Positions 1-32,117 of a stretch of 32,117 bases of DNA are shown here, piece after piece. Positions within the stretch are counted from its first letter, which is position 1, and each line of letters begins with the position of its first letter. The notes beneath the pieces are model-generated. The model saw only the letters and a list, made by a program, of their open reading frames with translations. It was not told the origin of the DNA and did no database searches. Source of the DNA: a virus; IMG/VR virus record IMGVR_UViG_3300034356_001283, positions 1 through 32,117 of that record; one strand, given 5' to 3'. A program made the translations under genes and the position numbers.

Positions 1-72
1 ACCTACAAAAAGAAAGGTGAGTTTTTTACAATTTATGGATATAACAAGGTAGCTGATGAAATTCCATCCTGA
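1..72 (+). CDS. 3' end of an unidentified gene (cut by window edge)
   Basis: An open frame enters from the left edge and stops with TGA at 70-72. It gives the last 23 residues of a protein, ending in ...YGYNKVADEIPS. The tail is basic and aromatic. It overlaps the start of the next gene (ATG at 56) by 17 bases, as is common in this gene train, which supports it being real. Too little is visible to assign a family. Confidence 0.55.
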   Translation, partial: TYKKKGEFFTIYGYNKVADEIPS

Positions 73-478
73 CATACCAGTTTATGGTGATATAACATTT
101 CGAGGTGATTGCCCTTCTGAATCATTGGAGGCAGTTACATTTTTCGCCAAGTTAAGGCGTGAACATCCGAATACCTATGGATTAATTGCAACTCATATCA
201 GAAATGAAGGCTTGCGAACTTTTCATCAAGCCGCTAAACAAAAGAGCGAGGGAATGACCAAAGGCGCACCAGATATTATTATTCCGGCAAGCCCTGCCTT
301 TGTTTGTGAATTAAAACGCCAAGATCACACCAAGTCAAAATGGCAGGATGGACAACAAGAATACCTTTTGGAAGCCCAGAAACAGGGAGCTTTCGTCTGT
401 ATTGCGCTTGGTTATGTTGGAGCATACAAAGCATTTAATTTCTGGATTGAAAAAAAATCTTTGCATAATGATAAATAA
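56..478 (+). CDS. VRR-NUC domain nuclease
   Basis: A 140-residue single-domain protein of the VRR-NUC (PD-(D/E)XK) superfamily, common in phages and thought to act on branched DNA or in DNA processing. Visible motifs are an N-terminal glutamate pair (E22, E25), N50-E51-G52, then K69-G-A-P-D73 and, after a beta strand, E85-L-K87, with Q100/Q101 in the following helix. This is the expected D...ExK...Q order with all catalytic positions present. The start has AAGGTAG about 5-10 bases upstream and overlaps the preceding frame. It is the first complete gene of the plus-strand block. The family call is firm; the substrate is not known. Confidence 0.85.
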   Translation: MKFHPDIPVYGDITFRGDCPSESLEAVTFFAKLRREHPNTYGLIATHIRNEGLRTFHQAAKQKSEGMTKGAPDIIIPASPAFVCELKRQDHTKSKWQDGQQEYLLEAQKQGAFVCIALGYVGAYKAFNFWIEKKSLHNDK

Positions 479-522
479 ATAATTAAGATAACCTCACTTT
501 AACAACAACGAGAGAAACTAAA

Positions 523-741
523 ATGAACAATAAACAAATAGCAGTAATGATAATAACAGCCCTTACGTGTGGCTTTATAATTGGAACTACTTATGCCAAA
601 GACACCCATGCAGTACAGATCCACAAAACAGGCTCTGGCATGTTTATCATCGACAAGGGCATAAAAGGTGATGAGCGTATTTATCAAGTTCTGGAGTTAC
701 CAACCAATGTACCGTCTTTTGTAAACAAAGGGGAATTTTAA
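523..741 (+). CDS. small exported protein of unknown function
   Basis: A 72-residue protein with a clear N-terminal signal: a short basic start (MNNKQ), a hydrophobic stretch at residues 6-22, and a plausible signal peptidase I site after T-Y-A (about residue 25). The mature part (about 47 residues) is polar and would be periplasmic. It has no cysteines or recognisable domain. The stop codon shares one base with the next start (TAATG at 738-742), so the two are probably coupled. Small exported proteins in phage early blocks sometimes act in superinfection exclusion, but nothing here proves that role. Confidence 0.65.
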   Translation: MNNKQIAVMIITALTCGFIIGTTYAKDTHAVQIHKTGSGMFIIDKGIKGDERIYQVLELPTNVPSFVNKGEF

Positions 742-1076
742 TGAAAGGTCAAGTAACATACGATTGCATGGCAGAAGAGTTTGAATATGAATTTGATGAT
801 GACCAAATTGGTATTCAGCTTCAGGTTGATGATCTGGTTGACAACATGCTAACAGATTGTGAGATTGGTGGTACTATGATTGCACAATCATTTATTAATT
901 ATTGCCAAGCATTAATTAATGGAGAGATCATAGACAGCGATGGTTCTGAGTTTTTTCAAATTATAGAACATGCTGTTATTTCACCAAGTTTTGAAAATCG
1001 TCATCTTTCGATTAATCAATTAATTCAAACTGCTATACACTGGCAGGCATTGAAAACAATTACCTCCTTAGGGTAA
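741..1076 (+). CDS. acidic hypothetical protein
   Basis: A 111-residue, strongly acidic protein; residues 11-40 contain a run of D and E (FEYEFDDDQIGIQ region). The N-terminal part resembles a beta strand pair and the rest looks helical. I recognise no family. Its start overlaps the stop of the exported protein by one base, and a strong intrinsic terminator (1084-1109) follows directly, so it is the last gene of the first transcription unit. Acidic DNA-mimic-like composition is noted, but this is only composition, not evidence of function. Confidence 0.65.
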   Translation: MKGQVTYDCMAEEFEYEFDDDQIGIQLQVDDLVDNMLTDCEIGGTMIAQSFINYCQALINGEIIDSDGSEFFQIIEHAVISPSFENRHLSINQLIQTAIHWQALKTITSLG

Positions 1077-1083
1077 TCCGCTC

Positions 1084-1109
1084 GCCCTGCTCCGGTAGGG
1101 CATTTTTTT
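1084..1109 (+). terminator. intrinsic terminator after gene 741-1076
   Basis: GCCCT at 1084-1088 pairs with AGGGC at 1097-1101 around an 8-base loop and is followed by seven T residues (1103-1109). This is the standard layout of a Rho-independent terminator on the plus strand. It lies between the stop at 1076 and the start at 1121. Confidence 0.75.
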
Positions 1110-1120
1110 GAGGCTATAAA

Positions 1121-1357
1121 ATGAAAGATCAAAAAAACAAACCGACGCACCGTTTTACAAGACATCAAGAAATACAAATTTGGTGCATCATAGCAATCGC
1201 CATATTAATTGCTGTTACAAATGTAGCATTTGCTAAAACAACACCAACAACCAAACATTGTCTACAACTAGGCAAACAATATCGCCATGCAGTACGCACA
1301 CATAGTCCAGCTAGACACCGCCTTGTAGAAAGGCTGTGGGTGGAGTGTGGAAAATGA
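1121..1357 (+). CDS. small signal-peptide protein with basic C-terminal part
   Basis: A 78-residue protein. Residues 1-18 are polar and basic, residues 19-36 are hydrophobic (IWCIIAIAILIAV region), followed by A-F-A, a good signal peptidase I site near residue 38. The remaining 40 residues are basic and histidine/arginine rich with two cysteines (C47, C76) that could form a disulphide in the periplasm. GAGG at 1109-1112 sits 8 bases before ATG and serves as ribosome binding site. If the signal is not cleaved it would be a type II membrane anchor. Family unknown. Confidence 0.6.
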   Translation: MKDQKNKPTHRFTRHQEIQIWCIIAIAILIAVTNVAFAKTTPTTKHCLQLGKQYRHAVRTHSPARHRLVERLWVECGK

Positions 1358-1377
1358 ACAAATTTAAGGCAGTGTAA

Positions 1378-1540
1378 CCGCACTCTTTGTATAAAAAAGC
1401 ATGGATGCAGTTAGGCTACGCTGGAGGCTTGAAAATTTATCAATGCTAATAACTATGGTCTGCCAATGTTTCTCGGCATAGTTAAAAGTGAAGGCTGGCG
1501 GTTTTTGATAGCGGCTCAATTGATAATCCAGCACATTACT
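1378..1540 (+). pseudogene. possible frameshifted gene remnant
   Basis: No intact gene of useful length lies between 1357 and 1560. A 7-codon frame (1354-1377) overlaps the previous stop. Two short frames then follow each other: one reads ...AWMQLGYAGGLKIYQC and stops near 1446; the next, one frame over, reads ...NYGLPMFLGIVKSEGWRFLIAAQ and stays open into the next gene. They look more protein-like than random AT-rich DNA, and joining them needs a single frameshift. No ribosome binding site is evident. This is inference and may be chance. Confidence 0.25.
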
Positions 1541-1559
1541 AACTTTTTAGAGATTTATT

Positions 1560-2030
1560 ATGTTAACAGCAGAAGAACGTATTGAAAGAAGGCGTTTGCA
1601 TAACAGACGCTACCGTGAAGAAAATAGAGCATCAATTAATGCTCGAATTAGAGCTAAAAAACTTAGACAAAGGGCTATTGAAATGCCATTAATAAATGAA
1701 CAATTAAACATTACTAAAAAAGAAATCGCCAAGTTAATTGGTGTTAAGATGCTAACCCTTGAAAAGATTTTAAAAGATAAAAAGTTTAATGCGCCAAAAC
1801 ATACAGGTGTGCATTTTGATGGAACTGTTTTATTTAATCGAAAAGAAGTTATGGAGTGGATGCCGTACATTCGTGAAGCATCTATCTTTATAAAGAAAGG
1901 CAAACTTATTGTGTTATCCGGTATGTCTGCCCAGATCGTCCACTTTATTCGTAAAAACAAAAAAATAGAAAAATATTTCGATGAAATAAGACGCAAAAAA
2001 ATGGATGGAAGGCGTAACAACAATGGATAG
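1560..2030 (+). CDS. DNA-binding protein with AlpA/excisionase-like helix-turn-helix
   Basis: A 156-residue basic protein. Residues 5-40 form a very basic helix rich in R and K (ERRRLHNRRYREE region). Residues 50-105 look like a winged helix-turn-helix of the AlpA/excisionase type: 'TKKEIAKLIGV' as helix 2 and turn, a recognition helix at about 62-72, and a wing ending in 'LFNRKEVMEW'. This suggests a sequence-specific DNA binder, perhaps an early regulator. The gene starts the second plus-strand train after the remnant region and overlaps the next gene. Family-level call is moderate; target sites are unknown. Confidence 0.6.
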   Translation: MLTAEERIERRRLHNRRYREENRASINARIRAKKLRQRAIEMPLINEQLNITKKEIAKLIGVKMLTLEKILKDKKFNAPKHTGVHFDGTVLFNRKEVMEWMPYIREASIFIKKGKLIVLSGMSAQIVHFIRKNKKIEKYFDEIRRKKMDGRRNNNG

Positions 2031-2256
2031 AGATATTGATTTTTCTCTTATGTTGCAAGTTTTACATGGAAGAGGTTTTAGTCTGGCAGACATAGCTAAA
2101 AAAACTAATAACTCTGCACATGAATTATCAAAAGTTAAACAAGAAACATTAAGCCCACCAGCTGCTTGGAATGAAGGTATAGCATTACTTGATTATTGGT
2201 TAAAAGCAACTGGTGAAAAACCACCTAAAATTGGGGATCATTATGAAGAAATCTGA
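2023..2256 (+). CDS. small helix-turn-helix-like regulator
   Basis: I choose ATG 2023 (77 residues) rather than ATG 2005, because GGAAGG at 2007-2012 lies 10 bases upstream of 2023. The protein contains 'GFSLADIAKKTNNSAHELSKV', a helix-turn-helix pattern, followed by 'ALLDYWLKATGEKPPKIGDHYEE', a C-terminal tail typical of small phage regulators. It overlaps the preceding gene by 8 bases and the following gene by 14. It is probably a DNA-binding control protein; the regulated promoter is not evident. Confidence 0.6.
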   Translation: MDRDIDFSLMLQVLHGRGFSLADIAKKTNNSAHELSKVKQETLSPPAAWNEGIALLDYWLKATGEKPPKIGDHYEEI

Positions 2257-2575
2257 AATAAAAATGCACACTCGATCTATCCTTGATAAGTTAGGAATTT
2301 ATCATGTTTGTCCTTCTACCACTGGTTATAAAAAATCAGCCATTCCTGACATCATAGCTTGTGTATCAGGCACGTTTTTAGCTTTTAACTGTGTTGGTAC
2401 AGGAAAAGAAATTACGCCTACTAAAACGATGGAATTTAACACTATTGTGGCATCAAATGGTATTGCTTTTGTTGTTGATAGCCAGAACATTCTTATTTTA
2501 GAAAACACTTTAATTGTAATTAAACAAATGAAAGAGGGTCTTATCCATGAAGATGAAATATCCACTTCCAAATGA
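2243..2575 (+). CDS. degenerate VRR-NUC-like protein
   Basis: A 110-residue protein from ATG 2243; an upstream GTG at 2213 has no better signal, while GGGG precedes 2243. The layout matches phage VRR-NUC proteins: an N-terminal helix, 'AIPDII' (D36), a strand 'GTFLAFNCV', then 'GKEITPT', a helix, and 'GIAFVVDS'. In active relatives the middle strand reads ExK and the helix carries Q. Here E is replaced by N49, K by V51 and Q by K61. Only D36 remains, so catalysis is unlikely. It may be a structural or DNA-binding derivative. Confidence 0.6.
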   Translation: MKKSEIKMHTRSILDKLGIYHVCPSTTGYKKSAIPDIIACVSGTFLAFNCVGTGKEITPTKTMEFNTIVASNGIAFVVDSQNILILENTLIVIKQMKEGLIHEDEISTSK

Positions 2576-2750
2576 TACTGCAAGATGCTTGGGCAGTAAC
2601 TGCGAAAAGAAACAAGATTGTTCACGGTATTTATCTATTGATATAGACACCAAAGACTACATGTGGTTTTTTGATGGAATGAAAGAAATAAAAGAATTGG
2701 AATGTAGTTTATTTATAAACTGGAGAAAAGGTAATGATTTTGAAAATTAA
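2547..2750 (+). CDS. small four-cysteine protein
   Basis: A 67-residue protein with cysteines at 14, 19, 25 and 53, spaced C-x4-C-x5-C-x27-C, consistent with a small zinc-binding fold or disulphide-bonded protein. 'RCLGSNCEKKQDCSRYL' resembles short phage cysteine motifs found next to replication genes. GAGGG about 10 bases upstream is a good ribosome binding site. The start overlaps the preceding gene by 29 bases and the end overlaps the HNH gene by 17. Function unknown. Confidence 0.6.
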   Translation: MKMKYPLPNDTARCLGSNCEKKQDCSRYLSIDIDTKDYMWFFDGMKEIKELECSLFINWRKGNDFEN

Positions 2751-3228
2751 AGAATATTTATCTTATAACGAAATAACAGGAAATTTTTTATGGAAAATAT
2801 CACGAAGAAGAGTAAAAGCTGGTGATATTGCAGGGGGATTAGACAAAAATGGTTATATTCAAATAGGATTTGAAGGTAAATTATATAGAGCGCATAGATT
2901 GGCTTGGTATTTTATTACAGGTAAATTTCCAGAAAAAGATATAGACCACATAAATGAAATTAAAACTGATAATAGAATATGTAATTTACGATTAGCCACT
3001 CAAAGTGAAAATAGGCAAAATGTGAGTTTTGCCCATAAAGATAATAAATCAGGATTTTTAGGTGTTCATTGGTGTAATACTAAAAATACGTGGATTGCTA
3101 AAATTCAAGTTTTAGGCAAGCGGAAATATATTGGAAGCTATGATAATCCTAAAACAGCAAATTTAGCATATTTAAAAGCTAAAAAAGAATTGCACTCATT
3201 TTGGAATGGTAATTATTATGAAAACTAA
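2734..3228 (+). CDS. HNH homing endonuclease with AP2 DNA-binding domain
   Basis: A 164-residue protein. Residues 50-97 are a classic HNH_3 domain: 'AHRLAW' (H54), 'GKFPEKDIDHINEIKTDN' with D71-H72-N74 and N80, then 'NLRLAT' (N84) and N93. Residues 105-150 match the AP2-type beta-sheet DNA-binding domain ('SGFLGVHWC...W.AKI...KRKYIGSYDN...A..AYLKAK'). This two-domain layout is typical of free-standing phage homing endonucleases that cut one strand or both strands of an allele lacking the gene. AAAGG precedes ATG. It overlaps its neighbours on both sides, so it seems fully integrated into the operon. Confidence 0.9.
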   Translation: MILKIKEYLSYNEITGNFLWKISRRRVKAGDIAGGLDKNGYIQIGFEGKLYRAHRLAWYFITGKFPEKDIDHINEIKTDNRICNLRLATQSENRQNVSFAHKDNKSGFLGVHWCNTKNTWIAKIQVLGKRKYIGSYDNPKTANLAYLKAKKELHSFWNGNYYEN

Positions 3229-3610
3229 AGAAAGAGAGTTACTGAAAAAGATTTTAAATACAGGTTGGTTAAACCGCAAATTATTTTATGAGATGAAAGA
3301 ACTCCTCGCCCAACCTGAGCATATCGTTGATGTTACCGATAAGGTAGAGCCTGTGGCTTGGATTGATGATGGGAGTCTAAAGAGCTTGCAAGAGTCTACA
3401 GGATACGCATTAAGATTTTTAACAAACGATACTGAAAGCCTTAAAAATACTGATGTTCCTTTGTACCTAGCACCGCCAACTCGTAATCCTTTAACGCGAC
3501 AACAAATAAGCGTGGGTAATCAATCAATGCTTAATGTTACAAGAGAGGCTTTTGTAAAGGGTGTTAAGTGGGCTGAAAAAGCACACGGTATTGGAGTAGA
3601 TGATGAGTGA
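3218..3610 (+). CDS. 'EPVAW/PLYxAPPTR' family phage protein, copy A
   Basis: A 130-residue protein (ATG 3218 chosen over 3206 because paralogues begin M-x-x-ERE-x-L). Conserved blocks are 'ERELL' near the N-terminus, 'KELLAQPE' (about 28-35), 'EPVAW' (about 46-50), 'PLYLAPPTR' (about 80-88) and a C-terminal 'GVKWAEKAHGIGVDDE'. Such proteins are frequent in proteobacterial phages and have no established function. It is the first of three tandem copies, and its stop overlaps the start of copy B through an ATGATGAG junction. Between EPVAW and PLY the sequence differs from the other copies. Confidence 0.75.
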   Translation: MKTKERELLKKILNTGWLNRKLFYEMKELLAQPEHIVDVTDKVEPVAWIDDGSLKSLQESTGYALRFLTNDTESLKNTDVPLYLAPPTRNPLTRQQISVGNQSMLNVTREAFVKGVKWAEKAHGIGVDDE

Positions 3611-4019
3611 AGAACGGGAAACATTAATAACAGATTTAAGTATTAATGCTGTTGATGGGTTTTTTTACATCACACAAGAGCTTCAATCTGAAATTAGAGA
3701 ACTACTCGCCCAACCTGAGCAAGAGCCTGTGGCTTGGATGTCGCTCAGTGATATTGAATGGATGAATATTGTTAATCACCCAAAAATACTGGAATTGACA
3801 GACGGAAGGCATAACTCGGAAGAAGCGGTTAATCTTGCAGTTAAAATGACTGAAGAAAAGTGCAAGAAAAATAACTCAGATTCAATACCAAAACGTGAGC
3901 CTTTGAGTGATGAAGAAATGAGGGCTATCTGGAAGGAGGGAGTTAGAGGGGAAATACCTTTTGTTGAAATTGGAAGAGCAATAGAAAAAGCACACGGTAT
4001 TGGAGAAGATGATGAGTAA
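3603..4019 (+). CDS. 'EPVAW' family phage protein, copy B
   Basis: A 138-residue paralogue of the preceding gene. It has 'SEERETL' at the start, 'RELLAQPEQEPVAWM' (about 33-47), 'REPLSDEEM' (about 100-108) and the C-terminal 'IEKAHGIGEDDE'. It lacks a recognisable PLYTAPP block, its middle being replaced by an unrelated acidic stretch of about 50 residues. ATG 3603 is preferred to 3600 because GGAG at 3593-3596 is 6 bases away. It overlaps both neighbours by 8 bases with the same junction sequence. Function unknown. Confidence 0.72.
   Translation: MSEERETLITDLSINAVDGFFYITQELQSEIRELLAQPEQEPVAWMSLSDIEWMNIVNHPKILELTDGRHNSEEAVNLAVKMTEEKCKKNNSDSIPKREPLSDEEMRAIWKEGVRGEIPFVEIGRAIEKAHGIGEDDE
3699..3741 (+). 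repeat. 43-bp near-identical block, copy in gene B
   Basis: This stretch encodes ELLAQPEQEPVAWM. It matches 4108-4150 in the next paralogue at 42 of 43 positions (one G/T difference), although the flanking coding sequence of the two genes is otherwise different. Copy A (3298-3363) has the same words split by a short insert. The block is a candidate recombination or gene-conversion tract. Confidence 0.8.
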
Positions 4020-4401
4020 AGAAAGAGAGTTGTTAGAACAATGCAGAATGTATCTATCGTCCTTAGGAATGTTTGTTGAACACAGCACATTAATTAATGA
4101 GATAGACGAACTACTCTCCCAACCTGAGCAAGAGCCTGTGGCTTGGATGTATGAGTGGGAAGAAATTGGTGGCAAAGAATGGACATCTGTAAAGAACGGA
4201 AAATATCCACCTATTGTAGAAGAAGAATATTGTATGAGAAATCTTCGACCACTCTACACCGCACCACCAACACGTGAGCCTTTGAGTGATAAAGACGTAG
4301 GTAAGGGTTTTCTATTAACTGACGTTTGGCATAGATATGAATCCTTTATAGCTGGTGTTAGATGGGCAGAACATCAACACGGTATTGGAGGTGGGGAATG
4401 A
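4012..4401 (+). CDS. 'EPVAW/PLYTAPPTR' family phage protein, copy C
   Basis: A 129-residue protein and the most complete member: 'SKERELLEQ' start, 'DELLSQPEQEPVAWMYE' (about 32-48), a GG/W-containing middle segment, 'PLYTAPPTREPLSD' (about 79-92) and 'AGVRWAEHQHGIGGGE' at the end. GGAG at 4002-4005 is 6 bases before ATG 4012; the upstream TTG at 4000 and ATG at 4009 are less well placed. The stop overlaps the next start as ATGA. Known family, unknown function. Confidence 0.75.
   Translation: MSKERELLEQCRMYLSSLGMFVEHSTLINEIDELLSQPEQEPVAWMYEWEEIGGKEWTSVKNGKYPPIVEEEYCMRNLRPLYTAPPTREPLSDKDVGKGFLLTDVWHRYESFIAGVRWAEHQHGIGGGE
4108..4150 (+). repeat. 43-bp near-identical block, copy in gene C
   Basis: Partner of 3699-3741. 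The two copies lie 409 bases apart and in the same reading frame, so an exchange between them would fuse gene B to gene C without loss of frame. Confidence 0.8.
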
Positions 4402-4631
4402 GTAAAGAAAATGCAAAGTTAAGAAGACAAGCACTATCATATAAGTCCCATGATTTGCCTGAGCCGGATGTTATCGGGGATGAAAAAGCAAATGTAAAGC
4501 TTATTATAAAGCTAATAAGAAAACAACCTATTAGGGAAGAATATCTTGGCGGACAAACATATAAGTACATCCAGTTAGGAGAAACAATAGACAGTATTAA
4601 ATTTCATTTTGGGGTAGATGATGAGCATTGA
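4398..4631 (+). CDS. hypothetical protein
   Basis: A 77-residue basic protein starting at ATG 4398, which overlaps the previous stop as ATGA and has GGTGGGG just upstream; a TTG-type start further upstream only reads the previous gene in another frame. It opens with 'MSKENAKLRR' and ends in 'FGVDDEH', a tail like the VDDE/EDDE ends of the paralogues before it, and its end overlaps the next start through the same GATGATGAG junction. It lacks the EPVAW blocks. Function unknown. Confidence 0.65.
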   Translation: MSKENAKLRRQALSYKSHDLPEPDVIGDEKANVKLIIKLIRKQPIREEYLGGQTYKYIQLGETIDSIKFHFGVDDEH

Positions 4632-4938
4632 ACATGAGAGGTTAGCAATACCTATGGACTTGGAATTAAAGTGGACTAAAGAAATATTAATTGAACAAAA
4701 TAAACATTTAGCTAAATTACGAGAAGAAAATAGTCAGTTACGAGAAGATTTACGAGAAGGAATATCTTTACGTGACCACTTTGCAAGCTTGGCTATGCAG
4801 GGTTTGTTAGCTAGTCCTGTGATGGGAGACTGTGCATTACACAACTCATCTGTTGACTGGCTTAAAGATATAACTAAGTGTTCTTATGATTTTGCAGACA
4901 AAATGCTGGCAGAGAGGGAGAAAATAGATGACCTCTAA
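4621..4938 (+). CDS. coiled-coil phage protein with 'LRDHFASLAMQGLLAS' domain
   Basis: A 105-residue protein. ATG 4621 is favoured over 4618 because GGGG at 4611-4614 is 6 bases upstream. Residues 18-45 form a coiled coil (EQNKHLAKLREENSQL region). The second half has 'LRDHFASLAMQGLLAS' and 'SYDFADKMLAERE', a small helical domain widespread among proteobacterial phage proteins (usually written LRDxFAAxAMQGLL...ADAML). It commonly neighbours PLYTAPP-type genes. Function not established. Confidence 0.7.
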   Translation: MSIEHERLAIPMDLELKWTKEILIEQNKHLAKLREENSQLREDLREGISLRDHFASLAMQGLLASPVMGDCALHNSSVDWLKDITKCSYDFADKMLAEREKIDDL

Positions 4939-5164
4939 TCTTGAACAAATGAAAGAACACCTAGACAAAATTAAATCTCAAGCAAGTGGTTGGGAATCAT
5001 CATCTGACGGTAGTTATGAAGCTTGTTTGCATGATAAAGGTTATTACAAGCTACAAAAAGACATTAAAATGGTAGAGCGTCTTGAAGAAATTGAAGATGA
5101 AATAAATGATTTGATGGATGAACAAGCAGAAATTTTAGAACAAATAAATGGGGATATGAGATGA
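4928..5164 (+). CDS. small coiled-coil protein
   Basis: A 78-residue acidic protein. Its C-terminal half (about 42-75, VERLEEIEDEINDLMDEQAE region) has heptad leucine/isoleucine spacing typical of a coiled coil; the N-terminal half is polar. GGGAG lies just upstream of ATG. It overlaps the previous gene by 11 bases and the next by 4. Family unknown. Confidence 0.62.
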   Translation: MTSNLEQMKEHLDKIKSQASGWESSSDGSYEACLHDKGYYKLQKDIKMVERLEEIEDEINDLMDEQAEILEQINGDMR

Positions 5165-5286
5165 AATTTTATGATTGCGAACTGCTACAAAAAAAAGTAA
5201 ATAATTACTGGTCATGTTTAGTATTGTTGACCGGAATATTGGTAATAACTTTAGTGCTATATGGCGTATTGCTTAACCATTGTTAA
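5161..5286 (+). CDS. 41-residue single-helix membrane protein
   Basis: Starts with an ATGA overlap on the preceding stop and ends with TAA at 5284-5286, directly abutting the convergent endolysin gene. The protein is a polar N-terminus (MKFYDCELLQKKVNNYW) followed by one membrane helix at about 18-38 (LVLLTGILVITLVLYGVLL). The predicted topology and the position at the end of the plus-strand block are clear; function is not. It could be a small membrane regulator or simply an accessory gene. Confidence 0.55.
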   Translation: MKFYDCELLQKKVNNYWSCLVLLTGILVITLVLYGVLLNHC

Positions 5287-5721
5287 TTAAGAAAGAAGCA
5301 AGGACGCTTCTTTTTCTCTACGAATAATTAAACCTTTTAAAACTTTTCCGCCAGCTTTATTCCATTTTTTTATTTCTGTGTAAGCAGATGCCCAATTTTC
5401 TTTATCAACATATTTCTTCAAGGTTGATGCTTTGTAATTTCCAATCCCCAGGTTATAAATAAAATCGGCAATTGCCGCTTGGCGTTGTACTGTTGATGTT
5501 TTTAATACCGGACTAGTGGATAATGCCTCATCAAGTACTTTCATCGCTGTTACCAACAAACATTCATCTGCTTTTTCTTGTGTCCAAGTAACACCTTTCT
5601 TTATATCCTTACCAGTATATCCATAACCGACAGTCCACACCCCAGCAGGGCATTGGTATGCAGTTAGTTTACATCCTTCACTATCTCTAATGAGCTTAAG
5701 CAATATCTCTAGTGCTGACAT
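5287..5721 (-). CDS. endolysin, GH24 phage lysozyme
   Basis: A 144-residue muramidase of the T4-lysozyme/RrrD type that hydrolyses peptidoglycan at the end of infection. The active-site glutamate is E15 ('RDSEGCKLTAYQC'), followed by C24 and T30 ('GVWTVGYGYTG'). This fits the E-8aa-(D/C)-5aa-T triad known for this family, here in the cysteine form. 'QRQAAIADFIYNLGIGNYKASTL' is the conserved second helical region, and 'GLIIRREKEASLLL' the usual C-terminal helix. There is no N-terminal signal or SAR helix, so release should depend on a holin. Start overlaps the upstream stop by one base. Confidence 0.92.
   Translation of the reverse strand: MSALEILLKLIRDSEGCKLTAYQCPAGVWTVGYGYTGKDIKKGVTWTQEKADECLLVTAMKVLDEALSTSPVLKTSTVQRQAAIADFIYNLGIGNYKASTLKKYVDKENWASAYTEIKKWNKAGGKVLKGLIIRREKEASLLLS
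5292..5313. terminator. bidirectional terminator at the convergence point
   Basis: AAAGAAGC (5292-5299) and GCTTCTTT (5306-5313) form a perfect 8-bp stem with a 6-base loop. On the plus strand it runs into TTCTCT, on the minus strand into CTTAATT. It lies inside the last codons of the endolysin gene and just past the last plus-strand gene, so it can end both converging transcripts. Confidence 0.65.
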
Positions 5722-5951
5722 TATGTTTTACCAAAAATATAGGCAATCACAGCAAATATAGCTCCAGTGGCAAATACTATGCCGCCAAAAAAACCTCTAT
5801 TTGAGTCGGAATTTTTTTTAAGCTCATCAAGTGCTAAAAAAATCCTGTCTGATTTTCTGCGTGTTTCTTCACGTTCATCGTTTAATTCCCTGCATAAACT
5901 ATCTAATCTTTGTTCCACTTTTACAAGTCTGATATTAATATCATCTGTCAC
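5721..5951 (-). CDS. XhlA-like membrane protein (holin-associated)
   Basis: A 76-residue protein. Residues 1-45 are charged and coiled-coil-like (RLVKVEQRLDSL, then a KSDRIFLALDELKK stretch), and residues 53-73 form one membrane helix (GFFGGIVFATGAIFAVIAYIF). This arrangement is that of haemolysin XhlA-type lysis proteins and of some phage holin partners. It sits between the endolysin and the spanins, overlapping each by a few bases. It may be a holin or a holin regulator; which one cannot be told from sequence. Confidence 0.65.
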   Translation of the reverse strand: MTDDINIRLVKVEQRLDSLCRELNDEREETRRKSDRIFLALDELKKNSDSNRGFFGGIVFATGAIFAVIAYIFGKT

Positions 5952-6411
5952 GGTTCAATCCTTGAATGAAGTTTTTACATAGTATAGCATAAGCACTTAC
6001 CTGATCTGCTCTATAGGCTTCAGACTTGAGAAATGAGCTAAATTCTTCTGAAAGTCGCCCATCATCGGGTAGGTCAATAGGTTTTGTGGAATCACCAGTT
6101 TTGGTTGTGGTGCAACGACTACTTTTTTTACTGTTGTCGTACATGCGTTGATGGCTAAAATCATCACGCTGAGTATTAATAGCTTTGATAGCTGATTCAT
6201 TTGCGTCCTCCAATTCTTTATTAAGCTGTATAGCCTTTGTGTTGGCTTTTTCAGCTTCTTCAGTCAATGTGGCAAGCGTTACTTCTGCTTCTCGGTTAAT
6301 ACTGGCAATACTGTCTGCCATTTCTCTAATTTCTGCTTTTGATACTTTATAAGCAAACCCATATCCAGAAGCAAAGCTTGTAACAATAATCGCTACAAAA
6401 ATATAAGGCAT
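5941..6411 (-). CDS. Rz: Rz-like inner-membrane spanin
   Basis: A 156-residue protein with an N-terminal membrane helix (about residues 3-20) and a long periplasmic part with a coiled coil (about 25-80, alanine, glutamate and isoleucine rich). Spanins join inner and outer membranes and disrupt the outer membrane after peptidoglycan loss. The assignment rests mainly on topology and on the lipoprotein gene embedded in its second half (5997-6200), the diagnostic Rz/Rz1 arrangement. Sequence identity to lambda Rz is not obvious, as is normal for this family. Confidence 0.8.
   Translation of the reverse strand: MPYIFVAIIVTSFASGYGFAYKVSKAEIREMADSIASINREAEVTLATLTEEAEKANTKAIQLNKELEDANESAIKAINTQRDDFSHQRMYDNSKKSSRCTTTKTGDSTKPIDLPDDGRLSEEFSSFLKSEAYRADQVSAYAILCKNFIQGLNRDR
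5997..6200 (-). CDS. Rz1: Rz1-like outer-membrane lipoprotein spanin
   Basis: A 67-residue protein encoded wholly within Rz in another frame. It has a basic start (MNQLSK), a hydrophobic core (LLILSVMILA) and a lipobox I-N-A-C20, so the mature lipoprotein begins at C20. The mature part contains prolines (APQPKLVIP region), as expected for Rz1. It would meet Rz in the periplasm to fuse the membranes. Position -2 of the lipobox is N rather than the usual S/A/G, which is slightly unusual. Confidence 0.82.
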   Translation of the reverse strand: MNQLSKLLILSVMILAINACTTTVKKVVVAPQPKLVIPQNLLTYPMMGDFQKNLAHFSSLKPIEQIR

Positions 6412-6412
6412 A

Positions 6413-6574
6413 TTAGTCCTTTAATATAACGCCAAGTCCACCAGCAACGCCTGTAGCCAACAATAATAGTTGGTCAATAGGTTTTCCCATAAATAAAAAT
6501 ATTGCGCCTACAATGGCAGTTATGACCCATATTAAGCCACGCTTAGTAGATGCTTCTGACCAATCTATTTTCAT
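6413..6574 (-). CDS. putative holin, two membrane helices
   Basis: A 53-residue protein starting at the ATG complementary to 6572-6574 (ATGA overlap with the upstream stop) and ending one base before Rz. It has a short charged N-terminus (MKIDWSEASTKRG), a first membrane helix at 14-29, a short turn with K31-P32 and D35, and a second helix at 36-51, ending K-D. Size, two helices and position beside the spanins make it the best class II holin candidate; the XhlA-like protein is the alternative. Confidence 0.6.
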   Translation of the reverse strand: MKIDWSEASTKRGLIWVITAIVGAIFLFMGKPIDQLLLLATGVAGGLGVILKD

Positions 6575-6867
6575 GGGATTATACTTGGCGTTACAGTAAA
6601 AGTTGATTCAACAGCACCATTTGGCGTAGTTGATGCCCATCTATATTTCCAGTAACCGGATTGTGTTAAATTAACTGTTGCCTTATAAATACCTGTTGAT
6701 ACACGGGTAATAAATACACCAACGCCATAAGTATAAGTTGTTGTTGTACCGTCAGGCATTTCAACAGTAAGCGTTAAAGCAGAGGGATTGGTCAATACAT
6801 TATTAGATGTAATGTTAGAGTTTAAAACACTTGAATTGCCAATCAAATATTGATTATTAAACTGCAT
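6571..6867 (-). CDS. small beta-rich virion or accessory protein
   Basis: A 98-residue protein if ATG at 6865-6867 is used; a GTG at 6901-6903 would add 12 residues that merely read the end of the small upstream gene. The sequence alternates hydrophobic and T/S residues ('ALTLTVEMPDGTTTTYTYG', then 'GIYKATVNLTQSGYWKYRW' and 'GAVESTFTV'), a pattern of an Ig-like or similar beta-sandwich domain, as in many phage decoration or fibre-linked proteins. It overlaps both neighbours. Precise role unknown. Confidence 0.65.
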   Translation of the reverse strand: MQFNNQYLIGNSSVLNSNITSNNVLTNPSALTLTVEMPDGTTTTYTYGVGVFITRVSTGIYKATVNLTQSGYWKYRWASTTPNGAVESTFTVTPSIIP

Positions 6868-6976
6868 CTTGGTACACCACCATCCCTGATTGGTATTCTT
6901 CACTAATAGTTATTATAACCATAATTTCATCATAAATAATCATTGCTGATTCAAAAGATTCACTAATAGTTATCAT
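6857..6976 (-). CDS. 39-residue protein made of a duplicated 20-residue motif
   Basis: ATG is complementary to 6974-6976 with AAGGA about 8-12 bases upstream, a very good ribosome binding site; the frame ends at 6857, overlapping the next start by 11 bases. The protein consists of two copies of I-T-I-S-E-x-(F/Y)-(E/Q)-S-(A/G)-M-(I/V)-(I/V)-Y-(D/Q)-(E/D), at residues 2-17 and 22-37. At DNA level both copies begin ATAACTATTAGTGAA. The copies have diverged at many third and first positions while keeping the amino-acid pattern, which suggests selection on the protein. Confidence 0.55.
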   Translation of the reverse strand: MITISESFESAMIIYDEIMVIITISEEYQSGMVVYQDAV

Positions 6977-6988
6977 ATCTTAGTCCTT

Positions 6989-7011
6989 AAAAAAGGAGGC
7001 ATAAAGCCTCC
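6989..7011 (-). terminator. intrinsic terminator after the tail-fibre genes
   Basis: On the minus strand GGAGGC (7011-7006) pairs with GCCTCC (7000-6995) around a 5-base loop and is followed by six T residues (6994-6989). It lies between the stop of the fibre-assembly gene at 7027 and the small gene at 6976, marking the end of the structural transcription unit; readthrough or a local promoter must serve the lysis genes. Confidence 0.8.
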
Positions 7012-7026
7012 AAACGGAGTTACTGA

Positions 7027-7494
7027 TTAAATCGGTTGACCTGTTAATATTTGAGCTTTTCTACCTTTTGCCAAATAAGGAGCAGGGGGCGTTAAAGCTG
7101 GCTCAACATTAGTTGCTGATAAATAATCAAGAGTTTGGCTCATAGAATCCAATGCAAGATTAACTTCAGTTACCCTAATATCTTGAAAGCGAGTCCAAAA
7201 CACTTTAACTATAGGATCAGTTGAGTTTTGAATATATGCCTGTTCCTGTGGATAAAAAAGCATCATAAACTGCACTGCTGTTACTATCGGAGGCACAGGC
7301 ACAGGTGTTGGAGGCACAGGAGGAGGTGGAGGCGCACTCCACTTCTTAGTTGTTTCATTATACAACCATCCATTTTCAACATCTGCTGGCACAACAATAA
7401 ATTCAGCGGCAACCGTTGGATAGTAAATAGTTGTTGGGTCAGTAGTTGTTACATCAACAGCTACGTCATTAACATTTCTAGCGTAATTTGTCAT
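7027..7494 (-). CDS. tail-fibre assembly-like protein with proline-rich linker
   Basis: A 155-residue protein. Residues 1-52 end in 'VENGWLYNETTKKWSA', similar to the W-Y...T..W patterns of phage fibre-associated proteins. Residues 53-69 form an almost pure proline linker (APPPPPVPPTPVPVPP region), followed by a helical domain ('AVQFMMLFYPQEQAYIQNS', then 'LALDSMSQTLDYL'). Its place right after the adhesin gene fits a fibre chaperone or adaptor. It is the last gene before the terminator. Family not certain. Confidence 0.55.
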   Translation of the reverse strand: MTNYARNVNDVAVDVTTTDPTTIYYPTVAAEFIVVPADVENGWLYNETTKKWSAPPPPPVPPTPVPVPPIVTAVQFMMLFYPQEQAYIQNSTDPIVKVFWTRFQDIRVTEVNLALDSMSQTLDYLSATNVEPALTPPAPYLAKGRKAQILTGQPI

Positions 7495-7495
7495 T

Positions 7496-8512
7496 TTAGT
7501 AACCTTCTGTCCAATACAATATTACTGCGCCAGTTCCGCCACCACCGCCACCACCGCCTGTTCCACCGCCACCACCACCAAAACCTCCAGCTCCAACATT
7601 GCCACCACCACCACCACCAAAACCTCCAGCTGCACCACCTGCCGCACCATTAGCTCCACCACCACCACCAAAACCTCCAGCACCACCAATAATGCCACCA
7701 GGTCCACCTCCGCCACCACCACCTATCGCACCATTAGCACCAGGTCCACCTCCGCCACCGCCTAATGATTTAGTAATTAGCTGTAAAAATGGTGAAATTA
7801 AATTTGTGCTTGTAGCTTGAGTTGTTGATGTTCCTCCTAATCCTGCAATGCCCATTCCTCCGGCAGATGACGTCCCTTTTGATGCTGTACCACCACCACC
7901 ACCACCAGTATTATTAGCACCTCCAGCAAACCCAACTCCACCGCCACCGCCATATTGTGATGCTGCTGTTGATGCGCCATTACCTCCTCCTAGTCCACCG
8001 CCACCGGCATATGACCCAGTGCTTGAAGATGCAGAACCACCATTTCCGCCAGTTCCATAAAAAGACCCTGCTGCACCACCACCTGAATAACCACCAGTTA
8101 CAGACGTTCCACCCACTCCACCAGAAGCTGTCATAAACCCACGCAATAACGATGAGCCAGCACCAGACCCAGCAGCTCCACCAGTTAATCCTGTTGGCGT
8201 TGATCCTCCTGTTGCAGATAACAATGTACTAAATGATGAAGTACCTGCTATTGCACCTATTGTAATTGTTGGCAATAATTGACCTGGTATTACATCAACA
8301 ATACCAAATGCAAAACCACCACCGCCACCGCCTGAATAAGTAAAACCATTGCCACCACCGCCAAAGACAGCAACGCCAATTTGAAATACATTTTGTGGCA
8401 CAGTTTCGGTTGATGTAGTTGTAGTGATTAATTTATATTGCCTCCATTCAGGTGGAGCAACACGAACAAAACCATTAGGTGGTAATGGATAACCATATGT
8501 GCCTTTATTCAT
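7496..8512 (-). CDS. glycine-rich tail-fibre adhesin
   Basis: A 338-residue protein. Residues 1-50 are a normal N-terminal domain ('NGFVRVAPPEWRQY', then T-rich); the rest is dominated by runs of 4-7 glycines separated by short A/S/T/N/F segments and ends in 'GAVILYWTEGY'. This composition resembles glycine-rich receptor-binding proteins that form a polyglycine sandwich, such as the gp38-type adhesins of T-even-like phages. The location at the end of the fibre cluster fits a host-recognition tip. Coding DNA contains exact repeats (7571-7680). The family link is by pattern only. Confidence 0.7.
   Translation of the reverse strand: MNKGTYGYPLPPNGFVRVAPPEWRQYKLITTTTSTETVPQNVFQIGVAVFGGGGNGFTYSGGGGGGFAFGIVDVIPGQLLPTITIGAIAGTSSFSTLLSATGGSTPTGLTGGAAGSGAGSSLLRGFMTASGGVGGTSVTGGYSGGGAAGSFYGTGGNGGSASSSTGSYAGGGGLGGGNGASTAASQYGGGGGVGFAGGANNTGGGGGGTASKGTSSAGGMGIAGLGGTSTTQATSTNLISPFLQLITKSLGGGGGGPGANGAIGGGGGGGPGGIIGGAGGFGGGGGANGAAGGAAGGFGGGGGGNVGAGGFGGGGGGTGGGGGGGGTGAVILYWTEGY
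7571..7680 (+). repeat. three exact 20-bp repeats in the adhesin gene
   Basis: The 20-base word ACCACCACCAAAACCTCCAG occurs at 7571-7590, 7610-7629 and 7661-7680; on the coding strand it reads as AGGFGGGG-type protein sequence. A second word, CCAGGTCCACCTCCGCCACC, occurs at 7698-7717 and 7740-7759. These tracts can drive slippage or recombination inside the receptor-binding gene. Confidence 0.8.
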
Positions 8513-8913
8513 TAGAAGTTACCTCCATAAGCAATAACTTTTACACCAGTTTGAGCAATAGTGGTTGTTGCTATTAATGAATAACCAGTCGGTATAATCA
8601 TCGGTAAATTGTTTGGCGTGTTGTTAGTTGAGATTGTTGAAGTAAATGAAGTCGCTGTTGTGCTTACAGTTACAGGAATGATTGGTATTTGTTGCCACAA
8701 ATGATAGGTTGTACCATCATAAATAAATAAATTAACAATGCCTGAAACAGTAGTAGCTACACCCATGACCTCAATAAAATCAATACGAGTTCCAGATGCT
8801 CCAGCAGTTAAAACTGTTCCAACTGTGGTAGGCGCAGCCAATGAAGTATCTGCTGTTGTTAGTAATGCTGCTCCAAATACGGGAGTTGAGGCATATTGTG
8901 CTGTAGTTGACAT
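8512..8913 (-). CDS. tail-fibre-associated beta-sandwich protein
   Basis: A 133-residue protein rich in T, S, V and I with few charged residues. 'GTRIDFIEVMGVATTVSGIVNLFIYDGTTYHLWQQIPI' and 'MIIPTGYSLIATTTI' are typical beta-sandwich segments of small phage fibre accessory proteins. It overlaps the adhesin start by one base and follows the large fibre by one base, so it is a member of the fibre operon. Likely a structural or adaptor protein; no enzymatic motif is seen. Confidence 0.65.
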   Translation of the reverse strand: MSTTAQYASTPVFGAALLTTADTSLAAPTTVGTVLTAGASGTRIDFIEVMGVATTVSGIVNLFIYDGTTYHLWQQIPIIPVTVSTTATSFTSTISTNNTPNNLPMIIPTGYSLIATTTIAQTGVKVIAYGGNF

Positions 8914-8914
8914 T

Positions 8915-9985
8915 TTATATAATTCCTTGTGCCATTAATAAATAAGATGGAGTTCCCAGCGATGCAAGAGCAGTTGCTTGAAGTAATGTTATAGCTTGTT
9001 GTGAATTAATTGCATCAGCAACTTGCAATGCTCCACCTGTACAATATTCTAATACAAATTGAGTGCCGTTATAAACAGCTTTACATTTACCAGATGCAAC
9101 AATTTCTCCACCTTGCAAAGCAATACCAGCTAACCCATATAAATTATATATAGTACCCGTACCATTTACTTGTACAGTTGATGCTCCGCTATTTGCATTA
9201 GCTGCAGACCACATTATTTCAGAACCAACAGTTATTGTCGGTGCAGGAGATATTACAGGCTTATAGGTATTAGCTGTGCCTGTGTCTGCGCCATAAATAT
9301 ATTTATTTTGCTGAATAGCACCAACATTAACCGCATGATTTGTTTGAGATCCACTAACAATTTGCAATGCACCTATCGTGCAAAACTCAACATAATAATT
9401 TGTACCATTAAATATAGCTTTACATTCACCACCAGCAACTAATTCACCACCTTGCAGTGCAGTACCATTTAATCCATATAAGGTATAAATAGTTCCGGTA
9501 TTGATCTGTAATGTAGATGCACCAGTATTGGTGTTTAATACTCTAAATATTACTTCTGCAAACTCAAGGCTGGTTGGCATTGAGGGGTTTAATGCTATTT
9601 TATAAACATTAGCAGTACCTGTATCAATTGCAGATATATAAGTGTTGTTTTGAATTGCATTTGGCTGTGCGGTATTAGCCATTGCGCCAGCGGTTACAAA
9701 ATGTCCGGCAATATCATTTATTAACCATGCTTGAGCTGTTGTTCCTTCTTGCGCCCTAACAATAGTACATACATCACCACTTCTAGCTGTACAATAAGTT
9801 ATTTCATGTGCTGTTCTAGTAGCCGCATCGGTTAATGATATTCTAAAAAACTGTAAACCAACTGAGGGGTTAGGGAATAAATTACCTGTGCCAGATGCTA
9901 AATTAAGCGTAGTGCTAGATATGGATAAACCACCTGTCGCTACTGTTGTTATTGCATTATTTGAGAAAATCTCTAGCATTGCCAT
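8915..9985 (-). CDS. tail fibre with two internal ~100-residue repeats
   Basis: A 356-residue protein. Residues 1-101 form an N-terminal domain shared with the next gene upstream ('LFPNPSVGLQFFRISLTDAAT', then 'EITYCTARSGD', 'EGTTAQAW' and 'TAGA'), probably the baseplate attachment part. Residues 109-209 and 222-322 are two copies of one module: 'DTGTANxYK', 'NSGAST(L/V)Q(I/V)N', 'GTIYxLYGL', 'ALQGGE(I/L)VA', 'CKA(I/V)(F/Y)NGT' and 'GALQ(I/V)'. The C-terminal 30 residues are helical. The pattern is that of a trimeric fibre shaft built by duplication. Confidence 0.8.
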   Translation of the reverse strand: MAMLEIFSNNAITTVATGGLSISSTTLNLASGTGNLFPNPSVGLQFFRISLTDAATRTAHEITYCTARSGDVCTIVRAQEGTTAQAWLINDIAGHFVTAGAMANTAQPNAIQNNTYISAIDTGTANVYKIALNPSMPTSLEFAEVIFRVLNTNTGASTLQINTGTIYTLYGLNGTALQGGELVAGGECKAIFNGTNYYVEFCTIGALQIVSGSQTNHAVNVGAIQQNKYIYGADTGTANTYKPVISPAPTITVGSEIMWSAANANSGASTVQVNGTGTIYNLYGLAGIALQGGEIVASGKCKAVYNGTQFVLEYCTGGALQVADAINSQQAITLLQATALASLGTPSYLLMAQGII

Positions 9986-10407
9986 TAGACTACCCTAACC
10001 ATTAAGACTGAGCCGTTACGATAATTACCGCCAACAGGAACGCCACCAGCAGAAGCGGCAGTGTCATTAGCATAATTACCTAAAGTATTAGTTAATTGTA
10101 ACCCAGCAAATGCTCCAGCTGTTAATACATTCTCAATTATGTCCCCAGCTATCCATGCTTGAGCAGATGTTCCTTCTTCATGGCGGGTAACAGTAAGAAC
10201 ATCACCACTACGAGCCGTACAAAAAACAATTTCATTGTTGTTGCTTGTAGCCGCATCAGTCAGCAATAATCTAAAATAATCGCCACCAGATGGATTAGGA
10301 AATAATGCACCAGCACTGGGGAATAAAGTAATGCTTGTAGCAACTGAAGTTACTGGAGAGCCAAATACTGTTTTGGCAAAATTAGAAGTTAATTCTATAC
10401 CACTCAT
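9985..10407 (-). CDS. short tail-fibre protein, paralogue of the fibre N-terminus
   Basis: A 140-residue protein. Residues 1-100 match the N-terminal domain of the larger fibre ('ALFPNPSGGDYFRLLLTDAAT', then 'EIVFCTARSGD', 'EEGTSAQAW' and 'LTAGAF'). The remaining 40 residues are a short tail ('GGVPVGGNYRNGSVLMVRVV'). It may be a second attachment protein or an adaptor between baseplate and fibre. It overlaps the DUF2612 baseplate gene by 4 bases (ATGA), so it is made together with the baseplate. Confidence 0.72.
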   Translation of the reverse strand: MSGIELTSNFAKTVFGSPVTSVATSITLFPSAGALFPNPSGGDYFRLLLTDAATSNNNEIVFCTARSGDVLTVTRHEEGTSAQAWIAGDIIENVLTAGAFAGLQLTNTLGNYANDTAASAGGVPVGGNYRNGSVLMVRVV

Positions 10408-11102
10408 ATTACATTTACCTGATAAGTGAATTGAAAGGGTAACGGTACAATGCCGCTATCAATAGCATTTTTTAACATTATAGCGGATGGTCTTGTAATA
10501 AAAGCTACGGAAGTAACTTCAGTTTCTCCATAATGAGTAACGCCATATTGCGCCCGTCCATATTGTGCGGAAACTAAAGCAGTAATTGAAATATTTGTAT
10601 TAATAGTAATAATAACAAGACTTCCAGAAAATACAACGCTTACATTTGGAGTGGTGCTAATATCAACATCAACTCCATTCACACCAAGACAAAATCGTAT
10701 AATCCTTCGCTTTAGCCAATTTATTGTAAATACTTGACCATCACCTTTATAAAAAAACCAAGTAATAATACGTTTATAAAAATCATCAGTTACATACTGT
10801 GGAGTACCAGCAGGAGATTCATCAATACCATTTAAAGGTATAGTGTTCATTGCCCATGTATTTAATGGCGCACTCCATGCCAAAATTCCATTAGCAATAG
10901 TAGGTCTAGGTATGCCATATAATCCATTTGCCACCCAATCTAGCATAGTGCCTGATTGCACAGTATAAATAGGTAGATTGATAGTATTAAACCAATCTAA
11001 ATATTCTTGCGTCATTGTATTGTAAGCACTTACAAAACTTTGTAAGTTTACATCATCAGCATACTGAGTATATAAATACGATGGCAGGATTTTAGTTAGC
11101 AT
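10404..11102 (-). CDS. DUF2612-like baseplate protein (gpI-type position)
   Basis: A 232-residue protein of the kind placed directly after baseplate J in myoviruses, analogous to P2 gpI / Mu gp48 in linking the wedge to the fibres. It has helical N-terminal residues ('YADDVNLQSFVSAYNTM.QEYLDW'), then 'GTMLDWVANGLYGIPRP', 'DDFYKRIITWFFYKGDGQ', a WLKRRI(I)RF helix, 'GVNGVDVDIS' and a C-terminal beta domain. The 'LD..G...G..R' and 'DD.YR' pattern is characteristic of DUF2612. Only three bases separate it from gpJ. Confidence 0.8.
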   Translation of the reverse strand: MLTKILPSYLYTQYADDVNLQSFVSAYNTMTQEYLDWFNTINLPIYTVQSGTMLDWVANGLYGIPRPTIANGILAWSAPLNTWAMNTIPLNGIDESPAGTPQYVTDDFYKRIITWFFYKGDGQVFTINWLKRRIIRFCLGVNGVDVDISTTPNVSVVFSGSLVIITINTNISITALVSAQYGRAQYGVTHYGETEVTSVAFITRPSAIMLKNAIDSGIVPLPFQFTYQVNVI

Positions 11103-11105
11103 TAC

Positions 11106-12530
11106 TTATCCCTGTTGAATAGTAATAGCATTAGAAGCCGCATAGAAATAGCCTTCAATATCACCGGATATTGCGCCAGTACCAGCATCAGGGGCAGTCA
11201 AAATGCCATTAATAAACACGTTAATAACCATTCTAGTTATTAAATTAGCAGGAATTAATGTTGCAATTGAGGCAGTAAACACCGATTGCATAGTAAAAAT
11301 ATTAACAGGCTGTCCAACAGTAATGCTATTAATATATGTCACTAAAGCTGGAGCGGCTAATTGCGATACTGCATTATTAGTAACCGCATTGGTGGCTACT
11401 GAGTTCCACACAAAACCAACAGTTACAATTTGCTGTTGTGGTGTTACATAAGTAACTGTATAAGTATCAGGAGAATCAATAATTGATATAGCATTATTTC
11501 TTAAATTTGGCGTACAAATGCCACCAGATATGTAAGTAGGATATGATGTTGTATTAACGCCAATACTGAATGTTTTTAAGCTAATGACAGTAATGGTCAA
11601 AGGAATGTTATTTAAGGCTGTCATGCCTAATATACCATTGATATAAACAATTTGACCTGAGGTATAGCCATGATTTAAATCAGTTGTTACTACGCCAGCA
11701 GTTGCTTTGGTAATTGCTGTTACATTAAGTACAGATCCAACCAATAAAGATACGTCAAACAAGCCTTGATAGATTGCATAAGCCTGTGCGTATAAATCAC
11801 CACCCCCTACCAATATTTTCCAACCACCACCATTTGCAATAGTTTGCTGTTGAATAGATATTAATCGAGATTGAACGCCAGCCACATTATTCAATAATGT
11901 TTTGACATAAGTTGGCATACCTTGAGCGGCAACCAATCCAGCATTAATAACTTGCGCTCGGTAATCATCAGTTGTTTGCTCACCTGAACTTGGTGTGCCA
12001 GCAATAAGGTTATTAACGGATAAAGTAATATAGGTAGGTACAGACGTAATCAATTGATTAACAGTATTGATAGGTACTGCCCATGATCCTGCTATTGTTG
12101 CCAAACAATATAATTCAACAGTTACTCCCCCTGATCCTATCACACCGCCTGATTGCACTACATATTGATATGTTCCATCGGAAACTACAAATCCTGCCGG
12201 AACAATAAAGCCAACAGAACCTGTAAAAATAACATTCACGCTTGTGTTAGTTACAGCATCAGCTTGAACGCCATAAATTTGACCTAACTGATTTAATAAA
12301 AACTCATTTGCACCGTATGGTGTTAATGAATTAACCAGCTCAACCCTAGCCGCATCAATAATGCTTACTGCTCCAACATCGGTAGAGCTTATATCTTCAA
12401 TTAATGAACCCGGTAATTGAGCAGTATAGCCTGGTGTTGTTGAAGCTACTAAAGCAAGTAATTGAGCTAATAAAGCAGATGGTGCTTGTGGTTGTAAACC
12501 TGCTTTTGTAACAACTGTAGGTATTGACAT
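11106..12530 (-). CDS. baseplate J-like wedge protein
   Basis: A 474-residue baseplate_J family member (P2 gpJ / Mu gp47 / T4 gp6 type), a wedge component that forms the iris around the hub. Typical features are 'PGYTAQLPGSLIEDISSTDVGAVSIID' near the N-terminus, 'ANEFLLNQLGQIYGVQ', 'VNVIFTGSVGFIVPAGFVVSDG' (the conserved 'G.....iPaGt...d' strand), and 'GTPSSGEQTTDDYRAQV' (the E..e.yR motif). A beta-rich insertion follows around residue 250-330. It overlaps the gp25-like gene by one base. Confidence 0.9.
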   Translation of the reverse strand: MSIPTVVTKAGLQPQAPSALLAQLLALVASTTPGYTAQLPGSLIEDISSTDVGAVSIIDAARVELVNSLTPYGANEFLLNQLGQIYGVQADAVTNTSVNVIFTGSVGFIVPAGFVVSDGTYQYVVQSGGVIGSGGVTVELYCLATIAGSWAVPINTVNQLITSVPTYITLSVNNLIAGTPSSGEQTTDDYRAQVINAGLVAAQGMPTYVKTLLNNVAGVQSRLISIQQQTIANGGGWKILVGGGDLYAQAYAIYQGLFDVSLLVGSVLNVTAITKATAGVVTTDLNHGYTSGQIVYINGILGMTALNNIPLTITVISLKTFSIGVNTTSYPTYISGGICTPNLRNNAISIIDSPDTYTVTYVTPQQQIVTVGFVWNSVATNAVTNNAVSQLAAPALVTYINSITVGQPVNIFTMQSVFTASIATLIPANLITRMVINVFINGILTAPDAGTGAISGDIEGYFYAASNAITIQQG

Positions 12531-12865
12531 TATTGAGCAACCTGTGTATTGATTTTAGCTCCATTATGAAGCGTAATAGCTACATTGTAAACAGGAACAG
12601 GGCTTGTAGTTTTTGAAATAATTAAACTAGCAAAATACCCTGAAAACTGCGCTTGTGTTTGATTTACATAAAAATCAGGAAATACACTTGTAACCACCGA
12701 TTGCTGTGCATTAATTCCGTAATTAGCCCAAAATGGCGATTCATTAATATTAAGTTTTAAACACTGGCATAATGTAGTGACCATAACAGCGTCATTTAAA
12801 CCATTACTATCTGTGGTTATTTCTTGCCAAGTTGATGAGCCAGCTACTCTTCCCCAAGTTCTCAT
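12530..12865 (-). CDS. gp25/gpW-like baseplate wedge protein
   Basis: A 111-residue protein starting at ATG 12865, where it overlaps the previous stop as ATGA; a TTG at 12889 has no ribosome site and reads the end of the preceding gene. 'DAVMVTTLCQCLKLNINESPFWANYGI' carries the ESPFxxxYGI motif seen in small wedge proteins of the gp25/Mu gp46 group, followed by 'VFPDFYVNQTQAQFSGYF'. The position beside baseplate J matches the usual gpW-gpJ pairing. Family assignment is by motif and context. Confidence 0.75.
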   Translation of the reverse strand: MRTWGRVAGSSTWQEITTDSNGLNDAVMVTTLCQCLKLNINESPFWANYGINAQQSVVTSVFPDFYVNQTQAQFSGYFASLIISKTTSPVPVYNVAITLHNGAKINTQVAQ

Positions 12866-13431
12866 ACTGGTATTATTGGTATTGGGCAAGAAGGAAATTC
12901 TAATGCCGCATTAGTTATTTTAGCCATTACGTCAAATACTTCTCCAACTATTGTTGAAATTTGCGCCTCTATTGTGGCTAATTTTTTATATAACAAGTCA
13001 ATGTCATTGGTAAATTTAGTTATTTGCGAGGTTAATGAAGTTATTTGAGCGGCAAAAGCCGCCATTCCAAACGCATTTGAAGCAACTAATTCGGTGGCTT
13101 GTATTTTTATGTATGCCGCAAGCGCACTTACATCGGCAGGAATGGCTAATGCAAGTCCCTCTAACGTATTCATAATAGTTGTCATTCCTTCTGTAGCCGT
13201 TAATTCACTTATAGCTGTTTCCATATCAGCAATCATCGGAACTAAATCAGTAATTTGCTGATTAATTAATGCAATTTCACTTGTAATAGCATTAATGGTT
13301 CCATTTACTGACGTTTGAAAATCAGTTGCTAATTTTTGTAAATCTAAACAATTTTCAACTGAATCTATAGTTGCTGTAAAAGATTGAAAATATACAGTAT
13401 TGGTAACAATTGACCCTTGAGGGATTGCCAT
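12862..13431 (-). CDS. coiled-coil baseplate-region protein
   Basis: A 189-residue, mostly helical protein with long heptad-like segments (about 35-75 and 125-165; 'ITSEIALINQQITDLV' and 'ITSLTSQITKFTNDIDLLYKKL'), very few prolines until the end (PSCPIPIIPV). Its position between the spike and the gp25-like wedge gene suggests a baseplate or hub-associated fibre. No known family is evident to me. Confidence 0.65.
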   Translation of the reverse strand: MAIPQGSIVTNTVYFQSFTATIDSVENCLDLQKLATDFQTSVNGTINAITSEIALINQQITDLVPMIADMETAISELTATEGMTTIMNTLEGLALAIPADVSALAAYIKIQATELVASNAFGMAAFAAQITSLTSQITKFTNDIDLLYKKLATIEAQISTIVGEVFDVMAKITNAALEFPSCPIPIIPV

Positions 13432-13439
13432 AATAATTC

Positions 13440-14057
13440 CTAGTAAATATTAGTTACTATACCATCTTGGACGGTAATACTAAAACCATCTATAGACGTA
13501 AATGTTCCACTTGCTCCATTTCCAACAATAACATTACCAGACACTTGAACACTTCCTGTAATATTAGTTTGTGCTTCAATATGCACACCTTTCGGTGCTT
13601 TCATTTTAATGCTTGTTGGATTTAATGCAAAAGTAGTTGCTAAATTTTTATCGGCATAAATAGTTACTGAAGTAGAGTCTACATTTACCCAATAAACATT
13701 ACCAAACGGAATAAACACTAATGCTGATAAATTTCCTTGTAAAACAAGTGATGAAGCATTATCACCTTGCCCACTCATGGCTGATAAACTAGCTGACGCA
13801 CTAGTTACAAAACCTTTGTCCCCTTCTTTAATAGGATAACGTATATATTCCGCACCAGCTAAAGGTACTGTTACTTGTGGCAATGTATAAGTAGTGGTGG
13901 TTTTTAATTCAAATTTAACAGTAATCATTGCGCCTTGAACTGACACAACAGAGCAAGGCAATGATTTACCGTTCATTGAATTAGCGGCATCTATCTTGCC
14001 ATCAGCAAATATATTTAATGAATTATTGAGCGGTGTTTTATAAGTATTATCACTCAT
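13440..14057 (-). CDS. baseplate spike protein (gpV/gp138-type)
   Basis: A 205-residue protein. Residues 33-115 look like an OB-fold: 'LPCSVVSVQGAMITVKFEL', 'LPQVTVPLAGAEYIRYPIKEGDKGFV', which is the pattern of phage baseplate assembly protein V / gp138 N-terminal domains. The C-terminal part (about 125-205) is short beta strands ('SVTIYADKNL..', 'SIKMKAPKGVHIEAQT', 'FTSIDGFSITVQDGIVTNIY') as in a trimeric beta-helical needle. It would pierce the outer membrane. It overlaps the hub gene by 4 bases. Confidence 0.8.
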   Translation of the reverse strand: MSDNTYKTPLNNSLNIFADGKIDAANSMNGKSLPCSVVSVQGAMITVKFELKTTTTYTLPQVTVPLAGAEYIRYPIKEGDKGFVTSASASLSAMSGQGDNASSLVLQGNLSALVFIPFGNVYWVNVDSTSVTIYADKNLATTFALNPTSIKMKAPKGVHIEAQTNITGSVQVSGNVIVGNGASGTFTSIDGFSITVQDGIVTNIY

Positions 14058-15124
14058 AATATTTCTTTAACAATAGGTAAAGATGGAGGCAATTGAATAT
14101 CTGTAACAGAACCTAAAGGCAATAATACTGGTAAAGGAGTAAATATATTTTCTTGACTAGTCAAAGCAGCATTTAAAACAGTTATCCATGCGTGAGCATC
14201 AGAACTTCTAAAGTTACCTGTATGGCGCACCATTATTACCCGTAGATTTTGACCTTGAAATACACTAGATTGCATAATACCACCTGTTATGGTTGCATTG
14301 ATAGATCCTGGTATTGTTATAATTGGCGTTGATGGTAATGTAATATAACTATTTAAGGTTATGTCTGCTCGCATCGGACAGGTTATCTGTATGGTTAGAG
14401 CATCAATCCATGTAGGTTGTCCCATAAGGTCTGTAAAATCAAGGTTTACTGTAGGTTTTCCAGCGATATTGCTATTTGTATCGTCCCACACAATTATAGT
14501 ATTTAACACTTTACTTATGGTTATTCCATTATAATCATTTCCTAAAATGTCATAACTAATGGCAGTAACAAATTGCGCCAATTGATTTAATGTTGCACAA
14601 CAATGCGTAACAGTGCTACCCAATACTAATTTAGAACTAATATTAATATCAAGATAAACCCCAGGGTAAGCTCTATTTAATGTTTGCTTTAATGCTTGTG
14701 CTAAAGATTGACCTTTTTGCCATTCAATAACAATATTAGATGGATTATATTTAGTACCTGTATCAGACTCGATAATCATATCAAGTGTCATAGCTGTGCC
14801 AATCCAGTTGGCAAAAGAACGAACAACACGACCACCAGCTATTAATCCAGCTTGTTGTGGCTTTGCTAATGGCAATCCTTTTTGAAATCCTGCCCATATT
14901 AAAACACTATTGCCAGTTAATTGTGCCGCTTGAGATATATCTTCAATTGGAATACCCCAAACTCTTACATAAGAAGCATTTGTAGCAACATCATAACTAA
15001 CAACTTGCAAGTCAAATTCTACATTCAAAGCAGACATGAGCGGATTGCCAAGTCTGTCTTGGCTGTTATAACTTTTGTATTGAACGCCTTGAGAATTAAA
15101 AAGCTGAATACTGTAGTATCTCAA
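14054..15124 (-). CDS. baseplate hub protein
   Basis: A 356-residue protein just upstream of the spike gene and downstream of the baseplate-plug gene. The N-terminus 'ALNVEFDLQVVSYDVATNASYVRVWGIP' and 'GNSVLIWAGFQKGLPL...QAGLIAGGRVV' are the signature of hub proteins in this myovirus group (role of Mu gp44 / T4 gp27: a ring that joins tail tube and spike). The rest alternates alpha and beta segments ('KGQSLAQALKQTLNRAYPGV', 'DILGNDYNGITISKVLNTIIVWD'). ATGA overlap with the preceding gene. Confidence 0.78.
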   Translation of the reverse strand: MRYYSIQLFNSQGVQYKSYNSQDRLGNPLMSALNVEFDLQVVSYDVATNASYVRVWGIPIEDISQAAQLTGNSVLIWAGFQKGLPLAKPQQAGLIAGGRVVRSFANWIGTAMTLDMIIESDTGTKYNPSNIVIEWQKGQSLAQALKQTLNRAYPGVYLDINISSKLVLGSTVTHCCATLNQLAQFVTAISYDILGNDYNGITISKVLNTIIVWDDTNSNIAGKPTVNLDFTDLMGQPTWIDALTIQITCPMRADITLNSYITLPSTPIITIPGSINATITGGIMQSSVFQGQNLRVIMVRHTGNFRSSDAHAWITVLNAALTSQENIFTPLPVLLPLGSVTDIQLPPSLPIVKEIL

Positions 15125-15393
15125 CTTGTTACCTCAAAATTTCCAGAGCTATTTCGATAAACCAATTTGCTTGTAAAATAACCAGCCGTCATTGATATAT
15201 CTTGTGTGTCTGGCGAACCAATTAAAGGCAAACAAACTATCAATGTGCCATATAGATCGCTAATATTTATATAATACCGTTGACCGTACACATTCCAATT
15301 AACAAGAACTGTGTAAGTTTGACCATCTAAAATAGGTTGAAAGCTATAATTGGAAAGTGCATTTGGATTAAAGGTAAAGTAATTGATCGTCAT
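15121..15393 (-). CDS. baseplate plug / DUF6983-like protein
   Basis: A 90-residue protein starting at ATG 15393, which overlaps the upstream stop as TAATG; a start at 15423 would read 10 codons of the neighbour's frame. 'FQPILDGQTYTVLVNWNVYGQRYYINISDLYGTLIVCLPLIGS' matches the small beta-barrel proteins with 'Y...W...gqRyYi.i.d..G' placed before the hub in these phages, where they are called baseplate plug or tail proteins. It is small, lacks catalytic motifs and is probably structural. Confidence 0.7.
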   Translation of the reverse strand: MTINYFTFNPNALSNYSFQPILDGQTYTVLVNWNVYGQRYYINISDLYGTLIVCLPLIGSPDTQDISMTAGYFTSKLVYRNSSGNFEVTS

Positions 15394-16043
15394 TAAATTA
15401 TTTCCCCAAGTAATCCCGACCATGTTGGATTGCCAATAATCGGTAATCCACCTTCTAAAGATTGCATAAAAGCACTAAAAGCTCCTGCATCTTCAAGTGT
15501 TATTAATGGCTGTACAAAATCAAAACGCCATGCTGTTTGCACTTGATTAGATTCACCACCTGTTGCATCAGTCATTGCGCTTAATATACAACCAGTGTAA
15601 ATATAAGATGGTGTAGCAATACTATATGTGCCTCCACTTTGATGGTGATAATCTAATGTTTTCTTTAACGCAGATATTGTTGCTAATTTAGTAGCATAGC
15701 CACCTGTTTTTTGAGCAGGACATATCATCAACATGGATATATTATTAGGCTGTTTAATGATCGCATTAGCCGCAATAATCTGATTAGCAAACGGATAGCT
15801 TCCTATTTCATTTCTAATCAATGTAGAGCCGCTTAGTGGCATCCAGTGAGCAAAATACTGGTCAATATTAGTTAGTGCATCTAAACCATTACCTTGCAAT
15901 AAACCTGCAATTAGACCTGTTGCTTCAGTTAATGCTACTATTGGCAACATACCACCTGGTATTAATTTTGCAATACCATTTGTTAAGATGACAGGTGAAA
16001 TCTCATAACCAAGTCTAAATACTGTGCGTAATGCTGTACTCAT
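15393..16043 (-). CDS. conserved tail or baseplate protein after tape measure
   Basis: A 216-residue protein opening with 'RLGYEISPVILTNGIAKLIPGGMLPIV', an N-terminal signature I associate with proteins that follow the tape measure in DUF3383-type myoviruses. It then has 'DALTNIDQYFAHWMPLSGSTLI' and 'ISALKKTLDYHHQSGGTYSIATPSYIYTGCILSAMTD'. Content is mixed alpha/beta. The context predicts a role at the tail tip. It touches the tape measure gene directly. Function is inferred from position only. Confidence 0.65.
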   Translation of the reverse strand: MSTALRTVFRLGYEISPVILTNGIAKLIPGGMLPIVALTEATGLIAGLLQGNGLDALTNIDQYFAHWMPLSGSTLIRNEIGSYPFANQIIAANAIIKQPNNISMLMICPAQKTGGYATKLATISALKKTLDYHHQSGGTYSIATPSYIYTGCILSAMTDATGGESNQVQTAWRFDFVQPLITLEDAGAFSAFMQSLEGGLPIIGNPTWSGLLGEII

Positions 16044-18257
16044 TTATTGTCCTCTGACTTGCGATGCAATTGTTGCACCTGTCGCATTATAATTAGCTGG
16101 TATTTGCGATGTTACATTAAGGTTGATTGTTGTAGGCTGTTGGATAACATTATTTTTCCAATTTAATGGAGGCAACATATTTGCAGGCGCATTTTGATAA
16201 CGATCAATTGTAAGATCGGTAATTCCCCTAAGAATACTGCTTATAAATGCAGATGATATATCTACCATTCCTTCTGTAAGGATATTAGCTCTATTAGATG
16301 ATCCACTATCTTTAGTAAATTCATTATTTTTATTAAATTCATTTACTTTATTAAATTCATTATTTTTATTAAATTCATTTACTTTATTAAATTCATTATT
16401 TTTATTAAATTCATTTACTTTATTAAATTCATTATTTTTATTAAATTCATTTACTTTATTAAATTCATTATTTTTAGTAAATTCATTTACTTTATTAAAT
16501 TCATTATTTTTAGTAAATTCATTTACTTTATTAAATTCATTATTTTTAGTAAATTCATTTACTTTATTAAATTCATTTGACATAGAATTACTTGCAAGAT
16601 CGGTAACTTTCCCAAGAATACTACTTACAAATGCAGAAGATATATCATATGCCCCACCAGCAAGAATCTCACCCATATAAGAATCATTGTTTTTAGTAAA
16701 TTCATTATCTTTAGTAAATTTATTTACTTTATCTCTACCCATGTACGCCATGCCTTCAGAACCTTCAACGCTTGGAGTTCCAGTTTTTGACAAACCTTCA
16801 TGGTGATAATAGTATAATTGTGCTGACGATAGATCGCCCCATTTTTTCAGTGCATCTGAGGCTTTTTTAGCAGTAGCAATGATTGAAGAATCAACATCAG
16901 TAGGATCGGTTAATCCATAAGTTTCTTGCGTAGCTTTTGTAAATTGACCTAATCCTTCAGCAGTGGATTTTGGATTTTTTGCAGTTGGTATCCAACGTGA
17001 TTCAAGAGTAATAACATCATTTAAATAACCAGAAGGAAGTCCGTACTGCTTTTCAAGTTCCGCAAGCATTGGTGCTTTTTCTTTAGCTAATGCTTTTCCT
17101 TCAGGAGATACAACTAAATCTTTTCCACCACCTTTTATTGATTCAGTTGGTTCTTTCTTTTCAGTAGTCCAGCCAAAAAAGTCAGCAACACTTCTTACGC
17201 CAGCTTCAAAATCTTTAAGAGATTTAAGTAATTGTCCTGTTGCAATGTAATCAGCTACACCTTTAATTCCTTCACCTAATGCAACAATAGATTCTTTAAA
17301 AGTACCAGTGTTCATTGCATCTTTTGCAAATGCTGAAAATTCAGTTATTAAAGTAGTAATTTGAGGAGCAAGATCAGTCGTCAATCTTTTTAAATCTTGG
17401 GTAAATTTATCAATTTCTACTGTAAATGCAGTATTTAATTTAGCATAAGCTTCTTGTTGCTTATCAGTAAGATTTAATGATTCAGCATTTTTATTTGCTA
17501 ATTCTAGTAATGTATTGATAAATTCATTTGAATTATTTTTTAATGATTTAATAGCGTCCATGCTAAATAAATCAGTAATTTTATTTGCTTCCATAAATTG
17601 CTTTAAAGCAATATCACTTCCACCTACTTTAGTTAATTCCGATTTTAGCTTGGGAATCATAGCAAGCATCATTTCAGTAGGTGTTTTGCCTATGCGTTCT
17701 TCTTGCGATAGCATACCTAATGATACGCTTTTACTAATATCAGTAGCCGCTTCAGCAAAATTAGCTAATGTAGTATTGACATCAAGTAATGGAGATAACG
17801 TATCTTGTAAAGCTTTCATTTGCCCTACATTAACGCCTAACTCTTTTGATCGTCTAAACTCATCCTGAGTTTCTTTAGCACCACGCATATAGCCAAAACT
17901 AGCACCAGCAACAACACCTGTTCCTATACCTAGACTCCATTTTGCTAATGTTGCACTGAATGACCCAACAGAAGATGTAAAGTTTTTTAAACCTTCTAGG
18001 CTATCTTTACGAGATTTGCTTTCTTGTTTTCTATGAGTATCTGTTTCTGACCATTCCTTTTTATCTTTTTTATGCTGTTTTTCTTTTTCAGCATTAAATT
18101 TAGTATCGGAAGTGGTAGTTGCAGATGTGGTTGTAGTTGCAGAAGTTGTAGCACCTGTAGGCGCATTGATGCCAATGGTTAACTTATGGGCAGTGGCTAA
18201 CCATTCTTTGAATTTGGTATCATCAATATCAATCTCAACTATGCTTTTTAATGCCAT
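16044..18257 (-). CDS. tape measure protein with transglycosylase domain and minisatellite
   Basis: A 737-residue protein that sets tail length and is ejected through the tube. Residues 1-90 are T/S- and K/E-rich. Residues 100-125 have a hydrophobic glycine-rich segment; 130-350 are helical. Residues 388-505 form a lysozyme-like transglycosylase (SLT) domain with E419 ('ITLESRW') and 'GLGQFTKATQETYG', likely to open the cell wall during entry. Residues 561-650 are seven 12-residue repeats (NEFNKVNEF(T/N)KN) plus half a unit. 'DISSAF(V/I)SSIL..(V/I)TDL' occurs before (538-554) and after (666-682) the array. The C-terminus is 'TINLNVTSQIPANYNATGATIASQV'. Confidence 0.92.
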   Translation of the reverse strand: MALKSIVEIDIDDTKFKEWLATAHKLTIGINAPTGATTSATTTTSATTTSDTKFNAEKEKQHKKDKKEWSETDTHRKQESKSRKDSLEGLKNFTSSVGSFSATLAKWSLGIGTGVVAGASFGYMRGAKETQDEFRRSKELGVNVGQMKALQDTLSPLLDVNTTLANFAEAATDISKSVSLGMLSQEERIGKTPTEMMLAMIPKLKSELTKVGGSDIALKQFMEANKITDLFSMDAIKSLKNNSNEFINTLLELANKNAESLNLTDKQQEAYAKLNTAFTVEIDKFTQDLKRLTTDLAPQITTLITEFSAFAKDAMNTGTFKESIVALGEGIKGVADYIATGQLLKSLKDFEAGVRSVADFFGWTTEKKEPTESIKGGGKDLVVSPEGKALAKEKAPMLAELEKQYGLPSGYLNDVITLESRWIPTAKNPKSTAEGLGQFTKATQETYGLTDPTDVDSSIIATAKKASDALKKWGDLSSAQLYYYHHEGLSKTGTPSVEGSEGMAYMGRDKVNKFTKDNEFTKNNDSYMGEILAGGAYDISSAFVSSILGKVTDLASNSMSNEFNKVNEFTKNNEFNKVNEFTKNNEFNKVNEFTKNNEFNKVNEFNKNNEFNKVNEFNKNNEFNKVNEFNKNNEFNKVNEFNKNNEFTKDSGSSNRANILTEGMVDISSAFISSILRGITDLTIDRYQNAPANMLPPLNWKNNVIQQPTTINLNVTSQIPANYNATGATIASQVRGQ
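16212..16262 (-). repeat. duplicated tape-measure module, distal copy
   Basis: Encodes DISSAFISSILRGITDL (residues 666-682). It is similar at DNA and protein level to 16596-16646 (residues 538-554, DISSAFVSSILGKVTDL). The two copies flank the 36-bp repeat array. Confidence 0.8.
16326..16577 (-). repeat. 36-bp minisatellite, seven copies, in frame
   Basis: Seven units of 36 bp (12 codons) in tandem encode NEFNKVNEFTKN or NEFNKVNEFNKN. Units differ mostly by a single base, ACT versus AAT at the tenth codon: the three N-terminal units carry T and the four C-terminal units carry N. A half unit follows (16308-16325) and a diverged relative lies at 16689-16730. The high DNA identity points to recent unequal exchange or slippage. 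Confidence 0.92.
16596..16646 (-). repeat. duplicated tape-measure module, proximal copy
   Basis: Encodes DISSAFVSSILGKVTDL (residues 538-554). It lies immediately upstream of the minisatellite in reading direction and is preceded by a diverged NKFTKDNEFTKN unit (16689-16730), so the order repeat-module-repeats-module is seen. Confidence 0.8.
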
Positions 18258-18553
18258 TAATAAAACCTACTTGATTTTAATTGATTAATAATATGCCTCT
18301 GCCTGAACTCTTGTGCAGAACTATAGTGTATATCATATTGCTCAAAAAACTCAGTAAAACCAGATTCACAAATCCAGTCTAAGATGGAACTAACGAGATG
18401 ATCTCCATCTCTCCAAAATTCTCTACCTCTGTCGATGTCGGCAAGTAATGAGTGTATTCCGTAGAATTTAACAATGTAGTTTGCACACCCCACATTGAGA
18501 GCAAGCCTAGAACCCCACTCAGGTTCTCTTTCCTGTGCATTGCCCCACAACAT
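18257..18553 (-). CDS. tail assembly chaperone, downstream frame (probable frameshift product)
   Basis: A 98-codon frame if counted from its first ATG (18553), open from 18580. Protein-like features include 'EPEWGSRLALNVGCANYIVKFYG', 'LLADIDRGREFWRDGDHLVSSILDWICESGFTEFFEQYD' and a basic end. It overlaps 175 bases of the preceding gene in the -1 frame and has no ribosome binding site before its ATG. The arrangement, just before the tape measure, is that of the gpG/gpGT pair, where a -1 shift makes a longer chaperone. So this frame is most likely the C-terminal extension rather than an independent protein. Confidence 0.65.
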   Translation of the reverse strand: MLWGNAQEREPEWGSRLALNVGCANYIVKFYGIHSLLADIDRGREFWRDGDHLVSSILDWICESGFTEFFEQYDIHYSSAQEFRQRHIINQLKSSRFY

Positions 18554-18939
18554 GTAAAATATACAAGTACGTTGTCCACCTCACTTGCATCTTGATTATT
18601 TATCAATTTTTGTTGTAAAGCATCATAATAAGGGATAGTTTCCCAACCTTTATTCGATGGCATTACGATATTTGTTAATCGTCTAATTTCGTTAATTAGA
18701 CCTTTTTCAACACTTTCTAATTCGCCTAAGTCCTTAGCACATTTTTTTAATAAAAGCCCTGCCACTCTAGGCGCAGCTACATGACTAAGACCTTGCGAAT
18801 ATATCTCAGAAAAAGTTTTTGATATAACTAAAAAATACTTTTCAAAAACTTCAAAACTGATAGGTGTAGAGTGAACAAAACACTCCACACCATCAATATC
18901 AACAGGGACAACGATATTCATTGCCTTATTGATTTTCAT
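18379..18939 (-). CDS. tail assembly chaperone, upstream frame (gpG-like)
   Basis: A 186-residue protein from ATG 18939, just after the tube gene's stop. Residues 1-35 are beta ('INKAMNIVVPVDIDGVECFVHSTPISFEVFEKYF'), then helices ('SEIYSQGLSHVAAPRVAGLLLKKCA', 'GLINEIRRLTNIVMPSNKGWETIPYYDAL'), ending 'DNVLVYFTCCGA'. After that the zero frame becomes irregular (HRKENLSGVLG...), while the -1 frame looks genuine. Position between tube and tape measure, and the two-frame structure, identify the chaperone of tail assembly that keeps the tape measure soluble. The last 60 codons may be the rarely used or normal end. Confidence 0.75.
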   Translation of the reverse strand: MKINKAMNIVVPVDIDGVECFVHSTPISFEVFEKYFLVISKTFSEIYSQGLSHVAAPRVAGLLLKKCAKDLGELESVEKGLINEIRRLTNIVMPSNKGWETIPYYDALQQKLINNQDASEVDNVLVYFTCCGAMHRKENLSGVLGLLSMWGVQTTLLNSTEYTHYLPTSTEVENFGEMEIISLVPS

Positions 18940-18941
18940 AT

Positions 18942-19388
18942 TTATACAAGATTCCAAAGGTTATTGTTGATGTTGTAAATACCTTTTACAGTAATTGCAA
19001 CTTCAGCAGTTGTTCCATTGAACGCCATATCAGCAACAGATTCTATTGCACAATTGACCAACTTGTAAGATGGAAATGCTAATGTATCAGAAGATACAAC
19101 AATATCACCTAACAAAGTAGTATTTTCCATCTGTGTTTTCCACAAAGATGCAATACCATTTGTTTTTAAAGTGCTTATAACAACAGTCACCAATTGATAT
19201 GGTTCAGGTGCAGTAACTGAACCCGTCATTGTATCAATATAAGTTGTTGCTACACCTTGCAGTGCTAAAGATATACCTGTTTTACCAAGATAGGGAGCGG
19301 TAACAGTTAGATTAGGTATGTTGGTAACAACAACACTTCCCCGTAATCTGTTAAGCGTACCCTGAGCTATTAAAGGATTACTTGCCAT
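18942..19388 (-). CDS. tail tube protein
   Basis: A 148-residue protein directly downstream of the sheath gene. 'GSVVVTNIPNLTVTAPYLGKTGISLALQGVATTYIDTMTGSVTAPEPYQLVTVVISTLKTNGIASLWKTQ' and 'TAEVAITVKGIYNINNNLWNLV' show the beta-sandwich pattern and size of inner tail tube proteins in DUF3383-sheath myoviruses (roughly 150 residues, often DUF3277-like). Its rings form the channel for DNA and the tape measure. Assigned by context and composition. Confidence 0.82.
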   Translation of the reverse strand: MASNPLIAQGTLNRLRGSVVVTNIPNLTVTAPYLGKTGISLALQGVATTYIDTMTGSVTAPEPYQLVTVVISTLKTNGIASLWKTQMENTTLLGDIVVSSDTLAFPSYKLVNCAIESVADMAFNGTTAEVAITVKGIYNINNNLWNLV

Positions 19389-19400
19389 GATTTATATGTC

Positions 19401-20699
19401 CTATGGTGCAAGGTTAGAGATTACAAGATTAAATGTAATCGTCAAGAACCCTTGTTGGGTACTGATAGTTACTGATAATCCATTATATATACCATTAGCA
19501 TAATCTGCTGGATTGGCAGTTGTATAATCAACATAAGAAGTAGCATTAACAACTGGTGTCCCACCTAGCATACCAAAAGATACGCCATTATTAATAATAC
19601 TTTGTAATGATGCTTGTAATCTGTTAATACCATTTTGATTATAATACAAAGGATTAACTGCACTATTAGAGCCATTGATAATAGCCGCTGCTAATGCCAT
19701 CTTACCGTTAATGTACACCCAATCAACCGAGTAGTTATGTTGAATAGATGAACCATCAGCCATTACACCTTTTTTCAGTATAACATTTGATAAACCACCT
19801 TCAGCACCAGAAGCCATGTAATTAACTTTAGCAGTTTCCATTGTTGGAATAGAAGTGCTATTTACACCCCATGCTGTTAATCCATACATGAATTGATAAG
19901 CCGCTTGTGTAACTAAATTAGTTGCACTTGGAGCATAACCTATCATTAAATGAAATGGTGCGGCTGAGGATACTTCCGTTAAAGCCGCTGTTGGTGAAGT
20001 AGACACCATAACAACTGATTTAACTCCATTATAAGTTGCCCATGTAGAAGCAGTAACTGGTAAGAAGAAATAAACCGCTGTTGATACGCTTGTGTACTGA
20101 TTTACAAAAGCAAGTGTAGTCGCTTCAGCGTCCCATAATACAGGTAACAAATAAGCATAAACTATACCAGCATTAGCTGTAATCCATGCTTGTAACGCTG
20201 TTACACCAGCTGCCGCTGTTCCAGAACCTAATTCCAATACATATACACTACCAGCAGTACCTTGTGCAAAAAATGTAGCCACTGAATTAGTCAATAAGCC
20301 AGCATTATAATTAGTTACTGTACCTTGTACTGTAGAAACGCCAGGGTTTACAGCTAACGCATAAGTAAATATTGTAGAGCTTGTAACAGTTATATCATAA
20401 GTACCGTTATAGGCAGTTGGCGCAACACCAGCAATAGTTGCTGATATAGGATTTGCACTAATTGGATAACCATGACCACCTGATACCGTAGCAGTAACAA
20501 CGCCAGTAGCCCAAGTCATTGAAGTTATAGCTTTAGGTGTGGCTAATATTGCAGTTAATGATGAAGCGCTAGTTAATAGAGTATAAGTACCAGATGAAGT
20601 TGTAGTTCCACCTTGCGTTACTATCGCTCCGGTTGCTTGTAAGGTACTAGGGGCAGATGCCGCCTGTACGCTTACATTTACATTTACTATATTACTCAT
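19401..20699 (-). CDS. tail sheath protein (DUF3383 family)
   Basis: A 432-residue contractile sheath subunit. The N-terminus 'VNVNVSVQAASAPSTLQATGAIVTQGGT' and the block 'FFAQGTAGSVYVLELG', then 'ITANAGIVYAYLLPVLWDAEATTLAFVNQYTSVSTAVYFFLPV' (the DUF3383 signature) are followed by 'AAPFHLMIGYAPSATNLVTQAAYQFMYGLTAWG' and a C-terminal 'VDWVYINGKMALAAAIINGSN...NNGVSFGMLGG'. The presence of this gene shows that the tail contracts. A residue 60-125 beta insertion resembles an Ig-like decoration. Followed by the tube gene after 12 bases. Confidence 0.93.
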   Translation of the reverse strand: MSNIVNVNVSVQAASAPSTLQATGAIVTQGGTTTSSGTYTLLTSASSLTAILATPKAITSMTWATGVVTATVSGGHGYPISANPISATIAGVAPTAYNGTYDITVTSSTIFTYALAVNPGVSTVQGTVTNYNAGLLTNSVATFFAQGTAGSVYVLELGSGTAAAGVTALQAWITANAGIVYAYLLPVLWDAEATTLAFVNQYTSVSTAVYFFLPVTASTWATYNGVKSVVMVSTSPTAALTEVSSAAPFHLMIGYAPSATNLVTQAAYQFMYGLTAWGVNSTSIPTMETAKVNYMASGAEGGLSNVILKKGVMADGSSIQHNYSVDWVYINGKMALAAAIINGSNSAVNPLYYNQNGINRLQASLQSIINNGVSFGMLGGTPVVNATSYVDYTTANPADYANGIYNGLSVTISTQQGFLTITFNLVISNLAP

Positions 20700-20709
20700 T
20701 ATCTAATCC

Positions 20710-21066
20710 TTAGACGTAAGAGATGGAAAGAACTTGACCAGTACCAGGTGTTACAACTAAGCCAAGAGCAATTGGAAAATCAAGCTCATAAATACCAACA
20801 GTGTTTGGAATGTTGAATATTAAATTAGCCGCTGCAACACCACCAGTAGTAGCAACATCGCTTATTTTACCTGGTGCTGAACCAGCAGTTAATACAACAA
20901 CTTTAGCTACTCTACCTACGCCAACTTTAACTAAAGCCAATGCAGTTACGTTTAAAGAAGAACTAAGGCTTCCAGCAACTAATAAAGATTTACCGTTAGC
21001 ATCTAATACAAGTGGTGCTAATGCGTTAGATTGGTTTTTTGATACATAATATGGTGATTGTGGCAT
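20710..21066 (-). CDS. small virion protein before the sheath
   Basis: A 118-residue neutral, beta-rich protein: 'LAPLVLDANGKSLLVAGSLSSSLNVTALALVKVGVGRVAKVVVLTAGSAPGKISD' and 'NLIFNIPNTVGIYELDFPIALGLVVTPGTGQVLSISYV'. The pattern, many G/A/V and few charges, is typical of small decoration or tail proteins, often with the 'G.v.ki.v...g..pG.i.D' layout. It lies between the tail-terminator candidate and the sheath. Function is likely structural, not certain. Confidence 0.65.
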   Translation of the reverse strand: MPQSPYYVSKNQSNALAPLVLDANGKSLLVAGSLSSSLNVTALALVKVGVGRVAKVVVLTAGSAPGKISDVATTGGVAAANLIFNIPNTVGIYELDFPIALGLVVTPGTGQVLSISYV

Positions 21067-21088
21067 TGCCTTGTCCTTGTGTTGATTA

Positions 21089-22021
21089 TTAAATAAAAGT
21101 ATAGGTTGGAATTGATGACAAAATCAATTGACGAGCTATATCTTGAGCAACAGATTGATAATAGCTTATTTCAAACTCAATTGATTTTTTCATACCTCTA
21201 ACATTTAATTCAGATTGCGTTCTTACTTCATCCTTAATAATTGGCATATTCATAATGCCAAATTTATCATTCAAACTATTTGATAAAACATAGTCTTGAA
21301 AATCCAAAGCCACGTTATTTCGCAATCCATATATAACTATCTTAACAGTTTCTTGAATCAACTGCGAATGATTTGAAGTGCTGTCAAGATAAGGAAATGA
21401 CTGTAATGCTTTTTGTGTATTACTAAGAATATTTATAACCGCATACGGTGGTGTTAGGTTGGTTGGGACAAGATAAGCCGGATATATGGGCATTAATAAA
21501 TCTTGCGCCAACCAAATTGGTAAGCTGTTAGAAACAACCTGTGATGTATTAGCTAATTGCGCTACATCATTGATAATTTGTGACCGCATAGCTGGAAATA
21601 CAGCGTCACCATAATAGTGATACAGTCCAGATTGTTTGTAGTACATTGTTCGAGCGGTAAAACTAAACTCTAAGTTTTCAAAACTTCCCAAATACATGGA
21701 GGTTGATTCTACATAATTAAATGATTCAACTTCTTGAGTAGTTGTAAATATAACTTTTTGAACGGCTATAGTTTCATCTTCATTTTGAGATTGATTAGAG
21801 TTGTAATGCAATGATCCTTCAACTTGAATAGTGATAGGGCTTGGTGGTACATCTGCCAATAAATCAGCACGAACCCAAAACACAAAGCCATCAAGCGGTA
21901 AAATTAACTGCTTATATAAATTGAAAGTTATTAATTGGTTTTCTGATAAAGTATTTAAACCAGATGCCAATGACGCACTCATTTGTGAGCCTTGCGTTCC
22001 TGCTTGCTCTAATATGCTCAT
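21089..22021 (-). CDS. neck or tail-completion protein (hypothetical)
   Basis: A 310-residue protein. It contains 'LITFNLYKQLILPLDGFVFWVRADLL' near the N-terminus, 'IQVEGSLHYNSNQSQNEDETIAVQKVIFTT' (beta), and a C-terminal part 'TVKIVIYGLRNNVALDFQDYVLSNSLNDKFGIMNMPIIKDE' and 'EIDISYYQSVAQ'-like helices ending the protein. It sits between the head-tail connectors and the sheath, where the tail terminator and neck proteins lie in these phages. Overlaps the gene before it by 4 bases. Exact role unresolved. Confidence 0.62.
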   Translation of the reverse strand: MSILEQAGTQGSQMSASLASGLNTLSENQLITFNLYKQLILPLDGFVFWVRADLLADVPPSPITIQVEGSLHYNSNQSQNEDETIAVQKVIFTTTQEVESFNYVESTSMYLGSFENLEFSFTARTMYYKQSGLYHYYGDAVFPAMRSQIINDVAQLANTSQVVSNSLPIWLAQDLLMPIYPAYLVPTNLTPPYAVINILSNTQKALQSFPYLDSTSNHSQLIQETVKIVIYGLRNNVALDFQDYVLSNSLNDKFGIMNMPIIKDEVRTQSELNVRGMKKSIEFEISYYQSVAQDIARQLILSSIPTYTFI

Positions 22022-22425
22022 TGTTCAATCCATGCAGTAAAGGTTGCAGAATATAAGCCTGTGTCAATAAAACTTGGTCTTGGTGCGCCACGTTTTTTCT
22101 TAAAGCGACTACTTACGCCCATTAATGACGCTTTAGTAGGAATACCTTTAGCAGAGCCATCCATTTCTTTATTTTCAAGGAATCTTCTAAACTTTTCCCC
22201 AGTTGCTCCCAATACTTCAAAACCTTCTTCCTGCTTATGGGTTTTTCCATCAAGCATATAAAGATAAGTTTCTACTGCATCATCAGCTATTTCTTGCCCA
22301 TATTTTCTGGTAAAAAAGTCAAGAATACCATAACGCCCTTCTAAATCTTGAGCTACTTCACCTGTGGTTGTGTTTTCAGTATCTGCATAAGATACATCAA
22401 TAACACCCATGTGAAGTTTCATCAT
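22018..22425 (-). CDS. head-tail joining or minor tail protein
   Basis: A 135-residue protein from ATG 22425, which overlaps the upstream stop as ATGA with GGGG just before. 'VIDVSYADTENTTTGEVAQDLEGRYGILDFFTRKYGQEIADDAVETYLYMLDG' is followed by a basic loop ('SSRFKKKRGAPRPSFIDTGLYSATFTAWIE'), reminiscent of gp10/HK97-type tail completion proteins, with the conserved 'P.FidTGly..sf..w'. It lies among the connector genes. Placed by context; family call is tentative. Confidence 0.62.
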   Translation of the reverse strand: MMKLHMGVIDVSYADTENTTTGEVAQDLEGRYGILDFFTRKYGQEIADDAVETYLYMLDGKTHKQEEGFEVLGATGEKFRRFLENKEMDGSAKGIPTKASLMGVSSRFKKKRGAPRPSFIDTGLYSATFTAWIEQ

Positions 22426-22859
22426 GTAGAACCCCATAGAGTGCCGTAGGATTGCGCTAATCCCATATAGTTACGACCATAAGGAGTTTTAAGCATTTGA
22501 AGGTTAGCCATAGTCAGATTCTTCATAAACTCTGGGTTTAATAAAGATTGACCTGTACTTTCATCATGTGAGTCTGTTATTACACCCGGCACAAAATTAT
22601 TTATTTTAAAACTTGCCCGTAGATCAATAAAATAAGATTGACCAGATTGATCCTGAGCAAAATTAATTAAATTATCTGTCGCCAAGTTATATACGCATAA
22701 TTCATATATATTTGCGCTTATAGATGCCAATGTAATATTAACTATCTCAATAGAAATAGCATAAGAACTAGCAATAACAGGATTATTATCAGGTAAGTAA
22801 ACAGTGCTTATCCCAACAACATTGCGTAAATAACTGATATATCCTGCTAGTGATGGCAT
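22422..22859 (-). CDS. head-tail connector-like protein
   Basis: A 145-residue protein: 'MPSLAGYISYLRNVVGIST', then 'YAISIEIVNITLASISANIYELCVYNLATDNLINFAQDQS' (helical), and 'FFIDLRASF'-like strand 'YFIDLRASFKINNFVPGVITDSHDESTGQSLLNPEFMKNLTMANLQMLKTPYGRNYMGLAQSYGTLWGS'. The helical core, the length and the place two genes after the capsid fit a neck connector (gp6/gp15-type adaptor). The order after the capsid supports it; the precise fold is uncertain. Confidence 0.6.
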   Translation of the reverse strand: MPSLAGYISYLRNVVGISTVYLPDNNPVIASSYAISIEIVNITLASISANIYELCVYNLATDNLINFAQDQSGQSYFIDLRASFKINNFVPGVITDSHDESTGQSLLNPEFMKNLTMANLQMLKTPYGRNYMGLAQSYGTLWGST

Positions 22860-23333
22860 TTATTTTCTCTTACGTCCACGAGATACTTCAAATCCTTCTG
22901 ATATAGAAGGGTCTTTGTCTTGGCTAACTGCTTCAATTACTGAAGATCGAGTATTATTTACAGCACCCGGTGTTAACTGGTCAATATATTGGTCAGCCGC
23001 AATAGCCGCTGCTTTTCTAATTTCTTGACCACGCTCATCTAAAACTTTGTCGTTTAGATCAAACGCCAATTTAATATAGTCTAATTTTACTGGCGTATCT
23101 ACACTATAACATAAGCCAACAAAATCACGTTGGGCTTTGATTTTTGACGCATCAATAAATCCATATTGCTCATGTTGTTCAATAATGCTTCTTACTTCTT
23201 CGGGTTGTAAATCCCCATAGATTTGAATTTGTTGACCAGCAGAAATATGCTGATTCATTAATTTACTAGAGCCAATTACACGGTAGTGAAAATGCTCATT
23301 TTGTTTTTTGCTATTAGCAACGTAAAGTTTCAT
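22860..23333 (-). CDS. conserved phage protein downstream of capsid
   Basis: A 157-residue protein. It has 'MKLYVANSKKQNEHFHYRV', 'SAGQQIQIYGDLQPEEVRSIIEQHEQYGFIDASKI' and 'FVGLCYSVDTPVKLDYIKLAFDLNDKVLDERGQEIRKAAAIAAD'. I recognise this N-terminal layout from proteins that follow DUF2184 capsids, but no function has been shown to my knowledge. The C-terminus is charged and ends in RGRKRK. It starts after the hairpin region 23369-23392 and touches the next gene directly. Confidence 0.65.
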   Translation of the reverse strand: MKLYVANSKKQNEHFHYRVIGSSKLMNQHISAGQQIQIYGDLQPEEVRSIIEQHEQYGFIDASKIKAQRDFVGLCYSVDTPVKLDYIKLAFDLNDKVLDERGQEIRKAAAIAADQYIDQLTPGAVNNTRSSVIEAVSQDKDPSISEGFEVSRGRKRK

Positions 23334-23368
23334 CTTATTTATGTTTTGGTTATTTTAATTAGAAGATT

Positions 23369-23392
23369 GAGGTGGGATTTTATCCCCACCTC
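23369..23392 (-). terminator. hairpin downstream of capsid-endonuclease, attenuator or processing site
   Basis: GAGGTGGG (23369-23376) and CCCACCTC (23385-23392) form a perfect 8-bp GC-rich stem with an 8-base loop that can be extended by an A-T pair. On the minus strand it lies after the GIY-YIG gene and before the next gene. No uninterrupted T run follows (the sequence after it is AATCTTCTAATT), so it is a weak terminator, an attenuator, or a transcript-stabilising hairpin for capsid mRNA. Confidence 0.5.
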
Positions 23393-23421
23393 GCCCAAAA
23401 CATCCTTATTGTGGTGCTATC

Positions 23422-24288
23422 CTAACTAGATAATACAAGATTAAGTGCATCTTGTATCTTCTTTTCTTTTCTTCTAGCATGAGCATCAATCATTTTTTGT
23501 CTAGTTTCTTCTGATCTTTTTTGTCCTTTATGAGCTTCACTTATTTTTCGCTTATGCTCTTCAGATTTAGGAACATTTTTAAATCTTATACTTAATTTAT
23601 TTTTAAAATCAGAACTTCTTTTTTTTCCAATATTTGATTCCAAAACTTTTTTAAAATTTTCTTTTGCTTTTTCACTATTTTTTTGTCCATTGGACATGTT
23701 TATTTTTTGTTCGTCAGTAAAAATACGACCTTTCATTTTTAGAGAAAGATTAGCACAAAATTCAGGTGATTTTTTAACTCCTCTTAATGGTGCAATTCTT
23801 TTTTCAATAGTTTCAGCACTTTGTTTTTTACCTTTTTTCTTTTCAGATTGGCTTCTATTTGCCGCTTCTTTTTTAGGTGAATTTTTTTGTGCAATGCTCA
23901 TATTTAAACGCATTTGCTCAGTATAAACTCTGCCTACACAATTTTTATTACCTTTGCTTTTTTCAGATAATACTAATTTTGTTTCTTCAGAATGAGATGC
24001 TCCAGTCCATCCTTCACCGCCATCAGTGAAATTAACTAAATCAATATTCATCCCTCTAAGTTTACTAATTAACTCAACTTCATAAGCTAATGCGTCAACT
24101 TCTGTTTTAAATTCTTTTACTATACGAACAATGATATTTTCTTTGCCATATTTAGCAATAATGTTTTTATGATAAGGTGATCTTCCTGCAAAACGTCTTG
24201 CTCTGCGCCCAATACCTTTTCCTACATAAAAAATACCAAATTCATCCTCAGTATCAGGTCTTGAATGTGTATATACATAATGAATCAT
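23422..24288 (-). CDS. GIY-YIG homing endonuclease with NUMOD3-type repeats
   Basis: A 288-residue protein. Residues 1-95 are a GIY-YIG domain: 'YVYTH' and 'FYVGKG' stand for the GIY and YIG motifs, R28/R29/R32 follow, E70/E72 give the metal-binding glutamate, and 'LVNFTDGGEG' is the hallmark end. The rest is basic and contains repeated 'SEExxxKxSxAxKG...SEET' helices (about 97-120 and 245-275), the NUMOD3-type DNA-binding repeats of phage Seg-like endonucleases. It stands alone between capsid and next gene, with GGGGGG before ATG. It would promote its own spread among related phages. Confidence 0.9.
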   Translation of the reverse strand: MIHYVYTHSRPDTEDEFGIFYVGKGIGRRARRFAGRSPYHKNIIAKYGKENIIVRIVKEFKTEVDALAYEVELISKLRGMNIDLVNFTDGGEGWTGASHSEETKLVLSEKSKGNKNCVGRVYTEQMRLNMSIAQKNSPKKEAANRSQSEKKKGKKQSAETIEKRIAPLRGVKKSPEFCANLSLKMKGRIFTDEQKINMSNGQKNSEKAKENFKKVLESNIGKKRSSDFKNKLSIRFKNVPKSEEHKRKISEAHKGQKRSEETRQKMIDAHARRKEKKIQDALNLVLSS

Positions 24289-24315
24289 GAAACTACCCCC
24301 CTAATAAATAAGGAG

Positions 24316-24331
24316 GTAGTATATCATATTA
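24316..24331 (-). promoter_or_regulatory. extended -10-like element upstream of GIY-YIG gene
   Basis: On the minus strand this reads TAATATGATATACTAC, which contains TGATATACT, an extended -10 (TGnTATAnT). The same 16-base word with one change lies at 29727-29742 before the portal gene, at a similar distance (28 versus 34 bases) from the start codon. A perfect inverted repeat (24331-24350, AATACTAT/ATAGTATT) lies just upstream. Confidence 0.45.
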
Positions 24332-24351
24332 ATACTATATTGATAGTATTA

Positions 24352-25374
24352 TCACTGATATGCGGCACTGACAATTGTTACTGCTTCTGGACGCAATACC
24401 CAACCAGAAGTAATACGCAGTTCAGAAATAATGTTTGTACCACCTTGTGGCAGTGGAGAAACGATTTCTTTCGGAGCTGCCATATCAGACAACATCAATA
24501 TAGTTGCATCTAAGCCTGGGGCTAGTTTTGCAAATTCGTTGGTGTTTGGAGTGCCAACTGGTTTTTTGATGGTAGGAGCAGAGATAATGATAGCATCAGT
24601 ACCACCAGCACCTTGACCAATCAAAGTATCATCCAACAACCACTCAACATCATCACCATGTAGGCTTGCTACTTTTTCTACCATTTCAGCGATAGTTGCA
24701 GTACCAGCACCTTCACGTTGGAATTGAGTTAACTGAACAATGCCAGTATAAGTCAATGCAACTTGAATACGTTGTGGAGTAGTAATTGTGATTTTACCTG
24801 GCATACCAACTTGCATCATGCGCGTTTTTAATGCTCCAATTTGACCTAGCAAGAACTGACCTAATTGACCATTATCATAAGTTACGATAGTAGTATTGCC
24901 ATTAGAGTCAGCAGGAAGGTTAACAGCAGTAGCACCAGTTGCATTTAAAATACCTTCGCCATTTGCAGGGCTAAAACCGTACAATAAAGCGTTACGCATT
25001 TGTTGGAAAATACCTTGACGCATACCTAATCTTTGCGCTTCTGGAAGTGAAATACCCCAGTTGCCAGCCGCAGCCAAATCATGGTGATCGTAATCAGCTT
25101 GCGTACGGATAAGATAAGTTGGTGTATTGATTTGTTGCGCTGTTATAGCAACACCAGGTAATACATTATAAGCATTAGTACCAGCGGCAACTTTAGTTCT
25201 TACATCAACTTTCTTGATGTAAACTTGAAGATCGCCTTCAGACAAACGTACCATTGGTGCGCCATCTGGCAACATACCAAAAGCACCCGATGCTTGTTGA
25301 TATTGAAGAAGTAACTCAGGTAGTACCAGCGATGGGTTGACCTGAATCCAACTTGGAGTAATATTTCCAGCCAT
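24352..25374 (-). CDS. major capsid protein (DUF2184 family)
   Basis: A 340-residue major head protein of the DUF2184 (HK97-fold) family. Residues 1-80 include 'LVLPELLLQYQQASGAFGMLPDGAPMVRLSEGDLQVYIKKVDVRT'; 'GNWGISLPEAQRLGMRQGIFQQMRNALLYGF' is the family's central helix-turn, and the end 'ELRITSGWVLRPEAVTIVSAAYQ' is the usual C-terminal strand. No N-terminal extension longer than a few residues is visible, in line with scaffolding by the separate DUF2213 protein. It follows the cement protein gene and is followed by an inserted homing endonuclease. The stop lies before a palindrome. Confidence 0.92.
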   Translation of the reverse strand: MAGNITPSWIQVNPSLVLPELLLQYQQASGAFGMLPDGAPMVRLSEGDLQVYIKKVDVRTKVAAGTNAYNVLPGVAITAQQINTPTYLIRTQADYDHHDLAAAGNWGISLPEAQRLGMRQGIFQQMRNALLYGFSPANGEGILNATGATAVNLPADSNGNTTIVTYDNGQLGQFLLGQIGALKTRMMQVGMPGKITITTPQRIQVALTYTGIVQLTQFQREGAGTATIAEMVEKVASLHGDDVEWLLDDTLIGQGAGGTDAIIISAPTIKKPVGTPNTNEFAKLAPGLDATILMLSDMAAPKEIVSPLPQGGTNIISELRITSGWVLRPEAVTIVSAAYQ

Positions 25375-25386
25375 TGTTAAATTCCT

Positions 25387-25983
25387 TTAGATTTGAATTA
25401 GGGCTACAGAGCCAGAATTGTTCCAAGTAGTGTTACCACCACTGTACGAAACTGTTTTGCTGTTACCAATGTTTAAACCAATGATTTTACATGGTAAAGC
25501 ACCGATACCAGCACTGTATGCAATCAATTTTTGGTTAGTAAAGTCCCAGCTAACTTGTACGTTAGTTGCGCCAGTTAATAGAGTAGCCGCTAGTGCCGCT
25601 TCAATAGCTACTGGAATTTTAGCCAACGAACCAAAACGATAGAAATTTGCAGTTTGACCAACTTGACCAGTTGGTACTGGTGATTGCGGAGTATTTATCC
25701 AAGCATGTGCTTGATTGAATACTGAGAAGCCAGCAACAGCCGCATTAGTTAATGCTCTACCTACAGTGCTTCCTAATACATAATTAGCATCTGTTGGTAA
25801 GTTTTCATAAAGTGCAATAGCACCCCACATTGGCAATGTTTCAGAACTAGCAATAACGCCACCAGCTAATTGAAAGCGAACGGCTGGTTCGTCAATTGCT
25901 TCACCCTGAACATAACCAGTTGAAGAAATACTAAATCCACCAAGAGCATTGGTGGTTTGCATTGGGTTAATACTTAATGACAT
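25387..25983 (-). CDS. capsid cement or decoration protein
   Basis: A 198-residue protein that precedes the capsid gene, as the structural cement protein does in related phages. 'GGFSISSTGYVQGEAIDEPAVRFQLAGGVIASSETLPMWGAIALYENLP', 'AGFSVFNQAHAWINTPQSPVPTGQVGQTANFYRFGSLAKIPVAIEA' and 'IGALPCKIIGLNIGNSKTVSY' show beta-rich content with regular G/V/A. 'WD...QKLIAY' is the usual strand near the end. Function is assembly or stability of the head; the family name is given from pattern and context. Confidence 0.78.
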   Translation of the reverse strand: MSLSINPMQTTNALGGFSISSTGYVQGEAIDEPAVRFQLAGGVIASSETLPMWGAIALYENLPTDANYVLGSTVGRALTNAAVAGFSVFNQAHAWINTPQSPVPTGQVGQTANFYRFGSLAKIPVAIEAALAATLLTGATNVQVSWDFTNQKLIAYSAGIGALPCKIIGLNIGNSKTVSYSGGNTTWNNSGSVALIQI

Positions 25984-25988
25984 ATCTA

Positions 25989-27431
25989 TTATCCTTTAGT
26001 GTTGATGCCGACAAGTTTAGAACCGGGCAATTTAAATTGTCCCATCCAAGCATTAGAGTCGCCAGAGAAAGTAGTGATTTCTGTACCGCCACGCATACGA
26101 GTAGTGCTTTCACGCAGTACGCCTTCACCATAAGAAGCTGGCATATTAGCGGCAGACATAGCGTCAGCATAAATAGCACGTTCAGCTATACCGAGTGAGT
26201 TTCCTAATACAGACAAGTCCATATCTTTCCAATCAGCACTGTATTTTTTAAACATGTCAGCTACTCTTCTGCGATATGACAAAGGTTTTTCACCCATCAT
26301 AGGAGCAGGAGCTTTGTCGCCAAATGCGTGGGCAACTGAATCAGCTTTAGCTTGTGCCGCAGATAGCTCATTAAGATCAGCATCAGACAAGATAGCTGGC
26401 ATACGAGCTTCAATAGATGCTATTTTAGCTTTCATTGCCGCATTTTCTTTCATAATAGAATCAGCTACCACTTTAGCCTCCATTTCCTTTTTGTTATCAC
26501 TTTCTTCATTACCTTCACCATCAAAACGAGTTTTTGCATCGTCATCGCACATATCTTCATCGCACATGTCATTAGCTTGTGCTTTGTTGCGAATCATATC
26601 TTCTTTCGAGTCGACAACGGGAACAATAGGCTCACCGCCTAGTTCTGGGTCGCCAAGTAAAGAAACTCCTTCTTCGTGACCTTCAGCAGCTTTTGCTTCG
26701 GCTTGTTTCAAGGTAGCAACATCAGCGGCTAGTCCTTGCACGAGTTTAAATAAATCACCCAAACTGGGTTCAGGTGAAGCTGGTACTGCTTCTGCGATGT
26801 CGCTCATTGAATCAATCCTTACTGGTTGTTGTGTGGAAACGCCTAACGGTTCACCGCCTTTTTCCCAAACGCCTTGCAAACAAATTGCAAGATGGTCAAG
26901 TAAAGCTGGTTCACCTTCAATTAACAATGGATAAGCCTCATCCTCTGCAATATTATTGCGTTGCATTTCACTTATCACACTATCATTGTCTTTTAATGTT
27001 GTCAATACTGCTTTGGCTAGTATCACGCCTGGTGATGTTGAAAGCTGTTTGCTCTCCATTTCCTGTATGGCGTTTTCATCATAAATTCTTGCAATACCCC
27101 AAACTTCAGAATCAATAATATATGCTTGCATTATTGAGCCGATGACACGTTTGGAAAATTCTTCTGTATCTAATATTTGTGCGTCAGGATGAAACCAAAT
27201 TACAGGTAGTCCTGCACATCGGTCTAAAAAATCTTGGTTGAGGTAATTATCTGGATTACGGTAAACGTATTCAGGTTTTTGTATGATATTTCCAGCATCA
27301 TTTGTTTTTTCATCACGAAAAGCAACACCAGTACCTGTAATGCGTAAAGCATAAAGATACATATTACCATATTGTTGAGGGCTATCTAAATCCCCAGAAA
27401 TAATAGCTCTAGCAACATCCAATTCGTTCAT
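25989..27431 (-). CDS. DUF2213 prohead protease fused to scaffold
   Basis: A 480-residue protein. Residues 1-170 are a DUF2213-type domain: 'YLYALRITGTGVAFRDEKTNDAGNIIQKPEYVYRNPDNYLNQDFLDRCAGLPVIWFHPDAQ', 'RVIGSIMQAYIIDSEVWGIARIYDENAIQEM' and 'QLSTSPGVI', with the H82-P and S-T-S-P residues expected in the serine-protease-like fold. Residues 200-340 are acidic and helical, with a cysteine/aspartate stretch ('DMCDEDMCDDDAK') and a coiled-coil ('MKENAAMKAKIASIEARMP'), i.e. the scaffold part. The C-terminus has a structured end. It overlaps the head-morphogenesis gene by 4 bases (ATGA). Confidence 0.85.
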   Translation of the reverse strand: MNELDVARAIISGDLDSPQQYGNMYLYALRITGTGVAFRDEKTNDAGNIIQKPEYVYRNPDNYLNQDFLDRCAGLPVIWFHPDAQILDTEEFSKRVIGSIMQAYIIDSEVWGIARIYDENAIQEMESKQLSTSPGVILAKAVLTTLKDNDSVISEMQRNNIAEDEAYPLLIEGEPALLDHLAICLQGVWEKGGEPLGVSTQQPVRIDSMSDIAEAVPASPEPSLGDLFKLVQGLAADVATLKQAEAKAAEGHEEGVSLLGDPELGGEPIVPVVDSKEDMIRNKAQANDMCDEDMCDDDAKTRFDGEGNEESDNKKEMEAKVVADSIMKENAAMKAKIASIEARMPAILSDADLNELSAAQAKADSVAHAFGDKAPAPMMGEKPLSYRRRVADMFKKYSADWKDMDLSVLGNSLGIAERAIYADAMSAANMPASYGEGVLRESTTRMRGGTEITTFSGDSNAWMGQFKLPGSKLVGINTKG

Positions 27432-28219
27432 ATCAACTCCAATCCTTTTTTCGTCAACATTTCTTTAGGTAACTTTCTTAAACTATAGATATATTCATAA
27501 GAACACCGACAATAGATTTCTTCGGCTGGCATTGTTATTTGGTCAGTATATCCTGCAACACCAACTTTCATTAAGCCATCTTCCATAGCCCAATTTCCCC
27601 GTATAGCATATATTTTATCATCACGTTCTTTATGATCGACACGATAATTATAATTTGCTTGTCTGAAACGTGAGTGCCATATAGCCGCAATTGCTCCACC
27701 ACCTTCAGCTACAACTGCATTAATATTAGCAGTTAATTTATGCCCTTGATCTATCATCACCCTTCTTTCTTCAAAAGGCAATGATGCTAATGGTTTTGCT
27801 ATAGATGCTTTAATTTCTCTTTTGGCAACAACATCTGAGCCACCATTAGGAATTGAAGTTGACCAACCTTGAAAGCGTTGCATAGTACGCTCTATCATTT
27901 GCTCACGATTTAACGTAATCAAATTAGCAGATGTCGCAATTCGTCTGGTTAATTCGCCACGCAGTTCTGGCTTAACTTTATCAATGGTAAATTTGGATAC
28001 GCCTTTATGCTTGGTAATAGCAGTAGGGCTTGTTACTAGGCGTTTAAATATATCACCCATAGCGTCATCAAGTTTTTGCTTAATAACATGATCTGGTTGC
28101 ATTTCTTGAATGAGTGCATTGCGTAGAGCCTTCATCCACCTATCAATGCGAGATTGGCTATCAAAGCCATTAATGGCAATGTCTATAACTGCTTTGGTCA
28201 ATACTTCTTTAAACTTCAT
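27428..28219 (-). CDS. head morphogenesis protein (SPP1 gp7 / Mu F-like)
   Basis: A 263-residue protein from ATG 28219, which overlaps the portal end by 11 bases; a start at 28288 would read the glutamine-rich portal tail out of frame. The C-terminal portion has the Mu F signature: 'AIWHSRFRQANYNYRVDHKERDDKIYAIRGNWA', 'GVAGYTDQITMPAEEIYCRCSYEYIYSL' (H-x-x-RD...CRC). It is a minor head protein that acts at the portal vertex, perhaps ejected with DNA. The order portal - this gene - protease is standard. Confidence 0.85.
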   Translation of the reverse strand: MKFKEVLTKAVIDIAINGFDSQSRIDRWMKALRNALIQEMQPDHVIKQKLDDAMGDIFKRLVTSPTAITKHKGVSKFTIDKVKPELRGELTRRIATSANLITLNREQMIERTMQRFQGWSTSIPNGGSDVVAKREIKASIAKPLASLPFEERRVMIDQGHKLTANINAVVAEGGGAIAAIWHSRFRQANYNYRVDHKERDDKIYAIRGNWAMEDGLMKVGVAGYTDQITMPAEEIYCRCSYEYIYSLRKLPKEMLTKKGLELI

Positions 28220-29693
28220 TGCTACCAAAAGGTTGCGCTTGTTGTTCAGTTTGTTCTTGTTCAGTTTGTCCAAATTGCTCTTGACCAAACGGCATTACTG
28301 GCTGTGGATCGTACGCCATTAATAACTCCATATCAAAATTTAACTTATTAGGGAATGTCATTTTTAATTCATTGACATTCTCAGCCGCCCATTCAAGCAA
28401 TACTGCTTTGTTCTGCGGGTCAAGATGAGATACTAATTTATCAACTATACCCTGTATTCCATCTAACTTTACTTTTTCAGAATTTAATATTGTTTCTTTA
28501 CGTTCATCTATTAAATCAGGAAATTTTGCTATAAAACTATTTGCCCAACGATAAAACGCAGTCATATAGTCTATAGCACCATATTCCGCTGGCATCTGTT
28601 GTTGTAGCGTTGCATAAAAGTCTGGAGTCCATGCTTTACGTTGCACAATCTTAGTCATAAACTCAAATGACTCTTCCATGTCCATACGCACACGATCTAT
28701 AAACTGTGCAATTGCTTTGGCATCTTCTGTGCCTTCACCAAAACCTTCAGCAAAACTATCTTGCGTCAATAACTGTGCTGGCGTTTCTGCGGCTGTGGCA
28801 ATATTGGTTATAATGTTTTTACGGGTAATTGATACCGCACCTTCAATATTTGTAAGGTTTATTGATTCAACAGATTCTTCCAATCCCATACTAAACACAT
28901 TACCCGTTCTAGCATCTTTTAATACTTGGCGTTTTATGTTAGCGGCTTTGCTCATTATATTGTCAACAATAGAACCAGCTTGTTTCATTTTGGCTACTAA
29001 CAAGCCAGCTTTATCCTGCACCAAATCATCGGTAATCATTGATCTGATAAATGATTTTAGCGGAAACAAGGCACGTTGATATTTACTTCTGCCTACAAAA
29101 CCAAAAGCAGAGCTTGTAAATTGAATGTACACTGGATCTTCATTCATCACCACTAAACAGCGTGACGGATGATAAGCTTCCCCAGCTACCGAAACAGAAA
29201 CGGGCGTTTGAAATGTTTTTGATGCAGGATTTTGGTCTAGCACTAATGAACCAGCGGTATTCATTGGGTCAAAAGTATGGAATATTATTTCCAGTTCATG
29301 CAATCTATCTGGTGGAATAATATCTGAACGCTTATAAGGCAAATCAGTATCAGGATTAATTCCGGTAACATCATATGCTAATGTAGCAACACCATAGATA
29401 GAGGCAAGTCTAGCAACGTTCTCAATATACTTATCGCACTTCATCAACTTCCATTGGCGTTCAAATGATTCTGTAACTAAATCTTCTGGACTATCTGGAA
29501 CGGATATTTCTCGGGCTTTTGATAACGCCAATGATATTGGTGCATCAATTAACTTTTTACCCATCGGATGATAGGTATATATTGTTTTACATAATTGATA
29601 GCTTGGTTCACTACCTGGCTGGATAAAATCCGCCATAAGTAATTGCTGTAATGGGCTATCTAGTGCCGTTCCGCCTATTTCAAGAGTTGACAT
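28209..29693 (-). CDS. portal protein (DUF1073 family)
   Basis: A 494-residue portal subunit, twelve of which form the ring for packaging and exit of DNA. Family pattern: 'LPQQ..MAdFI'-like start, 'YTYHPMGKKLIDAPISLALSKAREI', 'ASIYGVATLAYDVTG', 'FHTFDPMNTAGSLVLDQNPASKTFQTPVSVSV', 'YHPSRCLVVMNEDPVYIQFTSSAFGFVGRSKYQRALFPLKSFIRSMITDDLVQDKAGLLVAKMKQ' and 'PAQLLTQDSFAEGFGEGTEDAKAIAQFIDRVR'. The C-terminal tail is glutamine-rich. AAGGA lies 5-9 bases before ATG. It follows the terminase after a 51-base gap that holds a -10-like element and a small palindrome. Confidence 0.92.
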   Translation of the reverse strand: MSTLEIGGTALDSPLQQLLMADFIQPGSEPSYQLCKTIYTYHPMGKKLIDAPISLALSKAREISVPDSPEDLVTESFERQWKLMKCDKYIENVARLASIYGVATLAYDVTGINPDTDLPYKRSDIIPPDRLHELEIIFHTFDPMNTAGSLVLDQNPASKTFQTPVSVSVAGEAYHPSRCLVVMNEDPVYIQFTSSAFGFVGRSKYQRALFPLKSFIRSMITDDLVQDKAGLLVAKMKQAGSIVDNIMSKAANIKRQVLKDARTGNVFSMGLEESVESINLTNIEGAVSITRKNIITNIATAAETPAQLLTQDSFAEGFGEGTEDAKAIAQFIDRVRMDMEESFEFMTKIVQRKAWTPDFYATLQQQMPAEYGAIDYMTAFYRWANSFIAKFPDLIDERKETILNSEKVKLDGIQGIVDKLVSHLDPQNKAVLLEWAAENVNELKMTFPNKLNFDMELLMAYDPQPVMPFGQEQFGQTEQEQTEQQAQPFGSNEV

Positions 29694-29726
29694 TATTCCT
29701 TATCCTGCCTTTATGACGTTGTTAAC

Positions 29727-29742
29727 GTAATATATCATATTA
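29727..29742 (-). promoter_or_regulatory. extended -10-like element upstream of portal
   Basis: On the minus strand the sequence is TAATATGATATATTAC, with TGATATATT as an extended -10. It is 15/16 identical to 24316-24331 and lies 34 bases before the portal start. A short inverted repeat, ACGTT-GTT-AACGT (29716-29728), overlaps its downstream edge. No good -35 is seen; an activator or phage factor may be needed. Confidence 0.45.
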
Positions 29743-29744
29743 TT

Positions 29745-31025
29745 TTAAAATCCAGCATCATTACCTAGTGCAATGGCTATCCCATAACTAAAAACGTCTA
29801 AAAGGTCATCTGCCCGCTTATAAGCATCTTTATCACCAGGTCTAAATGATAGCACTTGTGATAATAAATGATTCCGTGATACGCCTTTAAAAGTAACTTG
29901 TCGGTTATAAGCTTGCTCTGTTAACTTTACCATTCCACGATATACATAACCGGATACAGATAACGCCCGTTCATCTTTTCCTACGCTTGTTAGCTTGGAG
30001 TCGATAGCAGTAGCATCCCAGCCGCGCCTAAGAGCTTGCTGCAATAAAATCATACCAGAGGCTTTATCTTCGATAAAAACGCCAGCACTGCCCATTCTAG
30101 CCTTATATTGTATTGATAGTGCTTCTAGGTTTTCATATACAGTTGGCAGCCATGTTTCAAGTAATGCGCCATCAATTTGTATAATGTCATAATCTAGTAT
30201 TAATAATGGCGTTCCATAATGTTTATTAATTGCACAATATAAAACAGCCGTTCCGTCGTGTTGACTACCAGATTTTACTGCACTATCAACGACAGCGAAT
30301 ACTGTATAAGTTGGAATATCATCGTATATATAACCATTCCCATTGACTAAAAGGTTTTCAAGGTTAAAAAAACATTCGCCCGACCAGTCTACGAACTCTG
30401 CCAGGTATTCTTGCCTGTATACGGCCGGATGGTTTTCAGCCTCGAGTTTGATTAACTCTGATTCTGGCAAGTATGGGTTTGTTGCGCTTGGTGCATGGAA
30501 TTCTGTAAAGCCTAGACTTTTATCAGTACAAATGCGATAAAACCAGTTAGCCTCATTAATGCCGTCGGGTGTGGAAAACACCCACGCGCTACCTTTCATA
30601 TCTAACAATGTCGGTTTTATGGCGCGTTCCCAAATATCCGCCATTGTATTATCTTTAGCAAATGCCGCTTCATCAATAAAAACATGATTGTACTTTCTTG
30701 AACGGCCTGCACGCTCATTTTCTAAGCTCCAAAAGTCTATTCTGCCACCCGTTTCTGTTCGTATAACCCCCTCGGTTTTACTAGCGTTCTTTACTATAGG
30801 CGATAGCATATCCAGTAATTCGTTATAAACCTCCCGCAATATTCTATAATCAGGCGCAAAAATACCGATGTTTAAACCTTTTGCTGAATAGTTTCCAGCG
30901 AGTATTTTGAGCAAATCGGTTTTGCCCCATCGCCTTCCGCAGCGTAAGACTGTAAACCTTGAGCGGTTATTATAAGCGGCTAATTGTCCATCGTGGAACG
31001 TGGGTAGATAAAGCTCTTTTGACAT
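29745..31025 (-). CDS. terL: terminase large subunit
   Basis: A 426-residue packaging ATPase-nuclease. Walker A is CGRRWGKT (29-36), Walker B 'HVFIDEAAF' (114-122, D118-E119), and the coupling motif S-T-P (151-153). The RNase-H-like nuclease domain starts with 'TVFAVVDSAV' (D247), continues with 'GVFIEDKASGMILLQQA' and ends with 'RADDLLDVFSYG' (D-rich motif). All expected acidic residues are present. It follows the small subunit after a 113-base gap that contains a hairpin over the ribosome site. Family assignment is certain; packaging type (cos or headful) is not. Confidence 0.95.
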   Translation of the reverse strand: MSKELYLPTFHDGQLAAYNNRSRFTVLRCGRRWGKTDLLKILAGNYSAKGLNIGIFAPDYRILREVYNELLDMLSPIVKNASKTEGVIRTETGGRIDFWSLENERAGRSRKYNHVFIDEAAFAKDNTMADIWERAIKPTLLDMKGSAWVFSTPDGINEANWFYRICTDKSLGFTEFHAPSATNPYLPESELIKLEAENHPAVYRQEYLAEFVDWSGECFFNLENLLVNGNGYIYDDIPTYTVFAVVDSAVKSGSQHDGTAVLYCAINKHYGTPLLILDYDIIQIDGALLETWLPTVYENLEALSIQYKARMGSAGVFIEDKASGMILLQQALRRGWDATAIDSKLTSVGKDERALSVSGYVYRGMVKLTEQAYNRQVTFKGVSRNHLLSQVLSFRPGDKDAYKRADDLLDVFSYGIAIALGNDAGF

Positions 31026-31036
31026 TAGGAAGTTAT

Positions 31037-31056
31037 CCTATCAATAGAATGATAGG
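31037..31056 (-). promoter_or_regulatory. hairpin overlapping the terL ribosome binding site
   Basis: CCTATCA (31037-31043) and TGATAGG (31050-31056) form a perfect 7-bp stem with a 6-base loop. On the minus strand the 3' arm ends in TAGG and reads on into ATAAC, so AGGA, the likely ribosome site for ATG 31025, lies partly in the stem. This can lower translation of terL relative to terS. Confidence 0.45.
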
Positions 31057-31101
31057 CTACAACTTGCGGTTTTACTGTAATGTTAAGGTTTAAGATAAAA
31101 A

Positions 31102-31123
31102 TATACCGTCATTTATACCGTCA
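31102..31123. repeat. two direct repeats between terS and terL
   Basis: The word TATACCGTCA occurs at 31102-31111 and again at 31114-31123, with a 12-bp period. On the minus strand it reads TGACGGTATA. It follows the terS stop codon (31139) in reading direction. It may be a binding site for terminase or a regulator. Confidence 0.5.
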
Positions 31124-31138
31124 AAAATGCAATGTAAC

Positions 31139-31555
31139 CTAATCAGGCAAACCGCCAATAATAGTCAAAACGTTATCCTGGCTATCATCGTGCAATAGTT
31201 CTTTACGGGTTTTTTCAAGCGAATTGATACGGCCTAGAAACAAATCTATTGTTTTAGGAAAGTCTTTCAAGCTATCAGGATCATTTGTCTGCGCTTTTAA
31301 TGCTCTTGCAAGCTGTATCCTGGCAATTGATAGCTCGCTATCGAGCTTGCCCAACAAGCTAACCGAAGTTTGTTCGAGCTGCTTATCTTCATCACTTAAA
31401 AATTTACTATACACAGCACCCTCTTTTTTACCGTAAGTATTATTATCTGGAACGTTTTCTCTTTTTCCATTGTGCATCCTACACTTAGTTTTAGTCTTTA
31501 TTGCATGGGCGTTACATTGTTCTTTTGTACGCTTGCTTTTGGCTGTGCATTGCAT
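31139..31555 (-). CDS. terminase small subunit-like protein
   Basis: A 138-residue protein placed directly before the large terminase. Its N-terminus has a zinc-binding-like pattern C3, C14, C25, H28 ('CTAKSKRTKEQCNAHAIKTKTKCRMHNGK'), like the 'C.....G..C......G.C..HGG' motif found in many phage terminase-associated proteins. The remainder is helical ('LEQTSVSLLGKLDSELSIARIQLARALKA', 'TIDLFLGRINSLEKTRKELL') and would oligomerise. The role in DNA recognition is inferred from position. It starts at ATG 31555 without a clear ribosome site. Confidence 0.75.
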   Translation of the reverse strand: MQCTAKSKRTKEQCNAHAIKTKTKCRMHNGKRENVPDNNTYGKKEGAVYSKFLSDEDKQLEQTSVSLLGKLDSELSIARIQLARALKAQTNDPDSLKDFPKTIDLFLGRINSLEKTRKELLHDDSQDNVLTIIGGLPD

Positions 31556-31576
31556 GGGTAGTTTTTTTATAATTGC

Positions 31577-31594
31577 CTCGCCAGCGCGCGTGAG
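31577..31594. other. GC-rich semi-palindrome in the terS leader
   Basis: CTCGCCAGCGCGCGTGAG is a short GC-rich block with a 5-bp outer inverted repeat (one G-T pair) in an otherwise very AT-rich leader, 22 bases before terS. Such contrast, beside terS, is seen at cos or pac sites, or operators. Nothing further can be shown. Confidence 0.35.
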
Positions 31595-31637
31595 TGCTGA
31601 TTTTTAGCTATTAATTTAAAGGTTTAAAGTTAATTAG

Positions 31638-31666
31638 AATATACCATCAATATATTTATTTTACAA
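31638..31666 (-). promoter_or_regulatory. predicted promoter for the late (terS) operon
   Basis: On the minus strand TTGTAA (31666-31661) and TATATT (31643-31638) are separated by 17 bp; they match the sigma-70 consensus at 4 of 6 and 5 of 6 positions. The region lies 83 bases upstream of terS in a 184-base space between divergent genes. Confidence 0.5.
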
Positions 31667-31694
31667 AATATCATCATTTTAATTAATAAACCTG

Positions 31695-31700
31695 TATAAT
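31695..31700 (+). promoter_or_regulatory. -10 element for the small plus-strand genes
   Basis: A perfect TATAAT box preceded by TG, 40 bases before ATG 31740. No good -35 lies 16-18 bases upstream. This suggests a promoter that fires rightward, divergent to the terS promoter. Confidence 0.4.
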
Positions 31701-31739
31701 TTAATTTCACTATCAACTTAACTATATAAAAGAGACTTT

Positions 31740-31892
31740 ATGAAAACATTAATTTTAATTTTAACTATATCAATAATATCAATAATCTTAACCTTTATCA
31801 TTATGTCATTACCTCAAATGGTAGTTATTAACGGTATGCTTTTAATACTTGCAATTATATCTTTTTTACCTTTATTTTTATTAAGAGCTTAA
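31740..31892 (+). CDS. 50-residue membrane protein
   Basis: A frame of 50 codons from ATG 31740 preceded by AGAG. The protein has two hydrophobic segments, about 3-22 ('LILILTISIISIILTFII') and 28-47 ('VVINGMLLILAIISFLPLFL'), joined by 'MSLPQM', and ends 'LRA'. It is almost only hydrophobic, so probably a double-helix inner-membrane protein. No family recognised; could be a small holin-like or accessory protein. Base composition is extremely AT-rich, so chance coding cannot be excluded, but the promoter and order of frames support it. Confidence 0.5.
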   Translation: MKTLILILTISIISIILTFIIMSLPQMVVINGMLLILAIISFLPLFLLRA

Positions 31893-31896
31893 AACT

Positions 31897-32010
31897 ATGA
31901 ACGACCTACTTAATACAAGCTACAAAATTTATATCCTATCCGGTATTGCATCAATTGTTTTTATTGGCGGTATTCGGATAATTTGCATAATTTTATCTAA
32001 CATTAATTAA
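31897..32010 (+). CDS. 37-residue membrane protein
   Basis: ATG 31897 follows the previous stop after 4 bases. The protein starts 'MNDLLNTSYK' and has one hydrophobic helix at 11-34 ('IYILSGIASIVFIGGI', then 'IICIILS'). It is a likely single-span membrane peptide. No ribosome binding site is strong; it may be coupled to the preceding frame. Function unknown. Confidence 0.42.
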   Translation: MNDLLNTSYKIYILSGIASIVFIGGIRIICIILSNIN

Positions 32011-32024
32011 ACGAGATTAAGATC

Positions 32025-32117
32025 ATGAAAAATTGCAATATAGAAAAAGAACAACAACATATTTTAACTATTAACAACGCTTTTTTTGCTTTCAGCAATA
32101 AGCAATTTAATTCTTGC
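32025..32117 (+). CDS. 5' end of an unidentified gene (cut by window edge)
   Basis: Thirty-one codons are visible from ATG 32025 to the window edge: a polar, glutamine-rich start and 'NNAFFAFSNKQFNSC'. The 'FFAFS..QF' phrase occurs in small phage proteins of unknown function. Product and length cannot be judged from this part. Confidence 0.5.
   Translation, partial: MKNCNIEKEQQHILTINNAFFAFSNKQFNSC

Follow-up and report, generated by a model that had tools for sequence, protein, structure and literature searches.

The tape measure gene and its surroundings

The window, namely the whole stretch of DNA analyzed here, comprises all 32,117 bases of an uncultured virus record. At its center lies a long gene on the minus strand, the features of which are listed below in the order of the encoded protein.

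16044..18257, minus strand: tape measure protein gene, 737 aa, the longest among the 67 family members compared
17187..17900, minus strand: conserved core, aa 120-357, of near-constant length in the family
16827..17063, minus strand: SLT lytic transglycosylase domain, aa 399-477 (PF01464, E 4.7e-6, above the cut-off), a swappable cassette
16686..16730, minus strand: first repeat block, KVNKFTKDNEFTKNN, composed of two half-units and located upstream of the inserted module
16578..16685, minus strand: 36-aa module DSYMGEILAGGAYDISSAFVSSILGKVTDLASNSMS, present only in the window, interrupting the array
16470..16577, minus strand: array units 1-3, T type, NEFNKVNEFTKN x3 (TRF and sequence)
16326..16469, minus strand: array units 4-7, N type, NEFNKVNEFNKN x4 (TRF and sequence)
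16308-16325, minus strand: last partial unit NEFTKD, after units 4-7 (sequence)
16212..16262, minus strand: constant DISSAFISSILRGITDL motif after the array, shared by all four close relatives (L002, L003, L004, and L104)
16047..16127, minus strand: constant C-terminal end INLNVTSQIPANYNATGATIASQVRGQ, a proposed hub or tail tip anchor by analogy with Pa193 and 80alpha

The gene order runs from a tube-position gene (18942-19388) through two ORFs (18379-18957 and 18257-18553) and the tape measure gene to the hub gene (14054-15124), so that a long gene is bounded by the tail tube and chaperones on one side and by the hub and baseplate on the other, and a sheath gene in the window marks the tail as contractile. 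The two intervening ORFs overlap in a -1 relation, look chaperone-like, and are placed like lambda G/GT; inspection by eye of their overlap near GAATTTTGG found no canonical slippery heptamer. The protein showed 23.6% identity (E 6e-9) to the annotated tape measure protein of the Klebsiella phages RothC and RothD. It also falls into the phrog_7694 family together with those of two other records, L036 and L053, which additionally match phrog_2276, a tail length tape measure protein. The assignment of this gene as the tape measure gene in the original prediction is thus supported by both its position and its homology to annotated tape measure proteins.

The family takes in Yersinia temperate myophages and the proposed Felixviridae, which have the gene order in common (PMC9224151, PMC12629751). 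With the latter, compared over the tail genes only, the window shares the tail gene order and a neighbor protein of about 45% identity, without a near DNA match, and a search of the phage collection for the window tail region likewise returned no match at the DNA level. Elsewhere in the tail region, the baseplate-J-position protein (11106-12530) contains a Pfam E1_FCCH match at aa 279-340, and the sheath protein (19401-20699) appeared by eye to carry a similar insert (SMTWATGVVTATVSGGHGYP...).

Within the tape measure protein, the PF01464 match coincides with a region predicted by AlphaFold2 at pLDDT >90, in line with a hydrolase domain of putative catalytic activity. Among 67 distinct family proteins, the core corresponding to aa 120-357 spans 232-247 aa in the complete sequences (169 aa in one 5'-truncated contig), whereas the length of the C-terminal part following it varies between 106 and 380 aa. 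The array (aa 561-650) is situated in this latter part, between the SLT domain and the constant C-terminal end, and its alignment columns are occupied in just 1-29% of the family members. AlphaFold2 gave high confidence for approximately aa 130-260 and the SLT domain (pLDDT above 90) and values of 30-47 for the array; the C-terminal fragment predicted alone fared no better (mean pLDDT 40), low confidence which here accompanies a shallow alignment and is not in itself proof of disorder. Structure comparison against a viral library yielded low TM-scores, with matches mostly to tape measure and transglycosylase proteins. Because the family is variable in length at this place and the prediction confidence is low, the array most likely forms a linker, which may be disordered. 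The array is unlikely to be a regular coiled coil, given that a period of 6 or 12 residues would give no single helix face and that the prediction was not confident, and this reading was therefore rejected. In the diverged array of the relative L004, the variable positions keep their residue class (F/L/I, V/L, K/R), a pattern suggestive of some constraint on structure. A short S/T-rich stretch near the N-terminus (aa 36-52, 18102-18152) also differs in length among close relatives.

The repeat array and its probably inserted module

The original prediction described seven near-identical in-frame 36-bp units with a sharp split between T and N types, and this description was confirmed at 16326-16577, where the units are identical in DNA save for a single ACT/AAT codon (T/N); the expansion is therefore likely to be recent. 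An eighth unit begins with NEFTKD, after which the sequence departs from the repeat, and each 36-bp unit is composed of two 18-bp halves encoding 6-aa half-units. TRF reported a period of 36, 7.4 copies, and a 99% match. The longest run of exact period-36 match in the gene extends over 125 bases, whereas the longest such run among 1000 codon shuffles was 13, and the GC content of the array is 0.10 vs 0.37 for the window. The diverged unit that had been proposed beside the array was found as the block at 16686-16730, and the two DISSAF motifs (16596-16646 and 16212-16262) lie exactly where they had been placed. An on/off phase-variable contingency locus was rejected as an explanation, since units of 36 or 18 bp remain in frame in all relatives.

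A different order of events emerged for the module that carries the extra DISSAF copy, which had been supposed to have been duplicated before the repeat expanded. In L002, L003, and L004, the array or its rudiment is present without the extra module. In addition, over 66 bases, the first copy matches L104 (58/66) and L003 (56/66) better than the second copy of the window itself (51/66). Based on both observations, the array appears, by sequence comparison, to be the older element and the module a later insertion, probably acquired from another allele by recombination; these data would also be compatible with an ancient duplication of the module that was lost elsewhere. As a 52-aa query against IMG/VR, the module retrieved no relative.

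Copy number and cassettes in related phages

Close relatives were limited to L002, L003, and L004 in IMG/VR and to a MAG contig, L104, making four in all. In the aligned pieces, DNA identity to the window was about 95-99% for L002, 90-95% for L003, and 84-90% for L004. This otherwise well-matched tail region contains a stretch, at about 12866-13654, without a DNA match to these three relatives, spanning the gene at 12862-13431 and part of that at 13440-14057. A pattern search with the repeat DNA matched L002 only. The tape measure alignment gave no match when searched against genome contigs, while the alignment of the neighbor gene gave 18 loci, including L104, whose neighbor gene is 90% identical to that of the window. 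L104 is clearly a phage contig although binned in a Lake Erken Bacteroidales MAG; this binning is likely wrong, and a host is thus not indicated.

The number of 6-aa half-units amounts to 2 + 15 in the window, 9 in L002, 2 in L003, and about 10 diverged ones in L004, and the tape measure lengths across the close relatives (599, 652, and 737 aa) differ largely by whole repeat units. In L003 the array is nearly absent, a remnant with a 12-bp period being left in a gene that is otherwise an intact open frame, and the L104 contig starts inside an L004-like array. The count of repeats in related phages that the original prediction had proposed as a check thus gave a different number in every close relative, in disagreement with a copy number common to all. 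Near-identical tandem units with a copy number varying between close relatives characterize the array as a minisatellite of the VNTR type, subject to assembly error.

Such error deserves consideration, since the longest word repeated exactly measures 125 bp, slightly less than k=127, the largest k-mer common in short-read assemblers, and assembled copy numbers may therefore be wrong. The extreme form of this concern, in which the copy number and the T/N split would stem from collapsed or mis-joined short reads of a mixed population, is further favored by the contigs of L104 and L035, both of which start within arrays, as expected where assemblers break. We nevertheless regard it as improbable, because in-frame arrays with different unit variants occur in separate records (L002, L004, and L104) and because a collapse would reduce copies rather than create them. 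Four N-type units come close to the ceiling for a k=127 assembler, and the true copy numbers could be higher.

TRF applied to the tape measure genes of the family revealed two more in-frame arrays, unrelated to the present one, beside the hydrolase cassette. One, shared by L036 and L037 (at 1620-1765 in each), consists of 4.1 copies of a 36-bp unit, PQQTAPAAQQRV, before an endolysin-type cassette, and the other, in L050 and L052, of 3.3 copies of a 27-bp unit, GTVGAAGGA, before the SLT domain; the latter 27-bp array also occurs in the tape measure gene of L051. L035 and L036 are 99.93% identical over 5.7 kb, with at least 6.6 copies in L035 (1-243), a lower bound as its contig begins within the array, vs 4.1 in L036. 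This pair gives the strongest indication, subject to assembly error, that the copy number changes on a very short time scale, and it suggests that such change is ongoing. Scanned for tandem arrays, RothD, Chronis, PdC23, and the Yersinia phage had none in their tape measure genes.

As for the cassette, the window and L004 share only 37-57% DNA identity across the SLT region, a value that rises again in the array: in place of SLT, the L004 cassette matches phrog_873, annotated as endolysin, with the array kept. The array therefore borders an exchangeable module. Under a further reading, the main evolutionary role of the repeat would be to supply homology for swapping hydrolase cassettes and C-terminal modules between phages. 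The replaced cassette adjoining the array in L004, the resemblance of the inserted DISSAF module to the L104 and L003 alleles, and the makeup of L104, an L004-like segment joined to an end like those of L003 and the window, are all in keeping with it. As a main role we consider it unlikely, given that these comparisons comprise five close genomes, the window included, and that breakpoints within repeats cannot be placed.

A probable hypervariable linker and tail length

Taken together, these results are best explained by an in-frame minisatellite within a hypervariable linker that, in the tape measure protein of a myophage, leads from a swappable hydrolase cassette, here SLT, to the constant C-terminal end, a reading to which we assign a probability of roughly 0.7. 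Copies would be gained and lost via slippage or unequal recombination, and the protein would tolerate such changes because the segment acts as an unstructured tether that runs through the tail lumen from the hydrolase to the hub, where the C-terminus would be fixed; for the family of the window, this anchoring is proposed by analogy with Pa193 and 80alpha. The repeats may also provide homology for recombination, permitting cassette exchange and the acquisition of additional modules, of which the second DISSAF copy would be an example. The added residues would either lengthen the tail, if measured, or only add slack and extend the reach of the hydrolase after contraction.

The constituents of this arrangement have precedents. 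Tandem 11-aa repeats in tape measure proteins have been described (Belcaid et al., 2011, PMC3271669), including those of TP901-1 (PMC5099701) and SA3821 (PMC8616913); like the array studied here, they vary in copy number between phages, and length change by duplication or loss has been proposed for them. Those repeats, however, are of 11 aa with W/F markers (with some 18-residue spacings in TP901-1), whereas the window has units of 12 aa built from 6-aa halves, devoid of W, rich in N/E/F/K, near-identical in DNA, and placed after a hydrolase cassette. The Tmp of mycobacteriophage TM4 likewise embeds a peptidoglycan-hydrolase motif (motif 3), the removal of which is tolerated; the resulting shortening of the tail was measured in that phage, and the portion of that report available mentions no variable repeat (PMC1796659). 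Pseudomonas phage Pa193 combines a contractile tail with a putative transglycosylase in its tape measure protein gp41 (PDB 9b45, PMC11042391), which the family profile of the window matches around the hydrolase region (E 1.1e-18, limited to about 220 profile positions), with no array described in the available portion of that source. Klebsiella phage RothD (PMC12629751) and the Yersinia group 1 temperate myophages (PMC9224151) have the same tail gene order, and RothD is homologous in the gene following the tape measure gene (45.6% identity) as well as in the tape measure itself; they differ in showing no DNA-level match to the window and in lacking a tandem array in the tape measures scanned. 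Repeat-bearing and hydrolase-bearing tape measures are thus both known, and what is distinctive here, as judged from sequence, is a hypervariable in-frame minisatellite in the hydrolase-side linker.

According to the original prediction, the copy number should alter tail length by a regular step. In such a length-tuning ruler, each 36-bp unit would contribute 12 measured residues, the tail would change in steps of about 1.8 nm (two units thus corresponding to approximately one tube ring), and the change in copy number would be selected for this effect. This proposal, which overlaps with the linker reading in that the latter concerns what the segment is, seems less likely than not. The copy number does vary between close relatives, and whole tape measures, even the hydrolase motifs inside them, can count towards tail length: TM4 lacking its 114-aa hydrolase motif has tails about 20 nm shorter (PMC1796659), and TP901-1 lacking 347 aa has tails of 65 instead of 118 nm, approximately 0.15 nm per residue (PMC5099701). 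For Pa193, the authors propose an extended, unfolded tape measure within the channel, and the C-terminus is fixed at the tip there as in 80alpha (PMC11042391 for Pa193); residues between the hydrolase and the C-terminus should therefore lie in the lumen. Against the ruler stands the location of the array: it adjoins the hydrolase, where the protein varies most in length, and the core remains constant across the family. If measured at about 0.15 nm per residue, a unit would correspond to about 1.8 nm, and the difference of 138 aa that separates the window from L003 would amount to about 21 nm. A proportional effect of the array on tail length is made plausible by TM4 and TP901-1, and we place it slightly short of even odds. 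Tail lengths were not found in the text of the Yersinia (PMC9224151) and Klebsiella (PMC12629751) phage papers.

Neutral turnover, in which AT-rich (10% GC) low-complexity DNA simply grows by slippage in a tolerant linker without any function, would account for the low GC content of the array against that of the window, for the recent expansion indicated by units identical but for one site, and for L003, nearly without an array in a gene otherwise intact. It accords less well with the preservation of frame and residue classes in the diverged arrays of L004 and L104, or with the recurrence of repeats of very different composition (L036, L050) at the same kind of place; on balance it seems less likely than not. 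The opposite and more speculative extension is that repeats arising independently at cassette edges constitute fast, reversible length-tuning loci, through which near-identical phages of this myophage family might switch tail length or hydrolase reach as whole units are gained and lost. Tail length is usually regarded as fixed for a phage, and the natural series of 599, 652, and 737 aa offers a way of asking which residues are counted by the ruler, and if those beside a hydrolase domain are included at all.

Elsewhere in the window, inspection by eye suggested a GIY-YIG-like homing endonuclease amid the structural genes (23422-24288) and, in the early region, an endonuclease resembling the HNH type (2734-3228).
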